Assembly: GCA_017533915.1 (NCBI GenBank)
Contig: JAFWHX010000003.1
Location: 1 to 64,000, forward strand
Length of the DNA stretch: 64,000 nt
Source: Eubacterium sp.
Lineage (GTDB): Bacteria > Bacillota > Clostridia > Peptostreptococcales > Anaerovoracaceae
Direction of reading: 5' to 3'
Shown here: one piece after another, positions 1 through 64,000 of the stretch
How the letters are laid out: each line of letters starts with the position of its first letter
Position numbering within the stretch: position 1 is the stretch's first letter
Notes under the pieces: model-generated
Seen by the model: the letters and a program-made list of their open reading frames with translations, nothing else
Database searches by the model: none
What the model was told of the DNA's origin: nothing
Position numbers and translations under genes: made by a program

Positions 1-67
1 CGGAAGAAATAATAAGGACATACGGGTGAAAGAGCACTTTCGTGTTCGAATCGCTATATGATACAAT

Positions 68-105
68 AAAGGGATGTGGATGACATAAGTCATCCACATC
101 CCTTT
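68..105 (-). terminator. Terminator of the original tRNA-Arg locus
   Basis: A perfect 14-bp stem (71-84 with 89-102, 4-nt loop) is followed on the minus strand by a T-rich run. It lies just 3' of the duplicated tRNA-Arg end at 103-141. It is probably the chromosomal terminator of the tRNA-Arg gene, separated from it by the island insertion. Confidence 0.7.
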
Positions 106-141
106 GGTGCACCAGAGGCGATTCGAACACCCGACGCACGG
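103..141 (-). repeat. Left attachment site: 39-bp duplicate of tRNA-Arg 3' end
   Basis: The 39 bases are identical to 17860-17898, which form the T arm, acceptor 3' strand and CCA of the intact tRNA-Arg(CCT). No tRNA 5' half is present here, so this is a displaced 3' end, the usual scar of integration into a tRNA gene. It marks the left boundary of the 17.8-kb island. Confidence 0.88.
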
Positions 142-212
142 AGCCATTTGGAGGTTTTTCGAAGAATGCGAGCATTTCAACCTCTTCGCGGATAACCGTT
201 GAAATTCAGCCG

Positions 213-304
213 TTTTCGGGGTGTTGTTCCGTTGCGTTTCCCATGGACGAGCATGGGCGAGCACGGGTGTCTTGCGATAACTTTTGGGCAACAAATGGGC
301 AACA
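213..304. repeat. Left-end integrase arm-type repeats (putative)
   Basis: A 20-bp sequence made of two TGGGCAACA units 11 bp apart (285-304) is identical to 17779-17798 at the other end. A 14-bp stretch (213-226) is the reverse complement of 17794-17807. Short repeats shared only by the two ends of a tyrosine-integrase element are typical of arm-type binding sites. The rest of 142-418 shows no convincing gene. Confidence 0.6.
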
Positions 305-418
305 TTTTTATAAGTAAATTGAACTTGTGAATAAGTGACAAACAGGACACGATGAAATACAATTTATTATTATATATAAAATTGGAGTTTGACATCTAAT
401 TGATGCTACTCTAAAAGT

Positions 419-487
419 CCAAATTCGGGAATAACATAGCGCCAAATTCGGGAATAATATAGCGCCAAATTCGGGAATGGTGTATAA
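419..487. promoter_or_regulatory. Three 23-bp tandem repeats before the ATPase gene
   Basis: Units begin at 419, 442 and 465 with the core CCAAATTCGGGAATA; the third runs into a good -10 (TATAAT, 482-487). The position suggests an operator array or UP-type element for the ATPase gene. No strong -35 was found at 17 bp. Confidence 0.5.
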
Positions 488-529
488 TTCATTCAGCGGC
501 AATTCAAATTTCATTAAGGAGAATCGTAT

Positions 530-1807
530 ATGGTTGAACAATATAAAGCGAGAGTATTGGATACACAGCTCAAAAGAAAACTTAGTGGTATAGGTGCAGT
601 TCTGATTGAAGGGCCTAAATTATGCGGGAAAACAACAACTGCAGAACAGATAGCTAAGAGTATATTGTACATGGCACTACCGGAAGACAGAGTAGAGAAT
701 ATTAAAATGGCTCAAATGGCCCCAGGCATTCTTTTGCAGGGGAAACCCCCAAGACTGATCGATGAATGGCAAATAGCGCCAGGTTTATGGGATTCAGTCC
801 GGTTTGAGATCGACCATAGAGGCAAAACGGGTCAGTTCATTCTGACGGGTTCTGCAGTTCCAGCAAAAAGAGAAGAGATTTTCCATACGGGGACAGGAAG
901 AATAGCATGGCTCAGGATGCGACCTATGACTATATTTGAATCTGGAGAATCAAATGGGGATGTAAGTCTTAGGACTTTATTTGAGAGTGATGAGGATCCG
1001 ATTGGCAAGAATTATTTGGAGCTTACAGATATAGCATACCTGGTGTGTCGTGGAGGATGGCCGACGGCATGTGAGCAAAAGGGAGAGATTGCACTTGATA
1101 GAGCCTTTGACTATTATGACGCAGTTGTTAATGAAGATATTTCAAGAGTGGATGAAGTTCAGAGAAGCCCCGAAAGAGCTAAACTCTTGATGCGGTCTTA
1201 TGCCAGGAATCAGGGAACGCAAACATCGATAGAAGCAATCAGGCAAGATATGATAGCTAACGATTTAGACTCGCTTGATGCGAAAACAGTGCAATCGTAT
1301 ATAGATGCGCTGAAGAAAATATTCGTCATTGAAGACCTGCCAGCGTGGAATCCTAACATCAGATCAAAAACCGCAATAAGAACAACAGATACAAGATATT
1401 TCATAGATCCATCTATTGGTACGGCAGCACTTGGAATAGGACCTGCAGATCTTATAAATGATCTGAAGACATTTGGTCTGATGTTTGAAACTATGTGTGT
1501 TCGGGATCTACGGGTATATGCGGAAGCACTTGGCGGATCAGTCTATCATTACAGAGATAAAAACGGGCTCGAATGTGATGCGGTAATTCATCTCAGGAAC
1601 GGATCATATGGACTAATTGAGATTAAACTGGGAGGTGAAGACGCAATAGAATATGGAGCCAGTACACTGAAAAAACTAAATGGTATAATTGATACAAGTA
1701 AAATGAATAAACCGTCTTTTATGGCAGTGCTTACCGGAGTGGGGAAATATGCATATCGGCGTGAAGATAATGTATATGTAATTCCTGTAGGATGTCTTAG
1801 AGACTGA
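530..1807 (+). CDS. AAA_14/DUF4143-type ATP-binding protein
   Basis: This 425-residue cytoplasmic protein belongs by its pattern to the ATPases with an N-terminal AAA_14 domain and C-terminal DUF4143. A Walker A motif (GPKLCGKTT) is near residue 28, the Walker B-like LIDEWQ near 76, and an ILTGSA sensor-like motif near 104. The C-terminal part (about 200-400) has the nuclease-like pattern of DUF4143, including CDAVI and LIEIKLGG. The start at 530 has a good AAGGAGA site at 516. Such proteins are common in mobile islands of anaerobes, but their function is unknown. It is the first gene inside the island and is preceded by three 23-bp repeats. Confidence 0.85.
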   Translation: MVEQYKARVLDTQLKRKLSGIGAVLIEGPKLCGKTTTAEQIAKSILYMALPEDRVENIKMAQMAPGILLQGKPPRLIDEWQIAPGLWDSVRFEIDHRGKTGQFILTGSAVPAKREEIFHTGTGRIAWLRMRPMTIFESGESNGDVSLRTLFESDEDPIGKNYLELTDIAYLVCRGGWPTACEQKGEIALDRAFDYYDAVVNEDISRVDEVQRSPERAKLLMRSYARNQGTQTSIEAIRQDMIANDLDSLDAKTVQSYIDALKKIFVIEDLPAWNPNIRSKTAIRTTDTRYFIDPSIGTAALGIGPADLINDLKTFGLMFETMCVRDLRVYAEALGGSVYHYRDKNGLECDAVIHLRNGSYGLIEIKLGGEDAIEYGASTLKKLNGIIDTSKMNKPSFMAVLTGVGKYAYRREDNVYVIPVGCLRD

Positions 1808-1898
1808 TATGCATTACCTGCTGCCACTCATAAGTGGACTTCTATCGCCCCTTATGATAAACTATATACAATAATGAACAACAGAATAAATATGAAAC

Positions 1899-2060
1899 AG
1901 ACGCGGCTAACGGAATCGGGGTGCGAGTCCCCGGCTGACGAGCAGCCGTAACTTATGAGCCCGAGCGTCAAAGCCCTGACCCATATCAAGTCGGAAGACG
2001 AGGACCGCGTTTTGGATTGCAGGCGCCCGTATATCTGCCGTGCATTTCTTTGTTTTACTG
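1899..2060 (+). ncRNA. Cobalamin-riboswitch-like leader 1 (upstream of agrA)
   Basis: From 1900 the order of conserved boxes fits a cobalamin riboswitch: CGGCTAACGGAAT, GGGGTGCGAGTCCCC, a CAGCCGTAA core, and a B12-box-like AGTCGGAAGACGAGG at 1989-2003. It aligns well with the leader at 5221-5354. It fills the gap between the ATPase and agrA, so it could govern the quorum-sensing genes. No closing P1 stem was found, and a clear terminator or RBS-masking stem was not seen, so it may be degenerate. 2061-2203 holds nothing else recognisable. Confidence 0.6.
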
Positions 2061-2203
2061 CTAGACTTTATTGGCATATATTCTAAACAAGGATACTGAT
2101 ATCGAAGCGACTGCATCATGCGGCCGTTTTTTTATGCGGCGAAGCAGCCATCAAAGCCATATTTGGTTGCGACTATCAAAACCTAGAAGGAACTGTAGTA
2201 AAT

Positions 2204-2986
2204 ATGACAACAACACTAAACGTATTAATCGTAGAAGATGATTATAACGATTTGAAGCATGCAAAGAGAATCGTAGAAATGAACTTTCCGGACGTGAAAG
2301 TGTATGACGCTGGCAATAGAAAAGAGGCTCTTAATGAACTTGCAAAGCATGATATGAATCTTTTGCTGCTGGATGTAAGACTTCCGGATGGTACGGGATT
2401 CGATGTGGCGAGGGACATCAGGAATATCCCACAGTATCGGTTTGTGCATATTGTATATATAACCGGTGAAGACTACGATCCGCTGGAGACATATAACACT
2501 TATCACTGTTATTCGTTTATCAGCAAGCCATATACAGAGGACACTATGCTGGAGCAGCTCGGCCCATTGCTAGATGAACTGAGACAAGAAAAATCTGAAA
2601 ACCGTGTTCCGGTAAGGCGCGAGGCGAGAGCATTTTCCACGACAAAAGGTGAAATAATAATACCTGTCAATGATATATTATATGCCGAGCTAAGATTTCG
2701 TAATATGGTTATCCATACAAGAAAGGGCGAGTACCAAACCAAGAGAATGTCGCTCAAGTCGTTTAAAGAGTATATAAATGATCCCGGTTTCTTCATCTGT
2801 CATGAATCTTTTATAGTTAATATGAGGAAGGTATACATGATAGAAAAAGGGGACAAGAGATCTTATGTCGCGTTATTTAATAACAGCGATGATAAAGGAT
2901 GTATTGTCAGTCAGAAAAGATATAAGGGAATGAAAGAACTGCTTGATAAAAAGGCAGCAAAAATGAAAGCCGGAGGGAGCAAATGA
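2204..2986 (+). CDS. agrA: LytTR-family response regulator, AgrA-like
   Basis: This 260-residue regulator has an N-terminal receiver domain (1-125, acidic EDD at 11-13, phosphoacceptor Asp57 in LLLLDVRL, conserved Lys in ISKPYT). A C-terminal LytTR DNA-binding domain spans about 145-250 and includes the FFICHESFIVNM signature. It should be phosphorylated by the AgrC-like kinase, whose start codon overlaps its stop (ATGA at 2983), so the two are co-translated. A cobalamin-riboswitch-like leader precedes it. The agr assignment rests on the adjacent agrC, agrD-like and agrB genes. Confidence 0.85.
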   Translation: MTTTLNVLIVEDDYNDLKHAKRIVEMNFPDVKVYDAGNRKEALNELAKHDMNLLLLDVRLPDGTGFDVARDIRNIPQYRFVHIVYITGEDYDPLETYNTYHCYSFISKPYTEDTMLEQLGPLLDELRQEKSENRVPVRREARAFSTTKGEIIIPVNDILYAELRFRNMVIHTRKGEYQTKRMSLKSFKEYINDPGFFICHESFIVNMRKVYMIEKGDKRSYVALFNNSDDKGCIVSQKRYKGMKELLDKKAAKMKAGGSK

Positions 2987-4212
2987 TAGACTGGATAGAT
3001 GTGGCGGGTTCACTGTTTGAGAACACGATGATCTATATCGTTGCTATGATTCTTGCAAAGAATGAAAAGATAAGCGCCAGGATGGTCATATGCTGGCTTA
3101 TCGCGGTTCCGGTCATTTCGATCGCCAATTCATTCAATATACCGTACCATGCGATCTTTACGGTTGCAGCAATGACGGCGTTCATATGTGCTTTTTTCAG
3201 AAACAAGATCATCGATACAGCGGCGGATGTGATAATGGGATTTGCATATGTATTATTCTATCAGATCATATTCAGTGTTGTGCTAATGCTTTTCATGCAG
3301 TGGTTCAAATTAGACGAGAACATCGCGCATTTCATTTTGCTCGCGATAATGATCCCGGTCGGGATACTGCTTTTTAGAAGCGATCTGGTCCAGAGGCTAC
3401 TGTCCACATACTACTATGAGAACAGGGAGCCGCTTTTCGGCATACTGGCAGGTTTTCTGGTAATATATGCTCTGCTGATCAATGTGCTGGCTCCGGAGGA
3501 TACTGCGTATAGCAATAAAAAGCTGGAAGTGCTGCTCCTGATCGGAGTATATGTTATCTTAAACGGTGTATTCATCTACAACCTGTACATCAAAAGGCGT
3601 ACTGAGAAGGAATTGTTCAAATCACATGAATATGAAGACTACCTTCACGAGCTTATGAATCAGATGAAAAGCCGCGAGCATGAGTACAAGAATCATATAC
3701 AGCACATAATATCTATTTCCGAGGACGATGAAATAGATGATGTGAGGAAACGGATCCATGAATATGCCGACCAGATTGTGGATCAGGACAGCGTTACGAC
3801 GAAGGGCGCGATAACAGACAATATAGCAGCCTCCATATTCCTGTATCAGGCAAAGAAGCGGGCGGAGAATGAGGAAGTACACTTCGAGTATTATATAGAT
3901 AAACCATTCCCGGAGTACAGAATACCTGAAAAGGATCTGGTCGAGCTGGTTTCCAATGCTATCAACAATGCTTTTGAGGCTGCCGCGGATTTGGAGCCGG
4001 AAAAGAGAAGCATCTTTATTCTGTTCCAGAAAGATCATATAGAAGTGATCAATACCATGGCATGTCTGGAAGATGTGGAGTATGGCGTGAGTACCAAGGG
4101 ACGAGAAAGAGGGTACGGACGGCTTAACATGAAACGAATAGCTGATAAGTACGGAATCAAGCTCAGTACGCAGATTGAAGAAAACAGATTCATAGTCGTC
4201 ATGGATTTCTAA
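2983..4212 (+). CDS. agrC: AgrC-like membrane histidine kinase
   Basis: The 409-residue sensor has six or seven predicted hydrophobic segments in residues 1-210 and a dimerisation/phosphoacceptor region with His238 in EYKNHIQHI. The C-terminal GHKL ATPase domain has an N box NAINNAFEAA near 330 and a glycine-rich RGYGRLNM near 385. This is the AgrC (HPK10-type) arrangement; the expected ligand is the peptide made from the AgrD-like ORF at 4280-4399. It overlaps agrA by four bases. A strong hairpin follows the stop. Confidence 0.85.
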   Translation: MIDWIDVAGSLFENTMIYIVAMILAKNEKISARMVICWLIAVPVISIANSFNIPYHAIFTVAAMTAFICAFFRNKIIDTAADVIMGFAYVLFYQIIFSVVLMLFMQWFKLDENIAHFILLAIMIPVGILLFRSDLVQRLLSTYYYENREPLFGILAGFLVIYALLINVLAPEDTAYSNKKLEVLLLIGVYVILNGVFIYNLYIKRRTEKELFKSHEYEDYLHELMNQMKSREHEYKNHIQHIISISEDDEIDDVRKRIHEYADQIVDQDSVTTKGAITDNIAASIFLYQAKKRAENEEVHFEYYIDKPFPEYRIPEKDLVELVSNAINNAFEAAADLEPEKRSIFILFQKDHIEVINTMACLEDVEYGVSTKGRERGYGRLNMKRIADKYGIKLSTQIEENRFIVVMDF

Positions 4213-4233
4213 GAAACAGACATAAAATAAAAC

Positions 4234-4268
4234 GGAGGTCGGACCAGTAATGATCCGGCCTCCAATTT
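4234..4268. terminator. Bidirectional terminator between agrC and agrD
   Basis: A GC-rich stem (4234-4246 with 4251-4263) is followed by AATTTTT. It separates the convergent ends of agrC (+) and the AgrD-like ORF (-). Confidence 0.75.
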
Positions 4269-4279
4269 TTGATGCAAGT

Positions 4280-4399
4280 TTACTTCAGTAATTCTTCCGG
4301 GCATTCCACTTCATGCCATAAAACACTGGATGCCGAAGATGCAGATGCTTCTGCCACATTCATAAACAAACATGAGATGAGATTTAAGATAGTTTTCAT
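4280..4399 (-). CDS. agrD: AgrD-like autoinducer propeptide (39 aa)
   Basis: This short ORF encodes an amphipathic N-terminal leader (MKTILNLISCLFMNVAEA), a small Ala/Ser-rich linker, a predicted peptide core around SSVLWHEVE, and an acidic recognition tail (CPEELLK). That order and the P-E-E-L tail match AgrD-type cyclic (thio)lactone precursors. The ring nucleophile is uncertain: the only nearby Cys is in the tail, so a Ser (lactone ring) or that Cys could act. A strong GGAGGG site lies 5-10 bases before the ATG. It sits between agrC and agrB but on the opposite strand, an unusual arrangement. Its expected processing partner is AgrB at 4621. Confidence 0.75.
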   Translation of the reverse strand: MKTILNLISCLFMNVAEASASSASSVLWHEVECPEELLK

Positions 4400-4620
4400 G
4401 ATATCCCTCCTTACTCATCAAACCTCTTGTTATACCCCGTAGCTGTCATTTTCATGACCGCCACTGCCAATGTAAGCCATGTGTCATTAGCGTTCAATAT
4501 CTATGCCGCGATTTCACATTATTTGGACGATAAACACGGATATGTGACAATACGCCATATATAACGCAAAGGTGCCAAAACCATTGAAATTGGGGGGGTG
4601 CAAGCGATAATATATAAAAT

Positions 4621-5202
4621 ATGGGGAGAATTATCGAGTGCATGGCGGCGTCACATCCAGATGATCCGCTTGCGGAAGTGAAGATCAGATACGCCTGGGA
4701 AGTCATAAAGTCCGAGTCAGTAAAGTGCATGATCATGCTTGTCATATTCATGCTGCTTCACGAGGTCGAGCTTTATATATTGGGACTGCTGTTCCTGCTT
4801 CCTTTAAGGGCAGTATCAGGGGGACTTCACTTCAGGCAAGAATCAGCCTGTCTGATATTCTCCCTTATGACAATGGTATTGGGGTTAATAGTTTTTCCTG
4901 AGTATATTCCGTGTGGAACGTGGATATACTCCATTGTGGTAGCTGCAGCAGCGGTGATAATGATCATATCACCTGTCGTGAGCCCGAAAAAGCCGATCAA
5001 ATCGATCGATAAGTGGAAGCGTATGAAGTTTCTGTCTATATCGCTCGTAATGATCGAATCGGTGATCATAATTGTCCTGATAAGGATCGGCAACAATTAT
5101 GGATATCCTATGTTCTGGATTATGGCTATACAGGCGCTGCAACTGATTCCGGGAGCCATGATATATGGCTTCGGAAAGAAAACGATAAAGGGAAACAATT
5201 AA
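4621..5202 (+). CDS. agrB: AgrB-family autoinducer-processing membrane protease
   Basis: This 193-residue polytopic membrane protein has the AgrB signature RAVSGGLHF with catalytic His70 and Cys77. The His-Cys spacing of seven equals that of staphylococcal AgrB (His77/Cys84). It should cleave the C-terminal tail of the AgrD-like precursor and help form the ring. The start at 4621 has no good RBS; Met8 (4642), behind GGGGAGA at 4623, is an alternative. It is divergent from agrD and lies upstream of the second riboswitch. Confidence 0.85.
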   Translation: MGRIIECMAASHPDDPLAEVKIRYAWEVIKSESVKCMIMLVIFMLLHEVELYILGLLFLLPLRAVSGGLHFRQESACLIFSLMTMVLGLIVFPEYIPCGTWIYSIVVAAAAVIMIISPVVSPKKPIKSIDKWKRMKFLSISLVMIESVIIIVLIRIGNNYGYPMFWIMAIQALQLIPGAMIYGFGKKTIKGNN

Positions 5203-5220
5203 AGAGATTATTTAGTTTAA

Positions 5221-5354
5221 TACTGGGATGCGGCTAACGGAATGGGGTGAAGATCCCCGCTGTTCAGCAACCGTGAAGCTCCGGCAATAGCCGGGAGATC
5301 AGTCGGGAGACGAGTCGTGTCCGGATACTAAGCACTCTCGGATTAGCCGCAGTA
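5221..5354 (+). ncRNA. Cobalamin-riboswitch-like leader 2
   Basis: A closing stem pairs GCGGCTAA (5229-5236) with TTAGCCGC (5343-5350), extended by TACT/AGTA. Inside are GGAAT, GGGGTGAAGATCCCC, a GCTGTTCAGCAACCGTGA core, and a B12-box-like AGTCGGGAGACGAGTC at 5301-5316. The order and spacing fit the cobalamin aptamer family. It precedes the operon of two large secreted proteins, which implies corrinoid-controlled expression. Confidence 0.75.
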
Positions 5355-5373
5355 TCTGAATATGTTTTAGTAC

Positions 5374-5409
5374 ATGGCTTTCCCGGAGTGTTGGGGGAAG
5401 TCATTTTTG
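5374..5409 (+). terminator. Riboswitch expression-platform terminator
   Basis: An imperfect stem pairs 5374-5384 with 5393-5404 and is followed by TTTTTGATT. It lies 20 bases past the aptamer and 70 bases before the start codon, the expected place for ligand-induced termination. Confidence 0.65.
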
Positions 5410-5482
5410 ATTGTTCGCCTTGTAATCATGACGACAATGTAAGTTATCACTTTTTAAGTTGTTTGATGAAGGAGGAAAGGAA

Positions 5483-7591
5483 ATGCAAAGACTTCATCGA
5501 TCCGGCAGAATAATGATCAGCTTGTTGTTTGCACTGACCATGGTGTTCTGCTGTGTATGCGCTGATTCCTATGCGACGGGTCATAACTCGCTTACAGGAT
5601 TCAGCGCCGGCGTCGCGAGCATCACTGTTTCCGGTGGAACAGTAGCCCAGGAAGTGACGCCTGTAATCTCCGGTGATCAGTATACGTACAACATTACTAT
5701 CACCGAAGACTGGAATTCATTGAATTCCGACAAGAAGATAACTATAACTTTTGCGAAAGATCTTACGAATTATCCAAATTGCGAGATCTCGACGAATCAA
5801 CCAGGTGTGTGGCCGTTCAGAAAGAAGAAAGTGAGAGACGGAGCGACATTAGTATATGAGGCTACGATAGATCAAAACAATCTGAATGGATCAACGGTAG
5901 CCTATGTGTACTATGATCTTGAGAATCATGTTACGTCTTATAAGACATATGTCTTTAACGTGACGATCAACGGCGCACTCAATCCGAGAATTCTGAGCAA
6001 CGATACTTTTATGAGTATTGGAGATCCGGATTATCAGCAGACAGAGCCGGAATGTGATATGAAAATTGCAAATGGACATGTAAATATCAGTAGTTGCGAT
6101 TATACAATTACGTACAACGGGACTCGCAGCCAGTACTATCCGGAAACGTTTGCTCTTTATGTTGACAAGAATTCCACAGTCACCAGGCCAAGTGAATACA
6201 GTAGCGTAATTTCTTTGACTAACGAAACTGTAGGGACTCAGTACAGGAGCTATGTAGTAAATCACACTGCGCTTGCAAAACTGGTGGTTAGCAAAGGCGG
6301 TAATTCAGTAGGCGTTGAAGTTCCGGCGCCGCACCCTGAAAGTGCTACAGGGTCAGGGCCGGCTCCGAAATCTGTAGTCAGCTATCTGCCTATTGGGCAA
6401 TTTGCTACAGGATCAGGATGGGGCACATCTGGCGGCTCTGGTACTACTGCTACAAAGTTTGTAGGGAAGTCTGCTCCAGAGAGCACAGGCGTTTCCCTTG
6501 GAGCACTCGGCGGATACATCGAGTTCGAATTCCAGAATGCGATTCAGAATTATGCAGGTAACCCTTATGGAGTTGATTTCGTAGTATATGGTAATGCCTT
6601 CCATGGGAATCCGGAAGCTGGTGCTGTTCAGGTTTCTGCTGATGGATTGACTTGGTATGAGTTGGCTGGCTCCAAGTATTATGAAGACGGATTCACGACA
6701 TCAGGCGTGACGTCACCTAAGTTGTATAAAGGAACACAGAGAAATGCGATCGCAAAGTATCAGCTTTCTAACAGCACCCTTACGGCAGCTATCTATGATG
6801 GTTCAACAGCTCTTTATCCGTTTACATCGTTTGGTTCAGAAGGATGGTGGCCGCTTACTAGCGAAAGCTATCCTATGGGGACTCATACGAACACGAATGC
6901 GAATATCTCAGTCACACATTCCAATACAGCTATGGAAATGACTGGAGTTACAGCAATCGAAGATTCTGATGACAATGCTGAATATGGGTATGGATATGCA
7001 GATGTAACTCCGAATGGAAGCTACAGTGCCTATGGAAACCCTGAAAATCCGTACATCCCGTATACAAATGGTAAGACTGGAGGAGACGGATTTGATCTTG
7101 ACTGGGCTACAGATATTAGCACAGGAATGCCAGAGGACATTTCAAATCTAAGTATAAAGTTTGTTAGGGTTTACTCCTCAGTTCTTCATATTCAACCTCC
7201 GTTTGGTGAAACTTCGGCAGAAGTAACAGGTGTGTTTGTAACTCCGCAAGTATCTGGTAGGACCGACGTTGGGAGAACATCGTTGCCAGATGTAAGTATT
7301 GGAAATACAAATATAAAACAATTAATCAATACTGGGAATCCAGAAATAGTTGAGACAATTAATAATGTCCATGTTGTGTATCTTAGCAAGAACAGTTATT
7401 CAATTCATCAAGAGGATTCTGATGGGAATATTCTAGTTCATGGAAGTCAGATTTCTGTAGGCGGATCCAATAATGTTTGGATTAATAACGAAAGTTCGTC
7501 ACAAACCGAGTACGAAGGAAATGATTTTGTTCGTATTGTGATTCAAGAAGGAAGTAAGGCACCATACATAATACTTCTGGTACTTGAGTAA
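5483..7591 (+). CDS. Large secreted beta-sandwich surface protein
   Basis: The protein is 702 residues from the ATG at 5483, chosen because of the GGAGGAAAGG site just before it. It has a signal peptide (about 1-30, ending near DSYATG) and two N-terminal beta-rich repeats (about 40-280). The central domain contains FVVYGNAFHGNPEAGAVQVS, and a later stretch has GGDGFDLDWATD and KFVRVYSSV. I recall similar motifs in surface proteins linked to cobalamin loci of Bacteroidota, but I cannot verify this here. No sortase motif or lipobox is present, so it is secreted or non-covalently bound. It lies directly under the cobalamin-riboswitch-like leader and abuts the next gene. Confidence 0.8.
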   Translation: MQRLHRSGRIMISLLFALTMVFCCVCADSYATGHNSLTGFSAGVASITVSGGTVAQEVTPVISGDQYTYNITITEDWNSLNSDKKITITFAKDLTNYPNCEISTNQPGVWPFRKKKVRDGATLVYEATIDQNNLNGSTVAYVYYDLENHVTSYKTYVFNVTINGALNPRILSNDTFMSIGDPDYQQTEPECDMKIANGHVNISSCDYTITYNGTRSQYYPETFALYVDKNSTVTRPSEYSSVISLTNETVGTQYRSYVVNHTALAKLVVSKGGNSVGVEVPAPHPESATGSGPAPKSVVSYLPIGQFATGSGWGTSGGSGTTATKFVGKSAPESTGVSLGALGGYIEFEFQNAIQNYAGNPYGVDFVVYGNAFHGNPEAGAVQVSADGLTWYELAGSKYYEDGFTTSGVTSPKLYKGTQRNAIAKYQLSNSTLTAAIYDGSTALYPFTSFGSEGWWPLTSESYPMGTHTNTNANISVTHSNTAMEMTGVTAIEDSDDNAEYGYGYADVTPNGSYSAYGNPENPYIPYTNGKTGGDGFDLDWATDISTGMPEDISNLSIKFVRVYSSVLHIQPPFGETSAEVTGVFVTPQVSGRTDVGRTSLPDVSIGNTNIKQLINTGNPEIVETINNVHVVYLSKNSYSIHQEDSDGNILVHGSQISVGGSNNVWINNESSSQTEYEGNDFVRIVIQEGSKAPYIILLVLE

Positions 7592-10500
7592 ATGAGCGCT
7601 ACATGGAAGCGTATTCCCTTTCTGGCAATAACCATAATCACTTTAGCTTTTTCTTCGTTGCAGTTGGTGCATGCAGACGAGGGGGAGAAGATAATAGATT
7701 TGGAATACACATTGTCAGGAGAGGAGTGTCATTTAGAAATAGAACAAGCCACAAAGATAGGTTCATATACTGGTGGAACTACAACTGGTAATGTATATCT
7801 AATGGAATTGCCGACAGGTGCGTCAATAACGAATATTACAACAAGTTGGGCTACTGTTAAGACAAGAGGGGTTACGACAGGAAGAACGTGGGACAATGCA
7901 GATCCTAATAAGTATACGGACGAATCTTATTATGCAAAGAATGATGAATTTGTCGCCCCGGCATCTACTCAAAGGACAGGTTTCCCTGCGTCTTTTACTG
8001 GGATATCATTTGATGAATCTGGATATCAATTGCCTACGGAGAATGTGAAAGGATTTTGCATTCAAGTAGAAACAGAAGATATGGTTACGCAACATCGTTT
8101 CTTTATACAGATTTCTACGGCTGGACAGACTACAGATAAAAGTCAGATTAAAGCCTTGATAGATTCTGTTCCAAAATCTGGCTATTACACAAACGATGAC
8201 AATTGGAACGGTAAACTATCAAGTCAGAATGGATTCTGGAATGACTTACAGGTATTTGTGAACGACAGGCTTGTTGCAGTCTATGAGGACGATTCATTAT
8301 CACAAGAGTATATTGATTCTCAGATTGAGTCATTAACTACAGATTTAGCTGCTGGAATTTCCAATCTTATTCCAGATACGCAGGTTCTCCCTGTAAAGAT
8401 CCATAATGCACTGGAGACATACAAGTCGCTTTCTGATGAGGATAAAGCCAAGTATTCTGCGAAGTCGGTACAGAAATATGAGAACGCCAGAAGTGCTGCC
8501 GTTGCTGCATATGATACGTTATTTGACAGCGAAGGCAATGCCATTGTGGAGACAAATAAGGCAGAACGTCAGGAAGAGATCGATGCTGTGGCCGATGCTC
8601 TTGAGGCCGCATATAATGACCTGCTTGGTAAGACTTCAGAGGCAGATATCGAGCGCTGGCTTGCTGCTTCCGAGTGGGTAGCTTCTCAGACGATAGTTGA
8701 GGATCATTTCACAGCTGAAAGTGTTAATGATCTTAATACGGCGATCCAGGCTGCTAAGGCGATCGAAGATGCACACGATGATCCACATGACATCCTTGCA
8801 TCCAAGACTGAATATCAGGCATATACAGACGCAGTTGCCGGAGCACTCTGTGCATACTATCAGCTTGAAAACGCCGGCCCTATCAGTGTACATGTAAGGA
8901 TCGTAGACAACTATGGTATTACACATCCTGAATATGCCATTGATGATTCTGGTGATTCTGATATGGCTCACTTTAACGGTGACGTAACGTTGACAAATAA
9001 TAAGACTATTCAGGGACTGTTCCTTGAAAATGAAGGAGGACTGTACACAACTCCAAAGACTGCATATAAGCCAAAAGCAGGGGTGGCAGGCATAGATGAT
9101 TCCTGCCAGCATGCACATACGTATGTATACGTAAACGGCAAACTTGCAATACCGGCGCTTCAGGCAGACCCTACGTCTCTGGCAAGGATGAACCCATCGG
9201 CGGGACATATGGATGTATATTCAGGGGAAGATTTAAGCGCAGGACCAGTTTACTTTGATCATGTGCACGAGAACATTGAGGAAAGATTCCCGGTTCTTAA
9301 GAATGCGCTCCATGATGGAGATGACGTAATAATACTGAGGACCAGTGCTCCTTTCTTCCATTTTTCTGCAACTGGTGCGATTGACAGATGCATTTCAGAT
9401 ACTGATAATGGGGCATATCTTTCAGCATACTATGATTCGTTCGGCTTCCTGAATATCGATGACTCTGAATTTACAGATGGTGCGATTGAGACTAAGCCTG
9501 GCGAAGGCATCGAGATATCTGTATCACAGAGTCAGTCGGATGTGATCACGGGTGATCCTGATGATGCAGAAGAAGCAAAAGAAATAAGTGTACTTGCCAG
9601 CGAACCGTTTGAGACTAAAGAAGCTGCCGAAAAGGCTTCTTCATTTACAGCACTTACCGCGAAGGATGGCGATGACACCGTTGATGTTGTTACAGACGCA
9701 GACGGAAAAGCTGAATTCAGTCTTGCAAAGGAAGGCTGGTACAGGATCGCTGTGATGGGCATAAAGGGAGAACTGAGAGTTCAGCAGTCATACCTTGTTG
9801 ATGGCAACAGTATCTTACCAGGTTATTATCCGGACTTTAAGGTATCAGACTACATGCTTGTACATATTACACTTGATGATGAACGCAAAGATGTTGCTGA
9901 TGCAAAGACTGCTGCTGAAACTGCAAAGACTGCTGCTGAAACTGCAAAAGCAACATATGAGGAAAGCAAGGAAGCCGCTGATGCTGCTGCGGCAACGCCT
10001 GGCGATGAAGCAGTAGCTGCTGCGGACAAGGCTCTTGAAGATGCGGAGACTGCAGCAGAAAAGGCAGAAGAGGCAAAGGCGGCTGCTGACGCATATCTTG
10101 CGAAAGTCCAGGCACTTGAAGCGAAGAAAGATCAAATGTCAGATGTCAATAAAGCTGCTATCGAAGCTGAACTCACAAACGCGGAGAAGATGGCATCTGA
10201 TGCTGAGGTCGCCAAGGATGCTGCAGATGCGGAAGTAAAGAAAGCCGAGGAAGCTCAGGATAAAGCTGTGACAAAGGCAGCGCTTAAAGAATGTCAGGAA
10301 GAGATAGCTCAGCTGAAACAGGATATTGCAGACAAGCAGGATGAGATCGATGATCTGAAGACGCAGAATACTGCTAATCAGACCAGGATCAATGAGCTCA
10401 ATGGTCAGATCGAAGCTGCCCAGGCAGAGATAAGTGCTCTTCAGGAAAGCGGAGAAGCTGACGAAGAAACGATCAATTCTCTTAATGAGCAGATCGTAGC

Positions 10501-11131
10501 CGCGCAGGGTGAGATCGATACCCTTACACAGCAGATCACAGATAACCAGACAGAGATCAATACTCTTAAAGAAGAGGTGGCAGCAACGAAGGGCGAGATC
10601 GAATCTCTGACGACCCTTGCCTCTGTAAAGAAGGACGCTATCAGCAGGATAAACAAATATCTTGACGACAATAAGAGCAACATCCTTCAGGAGGATTCTG
10701 ACAGCGCAGAGCTTGCCGTACTCAAGGCTATAATGGCTATCAAAGATGCTTCCGCAGAGGAAGAGATAACCAAAGCAGCTAATGACGCCATAGCCAAGCT
10801 TGATGAAAAGATCGCTGTAAAGAAGGCTGTTGATACTGCCAAAGCGCAGAAGGTCAAAGGCCTTACAGTCAAGGTAAAGAAGAATAAAGCGACTGTCAAA
10901 TGGAAGAAGAATGCCAAGGTGACAGGCTACGAAGTATTCCGTTCACTCAAGAAGAAGAGCGGATACAAGAAGATCGCTACAGTAAAGAAAAATGCCACTG
11001 TAAAATACGTGAACAAGAAGCTCAAGAAGGGCAAGAAGTACTTCTATAAAGTACGTACGTTCACAAAGATCAACGGTAAGACATACTATGGCAAATACTC
11101 AGCTGTTAAAGCGACCAGGAAGATAAAGTAG
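7592..11131 (+). CDS. Giant secreted protein: DUF4430-like domain, coiled coil, Fn3 tail
   Basis: The 1179-residue protein has a signal peptide (1-28), an N-terminal beta domain, and FIVAR-like helical segments (about 250-440). A domain at about 445-600 contains YVYVNGKLA and LHDGDDVIILR, resembling the transcobalamin C-terminal-like DUF4430 fold. It continues with a Cna-B-like beta domain (about 655-760), a long Ala/Glu/Lys coiled coil (about 770-1010), and a lysine-rich Fn3 module at the C terminus. That basic module may bind wall polymers; no LPXTG is present. The ATG directly follows the stop of the upstream gene (TAAATG) without a clear RBS, so translation is probably coupled. Confidence 0.8.
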   Translation: MSATWKRIPFLAITIITLAFSSLQLVHADEGEKIIDLEYTLSGEECHLEIEQATKIGSYTGGTTTGNVYLMELPTGASITNITTSWATVKTRGVTTGRTWDNADPNKYTDESYYAKNDEFVAPASTQRTGFPASFTGISFDESGYQLPTENVKGFCIQVETEDMVTQHRFFIQISTAGQTTDKSQIKALIDSVPKSGYYTNDDNWNGKLSSQNGFWNDLQVFVNDRLVAVYEDDSLSQEYIDSQIESLTTDLAAGISNLIPDTQVLPVKIHNALETYKSLSDEDKAKYSAKSVQKYENARSAAVAAYDTLFDSEGNAIVETNKAERQEEIDAVADALEAAYNDLLGKTSEADIERWLAASEWVASQTIVEDHFTAESVNDLNTAIQAAKAIEDAHDDPHDILASKTEYQAYTDAVAGALCAYYQLENAGPISVHVRIVDNYGITHPEYAIDDSGDSDMAHFNGDVTLTNNKTIQGLFLENEGGLYTTPKTAYKPKAGVAGIDDSCQHAHTYVYVNGKLAIPALQADPTSLARMNPSAGHMDVYSGEDLSAGPVYFDHVHENIEERFPVLKNALHDGDDVIILRTSAPFFHFSATGAIDRCISDTDNGAYLSAYYDSFGFLNIDDSEFTDGAIETKPGEGIEISVSQSQSDVITGDPDDAEEAKEISVLASEPFETKEAAEKASSFTALTAKDGDDTVDVVTDADGKAEFSLAKEGWYRIAVMGIKGELRVQQSYLVDGNSILPGYYPDFKVSDYMLVHITLDDERKDVADAKTAAETAKTAAETAKATYEESKEAADAAAATPGDEAVAAADKALEDAETAAEKAEEAKAAADAYLAKVQALEAKKDQMSDVNKAAIEAELTNAEKMASDAEVAKDAADAEVKKAEEAQDKAVTKAALKECQEEIAQLKQDIADKQDEIDDLKTQNTANQTRINELNGQIEAAQAEISALQESGEADEETINSLNEQIVAAQGEIDTLTQQITDNQTEINTLKEEVAATKGEIESLTTLASVKKDAISRINKYLDDNKSNILQEDSDSAELAVLKAIMAIKDASAEEEITKAANDAIAKLDEKIAVKKAVDTAKAQKVKGLTVKVKKNKATVKWKKNAKVTGYEVFRSLKKKSGYKKIATVKKNATVKYVNKKLKKGKKYFYKVRTFTKINGKTYYGKYSAVKATRKIK

Positions 11132-11162
11132 AACATTTTCTTGCTTCTTTAATGAGGATCGG

Positions 11163-11184
11163 GGCCTGCATTTATATGCAGGCC
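11163..11184 (+). terminator. Hairpin after the surface-protein operon
   Basis: A 9-bp perfect stem (GGCCTGCAT with ATGCAGGCC) lies 30 bases after the stop. The following tract is pyrimidine-rich but not a clean T run, so termination may be partial. Confidence 0.5.
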
Positions 11185-11275
11185 TCAGGTCTTCTTCCCC
11201 GGGTGATCTACTGGAGCATCAGGGCAAGAAGATAACAACGAGAGGTATCTAAATAACTGAAGGCAGGTGGATATC

Positions 11276-13813
11276 GTGAATTTATTTATCAGGAGGACCA
11301 TATCGGTTTTGATGAGCTTGATGCTGATCTTTTGTCTGATTCCGTATCATTCTTCTGCGGAAACAAAAGGACCGGAAGACGACGGCGCAACTGTAAGAGT
11401 ATATTTCACACTGAGCGACGACAGTGAGTTCTTTACAGGCAGAGACGCGGACAGCAGAGTCATGGCAAGAGTACCGATAGACGTACCATACGTCGACCTT
11501 CAGGAGTACGGACTCGAGGCATATAACCGCTATGAGGCAAAGAGCTTCGAGGATGGAGGAACGTACATAACGCCATATGTCCTTGTAGAGAGGCCTACGC
11601 TTCTCATGTGCTTCCTTAAAGCCCTGAGCCAGTATTATCTGGGACGAGAGATCACTGCGGCAGACATAGGCACACATGCGATAGAAACAAGCGGCGGGGC
11701 TACCAGTCTTTATCTTCTCTGGTTCTTCGGCCACTACTACAACTTCATGTACTTTGTGAATCATCAGTACCCTCTGATGGCAAAAGGCTGGGGTGCTACA
11801 GCTGATTACATTCTCCTTGAAGACGGAGATGAGATAGACGTTGGTATGTTCACAGACCTCAGGTTCAACCAGTATGGCGGCTTTGCATACTTTGATTCCG
11901 GGAATGAAAACATTACTGCAGGAGACAGCCTGGACCTTCTTCTGTATCTTACCAAATCGCAGGAATCCGGAGGAAGTGACTACAACGGGCCAATGTATAA
12001 AGAACCAATTCGTGTGAGCAGCGATTACGGCAGGACATGGCAGACAAAGGTATATACGACTGATAAGCAGGGACAGTTCACGGCTACATTTGACGAGGCA
12101 GGCGTGTATTATGTCTCCGCCGGGCCTGTGTTCAAGAACCAGCCGTACAGTTCTCTTCAGTGTATAGCTCCTCCTATCTGTGTGGTAGAGGTGAGGCCTG
12201 CTCCTGTGACAGGCGGAAGCGTACAGGCGGAAGGAAACAGTTTCAGTGTTTCATGGGCTGAGTCGCCGGGAGCAGAAGCATATGAAGTAAAGTATAAGGC
12301 GAGCACGGGGAGCATGAAGACGGTCACGACCGAAGAAACAAGCATATCGATCACTGACGCAGATTCGGAAGACGCAGCATTTACCGTGCGCCCTTATGTT
12401 ACAAGCAAGTATGTAGCGCTTGGAGAAGAGTACAAGAAGCTTCGCGGAAATGAAGTCACGATAACATATGATCCGAATGCGGACGCAGAGGCAGCGCTTG
12501 CGAACGCAAAGACTGCTGCCCGGGAAGAGCTGACCACATATAAGAACAGTAAGGATCTGTCCCTTTACAGACCGCAGCAGCAGAACGAACTGGCAGAAAT
12601 ACTTTCCAGCGGATGCCATGCAATAGATTCGGCTGTTGATGAAGCGGGAGTTACGACTGCATTAAGTGCGGCAAAGAGAAGCATGGATGCTGTAAAAACT
12701 GACGCAGAGCTTACCAGAGAGGAACAGGAAGGAGCGCTTCAGAGCGCGATCGCTTCAGCCTGTTCAGAACTGGAAACATATGTAGACCCTGCCTTATACA
12801 GGGATAATGAGAGGCAGCTGATAGCTGATATTATCATTGAGGGCAAGACGAACATTCAGCAGGCACAAGACCTTGCCGGAGTAGCAAATGCACTTGCTGC
12901 TGCAGAAGCCCTGCTTGACGATGTCAAGACAGATGCAGAATATACCGCAGAGGAACAGGGACAGGGCGGTGAAGATGATCCTGACGCTAAAGCTCTTGCC
13001 GAGGCGAAAGCCAATGCCAAGACAGAACTGTCAGAGTACGCAGCAACTAAAGACCCTGAGCTGTACCGTGACGAGCAGAAGGAAGAACTTACCCAGGCTT
13101 TGGAGCAGGGCAACGCTGCGATAGATGCTGCTCAGGCAATTGAAGACGTTGCTCAGGCACTTACTGATGCCAAGGCAGCTCTTGATGCAGTCAAGACAGA
13201 TGAGCAGATGAAGCAAGAAGAGCAGGAAGCTGCGAGACAGCTGGAAGAGGCGAAGAACAACGCCGAGCTTGAGCTTGGCAGCTACATGGCTCCGGAAGAG
13301 TACAGAGAAGCCGAGAAGGCTTTGCTCCTTGATATACTTACAACTGGGAGAGCGGCTATCGACGCGGCAGAGACAAAAGAAGAAGTGACGGCTTTGCTCG
13401 CGGAGTACAAAGGAAAGATAGACGCGCTCAAGACAGATGCCGAGTACACCCGGGAAGAAGAGGAAGCTCGTAAGAAGCAGGAAGAAGCTGAGCAGAAAGC
13501 CAAGGCAGCTGCGATAAAGAAGGCCAAAGCTGCGAAGACAACTGTCAAGGTAAAGGCTTTGACGAAGCATAAAGCTAAGGTGACGTGGAAGAAGGTCTTC
13601 GGCGTGACCGGGTACAAGGTCTACCGTGCAACCAAGAAGGCCGGTAAGTATAAGTTGGTCAAGACAGTGAAGAAGGCTAAGACCTTAAAGTACACTGACA
13701 AGAAACTAAAGAAGGGTAAGAAGTACTTCTACAAGGTCAGGACCTACACCAGGATCGATGGCAAGAACTACCTGGGCAAGTGGTCGAAGGTAAGGAAGAT
13801 AAGAGTTAAGTGA
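11276..13813 (+). CDS. Secreted protein: transcobalamin-like domain, helical repeats, Fn3 tail
   Basis: The protein is about 845 residues. The GTG at 11276 sits behind AGGTGG; the GTG at 11267 is an alternative. It has a signal peptide (to about residue 30). A domain at about 40-200 has LYLLWFFGHYYNFMYFVNHQ followed by ADYILLEDGDEIDVGMF, a pattern I associate with DUF4430/transcobalamin-like domains. An Fn3-like domain follows (about 310-380). Four helical repeats of about 75 residues come next (about 405-740), each with a D-P-x-L-Y-R or similar entry and ending in D-A-V-K-T-D. The tail is the same lysine-rich Fn3 module as in the preceding gene. It is likely exported and wall-associated. Confidence 0.8.
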   Translation: MNLFIRRTISVLMSLMLIFCLIPYHSSAETKGPEDDGATVRVYFTLSDDSEFFTGRDADSRVMARVPIDVPYVDLQEYGLEAYNRYEAKSFEDGGTYITPYVLVERPTLLMCFLKALSQYYLGREITAADIGTHAIETSGGATSLYLLWFFGHYYNFMYFVNHQYPLMAKGWGATADYILLEDGDEIDVGMFTDLRFNQYGGFAYFDSGNENITAGDSLDLLLYLTKSQESGGSDYNGPMYKEPIRVSSDYGRTWQTKVYTTDKQGQFTATFDEAGVYYVSAGPVFKNQPYSSLQCIAPPICVVEVRPAPVTGGSVQAEGNSFSVSWAESPGAEAYEVKYKASTGSMKTVTTEETSISITDADSEDAAFTVRPYVTSKYVALGEEYKKLRGNEVTITYDPNADAEAALANAKTAAREELTTYKNSKDLSLYRPQQQNELAEILSSGCHAIDSAVDEAGVTTALSAAKRSMDAVKTDAELTREEQEGALQSAIASACSELETYVDPALYRDNERQLIADIIIEGKTNIQQAQDLAGVANALAAAEALLDDVKTDAEYTAEEQGQGGEDDPDAKALAEAKANAKTELSEYAATKDPELYRDEQKEELTQALEQGNAAIDAAQAIEDVAQALTDAKAALDAVKTDEQMKQEEQEAARQLEEAKNNAELELGSYMAPEEYREAEKALLLDILTTGRAAIDAAETKEEVTALLAEYKGKIDALKTDAEYTREEEEARKKQEEAEQKAKAAAIKKAKAAKTTVKVKALTKHKAKVTWKKVFGVTGYKVYRATKKAGKYKLVKTVKKAKTLKYTDKKLKKGKKYFYKVRTYTRIDGKNYLGKWSKVRKIRVK

Positions 13814-13821
13814 GGCACAAC

Positions 13822-14070
13822 ATGACTAAGCAATATCCTTACACAAGAGAAGAACTGCTCGACTACCTGCTGAAGAAGCGTGACGAGCTCGGGAGGAAGC
13901 CGACCAAGAAGGACATACCTGAGAGGATGCGCCCGTATTACCGCGTGTACTTCGGTAAGTGGTGCTATGCGCTTGAGATAGCGGGGATCGTCATACCTTC
14001 GCAGCATACGCTGGAGAGGAGAGCAAGGCATAAGAACAGGTATAAGATGCTGCGGGAAGGCAGAAAGTGA
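13822..14070 (+). CDS. Small HEAR (homing-endonuclease-associated repeat) protein
   Basis: An 82-residue basic protein (from ATG 13822) carries one homing-endonuclease-associated repeat: YTREELLDYLLKKRDELG, then RKPTKKDIP, then YFGKWCYALEIAGI. This repeat is normally a DNA-binding accessory to HNH nucleases; no nuclease motif is present here. A GTG at 13810 would overlap the stop of the previous gene. The role may be DNA binding or regulation within the island. Confidence 0.65.
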   Translation: MTKQYPYTREELLDYLLKKRDELGRKPTKKDIPERMRPYYRVYFGKWCYALEIAGIVIPSQHTLERRARHKNRYKMLREGRK

Positions 14071-14223
14071 TGTAGAATGAAGCAAGCCCTGGGGGTAGCG
14101 AGTATGTACACTTAGGCCTGCCGGGGTCCTAGGGTCCACCCTAGAATCTGCGTTTTCGCGGATCTTCCGTGAAAATGCTTTGCTCGCTAAGGTAAGCGGA
14201 AATGAAAAGTATGAAAAAAACAA

Positions 14224-14256
14224 GCGCCGAACCATCATGGTCGACGCCATTTTTTT
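14224..14256 (+). terminator. Terminator after the HEAR gene
   Basis: A stem at 14224-14248 is followed by ATTTTTTTG, reading in the plus direction. It also separates the convergent toxin gene. The 150 bases before it (14071-14223) hold no gene I can recognise. Confidence 0.65.
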
Positions 14257-14276
14257 GTGATATTTACATTATAAAA

Positions 14277-14543
14277 CTACTTAGTTGATTCGTAATGTGA
14301 TCCACATTCAACTATTTCCAGAGCCTCGTCAACTATGCGGAAAACGATTCGATTCTTTTCGTCGATATGAACACTCCAATAACCAGAGAGAGATCCTAAC
14401 AATGGCTCCGGTTTACCAATGCAATTATATCCATTTCTATCTATACTTTTCAGTAATTTATTGATCTTTTTCAGATATTTTTTATCCTGTTTCTGCCAGT
14501 AAAGATAGTCTTCCCACGCTTCATCGTGCCATAACTTTATCAT
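14277..14543 (-). CDS. Txe/YoeB-type mRNA-interferase toxin
   Basis: This 88-residue protein fits the YoeB/Txe family in length and in motifs. W..YLYWQKQDKK is at the N terminus, GKPEPLLGSLSGYWSVHID lies mid-protein with the catalytic-type Glu, and the family-typical RIVFR and C-terminal His in SHYES follow. Such toxins cleave mRNA at the ribosome. Its ATG overlaps the antitoxin stop by one base (TAATG), giving the usual antitoxin-first operon. Confidence 0.88.
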   Translation of the reverse strand: MIKLWHDEAWEDYLYWQKQDKKYLKKINKLLKSIDRNGYNCIGKPEPLLGSLSGYWSVHIDEKNRIVFRIVDEALEIVECGSHYESTK

Positions 14544-14797
14544 TAATCCGCCTCAATTATATCGTGTTCATGTACATTTTTACCGGCCTCCATTTCCGCA
14601 ATACGCTTTTCGAGCATAGCAATATGCTCGTCACTATAGAATGGATCAACAGAGACCTCGAAGGGTATTCTTCTCTCATTTGCGACTTTTGTTAGAAATA
14701 TACTGATCGCAGCCGACATGGTCATGCCCATGGCAGCGCAGGCGCTTTCTGCTTTCGTTTTAACGCCATCATCTATTCTAAAACTAACCTGTGCCAT
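14543..14797 (-). CDS. RelB/DinJ-family antitoxin
   Basis: An 84-residue antitoxin starts at the ATG at 14797 behind AGGAGGAG. The N terminus (MAQVSFRIDDGVKTKAE) and MGMTMSAAISIFL form the ribbon-helix-helix DNA-binding region of RelB/DinJ proteins. The acidic C terminus should wrap the toxin. It probably represses its own promoter. Together with the toxin it could stabilise the island. Confidence 0.88.
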   Translation of the reverse strand: MAQVSFRIDDGVKTKAESACAAMGMTMSAAISIFLTKVANERRIPFEVSVDPFYSDEHIAMLEKRIAEMEAGKNVHEHDIIEAD

Positions 14798-14861
14798 AAC
14801 TCTTACTCCTCCTTGTACACATTTATTGTATAGCATATGCTTTTCGTTGTCAAGCAACTAA

Positions 14862-14898
14862 AAAACAAGCGCCGGATCAATGATCCGACGCCGTTTTT
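14862..14898 (-). terminator. Terminator after the helicase-loader operon
   Basis: The stem GCGCCGGATCA / TGATCCGACGCC (14869-14892) is followed on the minus strand by CTTGTTTTTT. Confidence 0.75.
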
Positions 14899-14903
14899 TG
14901 TCT

Positions 14904-15761
14904 TTAGCTTGGCAGGTATTCTCTAAGTCTGTAGTCGATACCATTCATTTTTACCGCCCTGCAGGTGCCGAATAGCCGTGACAGAACGGATTGATCGAGC
15001 ATGCCGACCAATTGCTCCAGATCAAAGTTGGAGGTAATTACGATGGGCTTTTTGTCTATATACCTGGTGTTGATTATGCGGTACATCTGCTCATCGCTCC
15101 ACTCTGACCGTTTCTCTTTGCCCAGATCATCCAGGACAAGGAGAGGAGAGTCGATCATTTTCTGAATGATATCTTTGGCATTGCCGCTGTTATCCCTAAA
15201 GGATCTTCGTATGTGATCGAGTGCCTCGGAATAATTCCAGAAGCACACCGGCACATACAATTCCTTTACCAGATAATTAGAGATCGCTGCCGCTAAATGT
15301 GTTTTTCCTGTGCCGGCTGGACCGACAAGGATGAGTCCGGAGCCATCATTTTCCGGGAAGTTTTTCGCGAAGTCCAAAGCTGTTTTAAATGCAGTTTCCT
15401 CATAGCTCTTATCGAAATTATCGAAACTGCATTCGCGGAAACGCTCACCTAAGTGACAGTGCTCAAGTGATCTTGCCGCAGAGACGGAACACATGTCAAG
15501 CTCTACACCGGTTTCTTCTATTAAACGGTAGAGTTCCGTCAGCTGATTCTTTGCTTTTATATACTCCTTCATTCCATCGCAGTCACATGGTCTATATACC
15601 GGATTGCCTGCCGGCACAGCGATCAGTTCCTGCTCTTTCCCGCAGAAAGGACAATTTGGAGCATCTACTTCATTAGTGGACATAAAATTGACTAACGTCG
15701 ATGCTCTGTCCTCCAGACTCTTTTTCGTCTCTATAAGAGACAGCCGGGTCTTCATTGTCAT
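14904..15761 (-). CDS. DnaC/IstB-like helicase loader ATPase
   Basis: The 285-residue protein has an N-terminal zinc-finger-like region (CPFCGKEQ then CDC), a Walker A motif GPAGTGKTHLA near residue 145 and a Walker B motif LLVLDDLGKE. An ITSNF sensor motif and a conserved arginine-rich C terminus (LSRLFGTC) follow. This is the DnaC/DnaI type of replicative helicase loader found in phages and integrative elements. The start at 15761 has an AGAAGG site; a longer form from 15782 is possible. It overlaps the upstream DUF6291-like gene by 89 bases in another frame. Confidence 0.85.
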   Translation of the reverse strand: MTMKTRLSLIETKKSLEDRASTLVNFMSTNEVDAPNCPFCGKEQELIAVPAGNPVYRPCDCDGMKEYIKAKNQLTELYRLIEETGVELDMCSVSAARSLEHCHLGERFRECSFDNFDKSYEETAFKTALDFAKNFPENDGSGLILVGPAGTGKTHLAAAISNYLVKELYVPVCFWNYSEALDHIRRSFRDNSGNAKDIIQKMIDSPLLVLDDLGKEKRSEWSDEQMYRIINTRYIDKKPIVITSNFDLEQLVGMLDQSVLSRLFGTCRAVKMNGIDYRLREYLPS

Positions 15762-16113
15762 ATCCTTCTCCCTTATTCTCATTCTTATTCTTATTCAGCT
15801 TGTTACCGTTCAACCCACTGGTTGTTTCATGTTTCCGGGCGTTCTGATTACCAACAGGCGCTCCGCCTTTCTTTCCATTCTCTCTGGCGATCCTTCGGTA
15901 TTCTGCGGATTTATTGAATACCGGGAGCCAGGAAATAAACATACCATCCAGGTATGGAGCTTCAGAAAAGTCCGGCTCTATGCCATAAAACATATAGTTG
16001 AATACGGCGATGAACATATTTAGCTGTTCATCTTTTTCAGGAAGCTTCAAAATCGCATCGAATTGAGATTTGAAGAAGGTGACACGTTCTTCAGGCACAG
16101 TCATTGCTGTCAC
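15673..16113 (-). CDS. DUF6291-like replication-module protein
   Basis: This 146-residue protein has an N-terminal helical region (FFKSQFDAILKLPEKDEQ), a central FNYMFYGIEPDF motif, and ARENGKKGGAPVGNQNARK. A low-complexity Asn/Lys-rich tail follows. The pattern is common in replication modules of phages and mobile elements (DUF6291-type); it probably helps load the helicase. Neighbouring genes on both sides overlap it, which indicates one operon. Confidence 0.7.
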   Translation of the reverse strand: MTAMTVPEERVTFFKSQFDAILKLPEKDEQLNMFIAVFNYMFYGIEPDFSEAPYLDGMFISWLPVFNKSAEYRRIARENGKKGGAPVGNQNARKHETTSGLNGNKLNKNKNENKGEGYDNEDPAVSYRDEKESGGQSIDVSQFYVH

Positions 16114-16297
16114 CTACCCCGAAATAATCAAGGACTGAACTCAAATTAACAAGGTACTTGGTGCCAACGCGTCTTGATGGGATCAGGCCGCTGATGACAA
16201 CTTGTCTTACTGCCCACTCTGTAAGAGCGGTATTCGGGTCCATAGACTTGATTTCTGCATATGCCGATTTTATGGTTCGAAGCTTGATTTCACTCAT
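16091..16297 (-). CDS. Excisionase-like HTH protein
   Basis: A 68-residue helix-turn-helix protein starts at 16297 behind AGGAGGAAG. The segment TIKSAYAEIKSMDPNTALTE, then AVRQVVISGLIPSRRVG, closely resembles the protein at 62823-63038 in the second element (TIDKAYDEIK...VRQMIKTGMVPSLKVG). Proteins of this kind act as excisionases or bind the element ends. It is first in the leftward replication operon. Confidence 0.75.
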   Translation of the reverse strand: MSEIKLRTIKSAYAEIKSMDPNTALTEWAVRQVVISGLIPSRRVGTKYLVNLSSVLDYFGVGDSNDCA

Positions 16298-16421
16298 AAT
16301 CTTCCTCCTTAACCGGCGTAGGCCATACATGTACTGGTATGCTTCAATGAGCAAACCCTTTCAGGAGGTGCGTTTTCAATAACCGGACGCTAAAAGATCG
16401 TAAAAATCATTTCAAACCATA

Positions 16422-16451
16422 TTGACGAACATATGTTCTTTATAGTATAAT
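16422..16451 (+). promoter_or_regulatory. Integrase promoter with LexA (SOS) box
   Basis: The -35 TTGACG (16422-16427) and -10 TATAAT (16446-16451) are 18 bp apart. Between and overlapping them is CGAACATATGTTCT (16426-16439), one base from the Bacillota LexA consensus CGAACNNNNGTTCG. LexA bound here would block RNA polymerase, so the integrase should be induced by DNA damage. Confidence 0.78.
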
Positions 16452-16554
16452 ATCACCATCCGCAGAAAAAGCAAGAGGTTGGAAGAAGGTTTTTTGAAAA
16501 ATTTTTTGTAAGGGCAGAAGGGTGTTATCCGGCCTTTATGAAGGAGGCAGTTAC

Positions 16555-17730
16555 ATGAACAAGACAAATTATGTTCTTCACGGCAAGCCTTGCTACAGGA
16601 TACGGGAGACGATAGGCAAGAAGATCAATGATAAGGGGATCATAGTGCCTATCCGTAAGACCTTTATCGGTAAGAATAAGAAGGAGGCTGAGCAGAAAAG
16701 GAAGGAATATATCGAGAAGAAAGCTGTAGGTATCGACGGCAGCAATCTGTATTTCGGCATAGTTGCAGAGAACTGGCTGTATAATTTCATGCTGAACGAT
16801 CCGACTCTCCAGGACAGGACCAAGGAAACATATATGTGCAGATGGAACTGTTATGTGAGGAATACGGCTTTGTACACCATGCCGATAGAGGAGATCACCA
16901 TCGACACGCTCCAGTCGTTCTACAACAATCTGGGCGCCCCGGACTCATCGCTCCAGACGATCGACAAGGTAATGAAGCGGTTCTACAGGTACCTCGAGAT
17001 GGAGGGCATGGCCAGGAACATCGCGACCATGACGGTCGTGCCGAAGAAAAGACGCGGACTGGACAGGAAGGGAAGGCCGCCTGAAGTCTGGACTGATGAT
17101 GAGATAAAGAAGATCCTCGGTTCTTTTGATCTTGCAGGAAAGAGATTCCGCCACAAGTTTCTTGTCATACTTGCGTATTATACGGGCTGTCGGATAAGCG
17201 AGATCCTTGCTATCAAGAAGAGCGATATCAAGGACGGGATCCTCACTATCAACAAACAGATAATAAAGCGCGCAATATTCAAACGAGGCCAGAAAACCGT
17301 GTATGAGATGGGTATCGATACTCTTAAGACAGATTCATCTTACCGCGAGCTTCCTCTGAATGACGCGGTGTTAGAGGCCCTGGAGGAGCATCTGAAGTGG
17401 CAGGAGAAGGACAAGAAGCTGAACGGATACAGGACCGATTATCTTTTCACTACCAACACCGGAGAGCTGTATGACAGGCATAATATCGAACACTCGCTGG
17501 ACAAGTACTACGACAAGCTAGGTATCACGCACAGAGGACTCCATACATATCGCAGAACGTTCTGTACCAACCTGTGCCGTGCCGGGGTTCCGATCCAGGT
17601 AGCCTCCAGGCTGATGGGCCACGCAGGCATAACAGATACCGCAAGATATTATGTAAATGTGCCTTCGAAAGAGAAGATGGACGCGGTAAAAGCGCTTGAA
17701 AAGTGGACTGACGAAGTTAGGTCCTCATGA
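16555..17730 (+). CDS. int: Tyrosine integrase of the tRNA-Arg island
   Basis: The 391-residue site-specific recombinase starts at ATG 16555 behind GGAGG. The N-terminal arm-binding region (NYVLHGKPCYRIRETIG) leads to a SAM-like core-binding domain (about 80-165). The catalytic domain has Arg in TGCRISE (near 212), H-x-x-R in GLHTYRRTF (near 332), His in MGHAGITD (near 356) and the nucleophile Tyr in ARYYV (near 365). All five catalytic positions look intact. It lies 130 bases from the tRNA-Arg it targets. Its promoter carries a LexA box. Confidence 0.93.
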   Translation: MNKTNYVLHGKPCYRIRETIGKKINDKGIIVPIRKTFIGKNKKEAEQKRKEYIEKKAVGIDGSNLYFGIVAENWLYNFMLNDPTLQDRTKETYMCRWNCYVRNTALYTMPIEEITIDTLQSFYNNLGAPDSSLQTIDKVMKRFYRYLEMEGMARNIATMTVVPKKRRGLDRKGRPPEVWTDDEIKKILGSFDLAGKRFRHKFLVILAYYTGCRISEILAIKKSDIKDGILTINKQIIKRAIFKRGQKTVYEMGIDTLKTDSSYRELPLNDAVLEALEEHLKWQEKDKKLNGYRTDYLFTTNTGELYDRHNIEHSLDKYYDKLGITHRGLHTYRRTFCTNLCRAGVPIQVASRLMGHAGITDTARYYVNVPSKEKMDAVKALEKWTDEVRSS

Positions 17731-17778
17731 ATTTTTCCTTGAAATTTTAACGTTTTCAGCCCGTCCCAAAAACACAAA

Positions 17779-17807
17779 TGGGCAACAAATGGGCAACACC
17801 CCGAAAA
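17779..17807. repeat. Right-end integrase arm-type repeats (putative)
   Basis: The 20-bp double TGGGCAACA repeat (17779-17798) is identical to 285-304, and 17794-17807 is the inverted copy of 213-226. It lies between the integrase stop and the tRNA. Confidence 0.6.
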
Positions 17808-17830
17808 TGGACCAAAAAACCGAAAAATAA

Positions 17831-17861
17831 AAACGCTGTAACCATTGCAATTACAGCGTTT
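17831..17861 (-). terminator. Island-encoded terminator of tRNA-Arg
   Basis: A perfect 11-bp stem (17831-17841 with 17851-17861) is followed on the minus strand by TTTTATTTTTCGG. It replaces the native terminator now stranded at 68-105. Confidence 0.75.
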
Positions 17862-17898
17862 TGGTGCACCAGAGGCGATTCGAACACCCGACGCACGG
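17860..17898 (-). repeat. Right attachment site (39-bp repeat within tRNA-Arg)
   Basis: Identical to 103-141. It covers the 3' third of the intact tRNA-Arg and marks the right boundary of the island. Confidence 0.88.
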
Positions 17899-17937
17899 TT
17901 TAGGAAACCGACGCTCTATCCCCTGAGCTACTGGTGC
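17865..17937 (-). tRNA. tRNA-Arg(CCT)
   Basis: The 73-nt cloverleaf has a GCACCAG/CTGGTGC acceptor, D arm GCTC...GAGC, anticodon loop TTCCTAA (CCT) and T arm TTCGAAT. An encoded CCA extends it to 17862. Its 3' part (17862-17898) is the island-borne half that restores the tRNA after integration. Confidence 0.93.
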
Positions 17938-18035
17938 ATAAATATGAATACATACGGGGAATGCGCCTCAATTTATTCAACTATATGACTATATCATGTT
18001 TGCGGGATGATAGCAAGAAAATATTGCAAAATAAT

Positions 18036-18070
18036 AATACGCTGCAGACTGGACAAGCTGCAGCGTACTG
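18036..18070 (-). terminator. Terminator of the cardiolipin synthase gene
   Basis: The 10-bp stem TACGCTGCAG / CTGCAGCGTA is followed on the minus strand by TTATTATTTTGC. Confidence 0.8.
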
Positions 18071-18074
18071 TGTT

Positions 18075-19805
18075 TTACATAAGCGGAGCCACGAGTCTGA
18101 GGAGCATCTGCCCGAATGCCTTACCGGCAGTCGGGGATCTGTATTCTTCAGTAACTTCACGGCACTGCTCAAACATGGATTCGAAGTCAGCCTTGGTCTC
18201 CATAACAGCCTGGCAGTGTGTATACAGGCAGCCGTTCTCAAAGTGATGGTAAAGGCTTCGGTAGTCCATGTTTATTGTGCCGCAGGTCGCGATGGCGTCA
18301 TCTGTGACGCTCATCTTGCAGTGGCAGAATCCAGGCGTGTATTCAAATATCCTGACGCCGTTTCTGACAAGGTTCTGATAGTATGATCTGGTAATAGAGT
18401 AGATCAGAGGCTTGTCAGGGATACCTGGCGTGATGATTCTAACATCGACGCCACGCTTAGCAGCTAGTCCGAGAGCGTGTATCATCTCATCGGTCAGGAT
18501 GAGATACGGCGTGACATACCAGGCGTACTTTATGGCGTATTCTGCTATAGAGATGTATACATCTTCACCAACGTGTTCATCATCCAGAGGAATATCGCCG
18601 TATGGGATTACGAACCCGCAGCTCGCGGCAGGATCAATGCCTGATTCAGCAATAGCATTGACTGATTTGGCTTTGACGGTTCCTGCGTCGGCTGTCTCCG
18701 CGCTCGCCTCGACGGCCTCAGTATCTGGGGCCTGGTCGGTGACGGTCACATCATGAAGATACTGAGTAAAGTCGGTATCATTATCGTCGTCTCCGTTTAT
18801 CGCGTTCCACATCTCGAGGAACATGTCTGTAAAGCTGCGGACTGCCGGACCGTAGATCTTAATGCCCGTGTCCTTCCAGTAGCCGAACGGCTCGGTGAGA
18901 TGGAAATATTCATTTGCCAGATTGTATCCTCCGGTGAATGCGACATGGCCGTCGATCACGGTGATCTTACGGTGGTCACGGTTGTTCAGGAAGAGATTGA
19001 GGCCGATCGTGAACGGGTTGAATACGCGGCATCTGATGCCCTTGGATTCCATGAGCTTTACGAAGTCAGTATCGATGAAGCCGATGCTGCCCATGTCGTC
19101 ATAGAATACGCGTACTTCGACACCAGCCTTGACGCGGTCTTCTAGGATCTCCTGGATACCGTGCCAGCTCTCGGCGTTTTCGATCGCGTGGTATTCCATG
19201 AAGATGAATTTCTGCGCCTTGCGTAATTCTTCCTTCTGGGCTTCCAGCCCTTTCGCACCATCGTCATAATACACTATAGGTATATTCTCGTATGCTGGGT
19301 ACTTAGCTCTCTTGCTGAGATAGCTCGCTATGTTGGCCGCGCCGGGGTCTATCTCGCGGAGATGTTCTTCTGCAAGATCTACGCGCTTCGGAACAGGCAT
19401 GCTGCTGTCTGTAAGCTCGATGTTTCCGGAATCATCAGAAAGAAGCGGAAGGATCTTCGCGTCGATCTCTTTATAGCGTTCTCTCATGGAATGCATGCCC
19501 GGGTTAAGTCCGATCAGGGCATAAGTAGTCATTCCGAGTATCGGAAGCGCCATGATCAGAATTATCCATGGCATCTTCATGGCTGACGTTTTATTCTGGT
19601 TGTATATGTAGAGTACCAGGATCGCGGCAAAAATACGGGAGATAATATAGAGCCATTCAGAATACTGGTTGAGCCATAGTATCACGCCCAGATCGAGCAC
19701 GATCTCCAGAAGGAGCGCAATGCCCACGAACACGAGTCTCTTTACCCCGTTTTTTACACTTGCTTTGTTTTCCTGAGTTGCATCTGCTTTAAGAACACTG
19801 CTCAT
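18075..19805 (-). CDS. cls: Cardiolipin synthase (phospholipase D family)
   Basis: The 576-residue membrane enzyme condenses two phosphatidylglycerols to cardiolipin. Two transmembrane segments at about 25-85 precede two PLD active sites: HRKITVIDGHVAFTGGYN and HCKMSVTDDAIATCGTINMD, each with the H-x-K-x4-D pattern. A low-complexity Ala/Glu insertion (about 350-390) between the domains is longer than usual. ATG 19805 is chosen because GGAGG lies 8 bases upstream; the ATG at 19811 would be too close. Confidence 0.9.
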   Translation of the reverse strand: MSSVLKADATQENKASVKNGVKRLVFVGIALLLEIVLDLGVILWLNQYSEWLYIISRIFAAILVLYIYNQNKTSAMKMPWIILIMALPILGMTTYALIGLNPGMHSMRERYKEIDAKILPLLSDDSGNIELTDSSMPVPKRVDLAEEHLREIDPGAANIASYLSKRAKYPAYENIPIVYYDDGAKGLEAQKEELRKAQKFIFMEYHAIENAESWHGIQEILEDRVKAGVEVRVFYDDMGSIGFIDTDFVKLMESKGIRCRVFNPFTIGLNLFLNNRDHRKITVIDGHVAFTGGYNLANEYFHLTEPFGYWKDTGIKIYGPAVRSFTDMFLEMWNAINGDDDNDTDFTQYLHDVTVTDQAPDTEAVEASAETADAGTVKAKSVNAIAESGIDPAASCGFVIPYGDIPLDDEHVGEDVYISIAEYAIKYAWYVTPYLILTDEMIHALGLAAKRGVDVRIITPGIPDKPLIYSITRSYYQNLVRNGVRIFEYTPGFCHCKMSVTDDAIATCGTINMDYRSLYHHFENGCLYTHCQAVMETKADFESMFEQCREVTEEYRSPTAGKAFGQMLLRLVAPLM

Positions 19806-19855
19806 AATCATTCCTCCGGTGCCTGAAGAGTATCCTCTGTCCAGGCTGTCTATTT

Positions 19856-20395
19856 TTAGCCGCGCCCGCGGCTCCGCTTCTCGCGAGCTTTGCGGATCTT
19901 GCCTTTCGCCATTGCAAGGCCTTCATTGAGTGAGCTTAAATTATCTGCGGTAGTGAGGATCCATCCGATCAGATGAGAAGGCGGTACGATTCCTATCGGC
20001 CACATGTGGCGCTTGATCGCATTCAGCTGGATCGGGTTCAGGTGGAATTCATCCCGGGCGATGCGCAATCCCTCGAGCGGATGCGAAAAAGCCTTTTTAT
20101 AGGACGGACTGTCATGCACCTCGTCATTTGTCATACCGATGTCATGCAGCAGCGCCGCCCGCACCATATCTTCTTCGTTTATCTTTCTGCCTATCTTATA
20201 GTGTTTGAGCCATCTTGTGATGAGAAGCGCGTACATCGCCACTTCCACACTGTGCTGCGCAACGGTGTATTGTATGTGATGACGAACGTGCTTTGCTTTC
20301 TGGAAACGGTCTGACCTGATTATGTCGTCTCCATACTTGAACACTTCGTTTCTGATCTTTGCGACATCGTGTTTTACTTCACTGTCTGTCTTCAT
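19856..20395 (-). CDS. HD-domain phosphohydrolase
   Basis: A soluble protein of about 180 residues has an HD-type metal site: HSVEVAMYAL, then LLHDIGMTNDEVHDS, then a distal DN in TTADNLSSL. The substrate is not evident. A longer form starting at 20476 would overlap the upstream stop (TGATG). I favour the ATG at 20395, because a promoter-like -35/-10 pair lies inside the would-be extension (20433-20461, minus strand). Confidence 0.75.
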   Translation of the reverse strand: MKTDSEVKHDVAKIRNEVFKYGDDIIRSDRFQKAKHVRHHIQYTVAQHSVEVAMYALLITRWLKHYKIGRKINEEDMVRAALLHDIGMTNDEVHDSPSYKKAFSHPLEGLRIARDEFHLNPIQLNAIKRHMWPIGIVPPSHLIGWILTTADNLSSLNEGLAMAKGKIRKAREKRSRGRG

Positions 20396-20432
20396 ATATT
20401 CACCCGATGTTAAAGAAATACCCTCTTTGACA

Positions 20433-20461
20433 AGTATATCATCAGAGAGGGTAAGCTTCAA
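20433..20461 (-). promoter_or_regulatory. Probable promoter of the HD-domain gene
   Basis: On the minus strand, TTGAAG (20456-20461) and TATACT (20433-20438) are 17 bp apart. A 7-bp ACCCTCT/AGAGGGT inverted repeat brackets this area. Confidence 0.5.
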
Positions 20462-20475
20462 ATATTTATAGGTCA

Positions 20476-21285
20476 TCAGTCTTCTTTTTCGGGCTTTACA
20501 GGCTTGATCATAAAGCTTTCCGCGACTTTGGACGACTTGGAGAATTTCAGGGTAGAGTAGCCGATAATGGAGAAGACTATCGCGCCGATAAGGTTCACGA
20601 ACAGGTCTTTCATAGTGTCGAGGATCCCGATGTCCAGGTAGCCCCCGTCAACCGTGTAGGTTTTGCCCGACGCTGTGTAGATGACGGTCTTCGTGATGTC
20701 CGTGACATGTATCGACTCGCCCATATTGTTTGGGTCGAGAGTGACCGATCCGAAGTCCTGTACGATGAAGTCTTTCTGCATGTCGACAGCGAACAAAAGA
20801 TCATTAGCACATTCGAAGAATTCCCACAGCACCCCGATAGTCATCGAGAAGCAAAAAGCAACGAGCGTCAGATAGAAGGGCGACAGGTTGAATTTGTCGC
20901 TCTTGCGGTTTAGCAGGTAGACAAGCGAAAAGCCCACCGCCGCGGCAAGGAAACCGTTCATGGTGTGGAGCATGGTATCCCACCCGGGGATCCTCACATA
21001 GAAGTGGTCGACTTCGCCCAGTATCTCCGCCGCGAATATGAATCCGAAGATGATTACCTGAAAAACAGGCGGAATATCGACTTTCAGCTTGTCCTGCAGT
21101 ATCGCCGGGACGAAAAACAGCACCAGCGACAATACGCACAGCGCCGCGCTCTGGTAATTGCCTCTCATGATACATCTGACGAGAGTGAGCACGACCAGCA
21201 GTCTCAGCACACTGTAGAAAAGAAACGTCTTCTTGTTTTTCTTATAGCTGTCTATAAGAAATTCCCTGTAGCTCCCGATCTTCAT
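20476..21285 (-). CDS. Polytopic membrane protein, DUF2238-like
   Basis: This 269-residue protein has about six to seven transmembrane segments and the motifs PGWDTMLHTMNGFLAAAVG and MTIGVLWEFFECANDLLF, followed by an extracytoplasmic beta-rich loop and a last helix. The D..LH and WE.FE pattern is like DUF2238-type membrane proteins of unknown function. The start at 21285 has GGGAGG. It lies upstream of the HD gene on the same strand. Confidence 0.65.
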   Translation of the reverse strand: MKIGSYREFLIDSYKKNKKTFLFYSVLRLLVVLTLVRCIMRGNYQSAALCVLSLVLFFVPAILQDKLKVDIPPVFQVIIFGFIFAAEILGEVDHFYVRIPGWDTMLHTMNGFLAAAVGFSLVYLLNRKSDKFNLSPFYLTLVAFCFSMTIGVLWEFFECANDLLFAVDMQKDFIVQDFGSVTLDPNNMGESIHVTDITKTVIYTASGKTYTVDGGYLDIGILDTMKDLFVNLIGAIVFSIIGYSTLKFSKSSKVAESFMIKPVKPEKED

Positions 21286-21488
21286 TGATGACCTCCCAGG
21301 TCTGTAATTCATAATATCAGAACTGTCTGTATGATACGATCAGATCCAGAGCAGTTCCAGTCTGTTCATCTGATCTCATTAACAGTGTAAATCTTTTTTG
21401 CATGCCAGTTCAAGTGTTACTGTAGTTTCTGCTGTACGGACACCTTAAATATCGTATGCAGAAAAGAGATGGTGGAACAGGAAATTTT

Positions 21489-21503
21489 TGATATAATGAT
21501 GCT
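21489..21503 (+). promoter_or_regulatory. Extended -10 promoter abutting the M15 peptidase start
   Basis: TTGATATAAT contains an extended -10 (TGaTATAAT, hexamer 21492-21497) only 6 bases before the ATG at 21504. Transcription would start at or next to the start codon, giving a leaderless or near-leaderless mRNA. No good -35 was found. Confidence 0.45.
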
Positions 21504-22403
21504 ATGGAAAGACCGGAGAGCAAGATCTTAAATATTGCAGCGACAGCAGCGGCAGCTGTGATGTTTTTTATGCTGTCCGCGAATGTGTGTCTTGCCGACG
21601 CCCGTGGGAACACGACTGGCGGAATAACCGGTCTGTTACTGCTAAGGGAAGCTGCGAAAGAATTCGCCGCGGCTATGAGCAAAGCAGCCGAAGAAGCAGT
21701 CGATCCTCCGATCACCAGGCGCGAGGTATACAGAATAAAGCCGGGCAAAAAGATCACAAAGAAAGACATAAAGCGCCGCGGCGGTCCCGGCAGATACTTT
21801 CAGATCTATAAGATACAAAAAGGCGACTTGGTATATGGCCGGATCGCAGGGCGATCATATAAGCCTGGAGGAGCCGTCAAGCTAAGTGATCTCAGATATA
21901 TCAGGACACTGTATTATGATTTCGACGGCAGGATCAGGTCCGGTGAGATCATCGTGAACAGGTCGATCGCGAAGGACACAAAAGCCGTGTTCCGTGAACT
22001 TTACCGTACAAAAAACCAGATCCGTAAAATGCGGCTCATCGATGATTACTTTACATCAGGCAAGACTGCTGTCTGGAGTGCAGCTGCGGCAGAAAAAGCT
22101 GATACCGCTTCAATGAATGATGACAATACATCAGGATTCAATTACAGAATGGTCGCGGGCACTTCGACAATATCCATGCATGGCTACGGCCGGGCGATAG
22201 ACGTGAATCCGTTCGAGAACCCATGGTGCCCGGGCGGTTCAATATACAGTAATCAGAAAAGCAGCGCTGCCTACGCAGATCGTTCCAACAGGAGGGACCA
22301 CATGATATTCGCAGACAGCGGCATTACCAGGATATTTAAAAAACATGGCTTCCGCTGGCTCGGAGAGACCGGGACCCGGGACTACCAGCATTTTGAGAAA
22401 TAA
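21504..22403 (+). CDS. Secreted M15-family peptidase (D-Ala-D-Ala carboxypeptidase-like)
   Basis: The 299-residue protein has an N-terminal signal (about 1-33, AANVCLADA-like end) and a C-terminal M15 peptidase domain. It carries ISMHGYGRAIDVNPFENPW (zinc His and Asp) and, at the end, DYQHFEK with the third zinc His. The family trims peptidoglycan peptides outside the membrane. A middle region with KPGKKITKKDIKRRGG is uncharacterised. No Shine-Dalgarno precedes the ATG and a -10 box almost touches it, so a leaderless message or a different start is possible. Confidence 0.85.
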   Translation: MERPESKILNIAATAAAAVMFFMLSANVCLADARGNTTGGITGLLLLREAAKEFAAAMSKAAEEAVDPPITRREVYRIKPGKKITKKDIKRRGGPGRYFQIYKIQKGDLVYGRIAGRSYKPGGAVKLSDLRYIRTLYYDFDGRIRSGEIIVNRSIAKDTKAVFRELYRTKNQIRKMRLIDDYFTSGKTAVWSAAAAEKADTASMNDDNTSGFNYRMVAGTSTISMHGYGRAIDVNPFENPWCPGGSIYSNQKSSAAYADRSNRRDHMIFADSGITRIFKKHGFRWLGETGTRDYQHFEK

Positions 22404-22486
22404 CAGAAATTCCGGCCGGGAACTGATATATGCCGGAGCTTACTGATCAGATAGAGTATTTACAGTGATCGTATGAGTGAGTAGTG

Positions 22487-23824
22487 ATGAGAATCAAGCT
22501 GTCAGACCATTTTGATTATAAGAGGCTGATCCGCTATGCGACGTCGGCTATCTGCATGATGGTGTTCACATCCATATACGGGATGGTGGACGGCTTTTTC
22601 GTGTCCAATTACTGCGGGAAGACTCCGTTTGCGGCGCTGAATATCATATATCCTGTGATCATGGTGATCTCTACTGTGGGCTTCATGCTCGGAACGGGCG
22701 GAAGCGCGGTAGTAGCACGGACGTTGGGTGAAGGCAGGAAAGATGATGCGCAGCATTATTTCTCGATGTTCGTTTATGCAGATATCGTATTAGGCGTAAC
22801 GCTGACTGCTGCCGCACAGCTGCTGCTCCCTGAGATCTCGAGCATGCTCGGGGCAGAAGGTGAGATCTTTGATTATACGATAATCTATGCGAGAACAGTG
22901 CTCCTGTCTACTCCCGCGCTCACCCTTCAGTTCATGTTTCAGACGTTCTTCAATACTGCGGAAAAGCCAAAGCTCGGATTTTATGTGACTGTGCTCTCGG
23001 GCGTCGCCAACATGATACTGGACTATGTATATGTAGGCATGCTGGGCATGGGGATCAGGGGCGCGGCACTTGCGACGGTCGCAAGTGAATATATTGGCGG
23101 CGTGATACCGCTGATATACTTTGCACTTCCAAACGACAGCCTGCTTGGGCTGATCAAGCCGTCGGAAGTAAAGTTCGAAGCACGCATCTTCTTCCACGCC
23201 TGCTGGAACGGCATATCGGAATTTTTCGGAAACATCAGCGCCGCTGTGATCTCGATCATGTACAACATGCAGCTTCTCCGCTACTCAGGCGAGGACGGCG
23301 TCTCCGCGTTCGGGGTCGTGATGTATGTATATCTGCTTTTCGGCGCGATACAGATCGGCTATTCTATGGCGACGTCTCCGATAGTAAGCTTTCATTACGG
23401 CGCGCGCAACATGAAAGAAGTGCATAACGTGCTGAAGCGGAGCCTGATCATAATCGCAGTCGCGTCTGTCGCGATGTTCGCTGCTGCAGAGCTGATGTCA
23501 GGCGTTATCGCCAGGATCTTCGTGAGCTACGATCAAAGCCTATATGAGCTGACTCACTGGGCGTTTCGCGTAACGTCTGTCTCATACCTGTTCTTCGGCT
23601 TCGGAGTCTACGGGTCATCGTTCTTCACAGCGCTCGGGAACGGAACTATATCAGCGATAATAGAAGTGTCGCGGCTCTTCATCTTTCAGGTCCTGTTCCT
23701 GTATACGCTGCCCGAGTTCTTCGGCGCCGCCGGGATATTCTATGCCTTTATGCTGGCTGAGTCTTCAGGGATCATCATATCCGGTATATTCCTGGTCGCT
23801 ATGCGGAAGAAATATGGATACTGA
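22487..23824 (+). CDS. MATE-family multidrug/cation antiporter
   Basis: The 445-residue protein has twelve predicted transmembrane segments. The MATE hallmarks include SIYGMVDGFFVSNYCGKTPFA near the N terminus, GTGGSAVVARTLGEG and QPxxS-like positions in both halves. It should export drugs or metabolites in exchange for Na+ or H+. The GTG at 22484 directly precedes the ATG at 22487; the RBS is weak. Confidence 0.92.
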   Translation: MRIKLSDHFDYKRLIRYATSAICMMVFTSIYGMVDGFFVSNYCGKTPFAALNIIYPVIMVISTVGFMLGTGGSAVVARTLGEGRKDDAQHYFSMFVYADIVLGVTLTAAAQLLLPEISSMLGAEGEIFDYTIIYARTVLLSTPALTLQFMFQTFFNTAEKPKLGFYVTVLSGVANMILDYVYVGMLGMGIRGAALATVASEYIGGVIPLIYFALPNDSLLGLIKPSEVKFEARIFFHACWNGISEFFGNISAAVISIMYNMQLLRYSGEDGVSAFGVVMYVYLLFGAIQIGYSMATSPIVSFHYGARNMKEVHNVLKRSLIIIAVASVAMFAAAELMSGVIARIFVSYDQSLYELTHWAFRVTSVSYLFFGFGVYGSSFFTALGNGTISAIIEVSRLFIFQVLFLYTLPEFFGAAGIFYAFMLAESSGIIISGIFLVAMRKKYGY

Positions 23825-23937
23825 TAATCTGAAAAGTGTTATTATATAATCAGAAATAGCTGATGGAACCTCAAAGAAAAGATTATTGACAGGACAGAAC
23901 CGTTTGTCCGGTCCGATAGAGAAAGGAGCAGGGATCC

Positions 23938-25053
23938 ATGAAGAAAAGTGTATTGATTTTGATGCTGTCAGTGCTGCTTTTAATTGTGCTGACTACGGGA
24001 ATGGTATTCGCCGCGGATAAGGATATAAGCAATGGATATGATTTTAAGTATGATGATGATTTTGAGGGAGACCTTCCGGGAGAAGATTTCTTTGACGGCG
24101 GTTTCTATGTGGAAGAAGGCAAGCCGTTCACACCGAAGCTGACGCTCGTCAATACTCAGACTGGTGAAATCGTACCGGAGGACGCATATGAGGTCAAATA
24201 TTCAGTGTATGAGACCGGAGAAGAACTGAAGCCTCCTTTTGTCGTGGACAGCAATAATATAGATTATTATCCGCTGGCAACTTTCACGGCAAAAAGCGGG
24301 AGCGGCTACACCGGAACATACAAACACGGATTCGGTATCACGGCAAAACACTGGATCGCTCATTATCAGCCGTTCAGCCTGGAAGGTGAAGGTGTGGAGC
24401 CTGTTTCTGAAGAAGTATACGGGATCCCATTTGTGATTGGTTATAAGATGCCGGCAGGTAAAGTAGCTACACCGGTACTGGAATTCTACGGCAGAAAACT
24501 GGATCTGAAATATTTCAAAGTCGGCTGGTATGAACAGGTGGATACAAATAAGACTATCGATCCTGCAAAGAAATTAAGTGAATTCCCGCATAAAGAAGGC
24601 GACTACCTCTTCGTTATCACTGGTAAAGCACCGTATCATGGGCAGATCGCGCAGAATCTTCATATCGATGGTTCTGTCGATGCGGCGCCGGAGTACCCGT
24701 CACAGTATGATACAAGTGATGATGAGCCTGTGATCGAGCCTGCAGAGAACCCGATCGAGGCTTCCGGAAAGAAGCCGACTGTTAAATACGCAAAGCTCAA
24801 GAAGAAGACACAGACCATCAAAGCCGCGTCGGCATTCACGGTAAAGAATGCTGAAGGCAAGGTCACATATAAAGTAAAGACTTACGATAAAAAAGCGAAG
24901 AAAAAGATCACAGTAAGCTCGACCGGAAAAGTCACGGTAAAGAAGGGCCTGAAGAAGGGGAAATATACACTGAAAGTTAACGTGACAGCGGCAGGCAATG
25001 CGGACTATAAGAAAAAGACCGTGCTGACTACTCTTACTGTTAAAGTTAAATAA
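23938..25053 (+). CDS. Secreted protein with basic Ig-like C-terminal module
   Basis: This 371-residue protein has a signal peptide (1-24) and an acidic N-terminal segment rich in Asp/Gly. Two beta-rich domains follow (about 50-260). The C-terminal lysine-rich module (about 285-371) has KVTYKVKTYDKKAKKKITVS and KGLKKGKYTLKVNVTAAG. The tail resembles that of the decayed gene at 43140-43965. There is no wall-sorting motif, so the basic tail may hold it to the wall. The RBS is AAAGGAGCAGG. Confidence 0.75.
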   Translation: MKKSVLILMLSVLLLIVLTTGMVFAADKDISNGYDFKYDDDFEGDLPGEDFFDGGFYVEEGKPFTPKLTLVNTQTGEIVPEDAYEVKYSVYETGEELKPPFVVDSNNIDYYPLATFTAKSGSGYTGTYKHGFGITAKHWIAHYQPFSLEGEGVEPVSEEVYGIPFVIGYKMPAGKVATPVLEFYGRKLDLKYFKVGWYEQVDTNKTIDPAKKLSEFPHKEGDYLFVITGKAPYHGQIAQNLHIDGSVDAAPEYPSQYDTSDDEPVIEPAENPIEASGKKPTVKYAKLKKKTQTIKAASAFTVKNAEGKVTYKVKTYDKKAKKKITVSSTGKVTVKKGLKKGKYTLKVNVTAAGNADYKKKTVLTTLTVKVK

Positions 25054-25160
25054 ATATGGCTCTGGTAGAAGTGACAGATCAGTAATATTTCTGTTGCACT
25101 GATATCAGGATGGGCTATAATGGTAATTGAAAAAGAATGAAAGCCAGAAAGGAGCAGGTC

Positions 25161-25466
25161 ATGTATTCATGGTATGCAACTAAGTTCTACTACAAAGAGG
25201 GAGATCCTCTCTGCGAGAAGGCTGAGCAGGCTATAAAGAATGTCGAGGCTAACATGTGCAACTGCTGTCATTCCGCGAGCTTCCACCGTGTGAACATGGT
25301 GGATCATCCACCTGTGGATCAGGGCTGCGAGTTCACGAATGTTCCTACGTTCGTATTCCGCGGTAAGAAGATCTACGAGGCGAAGGGTGACGAGACAGTA
25401 GAAGACTTTGAGCGTGTAGTAAGCGTGATCGTCGCTATGACGAACCCGGCCAATCCTGATATTTAA
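25161..25466 (+). CDS. Small Cys-rich thioredoxin-fold-like protein
   Basis: A 101-residue soluble protein starts at ATG 25161 behind AAAGGAGCAGG. It has a Cys cluster (MCNCCHSASFH) and, later, NVPTFVFRGKKIYEAKG, which looks like the cis-proline strand of a thioredoxin/glutaredoxin fold. The usual N-terminal CxxC is replaced by the CNCC cluster. I do not recognise a named family; a redox or metal-binding role is plausible. Confidence 0.6.
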   Translation: MYSWYATKFYYKEGDPLCEKAEQAIKNVEANMCNCCHSASFHRVNMVDHPPVDQGCEFTNVPTFVFRGKKIYEAKGDETVEDFERVVSVIVAMTNPANPDI

Positions 25467-25541
25467 CGCGTGCAGAACTGCCGTAGATGTATGGAAATGC
25501 CGGCGCAGCCGACGCGATACAGAATGGACAGAGGGGGTTGT

Positions 25542-25586
25542 TGTATAAGTGCTGGATGAGCACTTATACAGCATCCTCTTTTTGTT
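25542..25586 (+). terminator. Terminator
   Basis: A perfect 12-bp stem (25542-25553 with 25559-25570) is followed by CCTCTTTTTGTTTT. It ends the transcript of the Cys-rich protein. Confidence 0.8.
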
Positions 25587-25760
25587 TTATGCAGTGAGTG
25601 CCTGTGGTCAATATAAGAGTCTTTTATTGCCACTGGAACGTAAATATAGTACAATAAATTCAACAGAGATATGTTTTTTAGAACGATCGCTGCACCGCAG
25701 CAGGGTTTTGATATACTCTGAATGCATGCGGGGTTTTGTTGTTGACATGGGAGGTATCTC

Positions 25761-27245
25761 ATGCTCCAGATTCTGATAACTATAATGATTTACGCTGGCG
25801 CTGCGCTGATGGTGTATAACATCTATGGCTTTGCGCAGTACGCCCGGTTCATCAGAAGTATGGAAAGATGGGACAAGAAGGATCAGACTCTGAATATACC
25901 GATCATACTTCTGATATTTTTCCTTGCCGGCTATCTGATCGTAGGTACTTTTGGGAAGCCTGACATAGTAATGGCAGGGATACTTTTCGGTGGAAGTGTT
26001 TTCGTATTTATCATCTACAGATTCATCACTAATATTACAGAACGTATCATCCAGAACGAGCACCTGGAAAATAAACTGAAGGTCGCAGAGGAGGCCAACC
26101 GTACAAAGACGAACTTTCTTGCTACGATGAGCCATGAGATGCGTACGCCCATGAATGTTATTCTGGGCTTGGACGAGCTTGCGCTTAAAGACTCTGATCT
26201 CAAGCCGGAGACACGTGACAGCCTGGAGAAGATAGGCGAGAACGGAAGACATCTTCTCGGCCTGATCAATAATATTCTGACCATAAATGACATGGAAGCC
26301 GGACCGCTGACAGTCAACAAAAAAGAATTCTCGCTTGCGGAAGCGCTTGATCAGGTGAATGTCATAGCAAGGACACTTTGTGAGAAAAAGGGTCTGGGAT
26401 ATGAATTCAGTGCAGATGACGATGCGCCGGGGATATATAACGGTGACGCGACACTGCTTAAGCAGGTCCTCCTGAAGGTCCTGGACAATGCGGTAAAGTT
26501 CACAGACGCTCCGGGAAAGGTAAGTCTTGATGTAAGTACACAGCCCGGCACGGAAAAGAAGAAATATCTTACATTCCGGATCGCAGATACAGGTGTAGGG
26601 ATAGATCCCGAGTTTCTTCCTAAAATGTTCGATGCATTTGCTCAGCAGGATGACTCATTCACAAGCAAATACGGAGGAAGCGGCCTCGGCCTCACGGTGA
26701 CAAAGAGGACTCTCGAGATGATGGGCGGAATTATCACGGCTGAGAGTGAAAAGGGAAAAGGATCTGTTTTTACGATCGAGCTTCCGCTGGAATATATAGA
26801 ACCTGAAGAGGCCTTGGAAGACGGTTCGATAGAGCTTGCAGGAAGAAGGATCCTTGTGGTTGAAGACATAATAGAGAATGCCGAGATCGTCATGGATCTT
26901 CTGGAGCTTGAAGATATGGAGAGTGAGCACGCCGAGAACGGGCAGGTCGCGCTTGAAATGTTCGAGCATGCTCCGGAGGGATATTATGATGCGATCCTCA
27001 TGGACCTCAGGATGCCTGTAATGGATGGGCTGGAGTCGTCCAGGAGGATAAGGGCTCTCGATAGGCCGGATGCGAAAACGATCCCGATCATCGCACTTAC
27101 AGCGAATGCGTTTGACAGTGACGTAAAGGCGACGATAGACGCCGGTATGAATGCGCATTTGGCCAAACCTGCAGACTCAGACCTGCTTTATGAAACTATA
27201 CGTCAGGAGCTGGCAAAATCTGAAAGGCAGGCTGCAAAGCAGTAA
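25761..27245 (+). CDS. Hybrid sensor histidine kinase (TM-HisKA-HATPase-REC)
   Basis: The 494-residue protein has three hydrophobic segments in the first 95 residues, with no large external sensor domain. A HisKA region has the phosphoacceptor His near 126 (ATMSHEMRTPMN). An HATPase domain follows (about 220-345; N box VLDNAVKF, G boxes ADTGVGI and GGSGLGL). A C-terminal receiver has its Asp near 415 (ILMDLRMPVMDG). It opens a cluster with a REC-EAL protein, an Hpt protein and a second hybrid kinase, so it probably signals by phosphorelay. Confidence 0.9.
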   Translation: MLQILITIMIYAGAALMVYNIYGFAQYARFIRSMERWDKKDQTLNIPIILLIFFLAGYLIVGTFGKPDIVMAGILFGGSVFVFIIYRFITNITERIIQNEHLENKLKVAEEANRTKTNFLATMSHEMRTPMNVILGLDELALKDSDLKPETRDSLEKIGENGRHLLGLINNILTINDMEAGPLTVNKKEFSLAEALDQVNVIARTLCEKKGLGYEFSADDDAPGIYNGDATLLKQVLLKVLDNAVKFTDAPGKVSLDVSTQPGTEKKKYLTFRIADTGVGIDPEFLPKMFDAFAQQDDSFTSKYGGSGLGLTVTKRTLEMMGGIITAESEKGKGSVFTIELPLEYIEPEEALEDGSIELAGRRILVVEDIIENAEIVMDLLELEDMESEHAENGQVALEMFEHAPEGYYDAILMDLRMPVMDGLESSRRIRALDRPDAKTIPIIALTANAFDSDVKATIDAGMNAHLAKPADSDLLYETIRQELAKSERQAAKQ

Positions 27246-27331
27246 GAACGATAATAGCTCGAGCTAGGGATGCATTTGTCCTGCTTTGTGCCATTAATAT
27301 AAATAATATACAGAAAGGACCAGGAGAATAA

Positions 27332-29023
27332 ATGATCAAATCCAGGCAGATCCAGCGAAGACAGCTGGTTCTGATAGTAGATGACTATGAGATCAACAGG
27401 GATGCATTAGGAGCGATCCTGGAAGATGACTATGATATCATATGTGCGGAAAACGGAGAAGAAGCTCTGAAACAGATGCAGGATCATTTAAATGATCTTT
27501 CCGTAGTGATGCTCGATCTTATCATGCCGGTAATGAGCGGCTTTGAAGTGCTTGAGACCATGAAGAAAGACGAGCAGCTGAAATCCATTCCAGTGATAGT
27601 ATTGACGGCGGAGAAAGATGCTGAGCTCTCAGCTCTGCAGATGGGGGCTGCCGACTTCATAACCAAGCCGTTCGATCAGCCTGAAGTGATACAGGCCCGA
27701 GTGGGCAGGATCATAGAGCTTTCTGAAGGCCGCCAGCTCATTTCTTCAGCAGAACGCGACCAGCTTACGGGGCTGTACACCAGAAACTTCTTTATTGAGT
27801 ACGCAAACAGGCTGTTCAAATATCATACAGAGATGAAGTTTGACGCAGTTGTCATCAACATAGAAAAGTTCCATACGGTAAATGCCCTGCACGGCCGCGA
27901 CTTTGGAGATGATGTCCTTAAATGTATAGGATCTGCGATAAGCAGCTTCCTGACTGAGACAGACGGCATTGCGTGCCGATTTGAAGCAGACAGCTTTGCG
28001 ATATACTGCGTCAAGCAGCCGGACTACCGTGCATTGCTCGACAGGATCCAGGATGAAGTGAACGGCCTGTCGGAGAAAGTCAGCATACATCTCCGTATGG
28101 GAGTAAAGCCATGGTCAAAAGGCGTGAATCCTCTGCTCCAGTTCGACCAGGCTAGGGCTGCGTGCAATAAGGTCCGCGGCAATTATAAGGATCCGCTCAT
28201 GATCTACGGCACAGAGATGATGGAAAAAGAACTGATGGACCAGCGTCTTTTCAATGATCTGAAGACCGCGGTGGAAAGCTATCAGTTCAAAGTGTACTTC
28301 CAGCCCAAGTACAGCATACAGTGCGACCCTCCGAAACTGTCAAGCGCGGAAGCTCTGATCCGCTGGGTGCACCCGGATCTCGGATTTATAAGTCCAGATG
28401 ATTTCGTTCCCCTTTTCGAAGGAAACGGCGTGATCGGCGTAGTGGACAATTTCGTATGGAATGAGACCGCCAGGCAGGTCAGGGCCTGGAAGGATAAATA
28501 TAACTTCACGCTTCCGGTGTCCGTCAATCTGTCCAGGTCCGATGTGTTAGACCCTGACCTGAAAAACAGGCTGAAAAGGCTTATCGAAGACAATGGACTG
28601 ACATATGACGATATAAAGATAGAGCTTACAGAATCAGCGTACACAGAAGACATGAAAAGAGTTCTGGAAGTGATCCGCGGATTACGGGATATGGGCTTTA
28701 TGATCGAGATGGACGACTTCGGGTCAGGTTATTCGTCGCTGAACATGCTTTCCGAAATGCCGTTCGATGTACTCAAGATGGACATGAAGTTCGTACGCAA
28801 CATAGAGCACAGCGAGACAGACCGGCGGCTCGTCAGGCTCATACTTGATATCGCTAAATGCCTTGATGTGAAAGTGGTAGCAGAAGGAGTGGAGACAGAA
28901 CAGCAGATGCAGTTCCTTCGCGAAAACGGCTGTGATCTTATTCAGGGATACTATTTCTCCAGGCCTCTGCATCCAGATGACTTTGAAAAACTGATCGAGG
29001 AAGAGATATCGATCAAGAGATAG
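27332..29023 (+). CDS. Response regulator with degenerate GGDEF and EAL domains
   Basis: The 563-residue protein has a receiver (1-125, phosphoacceptor Asp in VMLDLIMPVMSG) and a GGDEF-like domain (about 145-300) whose signature is EADSF instead of GGDEF, so it should not make c-di-GMP. The EAL phosphodiesterase domain (about 315-555) keeps its key motifs: AEALIRW near 338, ELTES, MDDFGSGYSS, KMDMKFV and VAEGVET. It probably degrades c-di-GMP under control of receiver phosphorylation. The neighbouring kinases and Hpt protein are the likely inputs. Confidence 0.9.
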   Translation: MIKSRQIQRRQLVLIVDDYEINRDALGAILEDDYDIICAENGEEALKQMQDHLNDLSVVMLDLIMPVMSGFEVLETMKKDEQLKSIPVIVLTAEKDAELSALQMGAADFITKPFDQPEVIQARVGRIIELSEGRQLISSAERDQLTGLYTRNFFIEYANRLFKYHTEMKFDAVVINIEKFHTVNALHGRDFGDDVLKCIGSAISSFLTETDGIACRFEADSFAIYCVKQPDYRALLDRIQDEVNGLSEKVSIHLRMGVKPWSKGVNPLLQFDQARAACNKVRGNYKDPLMIYGTEMMEKELMDQRLFNDLKTAVESYQFKVYFQPKYSIQCDPPKLSSAEALIRWVHPDLGFISPDDFVPLFEGNGVIGVVDNFVWNETARQVRAWKDKYNFTLPVSVNLSRSDVLDPDLKNRLKRLIEDNGLTYDDIKIELTESAYTEDMKRVLEVIRGLRDMGFMIEMDDFGSGYSSLNMLSEMPFDVLKMDMKFVRNIEHSETDRRLVRLILDIAKCLDVKVVAEGVETEQQMQFLRENGCDLIQGYYFSRPLHPDDFEKLIEEEISIKR

Positions 29024-29037
29024 AAAGGAAGTAAAAA

Positions 29038-29412
29038 ATGACGATCCAGGAATTGTATGACGAGATAGACGGAGACTATGATCAGGTGATTCGCGTCCTC
29101 CGCATGGACAAACTGGTGGATAAGCATATCAGGAAGTTCACAAAGAACAATGTGGTTGAGAATCTCCTGGAAGCAGGCGAGACTCTCGATCCTACGCAGA
29201 TGTTCGAGACGGCGCACGCCCTTAAGGGAGTCTGTGGAAATCTCGGCCTCAAGGGGCTGTATGATCTTGCTTCGGAGCTTTCAGATGAGTTCAGGCCGGG
29301 GAACGAAAGACAGCGTACTGACGATGAAGTGAAGGCCGTGCTGGATAAGGTCAGAGCGCTCTATGAGAAGACCGCGGCAGGGATCGCTGCATATGAGGAG
29401 TCAAATCAGTAG
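29038..29412 (+). CDS. Hpt-domain phosphotransfer protein
   Basis: The 124-residue helical protein has the Hpt phosphoacceptor motif AHALKGVCGNLGL (His near 61). It lies 14 bases after the REC-EAL gene. A free Hpt beside hybrid kinases points to a His-Asp-His-Asp relay ending at the phosphodiesterase receiver. The RBS is GAAAGGAAG. Confidence 0.88.
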   Translation: MTIQELYDEIDGDYDQVIRVLRMDKLVDKHIRKFTKNNVVENLLEAGETLDPTQMFETAHALKGVCGNLGLKGLYDLASELSDEFRPGNERQRTDDEVKAVLDKVRALYEKTAAGIAAYEESNQ

Positions 29413-29509
29413 AGCATGGCAGGTCATCTGCAGGCAGGATGATACAGCGCCGGCTGAACGATCAGCAGAGCGGCTGCAGTTCTCTGTCTGTATGTGAGGT
29501 GAGGCATAA

Positions 29510-32500
29510 ATGAACATCGACAACAAAACTAAAAATGAAAGTCGCAGCATTGCGTATCTGACTTCATTTGGAGCCTGGGCGCTCGCATTCGGCTGCGCAG
29601 TGGGCTGGGGCGCATTCATGATGCCGGGGAATACCTTCCTCCCGCTTGCAGGTCCAATAGGAACTTACATCGGGATGATGCTCGGAGCTATGGTCATGGC
29701 AGTGCTCGCGGCCAATTTCCACTATCTGATGAACCGTTTTCCAGATGAAGGCGGTACTTATACATATACCAAGAAGTGTCTGGGATATGACCATGGGCTT
29801 CTAAGCGCGTGGTTTCTGCTGCTGACTTATATAGCCGTAGCATGGGCGAACGCATCGGCCATACCGCTTGTAGCAAGGACTCTCCTCGGCAGCACATTCC
29901 AGTTCGGATTCCACTATCAGATCGCCGGTTTTGATGTGTATGGCGGAGAGGTAATGCTCGCTGTGCTGGCGCTTGTGATCTCAGCAGTGATCTGCCTCAG
30001 GAGAAAGGCAGCAGAGATCACGCAGATCGCCGCGGCGGTCCTGCTGTTTGGAGGTATAGTCACATGCCTTGTCGTCGCCATGACGCATACAGGATCGTCA
30101 AAATCGTTTGTGCCGGCATTCTCGCCTGACCATACGCCGATAGTAGGCGTATTTACGATTTTCGCGCTTGCACCGTGGGCTTTCGTCGGATTTGAATCGA
30201 TAACGCACTCTGCGGCAGAAGCAAAATTCAATCTGAAGCGGAGTTTCGGCATAATGCTTGTGGCTCTGATAACAGCCTGCTTCGCATATTCATTCCTGGC
30301 GCTGCTTGCCGTAACAGCACGTCCTGAAGGATGTAACAACTGGGTGGATTATATCCATAATCTCGGCTCTTACGAGGGGATACAGTCAGCGCCGACGTTC
30401 AATGCTGCATACAGCGCACTGGGAGATACCGGGGCTCTGATCCTTGGTGTCGCCGCACTCTGCGGGATGCTTACAGGACTTCTCGGGAACTTTATAGCAC
30501 TTTCACGCCTGTTGTACGCCCTGGCAGATGACGGTATGATCTCAGACCGTATAGCGGTCAGGAACCGCGATCTGGTCCCGGTTAAAGCGATCTGGTTCAT
30601 ATTGTGCGTTTCTTTGATCTTCCCGTTCCTTGGACGTACAGCTATAAGCTGGATAGTCGACGTGACCACAGTTGGAGCTACTATCGCGTATGCGTTCGCA
30701 TCCGCGTCAGCTTGGAAATCAGCCAAAGAAGAGAACAACGGGCTGTTTATGGGTACAGGAATTGCCGGAGTCGTCGTCTCCCTTATGTTTGCTGTGGTAT
30801 TCCTGGTGCCGAACATCACTTCGGTGCAGACCCTTTCAACAGAATCATATCTGATCCTCGCGACATGGGGGATACTTGGATTCGTGGCGTACCGATACAT
30901 ACTGATGAATCATGACAAAGACAAACTTCTCGGAAGATCGACTATAGCGTGGATCGTGCTGCTCGGACTTATCATATTCACATCCAGCGTGTGGATGCTT
31001 CAGTCGACGGATGCTGTCATAGCAAGGACACTGGAAGAGTTTGAAATGCATTATGCCGAGGACTTTGCCGCGTCAGGGACAGCCAGGCCAATGTATGAAT
31101 ATCTGCTTGAGACTCTCCAGACCATAGATAAGACACTGGCGGTAAGCGTGCTGATACAGGTAGGGCTGATAGTGACCAGCCTTATGATATTGTTCAATAT
31201 CTATTCGATCACACAGAAACGTGAACGCCAGACCGAGATCGAAAAGGCGCTCGCAGAAGATGCGAGCAAAGCCAAGACGAGCTTCCTTTCCAATATGAGC
31301 CATGAGATCAGGACGCCGATGAACGCGATCATCGGACTGGACTCGATCGCTCTCAGGAATCCGAATATTCCACAGCAGACAAGAGAACAGCTGGAAAAGA
31401 TAGGCGCAAGCGCCAAGCATCTCCTTGGACTCATAAACGACATTCTGGACATGAGCAGGATCGAGTCGGGAAGAATGGTGCTGAAAGACGAAGAGTTCTC
31501 AATGAGAGAGCTGCTTGACCAGGTGAACATAATAATAAACGGGCAGTGCCAGGATAAAGGACTTCATTATGAGTGCAATATAGTCGGCCGTGTAAGAGAT
31601 TATTACTACGGCGATAATATGAAGCTCAAGCAGGTCATTATCAATATCCTCGGAAACTCAGTGAAATTCACTGAAGTCCCGGGACAGGTAACACTTACGG
31701 TCCAGGAGATAGCTGAAGAAGACGGCATGTGCACGCTAAGCTTTGCAATGAAAGACACCGGTGTTGGAATGGATGAAGAGTTCATACCAAAGATCTTCGA
31801 TGCTTTCTCACAGGAGGATGCGACCGCTACGAACAGATACGGCGGAAGCGGACTCGGCATGGCCATCACCAAGAATTTCGTTGCGATGATGAACGGAGAC
31901 ATCGACGTCAAGAGTAAGAAGGGCGTCGGATCGACGTTCACGGTAACAGTCTCTCTGAGGCCATCTGACCGTACATTCAGGAAAGAAGAAAGCATCCGCC
32001 TTCCTGAAGGATTCAGGATCGCGATGGTGGACGACGATGAAGTATCATGTGATCATGGAAGCATGGTACTCAAGGATATCGGGGTTTCCTGCGATAAATT
32101 CAATGATCCTGAAGAGGCTCTCAGCCGCATACGTGAAGCGCATGAAAGCGGGAACGACTACGATCTTGTCCTTACTGACTTTAAGATGCCTGGCATGAAC
32201 GGATTAGAGCTCACAAAGAGGATCAGAGAATTTGATGACGGAAAGACAGCAGTCATCATGCTTACCGGATACAACTGGGATATTATCGAAGACGAAGCTG
32301 AAATGGAAGGTGTAGACGGCATAATCGCCAAGCCGCTCTTCCCGGACAGCCTGCTGAGAGAGATACATACTGTCCTGATGAGACGGGCAGGTGAAGAGCC
32401 GGCTCAGGAGGAACAGCCGGAAGAAGTCGAAAGGAACATTGCAGGACGCCGTGTACTCATGGCGGAAGACGTGCAGCAGAACGCCGAGATCCTGGAAGAC

Positions 32501-32830
32501 CTGCTCGATCTGGAAGATGTTTCAACAGAGCATGCTCTTAATGGGCAGATCGCTGTAGAAATGTTCTCCAGCCATCCGGCCGGATATTACGACGCTATAC
32601 TCATGGATGTCAGGATGCCTGTCATGGATGGACTCACAGCGGCGCAGGAGATCCGTGCGCTGAGCCGTCCTGACGCAAAAGATATACCTATTATCGCCAT
32701 GACAGCAAACGTCTTTGATGAAGATGTGGAAAAGTCAAAGCAGGCCGGAATGAACGCGCATCTTGCGAAGCCGATAGAGCCTGAGAAACTGTACGACACT
32801 TTATCGAAACTTATAGCGGAACAGGCCTGA
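29510..32830 (+). CDS. Amino-acid permease/hybrid histidine kinase fusion with two receivers
   Basis: The 1106-residue protein fuses an APC-superfamily permease-like region (about 1-480, twelve hydrophobic segments; GWGAFMMPGNTFLPLAGPIG near the N terminus) to more membrane helices (about 480-565). A HisKA domain follows (His near 597, NMSHEIRTPMN), then an HATPase (NILGNSVKF, GGSGLGM). It ends in two receivers with Asp near 889 (LTDFKMPG) and 1031 (LMDVRMPV). The permease part may sense or carry an amino acid and gate the kinase, as proposed for the SSS-type transporter kinase CbrA. The last receiver is very like that of the kinase at 25761. Confidence 0.88.
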   Translation: MNIDNKTKNESRSIAYLTSFGAWALAFGCAVGWGAFMMPGNTFLPLAGPIGTYIGMMLGAMVMAVLAANFHYLMNRFPDEGGTYTYTKKCLGYDHGLLSAWFLLLTYIAVAWANASAIPLVARTLLGSTFQFGFHYQIAGFDVYGGEVMLAVLALVISAVICLRRKAAEITQIAAAVLLFGGIVTCLVVAMTHTGSSKSFVPAFSPDHTPIVGVFTIFALAPWAFVGFESITHSAAEAKFNLKRSFGIMLVALITACFAYSFLALLAVTARPEGCNNWVDYIHNLGSYEGIQSAPTFNAAYSALGDTGALILGVAALCGMLTGLLGNFIALSRLLYALADDGMISDRIAVRNRDLVPVKAIWFILCVSLIFPFLGRTAISWIVDVTTVGATIAYAFASASAWKSAKEENNGLFMGTGIAGVVVSLMFAVVFLVPNITSVQTLSTESYLILATWGILGFVAYRYILMNHDKDKLLGRSTIAWIVLLGLIIFTSSVWMLQSTDAVIARTLEEFEMHYAEDFAASGTARPMYEYLLETLQTIDKTLAVSVLIQVGLIVTSLMILFNIYSITQKRERQTEIEKALAEDASKAKTSFLSNMSHEIRTPMNAIIGLDSIALRNPNIPQQTREQLEKIGASAKHLLGLINDILDMSRIESGRMVLKDEEFSMRELLDQVNIIINGQCQDKGLHYECNIVGRVRDYYYGDNMKLKQVIINILGNSVKFTEVPGQVTLTVQEIAEEDGMCTLSFAMKDTGVGMDEEFIPKIFDAFSQEDATATNRYGGSGLGMAITKNFVAMMNGDIDVKSKKGVGSTFTVTVSLRPSDRTFRKEESIRLPEGFRIAMVDDDEVSCDHGSMVLKDIGVSCDKFNDPEEALSRIREAHESGNDYDLVLTDFKMPGMNGLELTKRIREFDDGKTAVIMLTGYNWDIIEDEAEMEGVDGIIAKPLFPDSLLREIHTVLMRRAGEEPAQEEQPEEVERNIAGRRVLMAEDVQQNAEILEDLLDLEDVSTEHALNGQIAVEMFSSHPAGYYDAILMDVRMPVMDGLTAAQEIRALSRPDAKDIPIIAMTANVFDEDVEKSKQAGMNAHLAKPIEPEKLYDTLSKLIAEQA

Positions 32831-32959
32831 TAGAGGGCAGATGCCGCTTAATAGCGGGACAGATGCTGCTGAAAAATATAGTAGCGTCTGGCACGAAGAT
32901 GTGATATTATAGTAAAGTCAGCCGACGGAAAGAAGTTTCCAGAAACGGCTGACAGATCC

Positions 32960-33032
32960 GGTCTGCTAGCTCAGCTGGGAGAGCACCTGGGTCACAACCA
33001 GGTTGTCGTGGGTTCGAGCCCCGCGCAGACCA
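32960..33032 (+). tRNA. tRNA-Val(CAC)
   Basis: The 73-nt cloverleaf has a GGTCTGC/GCAGACC acceptor, anticodon loop GTCACAA (CAC) and T loop TTCGAGC. CCA is encoded (33033-33035). Confidence 0.92.
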
Positions 33033-33035
33033 CCA

Positions 33036-33066
33036 GAAAAGACAGCCCATATGGCTGTCTTTTTCT
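33036..33066. terminator. Bidirectional terminator between tRNA-Val and the flavin reductase gene
   Basis: The stem AGAAAAGACAGCC / GGCTGTCTTTTTCT serves both convergent transcripts. Confidence 0.85.
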
Positions 33067-33712
33067 ATTTCCGTTTTTTCTTCTTTGCAGGCTTCTTTAC
33101 AGAAAAACCGAATTTCCCCAGGGTCTTTCCAAGCGACAGGTATTTTCCGTGCGAATAGACTGTGAGTCCTGTCTGGTTCATCTGGAATTTTCCACTTTCA
33201 TCTATATATGCGCTGTCGACAGTGACTCCTGTAACCTCTGCTATGAACATGTCGTGGCTCCCCAGCGGGATCATGTTCCGGACCTTACATTCGATACTGA
33301 CCGGTGATTCCTCGATCGAAGGGCATCCGACTGTATGTGATTCAGAAGGTGTGAGCCCGGTCTCGCTGAACTTATCCACATCACGGCCGCTCTTTACTCC
33401 GCAGTAGTCACATGCCTTCAGGAGCCTGTCTGTCGTCAGATTGATGACAAATTCGCCGGAGGTTTTGATGATGTCGTATGAATATCGCTCAGGCCTGACG
33501 GAGATCGAGACCATCGGCGGGTCCGAGCAGATCGTACCGGTCCATGCGATCGTTATGATGTTCGGTTTCTCCATAGTGCCGCAGCTTACCATCACGGCGG
33601 GGATCGGGTACAGGAAATTACCTGGCTTATCGAACAGAACCTTACTGCCCTGTTTTCTGTCTGACAGGTCGTTCATCTTTCCCGGCTTTTTTACCGGAGC
33701 CTTCTCACTCAT
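33065..33712 (-). CDS. Flavin reductase-like FMN-binding protein
   Basis: A 215-residue protein starts at 33712 behind GGAGGAAC. The core (about 25-190) follows the flavin reductase-like split-barrel pattern: PIPAVMVSCGTMEKPNIIT, WTGTICSDPPMVSISVRP, SGEFVINLTTD and a CDYCGVKSGRDVDKF segment. It probably binds FMN; the partner or substrate is unknown. The lysine-rich C-terminal tail (KKPAKKKKRK) is an oddity. Confidence 0.85.
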   Translation of the reverse strand: MSEKAPVKKPGKMNDLSDRKQGSKVLFDKPGNFLYPIPAVMVSCGTMEKPNIITIAWTGTICSDPPMVSISVRPERYSYDIIKTSGEFVINLTTDRLLKACDYCGVKSGRDVDKFSETGLTPSESHTVGCPSIEESPVSIECKVRNMIPLGSHDMFIAEVTGVTVDSAYIDESGKFQMNQTGLTVYSHGKYLSLGKTLGKFGFSVKKPAKKKKRK

Positions 33713-33902
33713 TACTGTTCCTCCTGGATCCGCGGCAGCTTTGCTTTTCCGGGTAAAGCGCGCATTTGCCCTGTTGATTTTTGACGTCGTCAAAGCCATT
33801 ATACACCACAGGATCCAATTTCTTAAGAACAATAAAATACAATCCGTTTATGGTAAACCTTGTAGGTGGTGTTCATCACACATTTATACTATATATTGTG
33901 TC

Positions 33903-34084
33903 CTTAAGAGATATTAAGAATTTAAAGCCCCATATCTTTAGATATCTTAAGATTTGAAAGTAGTGGTTCGACTGTATATAGTATAACTATATGTAGTAGA
34001 GGAGGCTTTGATTACATACCCAAAAATAAAGGATCTTTAAGATTTCTGTTGATTCCTTAAGATTTCCTTAATAAAATTAAGACT
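33903..34084 (+). promoter_or_regulatory. Cluster of TTAAGA-type repeats upstream of the NlpC/P60-like gene
   Basis: Six copies of (C/T)TTAAGA, most followed by TT, occur at about 33903, 33913, 33946, 34036, 34057 and 34077. A palindromic AT-rich patch with a -10-like element (TATAGTATAACTATA, 33976-33990) lies among them. This 389-base gap (33713-34101) has no other gene. The clustering suggests operator sites. Confidence 0.45.
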
Positions 34085-34101
34085 GTAAAAAGGAGATCGA
34101 T

Positions 34102-35682
34102 ATGGGTATGAGATTGAATATGGTGAACGGCAGGGCAGTCCGTTGTGCGGCGGCAGTCCTTGCAGCAATAGTAACATTAGCTTGCATCGGCGTAACCAAT
34201 GTGTATGCCGATGCTGTTAGCGCGGCTGAAATGCAGCAGGAGATAGCGCAGCAGGAAGCCGAGGAACAGCAGACAGCAGCTCAGAAAGAAGCTGATGAAC
34301 AGGCGGCGCAGGCGCAGGTAGATGAGCAGATCGCAGCCGAGACTTCAGTTCCCGGCAAAGCTACATATCTCAGAGCAACGACGTCTACATCTGTAAAAGG
34401 GATCTCATCAGCAGATCAGAAGAAAGGCCTCCGCTACGTATCTCTTAAGTGGACGAAAGCAAAGAACGCTACACATTATGAAGTGTACTGGTCGCTCGAG
34501 AGAAAAGGTGAATACCAGCTCGTGGAAGGCAGCGTAGAGACAGCGTCCAAAAAGAAGATGCTCTTTAAGAACGATAAGGAAGTCTTCCTGAAAGTCCGCG
34601 CTTACAACGGCGACACTCCGGGCAAGCTCTCTGAGTCAGTCGTCATCTGGCCTGGCTACGGCGACGCAGTCAACGCGACAAAGATCGAATGGGCCAAGAC
34701 AGTGAACGTGATCTACACAGGCCAGTCTGAAACATTCAAAGTAAACAGCACTGCGTCGATGCTGAAGACCTACAAGATCAAGTGGACGTCATCAGACGAG
34801 ACTATCGCAAAGGTCAGCTCATCAGGCAAGGTCACAGCTCTTGCGGAAGGTACCGTAACGATCACTGCCAGATCACACGCAGGCTACAAGATCAAGCACG
34901 AAGTCACGATCCAGACGATCAAGCCCTGCGAAGTACCGAACGTTGTAGGAATATCGGTATCCGAGGCGAAGAAGGCGATCAAAGCCGCCGGCTTCAAGGC
35001 TTCCGTGAAGCGCCAGTTCATCAAGAAGAAGGATATGAACAAAAAGTATCCGGGCGTCAAGATGGGCCAGGTAATGAAGCAGAACAAGAAAAAAGGCACT
35101 ACACTTTCCAAAGGATCAACCATTACTATCACATACGGCGACGAGATCTATGACTGTGGAGTAGGCGTCGAGGCGATGGTACAGTGGGCAGAGGCAGTAG
35201 CTGCCGACAACTCATACGGATACAGCATGGGCGTATACACAGGGCGCGGACTTGACAGACTTTGCCCATATACGAACAGCGGTGCATCTAAGGACTACGA
35301 CTGCGCGACATTCGTAAACGCCGCCCTCGCATTCAGCGGCATGGGAGACGACTTCATGAAGGCGACGGTAAAGCCGTCACCGGTAGTCCGCGGCGTAAGA
35401 GACCGTATGAAACAGAATGGATGGAAGAAAGTCACGGTCAAATACAAGAAGAACGGCAAGACATATTACAGAAAGCCGACCGTAAAAGAACTTAAGCGCG
35501 GCGACGTACTCGTCAACACAGCGTGCCATATCCAGATGCATGTAGGAAACGGATACGACGTCGGAGCACACAACAACTATGATGGAAAGACAGGAGATTC
35601 AAGCGGACGCGAAGTAAGCGTGAACTACTCCTGGACCGGATATGCAGAGGTTTACCGCTATTACGGAAAGATCGGCAAATGA
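34102..35682 (+). CDS. Secreted Fn3/Big2/PASTA/NlpC-P60-like cell-wall hydrolase
   Basis: The 526-residue protein has a signal peptide (about 1-37) and a Glu/Gln/Ala-rich coiled segment (38-80). An Fn3 module (about 85-190), a Big_2 Ig-like domain (about 195-272) and a PASTA domain (VPNVVGISVSEAKKAIKAAG, about 275-350) come next. The C-terminal papain-like amidase/peptidase domain has its catalytic Cys in YDCATFVNAAL and His in HIQMHVGNG. It probably cuts peptidoglycan outside the cell. Six TTAAGA repeats precede it. Confidence 0.85.
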   Translation: MGMRLNMVNGRAVRCAAAVLAAIVTLACIGVTNVYADAVSAAEMQQEIAQQEAEEQQTAAQKEADEQAAQAQVDEQIAAETSVPGKATYLRATTSTSVKGISSADQKKGLRYVSLKWTKAKNATHYEVYWSLERKGEYQLVEGSVETASKKKMLFKNDKEVFLKVRAYNGDTPGKLSESVVIWPGYGDAVNATKIEWAKTVNVIYTGQSETFKVNSTASMLKTYKIKWTSSDETIAKVSSSGKVTALAEGTVTITARSHAGYKIKHEVTIQTIKPCEVPNVVGISVSEAKKAIKAAGFKASVKRQFIKKKDMNKKYPGVKMGQVMKQNKKKGTTLSKGSTITITYGDEIYDCGVGVEAMVQWAEAVAADNSYGYSMGVYTGRGLDRLCPYTNSGASKDYDCATFVNAALAFSGMGDDFMKATVKPSPVVRGVRDRMKQNGWKKVTVKYKKNGKTYYRKPTVKELKRGDVLVNTACHIQMHVGNGYDVGAHNNYDGKTGDSSGREVSVNYSWTGYAEVYRYYGKIGK

Positions 35683-35811
35683 TCTGCAGGCCTGAAATAA
35701 GGCACGGAACATAAAAACAGCAAACAACTTAATACAGGCGTAATCGTTTCCACGCTGCAGTGACTGCGAACAGCACATAAGCAGTTATACAGCAGCGCGG
35801 ACAAGCCCCCC

Positions 35812-35866
35812 GGCCGCAGCTCTCTCATACCCAAAACCCCCTTTAGAGCCGCGGCCCTTTTTTTAT
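35812..35866 (+). terminator. Terminator
   Basis: The stem GGCCGCAGCTCT (35812-35823) / AGAGCCGCGGCC (35845-35856) is followed by a run of seven T. Confidence 0.8.
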
Positions 35867-35968
35867 GCCCAGATCCATTCTGGCATATAAAGGGCCGCTT
35901 TAAATTTGCCATTATTAATGGTATTATATAAAAGGAATAAATTGGCCTTTTGTTTGAGGTAATCTGAT

Positions 35969-38900
35969 ATGAATGATAAGAAGTATGATGGTGTTTACTA
36001 CAAGTTCCGCAAGGTCGAGGATCTGAAGGAGCTGATCTGCACGAGCGCGGAGAAGTTCGCGGACAACGATGCCTATCTGCAGAAGAACAAAGAGACCGGC
36101 AGATTCGAGCCTGTGAAATACAGTGAAGTGAAAAGCGACATGGATGCGCTTGGCACAAAGCTTATCGATATGGGGCTTTCCGGAAAGAAGATAGCCGTTA
36201 TCGGCGAGACCAGCTACAGCTGGATCCTCACATATTTTACAGTCGTCTGCGGCGTCGGCGTGATCGTCCCTCTGGATAAGAATCTCCCGGCGGGTGAGCT
36301 TCTTGGCCTGATTGAGCGTTCCGGCGCTGAGGCTATCGTTTACTCAGAGAAATGCAGAAAGAACATCGCAGGACTTTTTGATGATCCAAAGAGCATAAGA
36401 TATCTGATATCGATGGAGAAGTCTTCGTCATCAGGATCTCAGGCGCCGGATGATGCAGCTGAAGCGGAAGGTACGGACAAAGCAGACAAGGCAGAGGAGC
36501 TTTCACTTCCGGATCTTCTTGAGCAGGGGCGTGATCTTCTGGACCAGGGAAGCACTGTATACACTGACGTGGACGTCGACCCTGACCAGATGTCGACACT
36601 GCTCTTCACATCAGGAACTACCGGAGCCGCGAAGGGCGTGATGCTGAGCCACCGCAACCTCGCGAGCAACTGTATGCAGCTTTCTATGCTGTTCAAGATC
36701 CCAGAGCCTGGTATCGTACTCTCGATCCTTCCGATCCACCATGTCTATGAGATGACATGCGACATACTTACAACGTTCTATCAGGGAAAAACTATCGCGA
36801 TCTGCGAAGGCATCAAATATATCCAGAAGAACATGGAAGAAGTACACGCCAACGTAATGCTCGGCGTGCCGCTCGTTTTCGAGAAAATGTACAAGGGCAT
36901 GTGGAAGCAGGCCAAGCGCCGCGGTGAGGACCAGAAGCTCCGCCGCGCGATCGACCTTTCCAAGGCACTTAAGCTTTACAACAACAAGACGATAATAAGG
37001 CGTCTGTTCAAGGCTATCCATAATTCATTCGGCGGAGCCATGCAGGCTTTCGTAGTAGGAGGCGCGGCGGCTGACCCATATATAATAGAAGAATTCGAAG
37101 CTATGGGTATCCCTATGATCCAGGGCTACGGCATGAGCGAGTGTTCACCGATCATCTGCCTGAACAGCGACAGATACCGCAAAGCAGACTCGGTCGGGAA
37201 ACCGGTACCGGGGATAAAGCTGAGGGTCGTAGACCAGGACGAGGACGGCATTGGTGAGATCATCGTCAAAGGCCCGTCCGTCATGATGGGATACTATGAG
37301 AACCAGGAAGCGACAGATGAAGTCCTGAGGAACGGCTGGCTCCATACAGGAGACCTTGGCTATATCGACGAAGATGGCTTTGTTCATATCACGGGGCGCG
37401 CAAAGACGGTCATCGTCACAAAGGGCGGCAAGAACATCTTCCCGGAGGAAGTTGAAGCAGTCCTTCTGGAGAGCGAGCTCGTACAGGAAGTCATCGTCCA
37501 CGGCGTCACAGATGAGCGCGTCGGAAACGTCATGATCACCGCTGACATCTATCCGAACTATGAACAGCTGAAGAGTGAGCATGGAGATCTCGGGGAGAGC
37601 GGCATCTATCATTTCTATAAAGACCTGGTCGAGGATTTCAACCGCAAGCTCCCGCCGTACAAGCAGGTCAAGCGCGTAAACATCCGCAAGGAGCCGTTCA
37701 TCAAAACCACCACGGGCAAGGTCAAGCGCTTCGGGAATAAGCTCGGAGGCGATCCTGAAGCAGGCGGGAATATGGACGAGCACGAGAAGAAGCGTCTTGA
37801 GGAAAGCAGAGCACGCGAGCTGGTCGAGCAGATCAGAAAATCGAAAGATGGATTCATCGCGGCAAGCGACATCCATCCTGTTACCGACATAAAAGACCTG
37901 ATCTATACGAGCTGCGGCAGGTTCGAAAACAGGAAAGCATTTATCAGGAAATTCGAGCTGCTTTCAGAAGACGGAGATAAAGCTGATGCAGCTGCAGGAG
38001 CACATGCGGAAGAAGCCGGAGCAGGGCAGGAGAAAAAATACTCAGAGGTAACATATAAAGAGCTGCTCGCAGACATGGACGGCCTCGGCACTGCAATGGT
38101 AAACATGGATCTCGGCGGCAGCAACGTTGCTATAATCGGCCGTAACGGATACAAGTGGCAGATGTCCTATCTTGCCGTCGTCTCCGGGGTCGGCACTGTA
38201 GTTCCGATCGAGTATGACCTTCCGCTCGAAGAGCTGGAGCGCCGCCTTAATGAGGCGGAGGTCCGTGTTGCGATATTTGAGTCTACGCTAAGGCATACGT
38301 TCACTGCGATAAGAGACAGCGGAAGCACGCCGCTTGAGGTTTTGATCGAATATGATTACAACGCTGACGAGAAGAACGATCAGCCTGAAGAAACAGAGAC
38401 TGCAGCTGCTGAGACGGCGCCTGCACAAGAGTATGTGAAAGCGCCTGCAGGCAGTGTATACAAGTGGGAAGAACTGATCGAGACAGGAAAGCACAGTGTT
38501 TCTCAGGGTGACAGACAATACATAGACAGACACATATCAGGTGACGACGTCGCCGCGATCGTATATACGTCTGGAGAGACAGGACCGGCGAGAAGCGTCG
38601 CTATCACACAGGCGAACATCTGCTACGGCGTGATGTCAGCCGCGGCTTCGGTAAATATCGGGCCGTCAGATATCGTTTATTCATCTCTTCCTGCTCACAT
38701 AATGTACGAGATAACATGCGGCCTGCTCCTTCCGCTTTACAGGGGCGCCGCAGTAGTCAGCTCAGCACGCGGAGCATACACGGGAGCAGGACGCGTCCAC
38801 AGGTCGAGAGCATCTGAGACAGCGTCAGCAGCGGCGATGTGCAGCGAGATGCGCGATACCAGCCCGACCGTGCTCGTCATGACGCCGGCAGACATAAGGA

Positions 38901-39424
38901 TCATACGCCAGATGTTCGCAGATACCGTAGAAGAGCGACGCGGAAGCGCGGCGATCTATACGATAATGAACGCGAACAAGATCACCAGCACGATCGGCAT
39001 AAATATCGTCCGTCCGTTCGCTCAGGCGAGCAGAGATGTGGTCGGCGGCAAAGTCCGCATGATAATCACAGGCGGGAGCAAAGTCGATAAGGAAGCGATG
39101 GAAGAGCTCCGTGTCTTCGGGATCACAGCACTTCAGAGCTACTGGCTCACAGAGTGCTCGACCATAGCCGCGATAGATCCATCGGATAAAGAACTCGTCC
39201 GTATAGGTTCCTGCGGCCATCTCGTACCAGGCCTGCAGGTCAAAGTCATAAACAAGGACAGAGACGGCATCGGCGAGATCTGCTTCAAGGGCGAGAACGT
39301 CATGAAAGGCTACTATAAAGACGAGGAAGCCACGGCAGCAGCTATCACAGACGGCTGGCTGCACACAGGCGACCTCGGATATGTGGATGACGACAATTAC
39401 ATTTATATAACAGGGCGTAAGTAA
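35969..39424 (+). CDS. Double AMP-binding (acyl-CoA synthetase-like) protein, second copy truncated
   Basis: The 1151-residue protein holds two ANL-superfamily adenylation units. The first (about 1-610) is complete: LLFTSGTTGAAKGV near 212, GYGMSECSP, WLHTGDLGYIDEDG, and the C-terminal Lys region KTTTGKVKRFG. The second (about 640-1151) has a degenerate P-loop (VYTSGETGPARSV near 864) and ends right after YITGRK. It thus lacks the C-terminal subdomain needed for thioester formation. The first half should activate a fatty or carboxylic acid; the second may be regulatory or a remnant. An Ala/Glu-rich linker occurs in each half. Confidence 0.88.
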   Translation: MNDKKYDGVYYKFRKVEDLKELICTSAEKFADNDAYLQKNKETGRFEPVKYSEVKSDMDALGTKLIDMGLSGKKIAVIGETSYSWILTYFTVVCGVGVIVPLDKNLPAGELLGLIERSGAEAIVYSEKCRKNIAGLFDDPKSIRYLISMEKSSSSGSQAPDDAAEAEGTDKADKAEELSLPDLLEQGRDLLDQGSTVYTDVDVDPDQMSTLLFTSGTTGAAKGVMLSHRNLASNCMQLSMLFKIPEPGIVLSILPIHHVYEMTCDILTTFYQGKTIAICEGIKYIQKNMEEVHANVMLGVPLVFEKMYKGMWKQAKRRGEDQKLRRAIDLSKALKLYNNKTIIRRLFKAIHNSFGGAMQAFVVGGAAADPYIIEEFEAMGIPMIQGYGMSECSPIICLNSDRYRKADSVGKPVPGIKLRVVDQDEDGIGEIIVKGPSVMMGYYENQEATDEVLRNGWLHTGDLGYIDEDGFVHITGRAKTVIVTKGGKNIFPEEVEAVLLESELVQEVIVHGVTDERVGNVMITADIYPNYEQLKSEHGDLGESGIYHFYKDLVEDFNRKLPPYKQVKRVNIRKEPFIKTTTGKVKRFGNKLGGDPEAGGNMDEHEKKRLEESRARELVEQIRKSKDGFIAASDIHPVTDIKDLIYTSCGRFENRKAFIRKFELLSEDGDKADAAAGAHAEEAGAGQEKKYSEVTYKELLADMDGLGTAMVNMDLGGSNVAIIGRNGYKWQMSYLAVVSGVGTVVPIEYDLPLEELERRLNEAEVRVAIFESTLRHTFTAIRDSGSTPLEVLIEYDYNADEKNDQPEETETAAAETAPAQEYVKAPAGSVYKWEELIETGKHSVSQGDRQYIDRHISGDDVAAIVYTSGETGPARSVAITQANICYGVMSAAASVNIGPSDIVYSSLPAHIMYEITCGLLLPLYRGAAVVSSARGAYTGAGRVHRSRASETASAAAMCSEMRDTSPTVLVMTPADIRIIRQMFADTVEERRGSAAIYTIMNANKITSTIGINIVRPFAQASRDVVGGKVRMIITGGSKVDKEAMEELRVFGITALQSYWLTECSTIAAIDPSDKELVRIGSCGHLVPGLQVKVINKDRDGIGEICFKGENVMKGYYKDEEATAAAITDGWLHTGDLGYVDDDNYIYITGRK

Positions 39425-39480
39425 CCTCCGGCCTCACTGCCTGCTTATGCCATCGGTCAAGTATAATACAGGAGGATCGT

Positions 39481-40599
39481 ATGAACCGTTATCCTGAGCT
39501 TGTTATAGATAAGGGTAAGCTAGCGGATAATATCCGTGAAGTCACCGCGCGCTGCAGAGCGCGCGGTATTTCTGTTGCCGGTGTGGTAAAGGGAATGAAC
39601 GGGCTTCCGGAGCTCATCAGAGTATATGCTGAGAGTGACGTCGTCATGATCGGCTCATCACGCATCGAGCAGATACGTGATGCTGTGGAGATCGGGAAAG
39701 CTGATCCTGAGCTCCGTAAACCGACCATGATGATCAGAATACCGATGCTCAGTGAAGTCCCTGAGATAGTTGAATATTGTGATTATTCGCTTGAAAGCGA
39801 AGACGCAGTGCTTCGTGCCCTGAATGATGAGGTGCTTCGCCGTGCTGAAAATGAAGGGTGTGCAATAAAGAAGCATAAGGTCATCCTTATGGTTGAAATG
39901 GGGGATCTGCGTGAAGGCTATGTCGGTGATGATCTAATCAGCGCCGCTCTCATGGTAGAGAATGACCTGGACGGGCTGGAGCTTGCCGGAGTGGGTATGA
40001 ACGTCGGCTGTTACGGATCCATTCTTCCGACTCGTGAAAAGCTTGATGAGTTCGTGAAGAGAGCAGAAGAAATAGAAGCAGCTATCGGCCGGCGCCTGGA
40101 CATCATTTCCGGTGGAGCGACTTCTACACTTATGCGGGTGCTTGACGGCAACATACCGGAGCGTATCAATCATCTGAGGATCGGCGAGGGGATCCTGCTC
40201 GCGCATGACCTTCCGCTGTTCTACGGATGTGACATGAGCTTCCTTCATCAGGACATCTTTCGTCTTCGCATGGAAGTGGTAGAGCTCAAGCTGAAGCCGA
40301 CATATCCGCAGGGTACGATCGGAAGAGACGCATTCGGACATCTTCCTGAGTATACTGACCGCGGCGACAGGATGCGCGCTATATGTGCATGCGGCAAAGT
40401 CGACTACGGCAGCGAGGAGGAGATAACCCCTCTTCTTACGGGAGTTCACGTGATCGGCGCGTCGAGCGACCACACATTATTAGATGTAGAAGATATAAAG
40501 GTGCCGCTTACAATAGGTGATGTGCTCGAGTTCTCCATCAATTACGCATCCATGGTATACGTGACATCCAGCAGGAATATACATATCACATATAAATAA
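39481..40599 (+). CDS. Alanine/ornithine racemase-family PLP enzyme
   Basis: The 372-residue fold-type III PLP enzyme has the Schiff-base Lys in AGVVKGMNGLPEL (near 37) and ELAGVGMNVGCYG. SGGATSTLMRVLDG and HLRIGEGILLAHDLP lie in the phosphate-binding region. This is the pattern of the YhfX/ornithine racemase (Orr) branch rather than canonical Alr. The likely reaction is racemisation of ornithine or another amino acid. It lies 56 bases after the acyl-CoA-synthetase gene with its own RBS (CAGGAGGATC). Confidence 0.85.
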   Translation: MNRYPELVIDKGKLADNIREVTARCRARGISVAGVVKGMNGLPELIRVYAESDVVMIGSSRIEQIRDAVEIGKADPELRKPTMMIRIPMLSEVPEIVEYCDYSLESEDAVLRALNDEVLRRAENEGCAIKKHKVILMVEMGDLREGYVGDDLISAALMVENDLDGLELAGVGMNVGCYGSILPTREKLDEFVKRAEEIEAAIGRRLDIISGGATSTLMRVLDGNIPERINHLRIGEGILLAHDLPLFYGCDMSFLHQDIFRLRMEVVELKLKPTYPQGTIGRDAFGHLPEYTDRGDRMRAICACGKVDYGSEEEITPLLTGVHVIGASSDHTLLDVEDIKVPLTIGDVLEFSINYASMVYVTSSRNIHITYK

Positions 40600-40625
40600 C
40601 GTTGTTGTTTAACAGGGAAAACAAA

Positions 40626-40674
40626 GACTGCTGCACAAAGCGCTCATTCAACACTTTGTACAGCAGTCATTTTA
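40626..40674. terminator. Terminator, probably bidirectional
   Basis: A 15-bp stem with one mismatch (40626-40640 with 40654-40668) is followed by ATTTTATG. It ends the racemase transcript and faces the fragment at 40691. Confidence 0.75.
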
Positions 40675-40690
40675 TGTGTGATGGATCAAG

Positions 40691-40876
40691 CTATTTTTTG
40701 ATTTTTACTGTTTTGGCTTTTGACCATCTGGAATAGATCTTCCTTCCATCGACAGTCCTGTATGTGCGGATCTTTACATAGTATTTCTTTCCGCCCTTGA
40801 GCTTCGTTATGGTCGTTCCTTTAGGCCTGGCAGGTTCCTCAGGCGTTGATCCGTTCTGCTTCCACTGTGCGCAGAA
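40691..40876 (-). pseudogene. C-terminal remnant of an Fn3-tailed surface protein
   Basis: Sixty-two codons on the minus strand end in TAG and encode KLKGGKKYYVKIRTYRTVDG then RKIYSRWSKAKTVKIKK. This is the lysine-rich Fn3 tail seen in the proteins ending at 11131 and 13813. An in-frame TAG lies directly upstream and there is no start codon or signal peptide, so it is a gene relic. It sits between the racemase and greA. Confidence 0.75.
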
Positions 40877-40917
40877 CTAAAACGATAATAAGTTATCATA
40901 TGATATACGGCTTATCC

Positions 40918-40946
40918 TTGACAATGGCAGGCCGCAGGAGTAGAAT
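40918..40946 (+). promoter_or_regulatory. Promoter of greA-lysS
   Basis: TTGACA (40918-40923) and TAGAAT (40941-40946) are 17 bp apart, about 75 bases before greA. Confidence 0.75.
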
Positions 40947-41021
40947 TGCAAGCGAACGGCATTTTGATGGAGCAAAGCCCCCGCAAAAGCTGTTTGTTTA
41001 TTATATTTTTAAAGGAGATAA

Positions 41022-41516
41022 ATGACAATGCCTGAAAATGATTTGAATCAGATGACCCAGGAGGAGTTTGACAAGCTCCAGGCTAAATATTCAGAGATGG
41101 TCAAAGTCAAGCAGAAAGAGATCGCAGACGCGCTGAGAGAAGCACGCTCATACGGCGATCTTTCTGAGAACGCCGAATATGACGCGGCGAAAGAAAACGA
41201 AGCTAAATTCCACGAAGAACTGCAGGCTCTGGAAGAGAAGATCAGGAATGCAGTTGTAGTGAGCATCGACACGACTAAAGTCGGACTCGGCCTCACTGTC
41301 ACAGTAGAGGATCAGGATATGGGAGAAGAGCAGGCTTTCTCGATCGTCGGAGTAGATGTCGATCCATTCGCGAATCCGCCTAAGATCTCAAGCTCGTCAC
41401 CGATCGGAAGCGCACTCAACGGCAAAGCTGTAGGTGACGAAGTAGAGGTACAGGTACCATCCGGCATCCGTCACTTCAAAGTAGTAAAGATCGAAGAATC
41501 TGCAAAAGAGGACTAG
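41022..41516 (+). CDS. greA: Transcription elongation factor GreA
   Basis: The 164-residue protein has the N-terminal coiled coil with the acidic tip (ARSYGDLSENAEYDAAKE), which stimulates RNA polymerase to cleave backtracked transcripts. The C-terminal FKBP-like domain has SPIGSALNGKAVGDEV. The start at 41022 is behind AAAGGAGAT. lysS begins two bases after its stop, an arrangement often seen in Bacillota. Confidence 0.96.
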   Translation: MTMPENDLNQMTQEEFDKLQAKYSEMVKVKQKEIADALREARSYGDLSENAEYDAAKENEAKFHEELQALEEKIRNAVVVSIDTTKVGLGLTVTVEDQDMGEEQAFSIVGVDVDPFANPPKISSSSPIGSALNGKAVGDEVEVQVPSGIRHFKVVKIEESAKED

Positions 41517-41518
41517 AA

Positions 41519-43057
41519 ATGAGTAATCCAGAAGAAAAGACAGAAGCTGCTGTCGACGTCGAAGACGAACAGAAGCTTTCGGAACAGCGTCAGATAAGAA
41601 GAGAGAAGCTTCAGGCTTTGATCGATGCAGACCGTAATCCGTATGTCATCGAGACATGGGACGTGACTGCACACAGTCAGGATGTCAAAGAAAACTTTGA
41701 CGCTCTGGAGAATGAGGAAGTATCCATGGCCGGCCGTATCATGAGCAAGCGCGTCATGGGTAAAGCTTCGTTCTTCCACATTCTGGACAAGCAGGGTCAG
41801 ATCCAGTGCTATGTCCAACGTGACGACATCGGCCAGGAAGAGTATCAGTGGTTCAAGAAATATGATATCGGCGATATCGTAGGATTCAGAGGTTTTGTTT
41901 TCAAGACGAAGACCGGCGAGATAAGCATCCATGTCAAGAAGCTCGTACTCCTCGTTAAGTCTCTTCAGGTGCTCCCTGAGAAGTGGAACGGGCTCCGCGA
42001 TATGGACCTCCGCTACAGGCAGCGCTATGTGGACCTGATCATGAACGAGGACGTCCGCAAGACATTCCGTGACCGCGCCAAGATCCTGAGCACAGTCAGG
42101 AAGGTACTGGAGGACGACTATGGATTCCTGGAAGTAGAGACTCCTGTGCTCCAGACTATCGCAGGCGGCGCGAATGCAAGACCGTTCAACACACACCACA
42201 ACGCACTGGACTTTGATCTCAGGCTCAGGATATCCCTCGAGCTCGAGCTCAAGCGGCTCATCGTCGGAGGCCTTGACCGCGTGTATGAGATGGGCAAAGT
42301 CTTCCGCAACGAGGGCATGGACAAAAACCACAGCCCTGAATTCACGTCGATGGAGTGCTACATGGCGTACGGCAACCTCGAGAGCATGGAAGAGCTCATG
42401 GAGCAGATCACATACAAGTGCGCGATGGCAGTCAACGGCTCTCCGATCATCAAATACGAAGGCAAAGAGTTCGACGTGACGCCGCCATGGAAGAAGATCG
42501 ACATGACCGAGACAGTTTCCGAGATCACAGGTATCGACTTCAGCAAGATCGTGACAGACGAAGAAGCACGTGAGGCTGCGATCAAATACGGCATGGATCC
42601 TGGAGAAGTCAAGGAGTGGACGCGCGGCAAGATCATCGCAGAGATGTTCGACGACTACTGCGAGGACTACCCTGGACTTCTCGACGGGCCGGTATTCCTG
42701 ACAGGGCATCCTGTGGATATCTCACCGCTTGCCAAGAAGGATCCTGCTGATAAGAGGATCACAAGAAGATTCGAAGCATATATCAACGGCTGGGAGCTCA
42801 GCAATGCTTTCTCGGAGTTGAACGACCCGATCGACCAGTACGAGAGATTCGCCGAGCAGCAGCGTGAGCTCGACCTTGGTATCGACGACGAGGCGCATCC
42901 GATGGACAAAGACTTTGTCAACGCTCTTGAAGTCGGCATGCCGCCTACAGGAGGTATCGGGATCGGGATCGACCGTCTCGTGATGCTGATCACAGACAGC
43001 GCCACGATAAGAGACGTGCAGCTGTTCCCTGTCATGAAGCCGCTTGCGGACGAATAA
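41519..43057 (+). CDS. lysS: Lysyl-tRNA synthetase, class II
   Basis: The 512-residue enzyme has the N-terminal OB-fold anticodon domain (about 60-170) and class II motifs: motif 1 near VRKVLEDDYGFLEVETPVL, motif 2 FRNEGMDKNHSPEFTSME, motif 3 GIGIGIDRLVML. It charges tRNA-Lys. An acidic 30-residue N-terminal extension is present. It is co-transcribed with greA and followed by a strong terminator. Confidence 0.97.
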   Translation: MSNPEEKTEAAVDVEDEQKLSEQRQIRREKLQALIDADRNPYVIETWDVTAHSQDVKENFDALENEEVSMAGRIMSKRVMGKASFFHILDKQGQIQCYVQRDDIGQEEYQWFKKYDIGDIVGFRGFVFKTKTGEISIHVKKLVLLVKSLQVLPEKWNGLRDMDLRYRQRYVDLIMNEDVRKTFRDRAKILSTVRKVLEDDYGFLEVETPVLQTIAGGANARPFNTHHNALDFDLRLRISLELELKRLIVGGLDRVYEMGKVFRNEGMDKNHSPEFTSMECYMAYGNLESMEELMEQITYKCAMAVNGSPIIKYEGKEFDVTPPWKKIDMTETVSEITGIDFSKIVTDEEAREAAIKYGMDPGEVKEWTRGKIIAEMFDDYCEDYPGLLDGPVFLTGHPVDISPLAKKDPADKRITRRFEAYINGWELSNAFSELNDPIDQYERFAEQQRELDLGIDDEAHPMDKDFVNALEVGMPPTGGIGIGIDRLVMLITDSATIRDVQLFPVMKPLADE

Positions 43058-43079
43058 GGAGCGAATTCATAATGCATTT

Positions 43080-43104
43080 AAACCGCCTTCGGGCGGTTTT
43101 TTAT
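43080..43104 (+). terminator. Terminator of greA-lysS
   Basis: The stem AACCGCC-TTCG-GGCGGTT is followed by TTTTATTATC. Confidence 0.92.
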
Positions 43105-43139
43105 TATCTATCTTATGTTGTTAGTGATATTATTAAAAA

Positions 43140-43965
43140 TAATACCTAAGAGGAGAAACAGTATCATTATAAATAAAAGGCTGTTAGCCATTATACTTGC
43201 TTTTGTCATGCTGTCAGAAACATTACCTGCGGCTCTGGTGGGCAGCTCGCAGACATGTCGGCCTGCGCGGCGATCTCGACCGCAAGTTTTTACAAAGCCA
43301 ATGTCGATGCGCTGATCAAAGCAAAAGAGAAAGATGACCGTGATGCTGCTGAAAGGGATGCGGCAGATGCTGCCGCTGCAGACAAAGTAAAAGCTTTGAT
43401 CGAAGCCCTCCCTGACGCCGAAAAAGTAACGACAGCTGACAAGGAGGCGATCGAGGCGGCGCGTGCAGCATATGACAACCTGACAGCGGGGCAGAAAGCG
43501 AGAATAAGCGAGAGCATGCTCAGAAAATTAACAGACGCCGAGTATGCTCTTAAGGAAGCGGGAAAAGCGGATAAAAGAACGATCACAGCGCTGATACTGA
43601 CAGGAACGACATACAGATATAACGGGAAGACGCATAAACCGGCAATAGCATATGTCATAGCAGGTGACAGGATCGTCGGACCGGACGGCTACGATGTTTC
43701 ATATTCAGACAGCGACTCTGCTGACGCAGGGGAATATACCGTCACGGTCACCGGGAAAGACCAGTACACCGGTACAGCGACGGCAGACTACACGATCAGC
43801 AAAGCCTCCAACCCGGTCAAGATCAACAAGAAGACAGGAAATATCAAGATCAGAAAAGGCCTTGGAAAAGGCACTTACAAAGTCAAGGTAAAAGTGACCT
43901 CTTCAGGCGCGCCGAACTACAATGCAAAGTCGAAGAACGTGACGATAAAGATCACAGTAAAATAG
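43140..43965 (+). pseudogene. Frameshifted secreted FIVAR/Ig-like protein
   Basis: A signal-peptide sequence (NKRLLAIILAFVMLSE...) is read in one frame until about 43250. The mature part (SASFYKANVDALIKAKEKDD onward) continues in the next frame from about 43255 to 43965. An RBS-like AAGAGGAGAAA (43148-43158) is followed by ATC/ATT/ATA codons rather than ATG, so the start also looks lost; 43115 is the only upstream ATG. The mature part has a FIVAR-like helical domain, an Ig-like TYRYNGKTHKPAIAYV...YTGTATADYTI domain and a lysine-rich tail like that at 23938-25053. If the shift is a sequencing error, the gene would still be intact apart from its start. Confidence 0.65.
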
Positions 43966-44000
43966 CAAAAGCATCAATACCGAAAAACGGCAAAAAGATC

Positions 44001-44038
44001 AATACCGGGCTGAAGAATACTTCAGTCCGGTATTTTTG
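44001..44038. terminator. Terminator between the decayed surface gene and the cupin gene
   Basis: The stem AATACCGGGCTGAAG / CTTCAGTCCGGTATT is followed by TTTG. It reads in the plus direction; the opposite strand is less T-rich. Confidence 0.75.
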
Positions 44039-44050
44039 CTCAGCTCCGGT

Positions 44051-44503
44051 TCAGGCCTGTTCCGGTATGACGGCGAAGAAGATGATGTCTTCTTCGCTGT
44101 TGTTTATCATCGAATGAGTGTGTCCTTTAGGGCAGTAGTGACAGCCGCCTGCAGAGACGGTCTCGCTGATCTTCGCGCAGGCTTGTTTCTGGTCATCTGA
44201 TGCGCTGGGCAGGTTTTGATCACCGGATGCGCAAGACCGGCTTTGATCGCAGTTAGGCGATGAAGCACTGTCTGCAGTGCCTCCAGCCTCCGGATCATAG
44301 ATGAAGTCAGCCGTGCCGCTCACGATGTAGATCGCTTCGCTGTTAGTCTCATGAGTATGCAGACCGATCGAAGCACCAGGCTCGAGCCTTCCCAGTATGA
44401 TCTTCCCAAGCTCGTTCTCGAACTTCTTCAGGTTGGTTATCCCGACTCCACCCTTAAAGCCTTCGACCGGTTTTTCTTCCATATTCTGAAAATCGATTAC
44501 CAT
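44051..44503 (-). CDS. Cupin-domain protein with an inserted Cys/Ser/Gln-rich loop
   Basis: A 150-residue protein starts at 44503 behind GGAGGTACTG. The cupin motif 1 is GASIGLHTHETNSEAIYIVSG (metal-type His pair and Glu); motif 2 is CHYCPKGHTHSMINN. Between the motifs sits a low-complexity loop of about 35 residues (SASSPNCDQSRSCASGDQN and on) containing repeated C/S-G/D-D-Q units, absent from simple cupins. The function is unknown. It is divergent from the HAD gene at 44677. Confidence 0.8.
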   Translation of the reverse strand: MVIDFQNMEEKPVEGFKGGVGITNLKKFENELGKIILGRLEPGASIGLHTHETNSEAIYIVSGTADFIYDPEAGGTADSASSPNCDQSRSCASGDQNLPSASDDQKQACAKISETVSAGGCHYCPKGHTHSMINNSEEDIIFFAVIPEQA

Positions 44504-44543
44504 ATCAGTACCTCCAGGCTGTGAAAGCTTCTTTATATATATT

Positions 44544-44619
44544 ATTATACATTCCGGCTCAAGGAATAACATACATTATAACTATTATACATTCTGGCTC
44601 AAGGAATGGCATACATTAT
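44544..44619. repeat. 36-bp tandem duplication in a divergent promoter region
   Basis: ATTATACATTC(C/T)GGCTCAAGGAAT(A/G)(A/G)CATACATTAT occurs at 44544-44579 and 44584-44619, with period 40. It lies between the divergent cupin and HAD genes, so it may hold binding sites for both promoters. Confidence 0.7.
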
Positions 44620-44676
44620 TGATCTCTATGTGTTATGATATAGAAAAGAAAACAGATAATAGATTGGAGAATGTAT

Positions 44677-45504
44677 ATGGGCAAGCCGATAGTAGCGCTT
44701 ATGTATGATTTTGATAAGACGCTGTCACCGAAAAACATGCAGGACTACGGCTTTATGGACGGCCTTGGCATGAGCTCGGACGAATTCTGGTCGGAGTGCA
44801 CGCGCCTTACGAAGAAAAACGACATGGACAGCATCCTGTCATACATGTATCTCATGCTCGAAAAGGGCAAGAGCAAGATGCTCACAAAGCGTGAGAACTT
44901 CAATGCACTGGGGAAAAGCGTCAAGCTGTTCCCGGGCGTCAAGTCATGGTTCAGCCGGGTGAACGATTACTGCGGGCAGCAGGGACTCAGCTGCGAGCAT
45001 TACATAATCTCATCCGGGCTCAAGGAGATCATAGAAGGTACGGAGATCGCCGACGAGTTCAAGGAGATCTATGCAGCCTCGTTCCTCTACGGCGCGAACG
45101 GCCTTGCGGAGTGGCCGGCTATGGCGGTCAACTTCACGAGCAAGACCCAGTTCCTATATCGTGTGAACAAAGGTGTGCTCGACGTGACGGATCAGCATAG
45201 CCTGAACAATTACGTACCAGATGAAGACCGACGTGTACCGTTCACTAACATGATATATTTCGGCGACGGAGACACAGATGTGCCGTGCATGAAACTTACA
45301 CGGGTAAACGGCGGTCATTCTATTGCGGTTTATCAGGAAGACTACAAGGAAGCATCAAAGCTGATCCGCGAAGACCGTGTCGATTTCGCGTTTCCGGCAG
45401 ACTACCGCAAAGGACACAGGCTTGAGAAGACAGTCTTCACGATAATCGATGAGATAGCCGCGCTGGAGAAGCTTCGCGCTGAGAGCGCGCGTCAACAGAT
45501 ATAG
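44677..45504 (+). CDS. HAD-superfamily hydrolase
   Basis: The 275-residue soluble protein has HAD motif I YDFDKTLSP (nucleophile Asp), motif II IISSGLKEII, and motif IV IYFGDGDTDVPCM. The cap region between motifs I and II is alpha-helical. This is a phosphatase of unknown substrate, similar in motif spacing to phosphoserine-phosphatase-like HADs. An ATG two codons upstream (44671) is an alternative start. Confidence 0.85.
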   Translation: MGKPIVALMYDFDKTLSPKNMQDYGFMDGLGMSSDEFWSECTRLTKKNDMDSILSYMYLMLEKGKSKMLTKRENFNALGKSVKLFPGVKSWFSRVNDYCGQQGLSCEHYIISSGLKEIIEGTEIADEFKEIYAASFLYGANGLAEWPAMAVNFTSKTQFLYRVNKGVLDVTDQHSLNNYVPDEDRRVPFTNMIYFGDGDTDVPCMKLTRVNGGHSIAVYQEDYKEASKLIREDRVDFAFPADYRKGHRLEKTVFTIIDEIAALEKLRAESARQQI

Positions 45505-45543
45505 GATGATTGGGGCCGAATGCCGGGAAAAAGAAATTTCGTA

Positions 45544-45572
45544 TTGATTTTGATATAGGATTGTCATATAAT
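45544..45572 (+). promoter_or_regulatory. Promoter of the rplM-rpsI operon
   Basis: TTGATT (45544-45549) and TATAAT (45567-45572) are 17 bp apart. A GC-rich leader of about 240 bases follows before rplM. Confidence 0.7.
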
Positions 45573-45579
45573 AATGGTT

Positions 45580-45818
45580 GCCGCTGAAGAGGCGCCATTA
45601 TTTTTGTGCGCGGCTGAAGCGGATCCGCGGGCAGGGCTTTGATGGCCCGGCAGCTCACGCGGGCTGAAAATTTATTTTTAGTAGCGCTGAAACAGTTACG
45701 GATGTAACCGAGTAGGCAGGACCGAAACAGTTGTGAGAGCGCGGCGGCGCGCGGACGTCTGACGGACCGGAACACGCCGGAGCAGGAGCAACCCAGTAGG
45801 CAGAAAGGAAGATTTTGT
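45580..45818 (+). promoter_or_regulatory. Structured 5' leader of rplM (putative)
   Basis: This leader has several GC-rich inverted repeats, for example around GCGGATCCGCGGGC and GGGCTTTGATGGCCC. Ribosomal-protein operons often carry autoregulatory leaders, including L13 leaders in Bacillota. I could not match it to a known consensus. Confidence 0.35.
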
Positions 45819-46247
45819 ATGAAATCATTTATCGCAAAGCCGGCTGAGGTGGAGCGCAAATGGTATGTAGTAGACGCTGAGGGCAAGACTCTCGGACGTC
45901 TGGCATCCCAGGTAGCAGCTATCCTCAGAGGAAAGAACAAGCCGACGTTCACACCGCACGTAGACTGCGGCGACTATGTCATCGTTATCAACGCTGACAA
46001 AGTCAAGGTCACAGGCAAGAAGATGACCGACAAGATGTACGTTACAGTCTCAGGTTTCCCAGGTGGAAGAAAAGAGATCCCTCTGGAGAAACTGCAGGCA
46101 AAGAAGCCTGAGGAGATCGTAAGACATGCCATCAAGGGCATGATCCCGGACGGTAAACTCGGACGCATGATGTACAAGAAGCTGAAAGTCTATGCGGGAC
46201 CTGAGCACAATCATGAGGCTCAGAAGCCGGAAATGCTGGAAATCTAG
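45819..46247 (+). CDS. rplM: Ribosomal protein L13 (uL13)
   Basis: The 142-residue protein has the L13 signatures [17 protein letters not shown], the [13 protein letters not shown] segment and [20 protein letters not shown]. It is a component of the large ribosomal subunit. It is followed after 18 bases by rpsI, the standard order. Confidence 0.97.
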
Positions 46248-46265
46248 GAAAGGGAGGAATAGGAA

Positions 46266-46667
46266 ATGGCTAAGGCAAAGATGCAGTACCTCGGCACAGG
46301 CCGTAGAAAATGTTCAGTCGCCAGAGTTAGACTTCTCCCTGGGACTGGAAAAGTAATGATCAACAAGAAGACTCTTGATGATTATTTTGAAGCAGAGCTT
46401 CTGAAGCAGGAAGTCATGAGACCATTCCAGGTCGCTAACTGCGAAGGCAGATTCGACGTGATCGCCATCGTACAGGGCGGCGGAATGACAGGGCAGGCTG
46501 GAGCACTGAGACATGGTATCAGCCGTGCGCTCGCTACAGCAGATGAAGAGGAGTACAGAACACCTCTCAAGCAGGCAGGATTCCTGAGAAGAGATTCCCG
46601 CATGAAGGAGAGAAAGAAGTACGGACTCAAGAAAGCGAGAAAGGCGTCACAGTTCTCAAAGCGTTAG
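46266..46667 (+). CDS. rpsI: Ribosomal protein S9 (uS9)
   Basis: The 133-residue protein has [16 protein letters not shown] at the N terminus, [19 protein letters not shown] in the middle and the basic C-terminal [11 protein letters not shown] tail that reaches the P-site tRNA. It is co-transcribed with rplM. Confidence 0.97.
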
Positions 46668-46694
46668 TTCGCAAGAGTGCAGTGCAGTCAGTGT

Positions 46695-46754
46695 ATCGCT
46701 TGTCAAAGCATCGCTGGCCAAAGTATCGCTTTTCAAAGCATCGCTGGTCTATCG
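46695..46754. repeat. Four tandem 15-bp repeats after rpsI
   Basis: Units start at 46695, 46710, 46725 and 46740 (ATCGCT plus a variable nine bases, mostly xxxCAAAGx). They lie between rpsI and its terminator. No gene function is apparent. Confidence 0.65.
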
Positions 46755-46798
46755 GCTTTTGCCGGAGCGCCAGGCTTACGACGCGAATTCACACAAAA

Positions 46799-46838
46799 CA
46801 AAAAATGCAGGTGGCCATTCGGCCATCTGTATTTTTTT
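46799..46838 (+). terminator. Terminator of rplM-rpsI
   Basis: The stem ATGCAGGTGGCC / GGCCATCTGTAT is followed by a run of seven T. Confidence 0.85.
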
Positions 46839-46840
46839 GC

Positions 46841-46934
46841 GCGGCAGACCGTATGTCTGCTTGGCGGAGCGTGTCCTGTGCGGCAGACCGTATGTCCGCT
46901 TTCACAAAGCGCGTCTTGTGCGGCAGACCGTATT
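46841..46934. repeat. Three spaced copies of a 15-bp GC-rich repeat
   Basis: GCGGCAGACCGTAT(G/T) occurs at 46841, 46880 and 46920, with period 39-40. It lies in the mscS upstream region, which shows no gene (46668-47075). Confidence 0.6.
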
Positions 46935-47075
46935 ACGTTGTATACATATATAAAACACCCATGGGAGGAAACAAGTTGGTGCAGTCTGTTCTGCGGTAGT
47001 ATAATAATCGCAGCTGAAATTCACAAAAGTGTGGAATGCTCTGACATTCTGTCAGCGAGAAGAGGAAATAACATA

Positions 47076-47891
47076 ATGACTGAATTATTTAAAAATCACG
47101 ATGTCCCGTTCGAGATATTCATGGCTGTCATAGTAGTAGCTGTCATATGGATTTTGTTGGTAATAAACCGTCTGGCGTTCAAAAAACTGCAGGACAGGCA
47201 AAACGGGCTTCATCTGATATTTTTCAGGAAGTTTTGCGCAGTCGTAATAATAGTGGGCGGAATCATCCTGGCATTTTCTTTGTTCGGCGGCCTGGACGAG
47301 ATGTGGAAGATGATGCTCGGCGGGACTGCCATAATCAGTGCCCTGGTGGCGATCGCGGCGCAGGATGTTATCGATGACATCCTCTCCGGTATGATGATCA
47401 GTCTGTACAAGCCATTTGAGATCGGCAACAGGATAGAGCTGGAAGACGGTACTGCCGGTATCGTCAAAGACATAACCATGCGGCACGTCGTCATCCACGC
47501 GCCGTTCAACGAAGTAGTCATCCCGAACAGCCGCATCAACACCATGAGTATCAAAAACTACAGCTACCATATCGAGCTCCGCTCGTTTCTGGCGACTTTC
47601 CACGTTGCGTATAACACTGATGTGGAAAAAGCAATTAAAGTCGTACGTGAAGCTGTGATGAAATGCAAAGGAACTATTCCCGGCATCAAGACAGAGCACG
47701 GCGAAGAGTACGCGCCGGTTTATTTCATGGCGTACGAAGACAGCAGCCTTCGCTTCGAGACACGAGTGTTCTTCCTTCCGGATGTACCGTCCGAGGTCGT
47801 CATCTCAGATGTCAACATTGCAGTCAACAAAGCCCTGAGGGAGAACGGTATCGAGATCCCATATCCATATATCAATATAGTAAAACATTAG
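47076..47891 (+). CDS. MscS-family mechanosensitive channel
   Basis: The 271-residue protein starts at ATG 47076 behind AGAGGAAA. It has three transmembrane segments (about 12-90), with the pore-lining helix followed by the MscS beta-domain signature PFEIGNRIELEDGTAGIVKDI and VVIPNSRINTMSIKNYS. It opens under membrane tension to release solutes. An upstream in-frame extension to 46677 runs through repeats and is rejected. A 36-bp repeat array begins at its stop codon. Confidence 0.9.
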   Translation: MTELFKNHDVPFEIFMAVIVVAVIWILLVINRLAFKKLQDRQNGLHLIFFRKFCAVVIIVGGIILAFSLFGGLDEMWKMMLGGTAIISALVAIAAQDVIDDILSGMMISLYKPFEIGNRIELEDGTAGIVKDITMRHVVIHAPFNEVVIPNSRINTMSIKNYSYHIELRSFLATFHVAYNTDVEKAIKVVREAVMKCKGTIPGIKTEHGEEYAPVYFMAYEDSSLRFETRVFFLPDVPSEVVISDVNIAVNKALRENGIEIPYPYINIVKH

Positions 47892-47983
47892 ACAAGCCGC
47901 GCAGCATTTAATGTAGTAAAACAGTAGGCAAGTAACGCAGTATTTAATGTAGTAAACACCAGGCAAACCGCATTGAGTTAGTG
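47876..47983. repeat. Three 36-bp tandem repeats at the mscS 3' end
   Basis: Units with GTAAA(A)CA..AG(G/A)CAA..CGC begin at 47880, 47916 and 47952. The first overlaps the mscS stop codon. Confidence 0.6.
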
Positions 47984-47997
47984 CATTGACCTGGTTG

Positions 47998-48282
47998 CCA
48001 ACCAAAACCCGCGATTTGAGGGTCGATCAGGTTGGCTTTTGAGCTAAAATTGCAAAAAGCCAACTCATTTTCCGAAAAAAGATTAAAAAGCCAACCAAAA
48101 CCCGCGATTTGAGGGTCGATCTGGTTGGCTTTTGGGCGAAAATTGCGAAAAGCCAACTCGATTCCGAAAAAAAGATCAAAAAGCCAACCAAAATCCCTGA
48201 TTTGGAAGGTGATCTGGTTGGCTTTTGGGCGAAAATTGCGAAAAGCCAACTCGATTCCGGAAAAAAGATCAAAAAGCCAACC
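47998..48282. repeat. Three 93-bp tandem repeats plus partial fourth
   Basis: Units start with CCAACC at 47998, 48091 and 48184, with a partial unit at 48277. Each contains inverted GGTTGGCTTTT / AAAAGCCAACC arms, so each could fold into hairpins. Because 93 is a multiple of three, short ORFs run through on both strands (31-residue repeats), but none has a convincing RBS or start. I treat it as a non-coding intergenic array. Confidence 0.8.
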
Positions 48283-48297
48283 AGCTCAGCAAGATAC

Positions 48298-48340
48298 AAA
48301 AAGAAGTGTTGAACTTTTTAGAGATTCAACACTTCTTTTT
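48298..48340. terminator. Terminator of tRNA-Pro (bidirectional)
   Basis: The stem AGAAGTGTTGAA / TTCAACACTTCT has T-rich flanks on both strands. Confidence 0.8.
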
Positions 48341-48344
48341 CTGG

Positions 48345-48418
<74 letters not shown>

Positions 48419-48471
48419 ATCAACAAAACAATTTGGTTTATATTTCATTTAGATATTACTTTAATAGCCTG

Positions 48472-48553
48472 AGTAAGTCAATATAAGTCGGTGTAAGTCA
48501 GTAATAATCAGTGTAAGCCGATGTAAGTCAATAATAATCAGTGTAAGTTAATG
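48472..48553. repeat. AT-rich tandem repeats between tRNA-Pro and the flavodoxin gene
   Basis: Imperfect units of GTGTAAGTC and ATAATAATCA alternate over about 80 bases with a 10/20/30-base pattern. No gene is present in 48419-48563. Confidence 0.55.
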
Positions 48554-48563
48554 TCTGTGCATC

Positions 48564-49040
48564 TTATTTATATGCTTTTGCCCACTGCTCGAGCTCGTGC
48601 TCGGTCACATCCTTCGGGAATCTTTTGCCCGGTTTGACGTATGCGTCCGGGGCAAGCCTGAGGATGTTCATAGGTGCTTTGCCGATATCGCTGCTGCCGG
48701 ATGTGCAGAACGGAACGATGACTTTGCCGCTGAAGTCGTACTGTTCGATGAATGTGTCTATTATGGACGGCTCGCGGTACCACCAGATAGGGAAGCCGAT
48801 AAAGATCAGATCGTATTTGTCCATGTTCTTATTCTTGAACATGATCTCAGGACGGGTGTCGAGCTCAGCCATCTCGAGTGAGCTTCTGCTCTTTGGGTTG
48901 TTCCAGTCAAGGTCTGCGCTTGTGTACATGATTTTCGGCTTGATCTCAAACAGGTCTGCACCTGTTGCCCTTGCCAGTTTCTCGGCGACTCCGGCTGTTG
49001 TTCCACCTGGGCTGAAATATGCTACTAATGTGTTTTCCAT
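48564..49040 (-). CDS. Flavodoxin-family protein
   Basis: A 158-residue protein starts at 49040 behind GAAGGAGA. The FMN phosphate loop AYFSPGGTTAGVAEKLA is near the N terminus; LIFIGFPIWWYREPSIIDTF and PFCTSGSSDIG surround the isoalloxazine site. It probably acts as an NAD(P)H-quinone-reductase-like or electron-carrier flavodoxin. Confidence 0.88.
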   Translation of the reverse strand: MENTLVAYFSPGGTTAGVAEKLARATGADLFEIKPKIMYTSADLDWNNPKSRSSLEMAELDTRPEIMFKNKNMDKYDLIFIGFPIWWYREPSIIDTFIEQYDFSGKVIVPFCTSGSSDIGKAPMNILRLAPDAYVKPGKRFPKDVTEHELEQWAKAYK

Positions 49041-49192
49041 GATCAAAATCTCCTTCTTCAATGGTTCGTTACTGTATATCGATCAGTGCTTACGCATCTT
49101 TTTCAAATTACTGTAATTATTATATCACTGTGGAAAAGACAATTACAGTGCCGATCGTTTCAATTATCTTGTAGTTGAGTGCCTTGCAGATT

Positions 49193-49338
49193 AACAAACA
49201 GCCAGAGTTGATTTTGATATACAGGATCAACAAACAGCTAGGTTGATTTTGATATACTGGATCAACAAACAGCTAGCGTTGATTTTGATATATGGGATCG
49301 ACGAACAGCCAGCGCTTTTGTTGATATATGAGAGCGAC
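49193..49338. repeat. Four 35-36-bp repeats containing TTGATTTTGATATA
   Basis: Units begin at 49193, 49229, 49264 and 49300 with (A/G)AC(A/G)AACAGC(C/T)AG. Three contain TTGATTTTGATATA, which also begins the rplM promoter at 45544. They lie 5' of the ABC-transporter promoter. Confidence 0.65.
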
Positions 49339-49421
49339 AAGAGTTCGGCAAGTTGTACGAGATCAAAGGTATCTGGCGGGCAATACGAAACGTAGTCCGG
49401 GTATTTATATGAAATTACTGG

Positions 49422-49450
49422 TTGACGGGTTCTGTAAATGCTCCTATAAT
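49422..49450 (+). promoter_or_regulatory. Promoter of the TrpX-like ABC operon
   Basis: TTGACG (49422-49427) and TATAAT (49445-49450) are 17 bp apart. The transcript would carry a leader of about 280 bases. Confidence 0.7.
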
Positions 49451-49518
49451 AGAAAACGCTGGAGTTAGTTAATGGCCTATTCTATAGGCATTTTTATTTA
49501 GCCGTTCGCTTTACTGCC

Positions 49519-49681
49519 TAACAGTGCTAAAGTGTCGCACATAACAGTGCTAAAGCGCCGCACCGGCCGGCTGTGATGCAAGATCATGCCGCACTCCGCG
49601 ATGTAAGATCGTGCCGCACTGGCCTGCTGCGATATAAGATCGTGCTGCATTGGCCAGCCGCGAAACAAGATCGTGCTGCAC
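49519..49681. repeat. Repeats within the ABC-operon leader
   Basis: Two copies of AACAGTGCTAAAGxGxCGCAC (from about 49519 and 49543) are followed by four copies of GAxxxAAGATC(A/G)TGC(C/T)GCA(C/T) at 49575, 49600, 49631 and 49662. They are in the leader between promoter and start codon. Confidence 0.65.
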
Positions 49682-49736
49682 TTATCACCAGGCAGGGAGT
49701 GAGCGTATCGGATAATATGGTTTGGAGGAAAAAGAA

Positions 49737-50726
49737 ATGAAAAAGACAACAAAATTTGCGGTAATGCTTATGCTCGTATGTGCGTTCGCTATGGTACTCT
49801 CAGGCTGCGGCAAGAGCGGTGGGGATGGTGACGCGGACAGCAATGCATATAAAGTCGGCATCATCCAGCTGATAGAGCATCCTGCGCTTGACGAAGCGAC
49901 TAAAGGATTCAAAGAAGGCATGATAAGCGTACTTGGCGAAGACGGAGTCGTTTTTGACGAACAGAACGCTCAGGGAGAAGACGCAAACTGCGCGACGATC
50001 GCAAGTACTTTTGTTACTGATAAAGTGGACCTGATCATGGCAAACGCGACGCCTGCTCTCCAGGCATCAGCAAATGCCACAGCAGACATTCCTATCGTAG
50101 GGACATCTGTAACAGATTTCGGATCAGCTCTCGACATAAAAGACTGGACGGGAACTACAGGAAAGAATATCACAGGAACATCCGACCTTGCACCTCTTGA
50201 CGAGCAGGCCAAGATGATCCAGGAGATCAAGCCAGACGTAAAGCAGGTCGCTATCCTCTACTGCTCCAAGGAGTCTAACTCCAAGTATCAGGTAGAAGAG
50301 ATCAGCAAGCAGCTCGATGGGCTCGGCATCAAGTACAAGCTGTACAGCGCAGCTGATTCTAACGAGGTCCAGTCCGTAGCCACCAAGGCGGCGACAGAGT
50401 GCGACGTGTTCTACATCCCGACAGACAACACGATGGCGTCCAGCACTGAGACTATCAAAAACGTCATCATGGACAAAAAGATCCCGGTGGTTGCCGGCGA
50501 GCAGGGTGTATGCAGTGTCTGCGGAGTAGTCACACTTTCCATCAGCTACTATGATATCGGCTTCCGCGCCGGCGAGATGGCAGCAGAGATCCTCAGAGAC
50601 GGCACCAACCCTGGCGAGATGGCGATCGAGACAGCGCCGAAAGTAACAAAGCTCTATAACAAGGAAGTTGCCGATGCGATCGGTGTCGAGATCCCTGAAG
50701 GTTACGAGGCCATCGAGGCAGAGTAG
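49737..50726 (+). CDS. ABC-transporter substrate-binding lipoprotein (TrpX-like)
   Basis: The 329-residue protein starts at ATG 49737 behind TTTGGAGG. It has a lipoprotein signal with lipobox LSGC (Cys near 24). The rest follows the ABC_sub_bind (PF04392/TrpX) pattern: YKVGIIQLIEHPALDEATKGF, ATPALQASANAT and KVTKLYNKEVADAIGVEIPEG at the end. Relatives bind aromatic amino acids or unknown small substrates. It leads an operon with permease and ATPase genes. Confidence 0.88.
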   Translation: MKKTTKFAVMLMLVCAFAMVLSGCGKSGGDGDADSNAYKVGIIQLIEHPALDEATKGFKEGMISVLGEDGVVFDEQNAQGEDANCATIASTFVTDKVDLIMANATPALQASANATADIPIVGTSVTDFGSALDIKDWTGTTGKNITGTSDLAPLDEQAKMIQEIKPDVKQVAILYCSKESNSKYQVEEISKQLDGLGIKYKLYSAADSNEVQSVATKAATECDVFYIPTDNTMASSTETIKNVIMDKKIPVVAGEQGVCSVCGVVTLSISYYDIGFRAGEMAAEILRDGTNPGEMAIETAPKVTKLYNKEVADAIGVEIPEGYEAIEAE

Positions 50727-50757
50727 CCTGACGATCAAAATCTCATAGGAAGACCGG

Positions 50758-50780
50758 GCGCATGCAGTATCTGCATGCGC
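50758..50780 (+). other. Intercistronic stem-loop after the binding-protein gene
   Basis: A perfect 10-bp GC-rich stem (GCGCATGCAG / CTGCATGCGC) lies in the 134-base gap before the permease gene. It has no T run. Such loops often stabilise the upstream mRNA and lower downstream expression. Confidence 0.55.
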
Positions 50781-50860
50781 CTGATGACTGTTTGATCAAG
50801 AACGGACTATATCAAACAGATGATATAAGCTGATTATTTACTTCAGAACGGACTACTTAA

Positions 50861-51781
50861 ATGGATATTACGGTATTATTTGAATCATTCCCGCCGTCGA
50901 TCGCACAGGGCCTTCTCTGGGGCGTGATGGCGATAGGAGTGTATACGACATATAAGATACTTAACTTTGCGGATCTGTCGGTAGATGGGTCGCTTGCGCT
51001 CGGTGGCGCAGTCGGGGCAGTTGCGATCCTGTCCGGTCAGTCGCCGTGGGTAGCGCTTTTGCTCGCCACGATAGCAGGACTCGCGGCCGGACTTGTGACG
51101 GGGATACTTCACACGGTATTTGGGATCCCGGACATTCTCGCGGGAATACTTACGCAGATCTCGCTTTACTCGATCAATCTGAATATCATGAACGGATCCA
51201 ACCTCGGCGTTAGCATCGATAACTACGATCTGATCGTTTCGCTCCGCGAGATCAATCGTGCTCTTCTTATCGGCGCGATATTCGTCGGTGTGATCATCGC
51301 CGTGCTCTACTGGTTCTTCGGCACTGAGTTCGGTATGACGATCAGGGCGACAGGCTGCAACAAAGAGATGGCTCACGCACAGGGCATAAACACGAGCGTT
51401 GCGACTGTCGCCGTGCTCGCGCTTTCAAATGCTCTCGTCGGCCTATCCGGTGCGCTGCTGATGCAGTATCAAGGCTATGCTGACGTCAACATGGGAAGAG
51501 GTGCGATCGTGATCGGGCTCGCAGCCGTAATAATCGGCGAAGTTCTCGGCGAGGCGATCCTCGGGAAGCATCTTAACTTTGCTTTGAGACTTGCTTTTAC
51601 AGCGCTTGGCGCGGTGATCTATTACATGGTAATCACGTTCGTGCTCTGGCTCGGCCTGCCATCGGAGAACATGAAGCTCTTCTCGGCGATAGTCGTCGCG
51701 ATCTTCCTGGCTGTACCGTATCTCAAGGGCAAATATAACTCCTCATTCGCGAGGGTCGCGAGGAAAGGAGCAAAATCATGA
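50861..51781 (+). CDS. ABC-transporter permease (TrpY-like)
   Basis: The 306-residue protein has eight to ten hydrophobic segments and belongs to the BPD_transp_2 type: LLWGVMAIGVYTTYKILNFADLSVDGS and the EAA-like region ATGCNKEMAHAQGINT. It should form the channel for the substrate captured by the TrpX-like lipoprotein. Its stop overlaps the ATPase start (ATGA at 51778). Confidence 0.9.
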   Translation: MDITVLFESFPPSIAQGLLWGVMAIGVYTTYKILNFADLSVDGSLALGGAVGAVAILSGQSPWVALLLATIAGLAAGLVTGILHTVFGIPDILAGILTQISLYSINLNIMNGSNLGVSIDNYDLIVSLREINRALLIGAIFVGVIIAVLYWFFGTEFGMTIRATGCNKEMAHAQGINTSVATVAVLALSNALVGLSGALLMQYQGYADVNMGRGAIVIGLAAVIIGEVLGEAILGKHLNFALRLAFTALGAVIYYMVITFVLWLGLPSENMKLFSAIVVAIFLAVPYLKGKYNSSFARVARKGAKS

Positions 51782-52656
51782 CGGACGAAAAGAGAATCGC
51801 TGCTGAAGGAGCTGCAACTGCGGCAAACGAGGCAGCAGCAAGGACGCTGAAGAAGAATATGCTGGAAGTCAAGGGTATTTCAAAGACTTTTAACAAAGGT
51901 ACGATAAACGAGAAGCTGGCGCTGGATAATGTATCGTTGACGCTTGAAGATGAGGACTTCATAACAGTGATCGGCGGAAACGGGGCCGGAAAGTCGACCC
52001 TCATGAACGCCATCGCAGGAGTCTGGGCGGTCGATGAAGGCCGTATCTTCATCGACGGAATCGACGTTACGGGTATCGGAGAGCATAAACGCGCCACATA
52101 TCTTGGACGGGTATTCCAGGATCCTATGACCGGGACAGCCGCTACTATGGGCATCGATGAAAATCTGGCTCTTGCTAAGCGCCGCGGAAAGAAGCACTCT
52201 CTTAAATGGGGCGTGACAAAACAGGAACGGAAAGAGTATTACGATCTCCTCAAGACCCTGGACCTGGGACTCGAGGACAGGATGACTAGCAAAGTGGGGC
52301 TTTTGTCAGGAGGCCAGCGCCAGGCGCTGACACTGCTAATGGCCACACTGCAGAAGCCGAAGATTTTGCTCCTGGATGAGCATACAGCCGCGCTCGATCC
52401 GAAGACCGCCGCCAAAGTGCTCGCGCTCTCTGAGAAGATCATCAGGGAGAACCACCTTACGGCGATGATGGTGACCCACAACATGAAGGATGCGATCCAG
52501 TACGGAAACCGCCTCATCATGATGAACGAAGGGCATATCATTCTGGACATCCGGGGCGAAGAGAAGAAGAAGCTCACAGTCGAAGACCTGCTGCAGAAGT
52601 TCGAGCAGGCATCCGGCGAAGAATTCGCGAACGACGAGACACTGCTCGCCAAGTAA
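51778..52656 (+). CDS. ABC-transporter ATPase (TrpZ-like)
   Basis: The 292-residue ATPase has Walker A GGNGAGKSTL (near 68), signature LSGGQRQALTLLMA, Walker B ILLLDEHTAAL and H-loop VTHNM. A 30-residue Ala-rich N-terminal extension precedes the domain. It powers the adjacent permease. Confidence 0.93.
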   Translation: MTDEKRIAAEGAATAANEAAARTLKKNMLEVKGISKTFNKGTINEKLALDNVSLTLEDEDFITVIGGNGAGKSTLMNAIAGVWAVDEGRIFIDGIDVTGIGEHKRATYLGRVFQDPMTGTAATMGIDENLALAKRRGKKHSLKWGVTKQERKEYYDLLKTLDLGLEDRMTSKVGLLSGGQRQALTLLMATLQKPKILLLDEHTAALDPKTAAKVLALSEKIIRENHLTAMMVTHNMKDAIQYGNRLIMMNEGHIILDIRGEEKKKLTVEDLLQKFEQASGEEFANDETLLAK

Positions 52657-52686
52657 GAAGCAGCAGGAGATCATAACACGCACACC

Positions 52687-52722
52687 GCCGCTGCAGCTGA
52701 TATTGCTGCAGCGGCTTTTATA
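52687..52722 (+). terminator. Terminator of the ABC operon
   Basis: The stem GCCGCTGCAGC / GCTGCAGCGGC is followed by TTTTATAATTT. Confidence 0.85.
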
Positions 52723-52910
52723 ATTTCTGCCGCAGTCGCCCTCTGTGTATTGCTATAGCCGCCCTCTATATTGCTGCAGCGGCTCCTTTATTTCTGTTTG
52801 CGTTTGCGGTGCCGTGGTGGTAACATAAAGATGGATAAGTCTTGGATCGTTTTAAAGCAGAGCGGATGCAACGCCTGCTGCTGTATTACTTGATGAGTGA
52901 GGTGGTACAC

Positions 52911-53522
52911 ATGAGCCGGAAGACTTGTATTTACGGCACGCCGCTTTCTGATGTGGAGGGACTGGCGCCGGAGAAGACAGTGCTTCTCATGATCGACATG
53001 GAAAAAGCTTTCGTGGAGCCTAAGGCCGCGCTGCATATCATGGGCGCCAAGTATACGGTGCCTGCGTGCGAGGCTGCGCTTGACGATGCCCGTGAGCTTG
53101 GCATCAAAGTCATCTGGATCAAGAGGGTCTACAAGCAGGATGGAAGCGACATCGAGACTCCGAGGTACCGCATGCTGAAACAGCACGGCGTGACCGGCGT
53201 GCTGGCGCCTGATTCTACTGGCGTCAACAGTATCGAGGAACCTGACGGCCTTACAAGGCTTGACAGTGAGACTGTCATCGTAAAGCCGAGGTGGAGCGCG
53301 TTCTTCAAGACTCATCTTGATGATATGCTCCAGGAACTAGGAGCTGAGAATGTGGTGCTCGCGGGAACGACGACTCCGAACTGCGTGCGGTCAACATGCT
53401 ATGATTCGATAGCGTACAATTACAGGACGCTCGTGCTTTCGCGGTGCACTTCGTCACAGACGGATGCGATACAGCGCGCGAACCTGGAAGATATGCGGCG
53501 GGCTGGAGCGGAGATCATCTGA
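52911..53522 (+). CDS. Isochorismatase-like cysteine hydrolase
   Basis: The 203-residue protein has the catalytic triad positions of the family: Asp in LLMIDMEKAF, Lys in VIVKPRWSAFF and Cys in GTTTPNCVRSTCYDS, with the cis-peptide before the Cys loop. Members hydrolyse amides such as nicotinamide or N-carbamoyl compounds; the substrate is unknown. The ATG at 52911 follows GAGGTGG; Met at 52893 is an alternative. Confidence 0.88.
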   Translation: MSRKTCIYGTPLSDVEGLAPEKTVLLMIDMEKAFVEPKAALHIMGAKYTVPACEAALDDARELGIKVIWIKRVYKQDGSDIETPRYRMLKQHGVTGVLAPDSTGVNSIEEPDGLTRLDSETVIVKPRWSAFFKTHLDDMLQELGAENVVLAGTTTPNCVRSTCYDSIAYNYRTLVLSRCTSSQTDAIQRANLEDMRRAGAEII

Positions 53523-53651
53523 AGATGCCGGAACTGGCAATATGCTGATCCGGGGAGGAGATCATCCGACGCCGTAAAAATTTGTTAACACAGCGCGTCC
53601 GGCAGGGGTACCGGGCGTGTGGATAATAATATTAAAGGGGGAAAAGAGATT

Positions 53652-54293
53652 ATGAAGGCTGTTAAAGTGATTTTGATCGTTCTGCTGGTGATACTGTTCC
53701 TGTCAGCAGCAGTGCTCGGGGTGGTTTTGTTCACGCACCGCGAAGAAGGACCGGACATCAACGAGGTGTCGGATTCTGTGATCGCGCTTTGTGACGACGT
53801 TTCTCTGAAGTCGCTGGACGCTGGCAATCAGGGGATCATCGCGTACCTTAAACAAAAGGAAATAGACGAAGAGAAAGAGCGCGAAGAGGAAGAGAAGAGA
53901 AAGAAGGAAGAAGAGGGCGACGAGGACGATCCGGAGAATTATGACTCTACTGAGGACACCGGAAAAGATTCTACGATCGACGCCATGACGAAGCGCTACA
54001 TCGGCACATGGGAACAGCAGGGAATACTTCAGGGCGGAGGCGACCTCGATACTTCCACAGGGTCGTATTGCACATACATATTCAATTCCGACTATTCATA
54101 CACCGCCAAGGGTAAGGATATGAATGGAAAGAAGATAAATGAAGAAGGCACCTGGAAGCTGAACGACAAGAAGCAGATCGTCGCCGGAGACTTCACCATG
54201 GGGATCGACGATAGCGGATATCTTCTGAAAGATACAGGCCAGCGAGACGGCAAGGGCAGAAAGATGAAATATGCCTTCGCCAAGACAGAATAG
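53652..54293 (+). CDS. Membrane-anchored protein with acidic linker and lipocalin-like domain
   Basis: The 213-residue protein has one N-terminal transmembrane segment (about 5-28), an extracytoplasmic helical part, and a highly charged Glu/Lys/Asp linker (about 75-115). The C-terminal beta domain, YIGTWEQQGILQGG then YIFNSDYSYTAKGK then GTWKLNDKKQIV, resembles lipocalin-like stress domains. The function is unknown. The start at 53652 has GGGGAAAAGAG upstream. Confidence 0.7.
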   Translation: MKAVKVILIVLLVILFLSAAVLGVVLFTHREEGPDINEVSDSVIALCDDVSLKSLDAGNQGIIAYLKQKEIDEEKEREEEEKRKKEEEGDEDDPENYDSTEDTGKDSTIDAMTKRYIGTWEQQGILQGGGDLDTSTGSYCTYIFNSDYSYTAKGKDMNGKKINEEGTWKLNDKKQIVAGDFTMGIDDSGYLLKDTGQRDGKGRKMKYAFAKTE

Positions 54294-54304
54294 GAGACAG
54301 GATC

Positions 54305-54952
54305 TTGATCAGCGGTGCAATTTTCGACGTGGACGGAACGCTCCTGGACTCTATGCCGGTATGGCATAACTGCGGAGTCAGGTACCTGGAGTCGATCGGC
54401 GTCAAAGCTGAGCCGGGGCTGGGCGACTTCCTGTTCACGCAGACGAATGCGAGCGGCGCGGTCTACATGGTCGACCATTACGGGCTGGATCTTTCGCCGG
54501 AAGAAGTGGCGGACGGCATGTCCCGCGACATGGAGAATTACTATTTCAACTCTCCTGAGATGAAAGAAGGTGCAGCAGAGCTCCTGGACCGCTTCGAAGA
54601 TGCCGGGATACCGATGACAGTAGCGACTTCCACGGACAAGTATCTGCTGGACGGCGCTTTCAGAAAGCTCGGGATAGGTCATTATTTCAAGGCAGTGCTG
54701 TCGTGCGGAGACTACGGGACGACGAAAGGCGAGCCTCTCATCTTCAACAAAGCCTCCGAGGTGATGGGCACTGACCCTTCTGAAACGTGGGTGTTCGAAG
54801 ATGGGCTGTATGCGATAAAAACAGCGTCGAAGGCGGGATTCAGGACTGTTGCAGTGTACGACAAGATAAGCAGTCCGGACTGGGAAGAGATGAGCATGCT
54901 CGCGGACGAGCACGTAGATAAGCTGAGTGATTTCATAGAAATACAGATATGA
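54305..54952 (+). CDS. HAD-family phosphatase, beta-phosphoglucomutase-like (TTG start)
   Basis: The 215-residue protein has HAD motif I AIFDVDGTLLDSMPVWHN, motif II VATSTD, motif III Lys in GTTKGEPLIF and motif IV VFEDGLYAIKTA. A small alpha-helical cap lies between motifs I and II. The likely start is TTG 54305 behind AGGAGACAGG; no ATG precedes motif I. The substrate is unknown. Confidence 0.87.
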   Translation: MISGAIFDVDGTLLDSMPVWHNCGVRYLESIGVKAEPGLGDFLFTQTNASGAVYMVDHYGLDLSPEEVADGMSRDMENYYFNSPEMKEGAAELLDRFEDAGIPMTVATSTDKYLLDGAFRKLGIGHYFKAVLSCGDYGTTKGEPLIFNKASEVMGTDPSETWVFEDGLYAIKTASKAGFRTVAVYDKISSPDWEEMSMLADEHVDKLSDFIEIQI

Positions 54953-55027
54953 TCTTTTTGCCGGCGCAGGCATGACCGGCATGTACAGAATGGGTTTTGT
55001 TGGTGTAAACGAAAGGATGTATAAGCT

Positions 55028-55732
55028 ATGCAGGGTAGTAAGGTTTTGATCGTTGATGATGATCCTAACATCAGAGAGGTCATCAGCGTGCTCCTCTCGA
55101 GTGAGGGCTATGACGTGGACGCCGCGGAGAATGGGCAGGTCGCGGTCGAGAAAGTCGAGTCCGGAAACGTCTATGATATAGTCTGCCTGGACATCATGAT
55201 GCCTGATATGGACGGTATCGAGGTGTGTTCCAGGATCCGCCGGAAGTCGAATGTCCCGGTGCTTTTCCTTACAGCAAAGTCGCAGGATAAGGACAAGGTC
55301 GAGGCATACAGCACAGGCGGCGACGATTTCCTCGTAAAGCCGTTCTCTCAGACGGAACTTCTCATGAAGATCAAATCCCTGATCCGCCGCAGAAATGAAT
55401 ACGATAAGCCGGAGAACCCGGGAGACGAAGACGATACCAAGCTTTCGGACGATATCGTGGTAGATACAAGGAAGAGATCCGTGCTTAAAGATGGAGTAAG
55501 GATCAACCTTACAGATAAAGAATTCGACATCCTCCGCTATTTTATGGATCACCGCGGGGAAGTCGTGCAGAATAAGGACCTGTATGAGAACGTCTGGGGT
55601 GAGCAGTATCTGACTTCCGCCGGGAACACCATCATGGTGCATATCCTGAACCTCAGGAAGAAGCTCGAGCGCGACGTGAGCAAGCCTGAGATAATCAAGA
55701 CAGTATGGGGAAAAGGATACAGGATCGACTAG
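55028..55732 (+). CDS. OmpR/PhoB-family response regulator (VanR-like)
   Basis: The 234-residue protein has a receiver (acidic DDD at 11-13, phosphoacceptor Asp in VCLDIMMPDMDG, Lys in LVKPF) and a winged-helix domain (about 140-232, INLTDKEFDILRYFMDHRGE...VWGKGYRID). An acidic linker joins them. It pairs with the kinase 68 bases downstream. The target genes are unknown. Confidence 0.93.
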   Translation: MQGSKVLIVDDDPNIREVISVLLSSEGYDVDAAENGQVAVEKVESGNVYDIVCLDIMMPDMDGIEVCSRIRRKSNVPVLFLTAKSQDKDKVEAYSTGGDDFLVKPFSQTELLMKIKSLIRRRNEYDKPENPGDEDDTKLSDDIVVDTRKRSVLKDGVRINLTDKEFDILRYFMDHRGEVVQNKDLYENVWGEQYLTSAGNTIMVHILNLRKKLERDVSKPEIIKTVWGKGYRID

Positions 55733-55800
55733 ATGCCTGATGAGTGGCGCCGGGTGAAGCAGCCTGGCGCCGTATAATTATTAAAGAAAGGTTCGCTGAA

Positions 55801-57324
55801 GTGACTGAAGATAAAAAATCCGTACATGATATATTTATCAGCAAAAAGAAAGTCTCTGTGAATTTCAAGCTGGCCGTGGTAATACTCATGGCCGGCGTGA
55901 TAGCCTTAGGGGCTTTTTTGCTGATGGGACTGATCGAGAAGCAGATAGTGCAGAACATCGCAAATTCCGAATCCGTTAAAACAGACGCCGTGAATGAGAG
56001 ATTCGAGAGCCTGAACGCGTTCATAGTCGAGAACAACGTCGAGGGCGACGACATCGAGATGCTCCAGGAATGGGTGCGCGGTCAGAGCTATACCGAAATG
56101 ATAGTTTCTGACAGGATGGGCGAGATCTATACGGGCGGATGGGTCGCCAGCACGGTGAGGTCATCTGAAGAGGCAGGAGAGAACAACAGCGACAGCACGA
56201 CTCTTAAGAAGGACATTCCTACAGAGGGAGAAGACCTGTTCAACAGAGAAGTCCGCTTCCTCGACAAAGAATATTTTGTTTATATCAACGTATATCTGGA
56301 GTACCGGTGGAAGGCTGTGCTCGATAACGTCAAGCTGTTCATCGCGGCTTTGATCTTCCTGATCCTCGTGCTCGTCTACAACAGACGCATGCTCCAGCGC
56401 ATAATCAAGCTGTCTGACGACGTGAACCGTATAAGAGCGGGCGAGCTTGATCTGGAGATCGACCCGGGTGAAGAAGATGAGATCGGCGCTCTCGCATCCG
56501 ATATCGACCAGATGAGAAGCTCCATCATGGAGCGGATGAACAGTGAACGCGCGGCTCAGGAGGCAAACAACCAGCTGATAACGTCGATGTCGCATGACAT
56601 AAGGACGCCGCTCACGTCGCTCATCGGATACCTGGACATCATATCCGGGCATAAGTACAAGAACGAGCAGGAGCTTCAGAAGTACATCGGTTCCTGCAGC
56701 GACAAGGCAGTACAGCTTAAAGATCTTTCCGACAAGCTCTTCCAGTACTTCCTGGTATATAACAATGAAGAAAAGGGACGCGATCTTGAGGAGCTCGACG
56801 CCGGCATCCTGTTCCAGCAGTTCATGATAGAGCATATCTCAGAGCTCACACAGTACGGCTACGAGGTCGAGCTCACTGACGAGATCCCGGAGAACGTCAT
56901 GATCGATACCGAGACGAGCGCCTTGCAGCGCCTGTTCGACAACCTGTTCTCCAACATCATGAAATATGCTGATCAGCATTATCCGATCATTATCACAGCC
57001 GAGATCATCGAGAACCAGATAAAGATCATACTTAAGAATCACATAACAGAGGATGCGGGCAAAGTCGAGTCGACAAAGATCGGCGTGAAGACCTGCAAGA
57101 AGATCGTCGGCGACCTCGGCGGCACATTCCGCGCCCTTGAAGAAGACGGAGTCTACAAGACGATCATTCTCCTTCCGATCAAAGAGATCCGCGAGCCTGA
57201 AGAGACAGACGACGATACCGCGGAAGATATCACCGATCAGAACCCGGTCTGGGCAGACGATCTGCACAGCACTCCTGTCGACGACAAAGCCAGGACCATC
57301 CGTGACGTACTGAGAGAAGAATAA
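55801..57324 (+). CDS. Sensor histidine kinase (VanS-like, GTG start)
   Basis: The 507-residue kinase starts at GTG 55801 behind AAAGAAAGG. Two transmembrane segments (about 20-44 and 178-198) frame an external loop of about 130 residues. A HAMP-like segment, a HisKA His in ITSMSHDIRTPLTSLIGY (near 264) and an HATPase with N box RLFDNLFSNIMKYA follow. The G boxes are weak (TKIGVKTCKKIV), and the usual second glycine motif is reduced. A 45-residue acidic tail follows. It should signal to the adjacent regulator. Confidence 0.88.
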   Translation: MTEDKKSVHDIFISKKKVSVNFKLAVVILMAGVIALGAFLLMGLIEKQIVQNIANSESVKTDAVNERFESLNAFIVENNVEGDDIEMLQEWVRGQSYTEMIVSDRMGEIYTGGWVASTVRSSEEAGENNSDSTTLKKDIPTEGEDLFNREVRFLDKEYFVYINVYLEYRWKAVLDNVKLFIAALIFLILVLVYNRRMLQRIIKLSDDVNRIRAGELDLEIDPGEEDEIGALASDIDQMRSSIMERMNSERAAQEANNQLITSMSHDIRTPLTSLIGYLDIISGHKYKNEQELQKYIGSCSDKAVQLKDLSDKLFQYFLVYNNEEKGRDLEELDAGILFQQFMIEHISELTQYGYEVELTDEIPENVMIDTETSALQRLFDNLFSNIMKYADQHYPIIITAEIIENQIKIILKNHITEDAGKVESTKIGVKTCKKIVGDLGGTFRALEEDGVYKTIILLPIKEIREPEETDDDTAEDITDQNPVWADDLHSTPVDDKARTIRDVLREE

Positions 57325-57478
57325 ACTTCGGCAGCCGATCAAAGCAAAAAAATGTTGGCTGATTTATGATTTTTGTTGGCTGATTTGTAATTTTTTAGTT
57401 GACAAACAATATCTGAAATGATAATATATCACATGTGTCACAGCGGGGGACGCCTCAAACTTGGCACTTCAGATATAT

Positions 57479-57551
57479 GCACCATTAGCTCAGCTGGGAG
57501 AGCACCTGACTCTTAATCAGGGTGTCGAGGGTTCGATCCCCTCATGGTGTA
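57479..57551 (+). tRNA. tRNA-Lys(CTT)
   Basis: The 73-nt cloverleaf has a GCACCAT/ATGGTGT acceptor, anticodon loop CTCTTAA (CTT) and T loop TTCGATC. CCA is not encoded. It is the last core-like gene before the second mobile element and could be its insertion site. Confidence 0.92.
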
Positions 57552-57557
57552 CTCGGA

Positions 57558-57591
57558 AGCCTTGGAATCAGTTGGTTCCAGGGCTTTTTCA
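57558..57591 (+). terminator. Terminator after tRNA-Lys
   Basis: The stem AGCCTTGGAA / TTCCAGGGCT is followed by TTTTTC. Confidence 0.8.
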
Positions 57592-57684
57592 TTACTCATA
57601 TAACAGCAGATTTTTGAGTTTAACACTTTCTTAACACATCGGTACATGGTCGGATACAATTTTCAAATATGATTAAATAGCAAA

Positions 57685-57712
57685 AGTGGCGAGGGTTCAT
57701 GCCCTCGCCATT
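57685..57712 (-). terminator. Terminator of the restriction-modification gene
   Basis: The 9-bp stem TGGCGAGGG / CCCTCGCCA is followed on the minus strand by CTTTTGC. Confidence 0.65.
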
Positions 57713-57748
57713 AATCTTACTATATAAGGTAAGCTTAAATAGGGATTG

Positions 57749-60556
57749 TTATTTTGCTTCTGTTAATGTCTGGTATAACTTCATAAGGTATGCTACACAT
57801 TCACTTTCGCTCTTAATATCCCATGCTTTTCCATAAGCTTCCCAAACGGCTTTGTCATTTGCCTGATGCGCCTTCCTGAGTTCCGGTGGCATTGTTAACT
57901 CATCATATAGATCCGCTAAAGAAGAATCCGGATATAACGCTCTTGCATCAAGAATATCTTGAGCTGTTTTCTCTATCTTTGCCTTCTGCTCAACTGTTGG
58001 ATTCGGCCAAGGGAAGTTATTATATACTGCTGGTGAATATCTAAAGTCACTTTTTATTCTTCCACATGTCATCCGCATCCAAGCATTATGGACATTAGAA
58101 GTTAAAATACCAAATTCATATATAGAGACATTAGGTATAATACTGCATGCATCTCCAGCTATTATGCTAGGTTCTATAAAACCGATAGGTATATATCGTC
58201 TGTTTTGTGATGAATGCCTTGGGAAAACTAAATATGTTGACTGTGGTTGTCTTATTTGGCAGAACAAATAAGGATAATTAGCCATTTTTTGAATTCTATC
58301 AGCATTACTTTTCAAACGTATATTTTTTACCTTTAACAAGCGCTCTTTTATTTCAGGTATATTAACATATTCGCTCGGATTCCCATCCTTAAACCATAAG
58401 CAATAGCGAGTAAATGTTCCTACTTTATCATGCAAAAATTCTTTTGCACCAATAAACGGTTTTATATAACGGGCTAAAACGTTGTACTTTGCCAATAGTT
58501 GATCTTTTTCTGAAACTGTTAATGTAAGTCCACCATCATCTGTTGGAGGACTACCTGTAGTCATCTTTGGTAGTCCATTTTGCGGCTTATTAATTCTATT
58601 TGAAATCCAAATGTCAGGTGCATCTACAAGATAAGGGTTAATATGATCACACAGTATTAATTGACCATTGTCATATAATTTCTTCTTTTTATCTGTGCTT
58701 TTATCAGTAAAGCCAACTATAACACAATGTACCGCAGCTTTTTCATTTGCTTCACTATCCCAAATAAAAGTTCTATGAGCCATTATTATATTTGCTCCAG
58801 CAACAATCATTTTATTCCAAAATGTTGGGACAGATTCACCCTGGCAAATAGAGTTTGTTGAAACAAAGGCAGTCTTTATTTCTTTATCAGAGTCCTTCAT
58901 ATAATCGATGGCTTTTTTGTACCAACAAATAACATAATCTAGTTTTGTCTCTATTTCACCAACTCCCCATATCGCGCTCATATCTTCCGACTGTTCTTTG
59001 GATCGCATGTGTTGACCCACGAATGGTGGATTGCCCATTATATAGTTCAGCTCTTTTTTGGATACTACTTCTTCCCAGTTAATACGAAGAGCATTTCCTT
59101 CACGAATATTAGTAAATGTCTCTAAAGGAAGAAACTCAAGATGGTCATTATTAACAATTGCCTTAGTCTTTTCCATCATCTGTGCTTCCGCAATCCAAAG
59201 GGCAGTCATTGCAACGCTTACAGCGAAATCATTTATTTCTATACCATAGAACTGTTGGATACTGACCTTTATAGGATCCATCACTGCACCCATGGTTATT
59301 TGATTATTATGCTTTTCAGCTATTACTTTGTTCTCTAATTTCCTAAGGCTAAGATATGTTTCTGTAAGAAAATTACCACTTCCACAAGCTGGATCTAAAA
59401 ACTTTAAATCAGCAAGTTTATTCTGATAATCCTCGAGCATTTGAAGCCTTTTCTTCTCTAGCTTCTCTTCAAGTATTAATTCTAGTTCTTCTTTAAGATC
59501 GTCTAGAAAAAGTGGGTCTATTACTTTGTGAATGTTCTCTATTGATGTGTAGTGCATGCCACCTGACCGACGAGTTTCAGGATTTAACGTACTTTCAAAA
59601 CATGCTCCGAATATGGTTGGTGAAATCTCATTCCAGTCAAAGTCTGAGGATTGAATGATAAGGTCTCTGATTTTCTCGTTTATCTGTGGGATAATAATAG
59701 TATCGTCACTGAATAAACCACCATTGCAGTATGGGAACTTTTGCAAGGCATCATCAAGGAAAGGATCCCTTTCATTTGTGGTTCCCTTTGACCCATCAGG
59801 AGTGTTGAGCACTTTGAACAGCTCAATAAGAGCAGTCCTCAAATGGCCGGTATCATACGATGAAACATAATCACGGAATGCATCTCTTCTACCAAATAAT
59901 CCAGCATCTTCAGCATAAAAGCAGAAAACCAATCTTACACAAAGAATGTTGAGTGATTTATAATCTTTTTCTGTTAGCTCTCTGACTTTTATATACTGTT
60001 CATAAAAAGCATCATATAACTTGCCTACAAGATCACCGGCATCCTTTGAAATCTGCAGTTCCTTTTTCAGATGTTCACTTTCAGTATCTGTTAAAAATGA
60101 AAGTCTATAGTATTCTGACTCAAGATCTTTGAGGTATATAACCTGTGCTTCAGCATTAGGGTTCTCCATGTCATAAACATAGAACTCCGCAAAGTTACAA
60201 GTCACAATCCAACGTGGTCTTTTTGAATATGGAAGATCAGCAGCATATCTCTTGGCCTGTTGGAAAGGAGTTAGCATAGTACCGTCAGATTGTCTTATAG
60301 ATGATGATAAACTTTTACCTAGAGATTTCTGTTCAATAAGGACATGGGTGGCATCAATATAACCATCCATGAAACTCGTATTATCTAGATGCACCTGTTC
60401 TTCAAATCTGATATAATCAGTTGCATCTTTATCTAAGAGGATTCCCAGGAGCTCTAGCCAAAATGGCTGTGTTTCGCCTTTTTCATATCCTCGTCCTTCC
60501 CATTGTTTGGAGAAGTCATGTAATTTTTTCTTTGTTAGACTTGTGTTCATTTCCAT
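57749..60556 (-). CDS. Type IIL restriction-modification enzyme (MmeI-like)
   Basis: The 935-residue single-chain enzyme has an N-terminal nuclease domain (Asp then EQK near 72-74, D-x(n)-E-x-K type) and a helical spacer (about 190-340). An N6-adenine methyltransferase domain follows, with AdoMet motif FLDPACGSGNF near 387 and catalytic NPPF near 507. The C-terminal target-recognition region spans about 650-870. The same polypeptide should cut and methylate, and it protects its host element as a restriction system. It is in the second element, AT-rich relative to the core, and on the same strand as the relaxase upstream. Confidence 0.88.
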   Translation of the reverse strand: MEMNTSLTKKKLHDFSKQWEGRGYEKGETQPFWLELLGILLDKDATDYIRFEEQVHLDNTSFMDGYIDATHVLIEQKSLGKSLSSSIRQSDGTMLTPFQQAKRYAADLPYSKRPRWIVTCNFAEFYVYDMENPNAEAQVIYLKDLESEYYRLSFLTDTESEHLKKELQISKDAGDLVGKLYDAFYEQYIKVRELTEKDYKSLNILCVRLVFCFYAEDAGLFGRRDAFRDYVSSYDTGHLRTALIELFKVLNTPDGSKGTTNERDPFLDDALQKFPYCNGGLFSDDTIIIPQINEKIRDLIIQSSDFDWNEISPTIFGACFESTLNPETRRSGGMHYTSIENIHKVIDPLFLDDLKEELELILEEKLEKKRLQMLEDYQNKLADLKFLDPACGSGNFLTETYLSLRKLENKVIAEKHNNQITMGAVMDPIKVSIQQFYGIEINDFAVSVAMTALWIAEAQMMEKTKAIVNNDHLEFLPLETFTNIREGNALRINWEEVVSKKELNYIMGNPPFVGQHMRSKEQSEDMSAIWGVGEIETKLDYVICWYKKAIDYMKDSDKEIKTAFVSTNSICQGESVPTFWNKMIVAGANIIMAHRTFIWDSEANEKAAVHCVIVGFTDKSTDKKKKLYDNGQLILCDHINPYLVDAPDIWISNRINKPQNGLPKMTTGSPPTDDGGLTLTVSEKDQLLAKYNVLARYIKPFIGAKEFLHDKVGTFTRYCLWFKDGNPSEYVNIPEIKERLLKVKNIRLKSNADRIQKMANYPYLFCQIRQPQSTYLVFPRHSSQNRRYIPIGFIEPSIIAGDACSIIPNVSIYEFGILTSNVHNAWMRMTCGRIKSDFRYSPAVYNNFPWPNPTVEQKAKIEKTAQDILDARALYPDSSLADLYDELTMPPELRKAHQANDKAVWEAYGKAWDIKSESECVAYLMKLYQTLTEAK

Positions 60557-60603
60557 ATTCCTCTGCTTCTTTTCTCAATTATAGCATAGTGTTAATGGCC
60601 TTG

Positions 60604-61662
60604 CTATCTATACCTGTCATGTTTAACTTTGGGCATATCTATCCCTGTTGCCAGCTCAAAGCACCCCTTGATGAACTCTCCGAGAGCTTCACCCCAGGCT
60701 TTTGCCCAGTCTTCTCTGCTCATATATCTGTATTGCTTCAGCATGATTCCTAAAGTCTCGACAGCTTTGATCAGGATGTTTCTGAAGCTTACCGGATCCT
60801 TTCGGCCATTGGATCTTGTGATCGACTGACTGACCGGCTCATTTATCAGCTGCCGTTTTGTCTCCATCAGACTCTTTTTGGGGACTCCATAAGCCTGTGC
60901 CTGTAATATCCTTTTGTTCCATTTATCAGTGAGTCTGTTGTTCTCTGTGATCTCTGCCGCTTTCGGATTGTTCTTTCCTATCTTTTTGGTTGGAAGGTAT
61001 GGGCTGTTCTTCGGGAAGACATACATCTTCTGTGCGTGTTCCGGCAGCTTTTCGTTCATGAGATCCGTCATGAATACCTTGACATCATCCAGAAACGCTG
61101 CGCTCTTGAATATGTTCCTTTTCTTTTCAAAGCGGTGCTGCTCGTATACTTCACCCTTCTTTATGACTCTGTATCCGGGAAGCAGATCGCCGTGCTCATC
61201 CGTAGCCTCCTTTTTAGTCCGTAGATGTTTACCATGAGAATCATAGTATCTGTCCCTGCTCGCTATCTTAACTACCGGCTCTGCAAGTTCCTTCCGCTCT
61301 GAATAGATAAGATGGATGTGAAGATTATTCATCCTCCTGTTATGATGCAGTGCGGCAGTGCACTCTACATCATATCTTTCTTTATACTTGTCCACGAAGT
61401 ATCTTAGAGTCTGATCATAGTCGTACCGGTCGAATGCAGGCGGCAGCGCAATGATAAGTTCACGCGCTTCTATGCACTTTCCTGACGTCCCGCTTCTCTT
61501 AAAGTCTTCTCTGTTCTCTCTGGCCAGGCCTCGCCAGTATGAGTCATCAGCGGTGGAGTATGTCGCGTAAAGATTCTCCTGTCGCTCAGGATTGGATATA
61601 TAATCTATTCTCCCTTTTAGGTTTGGGAGCTTACTTTGCTGTATAAAACTGATTCCTTCCAT
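60604..61662 (-). CDS. MobA/MobL-family relaxase
   Basis: A 352-residue relaxase starts at 61662 behind GAAAGGGG. The N-terminal GRIDYISNPERQENLYATYS region and the metal-binding NLHIHLIYSER (HxH near 113-115) mark the MobA/MobL family. It nicks oriT and leads the strand in mobilisation. No conjugation pore genes are seen, so the element would need a helper. A hairpin-bearing oriT candidate lies directly upstream. Confidence 0.88.
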   Translation of the reverse strand: MEGISFIQQSKLPNLKGRIDYISNPERQENLYATYSTADDSYWRGLARENREDFKRSGTSGKCIEARELIIALPPAFDRYDYDQTLRYFVDKYKERYDVECTAALHHNRRMNNLHIHLIYSERKELAEPVVKIASRDRYYDSHGKHLRTKKEATDEHGDLLPGYRVIKKGEVYEQHRFEKKRNIFKSAAFLDDVKVFMTDLMNEKLPEHAQKMYVFPKNSPYLPTKKIGKNNPKAAEITENNRLTDKWNKRILQAQAYGVPKKSLMETKRQLINEPVSQSITRSNGRKDPVSFRNILIKAVETLGIMLKQYRYMSREDWAKAWGEALGEFIKGCFELATGIDMPKVKHDRYR

Positions 61663-61689
61663 TGATTTACCCCTTTCAATAAAGCGCAG

Positions 61690-61765
61690 ACATATGTCCC
61701 CCGAAGGGGCGAAATACCCATAGTACGAACCTGAAAGGTTTGTGCTATGGGTGTATTTCGCTCTC
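61690..61765. other. Candidate oriT with hairpins
   Basis: Directly upstream of the relaxase, CCCC-GAA-GGGG (about 61699-61709) is followed by a long imperfect inverted repeat (GCGAAATACCCATAGTACGAACC at 61709 with its complement ending at 61761). Paired repeats of this kind next to a Mob gene are typical of oriT. The nic site is not identified. The rest of 61663-61983 shows no gene. Confidence 0.55.
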
Positions 61766-61983
61766 ATACGGCGAGGCCTACCTGCAAAACTGCCATTTTT
61801 TCGTACCCCATGGCTAGCTGGCCTTTTTTATTGCGATAATGATTTTTCGACCTGTTTATCGGCTGCAGCTGTTCATCATTAAAAATATGGACATAGGTAA
61901 TACATTTCTGCCTTGTGACGTATTATTCGTTTTGAACGCAAATCCACATATCAAAAAGCCTCTCTAGGGTGCCTGTTCTCAAA

Positions 61984-62021
61984 AAAAGAGCGAGCCAGCT
62001 CAGTTTTTCGAGCTAACTCGC
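61984..62021 (-). terminator. Terminator of the small Cys-rich gene
   Basis: The stem GCGAGTTAGCTC / GAGCTGGCTCGC (minus strand) is followed by TCTTTTTTT. It overlaps the stop codon of the small gene. Confidence 0.75.
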
Positions 62022-62177
62022 ATCGTCGACATGCTCATCATCTTTTGGCCGTCGGCCCATCCTATATGGCCATAATGGGCATTCTGTTATAGTACATTCC
62101 CGCACTTCCTTCAGATCATCTCCGCAGCAGTCGATACATTTAGCTCTGATCGCTTTGATTGGTGTTTTCCTTTTCAT
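62013..62177 (-). CDS. Small Cys-rich mobile-element protein (54 aa)
   Basis: The 54-codon ORF starts at 62177 behind GGGAGGATC. The sequence AIRAKCIDCCGDDLKEVREC then CPLWPYRMGRRPK has a C-x2-CC and C-x(n)-C arrangement typical of small putative zinc proteins of phages and mobile elements (KAIRAKCLDC type). The role is unknown. Confidence 0.75.
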   Translation of the reverse strand: MKRKTPIKAIRAKCIDCCGDDLKEVRECTITECPLWPYRMGRRPKDDEHVDDAS

Positions 62178-62204
62178 CTCTGATCCTCCCATTGTTCATT
62201 TTCA

Positions 62205-62340
62205 GCTAACGCATTCGTTATAAGCATAGGTAACGCATTCGATACTAATCTGTCTTTGCTTTTTCGTAATAACTATCGCTTTCGTTACTTATTCAGTATG
62301 GTTTGCCGGTTCTAATTGCTAACGGTTTCGTTATACCTTA
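62205..62340. repeat. Iteron-like TAACG(C)ATTCGTTA repeats
   Basis: Four related units occur at about 62205-62222, 62229-62246, 62267-62288 and 62319-62337, built on TAACGnnTTCGTTA, itself a partial palindrome. They lie between the small gene and the replication-type gene, so they may be replication iterons or an operator. Confidence 0.55.
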
Positions 62341-62370
62341 TATATAAATACCATACCGTGTGGACGTTCT

Positions 62371-62817
62371 TTATGTGCTCATTAACACTGACTTAGCTCT
62401 ATTCTTTCTTGCGATAGCCTCGTTCAATCTTTCTTGAACTGTTCTGACGTCTTCATCAGTCTTTATGTCTTTCCAGTCTTCCGAAAAAGTGTATCTGTTA
62501 GGCTGATGCTCAAGGCCTCCATGATCTATCTTGATGAAACCGAAGGTCTCGAGCATGAGCAGGGCACGGGACAGAGTGTTGGGCCGCATGCCTTTTTTCT
62601 GGAATGTTGAATAAGGGCAGATAACGGTGCTTCCGAAAATCGGGCCTTTGTACTCTTCGCGCAGTATCGTATATGCTTCCTTGGCACTCGCGCTCAATCC
62701 GATATATGCAGGAGAGTCCAACTGGTCCTGAAAAAGCAAGGTGTATGGATTCCTTTCCCAGGTACCTTTGCTCGTAGCGAAGGGTGGAGGAGGACTTCTT
62801 TTCTTTCTCACGCTCAT
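62371..62817 (-). CDS. Replication-initiator-like winged-helix protein
   Basis: A 148-residue protein starts at 62817 behind GAGGTG. Features: GTWERNPYTLLFQDQLDSPAY at the N terminus, a helix-rich LSASAKEAYTILREE stretch, and a winged-helix-like STFQKKGMRPNTLSRALLML then ETFGFIKIDHGG. This resembles small RepA/RepL-like or replisome-organiser proteins of mobile elements. Its 5' end abuts the excisionase-like gene. An iteron-like array lies at its 3' side. Confidence 0.65.
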   Translation of the reverse strand: MSVRKKRSPPPPFATSKGTWERNPYTLLFQDQLDSPAYIGLSASAKEAYTILREEYKGPIFGSTVICPYSTFQKKGMRPNTLSRALLMLETFGFIKIDHGGLEHQPNRYTFSEDWKDIKTDEDVRTVQERLNEAIARKNRAKSVLMST

Positions 62818-62822
62818 CCGGA

Positions 62823-63038
62823 TCACCTCGTAGCTTCTTGATCTTCGTGATAGGATCCGGTAATTTTTGCTACATGTTCCTGCAGCACATCAACATCCAC
62901 CAGTTTCCTGTTACCTACTTTGAGACTCGGGACCATTCCGGTTTTGATCATCTGGCGTACTAGTTCTCTGCTGAGAGCTGTTTCTGGATCCCTTGCCTTG
63001 ATTTCATCGTAGGCCTTATCAATCGTTCTGATCATCAT
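62823..63038 (-). CDS. Excisionase-like HTH protein of the second element
   Basis: A 71-residue protein starts at 63038 behind AGGGGGTGA. The IDKAYDEIKARDPETALSRE segment, then VRQMIKTGMVPSLKVGNRKL, is the counterpart of the protein at 16091-16297. It probably binds the element ends to direct excision. Translation of the next gene appears coupled. Confidence 0.75.
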   Translation of the reverse strand: MMIRTIDKAYDEIKARDPETALSRELVRQMIKTGMVPSLKVGNRKLVDVDVLQEHVAKITGSYHEDQEATR

Positions 63039-63079
63039 GTGATCACCCCCTTTAATAATCAAAATTAATGCATAATGTA

Positions 63080-63180
63080 GTGTAAACTGAACATTTTACA
63101 ATATAAATATACAATATGCGCAGAAAAAAGTCAAGAAAAATGTAAATTTTGCTGGACATTTTTTGGGTAAATGATATAAT
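63080..63180 (+). promoter_or_regulatory. Divergent promoter region with XRE operators
   Basis: A plus-strand promoter has TGGACA (63153-63158) and TATAAT (63175-63180), 16 bp apart. Two related partial palindromes, TGTAAACTGAACATTTTACA (about 63081-63100) and ATGTAAATTTTGCTGGACAT (63140-63159), are likely repressor sites between the XRE gene and the leftward operon. Confidence 0.5.
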
Positions 63181-63201
63181 ATGTTCAGAGGAGGTGCAAA
63201 A

Positions 63202-63858
63202 ATGGTAGATAGTAATCTGGCAGTGCTTTTAGCAGAAAGAAATCTGAAGATCACAAAAGTGTCTCGGGATACTGGTATCTCAAGAACGACTCTAACGGCG
63301 CTGTGTTATGATCAGACTGCGGGAATCAAGTATGATACTTTGAATACGCTTTGTAAGTATCTGCAGATCACGCCTACAGAATTCTTCAGCTATACTGAAT
63401 ACGATTATGAGATCAAGTATTTAGGCAAGACGGAGTTGGAAGAAAACTCGCTTGATAAGGTGGAAGAAAAGATCTATGCCTACGATGTAGATATAATCGT
63501 AAAGAAAAGCAACATGACATGGCGTTATCCGATTATTGTAGTAATACCTATAAGCAAGGTTGAATTACCATTTGTTGATTTAAGAGCCGGAACACTTGCG
63601 TATTATACGGAAGTATCTGACGATGCTACTCCAATGGATATTCAGGCTGTTCGTGAATACCAGCGCATGGAGAAAGAAATGACACAGAGACAGTTTATAT
63701 CTATGAAAAATCAGATCCTGGCACTTGTCAAACCGGTCTTTATTGCTGACTTTGCTAAGGACTATGGATGCTCAAAAGATCAGGTGCTTGCCTCAGATGA
63801 TTCTATGACAATATTGACTACTTTAAAAGTGGTTGCTCATCCTATTCATAAACGCTGA
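63202..63858 (+). CDS. XRE-family (Cro/C1-like) transcriptional regulator
   Basis: A 218-residue protein starts at ATG 63202 behind GAGGAGGTG. The N-terminal HTH (about 5-65; LAVLLAERNLKITKVSRDTG then SRTTLTALCYDQT) precedes a C-terminal domain of about 150 residues that I do not recognise. It is divergent from the excisionase-like gene and upstream of the integrase, so it probably controls integration and excision. Confidence 0.85.
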   Translation: MVDSNLAVLLAERNLKITKVSRDTGISRTTLTALCYDQTAGIKYDTLNTLCKYLQITPTEFFSYTEYDYEIKYLGKTELEENSLDKVEEKIYAYDVDIIVKKSNMTWRYPIIVVIPISKVELPFVDLRAGTLAYYTEVSDDATPMDIQAVREYQRMEKEMTQRQFISMKNQILALVKPVFIADFAKDYGCSKDQVLASDDSMTILTTLKVVAHPIHKR

Positions 63859-63933
63859 TCATTTGAAAACTGTATCCGACTTGTTCGCAAAAAAGAAGGG
63901 TCATTACGTTACATGAACAAGGAGGTGGATACA

Positions 63934-64000
63934 ATGGCAAAGAAAACTAATTGTGTTATCAATGGCAAAGAGTATTACAGAATTACACGCAAGGTAGGTG
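63934..64000 (+). CDS. int: Tyrosine integrase of the second element (5' end only)
   Basis: Only the first 22 codons are in the window, starting at ATG 63934 behind AAGGAGGTGG. The translation KKTNCVINGKEYYRITRKVG parallels the start of the tRNA-Arg island integrase (NKTNYVLHGKPCYRIRETIG). This supports an integrase assignment and kinship of the two elements. Confidence 0.7.
   Translation, partial: MAKKTNCVINGKEYYRITRKVG

Follow-up and report, generated by a model that had tools for sequence, protein, structure and literature searches.

A tRNA-borne island joining corrinoid-type leaders to an agr set: a candidate mobile, corrinoid-responsive surface-protein cassette

Architecture and relatives of the island

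In the window (i.e., the whole 64,000-nucleotide stretch analyzed, from a Eubacterium sp. assembly), a 17.8-kb island in tRNA-Arg holds two cobalamin-clan leaders, a complete agr set, and three secreted-protein genes (Table 1), raising the question of whether corrinoid supply and cell density are read together on one genetic element. The two copies of its direct repeat (46 nt, 93% identical) include a right copy that overlaps the 3′ end of tRNA-Arg (17862–17937). Integrase, attachment repeats, and tRNA target, by which integrative elements are recognized, all occur here, bearing out the earlier note's placement of the whole system inside one tRNA-borne island; as read from these genes and repeats, the island is a putative mobile, transferable element. 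The complete agr set described in the same note was recovered as well, all four components being found by HMM. The arrangement is not a single agrBDCA operon, as agrD lies on the minus strand and agrAC lies upstream of agrB.

Table 1. Positions of the features of the island in the window
Feature	Position	Strand	Evidence
Left attachment-type repeat, copy of tRNA-Arg 3′ end	96..141	none	
Leader 1, variant corrinoid-type aptamer (P3–P6 core), upstream of agrA	1901..2010	+	
Leader 1 expression platform: terminator-like hairpin near 2105–2130 and competing antiterminator	2011..2130	+	predicted folds
agrA-type response regulator, receiver and LytTR	2204..2986	+	PF00072, PF04397
agrC-type histidine kinase, GHKL	2983..4212	+	PF14501
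Strong hairpin between convergent agrC and agrD	4229..4268	none	−21.2 kcal/mol
agrD, 39-aa precursor of the autoinducer peptide, divergent from agrB	4280..4399	−	TIGR04223, 46.8 bits (cut-off 19)
Promoter-like site upstream of agrB, TTGAAA-16-GATAAT	4584..4611	+	10/12 matches
agrB peptide-processing membrane protease	4621..5202	+	PF04647, 91 bits
Leader 2, variant aptamer of corrinoid type, 24 nt past agrB stop	5227..5321	+	
Leader 2 P13-type hairpin; same strand forms predicted antiterminator	5322..5365	+	predicted folds
Leader 2 intrinsic terminator, then T run	5374..5404	+	−16.5 kcal/mol, scan
Secreted protein 1, 702 aa; C-terminal half common to proteins of sub-class operons	5483..7591	+	matches at L111, L097, others
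Secreted protein 2, 1179 aa; coiled coil and C-terminal fn3-like domain	7592..11131	+	
Terminator-like hairpin, separating secreted protein 3 from secreted proteins 1 and 2	11161..11186	+	scan
Secreted protein 3, 848 aa; N-terminal domain common to proteins of corrinoid-leader operons	11267..13813	+	
Tyrosine integrase of the island	16522..17730	+	PF00589
Right attachment-type repeat inside tRNA-Arg	17853..17898	none	

No near copy of the island was found with protein 1, protein 3, or AgrB as query. Island AgrB had no match at E ≤ 1e-5 in 16 genus mates, and the closest AgrB among 349 family genomes was 37% identical; by this search, the gene order is not conserved, which the earlier note had listed, for related islands, among its refuting observations. 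Viral or plasmid copies of the system were rejected, as these records held only distant single-protein relatives: one of protein 3 (33% identical) in the plasmid search, and two weak ones of AgrC (21% and 26%) in phage records. Viral contigs contained no relative of AgrB or protein 3, and the R1 sub-class model gave no match at E ≤ 0.1 in the 80 listed of 119 viral stretches sharing a sub-class 14-mer.

A variant sub-class of the cobalamin clan

An Rfam search of the window at the gathering threshold reported neither leader. At permissive thresholds, leader 1 (1912–1999) scored 24.1 bits against RF00174 (cut-off 31.5, E 0.004) and leader 2 (5210–5369) scored 30.0 bits against RF01482 (cut-off 50, E 0.015), so both missed the cut-offs of the models by which the earlier note had proposed to identify them. 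In contrast, a model built from 26 related leaders outside the window (R2) gave 81.8 bits for leader 2 (5228–5321) and 50.5 bits for leader 1 (1901–2011), with whole-genome E-values of 1.2e-21 and 8.3e-12 (rough values from a shortened calibration); these rule out chance resemblance. An identity as ordinary canonical cobalamin riboswitches was likewise rejected, since seven canonical aptamers scored 14.6 to 28.4 bits with R2; two further ones (L004 and L005) gave no match at E ≤ 1. Two intermediates, L116 (43.3 bits) and L117 (42.0 bits), exceed the Rfam cut-off; by eye, L117 resembles a canonical aptamer. As judged by sequence, both leaders are members of a cobalamin-clan sub-class that Rfam mostly does not pass, and their divergence accounts for the failure of Rfam to pass either one. 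Of the earlier description of cobalamin-riboswitch-like leaders flanking agr, clan membership therefore stands by R2, while both leaders remain below the Rfam cut-offs.

Thirty-three copies of the sub-class were collected at scores of at least 44 bits, eight of them in the source genome. Only four reach the Rfam cut-off, such that standard annotation mostly misses the sub-class. In a model-fitted alignment of 38 distinct rows, about five of them canonical or intermediate, 94.6% of cells were paired, and double-change cells numbered 119 where shuffling gave a mean of 27.1. When 32 copies were aligned by MAFFT without such fitting, 88.7% of cells were paired and 75 had a double change (shuffled mean 23.7). 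The P3–P6 core with covarying helices is thus present, as in the wider cobalamin clan. The L5–L13 kissing loop was paired in 84.4% of cells (32 copies), with double change in four of five pairs, five such cells in total. Of the 33 copies, 17 have the L13 word CTGAGGYAG within 45 nt, as compared to 1 of 9900 shuffled stretches; the copies are related and so not independent.

In the class (Clostridia) sample, the sub-class was detected at E ≤ 1e-6 in 3 of 391 genomes, the source genome included, all three in the host family. The family sample gave matches of at least 44 bits in 14 of 247 genomes (hand count) and matches at E ≤ 0.01, canonical and sub-class pooled, in 66 of 247. A wide spread of the sub-class was rejected; it is confined to the host family in the samples searched. 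No report of the sub-class was found among the literature matches listed.

Regulon, ligand, and secreted proteins

By manual reading, a secreted-protein or lipoprotein gene follows 26 of the 33 copies (the L112 tandem counted twice), with an intervening small ORF or transposase-like gene at L105, L109, L113, and a few others among them; an ECF transporter follows two (L114 checked), and something else follows five. One copy precedes a periplasmic-binding protein, FecCD permease, and ATPase (i.e., a BtuFCD-like ABC transporter), and DUF4430 scored above cut-off in 4 of 10 tested proteins from sub-class operons. With the sub-class, a regulon of giant surface proteins, little seen so far, comes into view in gut Clostridia. 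Because secreted-protein, BtuFCD-like, and ECF transporter genes lie downstream, a corrinoid is the likely ligand on regulon context.

It is quite improbable, in our estimation, that the sub-class senses a different corrinoid or tetrapyrrole rather than ordinary cobalamin, its tandems with canonical switches combining two signals. Canonical and sub-class aptamers do occur in tandem (293 nt apart at L095, 256 nt at L101), but tandem aptamers for a single ligand also exist, and the genes downstream of the copies fit general corrinoid acquisition. The S component at L114 matches riboflavin- and folate-type S-component models, which leaves its substrate ambiguous and also counts against a different ligand. 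In favor of one, L5 reads UCUCAG in 21 of 32 copies, as compared to the canonical consensus UCCCG given in a passage of PMC10653944, and base-off corrinoid tails are modeled as clashing with L5–L13 in a passage of PMC9600662. With the tandems, the question of how riboswitches select among natural corrinoids can be put to a direct test in a reporter already published.

The three secreted proteins proposed earlier are large ORFs, each with a hydrophobic signal-like N terminus by hydropathy. The N-terminal domain of protein 3 recurs with 37 to 55% identity over ∼280 aa in L119, L120, L121, L122, L095, and L123. Relatives of protein 3 lie downstream of sub-class leaders at L095 and L097 and of a canonical 86.4-bit cobalamin riboswitch at L123, in agreement with the link between such surface proteins and corrinoid switches drawn in the earlier note; at L120, L121, and L122, no aptamer was detected by R1 or Rfam. 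The accompanying link to DUF4430 failed for the proteins of the island itself, in which Pfam gave no DUF4430 match at E ≤ 10, and DUF4430 was rejected for them.

Capture of corrinoids, or of material that bears them, at the cell surface is the probable role of the secreted proteins. We consider it somewhat unlikely that they are instead adhesins or coat proteins that do not bind corrinoid, corrinoid serving only as an environmental cue. Such a role would suit their fn3 domains, coiled coil, and large size, as well as the absence of DUF4430; Pfam and NCBIfam gave no B12-binding family for proteins 1–3, and a PDB sequence search with proteins 1 and 3 (E ≤ 1) had no B12-binding protein, BtuG/BtuH included, among its matches. 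Arguing against it, the 33%-identical relative of protein 3, on a Vescimonas plasmid, accompanies DUF4430 and terpene-cyclase-like genes, and another relative lies alongside a DUF4430 gene in the L097 operon.

Proposed joint control by agr and corrinoid, and comparison with known systems

The 24-nt gap between the agrB stop and leader 2 contains no recognized promoter, and therefore agrB and the surface genes are probably co-transcribed. Among the 33 copies, just two, each the second member of a tandem leader, had a lower best upstream promoter score than leader 2. No more than 10 of the 33 had a promoter score reached by at most 5% of their own shuffles, and promoter-like sites in the region numbered 26, near chance (shuffled mean 22.1). 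Given the shuffle results and this near-chance number, the promoter argument for co-transcription is soft.

We propose, as an evenly balanced judgment, that the island serves as a mobile surface-protein cassette, responsive to corrinoid and equipped with its own agr set, under joint control. Leader 2 would be an OFF switch: with corrinoid absent, the strand after its aptamer would pair as an antiterminator, allowing read-through into secreted proteins 1 and 2, and with corrinoid present, the P13 hairpin would form and release the terminator (5374–5404). The surface genes would most likely be read from the agrB promoter, on which AgrA may act, with density (agr) setting initiation and corrinoid scarcity setting read-through. 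Leader 1, whose platform has a terminator-like site at 2111–2123 by terminator scan, would likewise permit AgrA and AgrC production under corrinoid scarcity. The earlier idea that corrinoid level and density jointly set surface-protein production is helped by the position of leader 2 in the apparent agrB transcript but remains an inference. Against it stand the longest downstream complement to L5 in leader 1 (4 nt), the deviation of leader 2 from the L13 consensus (its L5–L13 pairing is ambiguous), and the lack of AgrA-type direct repeats of at least 8 nt in the agrB–agrD gap (4395–4625), where one 22-nt imperfect inverted repeat was detected.

The agr set may alternatively be co-mobilized cargo, with leader 2 a working switch, leader 1 an aptamer orphaned by rearrangement and decaying, and the two signals not integrated; this is a tentative but substantial possibility, short of an even chance. 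Leader 1 lacks L5/L13 complementarity and scores 31 bits below leader 2. By manual reading, none of the other 32 copies stands, as leader 1 does, before a regulator, and some (L092 and L113) appear orphaned next to transposase-like genes; agr and sub-class leaders show no linkage elsewhere in the family sample. Yet leader 1 retains almost every invariant core base along with a 6-bp P3 whose sequence is its own, and it has a terminator with a competing antiterminator; leader 2 lies inside the apparent agrB transcript.

The agr–corrinoid link rests on this one island. When 36 other agrB places in the family sample (the island's own place and two below the AgrB cut-off omitted, one of these the only place in its genome) were compared with 95 RF00174 places in 28 genomes, a single pair lay within 10 kb of each other, and its agrB has no recognizable partners. 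In the class (Clostridia) sample, 75 agr loci were hand-picked among the matches listed, and a scan with an aptamer pattern that recovers 11 of 13 known positives gave one clear match (L268) and one doubtful match (L308); Rfam on 16 of the 75 reported L268 only. There, a canonical 76-bit aptamer precedes a same-strand agrA-agrC-agrD-agrB set by 397 nt; of the agr components, all except agrB were assigned by eye, as were the terminator-like hairpins and the promoter-like site in the intervening stretch. L268 is a looser, distant parallel, at about the frequency that chance gives on a rough estimate. The search for agr near cobalamin riboswitches suggested in the earlier note thus yielded one family pair and one clear class-sample parallel, and the leader-agr-surface combination appeared in no other family genome searched. 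With so few pairs, an agr-cobalamin pairing as a general clostridial theme was rejected. No report of a riboswitch-agr link was found among the literature matches listed.

A more far-reaching reading, which we regard as unlikely, holds that the sub-class, encountered here only in Hornefia and relatives, is a corrinoid-riboswitch class with a specificity of its own, that leader 1 gates AgrA/AgrC, and that leader 2 gates surface genes in the agrB transcript; quorum sensing would then be conditional on corrinoid scarcity and surface capture limited to crowded, starved cells. On the joint control that we propose, vitamin supply and crowding may together control the surface proteins of the island in a gut bacterium, and if the leaders around agr work, they would provide an instance in which quorum sensing on a transferable element is gated by a vitamin riboswitch.

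Among known systems, the Bacteroides BtuG/BtuH loci, as described in parts of PMC6143338 and PMC8941943, resemble the island as read here, in that surface proteins serving corrinoid capture in gut bacteria are under riboswitch control; as compared to those descriptions, the island has a Gram-positive host, a sub-class aptamer, an agr set, and an integrative element, and its proteins 1 and 3 have no sequence match to solved chains. Relatives of protein 3 occur in the DUF4430/terpene-cyclase-like surface operons of Clostridia, whereas the proteins of the island lack any DUF4430 match. With cobalamin riboswitches (clan CL00101; RF00174, RF01482), the sub-class shares the P3-P4-P5-P6 core, GGAA junction, B12-box-like AGTCGGGAGAC, a predicted L5–L13 kissing loop, and terminator platform, but it differs by compensated changes in the core (CCG/CGG in place of CTG/CAG in most copies, and CG in place of GC at the inner P3 pair) and carries CTAACGGAA and GACGAG. 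Like AgrBDCA systems, the island has all four components by HMM in one place; unlike them, its agrD stands alone on the opposite strand, its agrB is separated from agrAC and apparently heads the surface-protein transcript, and riboswitch-type leaders precede both units.

The divergent aptamer sub-class

The earlier note's expectation of cobalamin-clan matches for the two island leaders (leader 1, 5' of agrA; leader 2, between agrB and secreted protein 1) held in a permissive Rfam search, in which both gave sub-threshold matches to two clan members, but neither leader is reported at Rfam's own cut-offs. The source genome carries six canonical Cbl riboswitches above cut-off; leader 1 and a place on contig C17 score beneath it. 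Alignment revealed a divergent core common to the C17 place and both leaders, and the same core in a genus-mate leader 5' of a protein-1 homologue. A covariance model built from these four sequences (R1) brought the set to 33 separate places scoring ≥44 bits (34 rows, one place being present in two loci; a further place, G084:C122, was left out), eight of them in the source genome. In an alignment of 32 copies, the core segments CTAACGGAA, GCAACCGT and CGGGAGACGAG show little or no variation. P3, by contrast, differs in sequence between copies, yet 92.6% of its cells pair. Many copies have a 3' hairpin whose loop is complementary to L5, with the loop word CTGAGGYAG in 17 of 33. Four copies reach the Rfam cut-off (L096:8509, L109:10419, L110:1366 and L116:1290).

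A second model (R2) was trained on 26 distinct places excluding window sequence, the set having been gathered and aligned via R1, which included it. R2 scored leader 2 at 81.8 bits and leader 1 at 50.5 bits, seven canonical aptamers in the same search at 14.6–28.4 bits, and the intermediates L116 and L117 at 43.3 and 42.0 bits. Across the whole source genome, R2 returned eight sub-class places at 50.5–90.4 bits (five being training members), followed by a canonical aptamer at 28.2.

Features of the window and of comparison loci
Feature	Source	Position	Strand
46-nt repeat copies	window	96-141; 17853-17898	
Leader 1	window	1901-2010	+
agrA	window	2204-2986	+
agrC	window	2983-4212	+
agrD	window	4280-4399	-
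Imperfect 22-nt inverted repeat	window	4498-4563	
agrB	window	4621-5202	+
Leader 2	window	5227-5321	+
Leader 2 terminator	window	5374-5404	
Protein 1	window	5483-7591	+
Protein 2	window	7592-11131	+
Protein 3	window	11267-13813	+
HNH_repeat protein	window	13810-14070	+
Toxin-antitoxin pair	window	14277-14857	-
Sub-class leader	L011	8409-8491	+
Canonical/sub-class tandem	L095	1269-1462; 1756-1845	+
Canonical/sub-class tandem	L101	9405-9538; 8968-9148	-
Sub-class aptamers	L112	218-308; 1236-1328	+
Canonical-looking aptamer (by eye)	L112	~610-900	+
Protein-1/protein-3 operon leader	L120	5600-6020	
Plasmid stretch	L253 (NZ_AP023417.1)	82678-101472	
Canonical Cbl riboswitch	L268	8270-8431	-

Associated genes and the probable ligand

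By our reading of ORF listings and hydropathy, a secreted-protein or lipoprotein gene, many of 600–2000 aa, follows 26 of the 33 copies, a count that enters the L112 tandem pair twice and allows a small ORF or transposase-like gene in between at L105, L109, L113 and a handful of other places. Two copies precede an ECF transporter and five precede other or no clear genes (leader 1, before agrA; L011:8409; L092; L103; L106). The sub-class and its predicted, mostly secreted-protein regulon form the secure result of this sequence analysis. DUF4430 exceeded its cut-off in four of ten proteins tested from sub-class operons (L093, L097, L101 and L105) and fell below it in the L111 protein; the L112 protein has squalene-cyclase-like segments slightly under cut-offs. 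The L094 operon encodes a periplasmic-binding lipoprotein, a FecCD permease and an ATPase, the first two resembling, along with several other families, the B12 transporters BtuF and BtuC, with every match under its NCBIfam cut-off. The ECF S component at L114 matches models of two different substrate types, riboflavin and folate. At L011, the leader precedes a 96-aa ORF, with genes resembling nitrogenase-type reductase components by eye next on the opposite strand.

Canonical and sub-class aptamers share one leader in two genus mates, 293 nt apart at L095 and 256 nt apart, in opposite order, at L101. At L112, the canonical-looking aptamer between the two sub-class copies is unreported by Rfam.

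The N-terminal domain of protein 3 recurs at 37–55% identity in L095, L119, L120, L121, L122 and L123. Its gene lies inside a sub-class operon at L095 and L097 (L097 and L119 being one place) and behind a canonical Cbl riboswitch at L123; L120, L121 and L122 lack a cobalamin-type aptamer by R1 or Rfam. Because the family is found behind both aptamer types, which we consider the best argument, the sub-class likely senses a corrinoid. The L120 leader of a protein-1/protein-3 operon, matched by neither R1 nor Rfam, is possibly a further divergent aptamer. On a Vescimonas fastidiosa plasmid (L253), a protein-3 relative lies in line with a DUF4430 protein and a member of the terpene cyclase/mutase family; neither in that segment nor in the 28 kb ahead of it does Rfam report a cobalamin riboswitch.

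The island, its agr set and predicted transcription

Two structural claims of the earlier note were confirmed. The proposed tRNA-borne island, within a single contig of the 2.19-Mb source genome, is bracketed by 46-nt repeats overlapping the tRNA-Arg 3' end, which enclose 17.8 kb carrying a tyrosine integrase, an IstB/DnaC-like ATPase, a YoeB/RelB-type toxin-antitoxin pair, an AAA_14/DUF4143 ATPase, the agr set and three secreted proteins; the agr set is complete, all four components being supported by HMMs. G+C is 38–43% in agrA, agrC, agrD and the AAA ATPase versus 48% right of the island. A small HNH_repeat protein follows protein 3, and contig C4 of the same genome (L093) has a similar-looking 91-aa ORF after a 795-aa protein-3-like gene, itself preceded by a sub-class leader.

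The agrD gene faces agrC and diverges from agrB. A search for AgrA-type direct repeats found none; an imperfect inverted repeat lies directly upstream of the agrB promoter-like site. That site (TTGAAA-16-GATAAT, where site counts approximate the shuffled mean) is the last on the same strand before leader 2, whose aptamer begins 24 nt past the agrB stop. The best upstream promoter score of leader 2 is third lowest among 33 copies, undercut only at L112:1236 and L095:1756, both downstream members of tandem leaders, the score being soft in that only 10 of 33 copies attain a value reached by ≤5% of their own shuffles. We infer that agrB, leader 2, protein 1 and protein 2 would form a single transcript; given a hairpin 3' of the protein 2 gene, protein 3 may be a separate transcription unit.

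Past the leader 2 aptamer, an antiterminator fold (−28.0 kcal/mol) competes with a terminator (−16.5 kcal/mol), a logic of the type described in PMC10653944 for a repressing corrinoid riboswitch. Leader 2 deviates from the consensus L13 loop, and the longest stretch in it that complements L5, 7 nt including one G-U pair, runs into the P13 stem. Leader 1 likewise folds into a terminator and competing antiterminator, and its downstream L5 complement never exceeds 4 nt.

Comparison with known systems

Island AgrB found no match at E ≤ 1e-5 among 16 genus mates, and its best match among 349 family genomes was 37% identical; the Pfam AgrB model matched in 30 of 247 family genomes, including the source. 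The agr–Cbl riboswitch combination, which the earlier note proposed to seek in other genomes, was not seen elsewhere in the family sample, where one of 36 other agrB places, without recognisable partners, had a Cbl riboswitch at a distance of up to 10 kb. Among 75 picked agr loci of the class, one (L268, from another family) carries a canonical 76-bit Cbl riboswitch. An agr set on the same strand follows it after 397 nt, and apparent terminators and an apparent promoter fall in between; the nearest parallel seen, it is at roughly chance level by our estimate. The observation behind the proposed corrinoid and quorum system stands and its interpretation is half right: the position of leader 2 is suggestive of an agr–corrinoid link, the link through leader 1 appears weak, and the arrangement is known from a single island.

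By structure the sub-class belongs to the corrinoid riboswitch clan and is predicted to act alike, although the window leaders fail the Rfam cobalamin cut-offs and L5 reads UCUCAG in 21 of 32 copies versus the UCCCG consensus given in PMC10653944. Since base-off corrinoid tails were modelled to clash with L5-L13 (PMC9600662), the altered loop might shift corrinoid selectivity. A functional outlier of the clan has precedent in a proposed Class IIb variant from Mycobacterium (PMC11260477). Surface corrinoid capture under riboswitch control is known from Bacteroides (PMC6143338 and PMC8941943), the latter describing less knowledge of such capture in Firmicutes.
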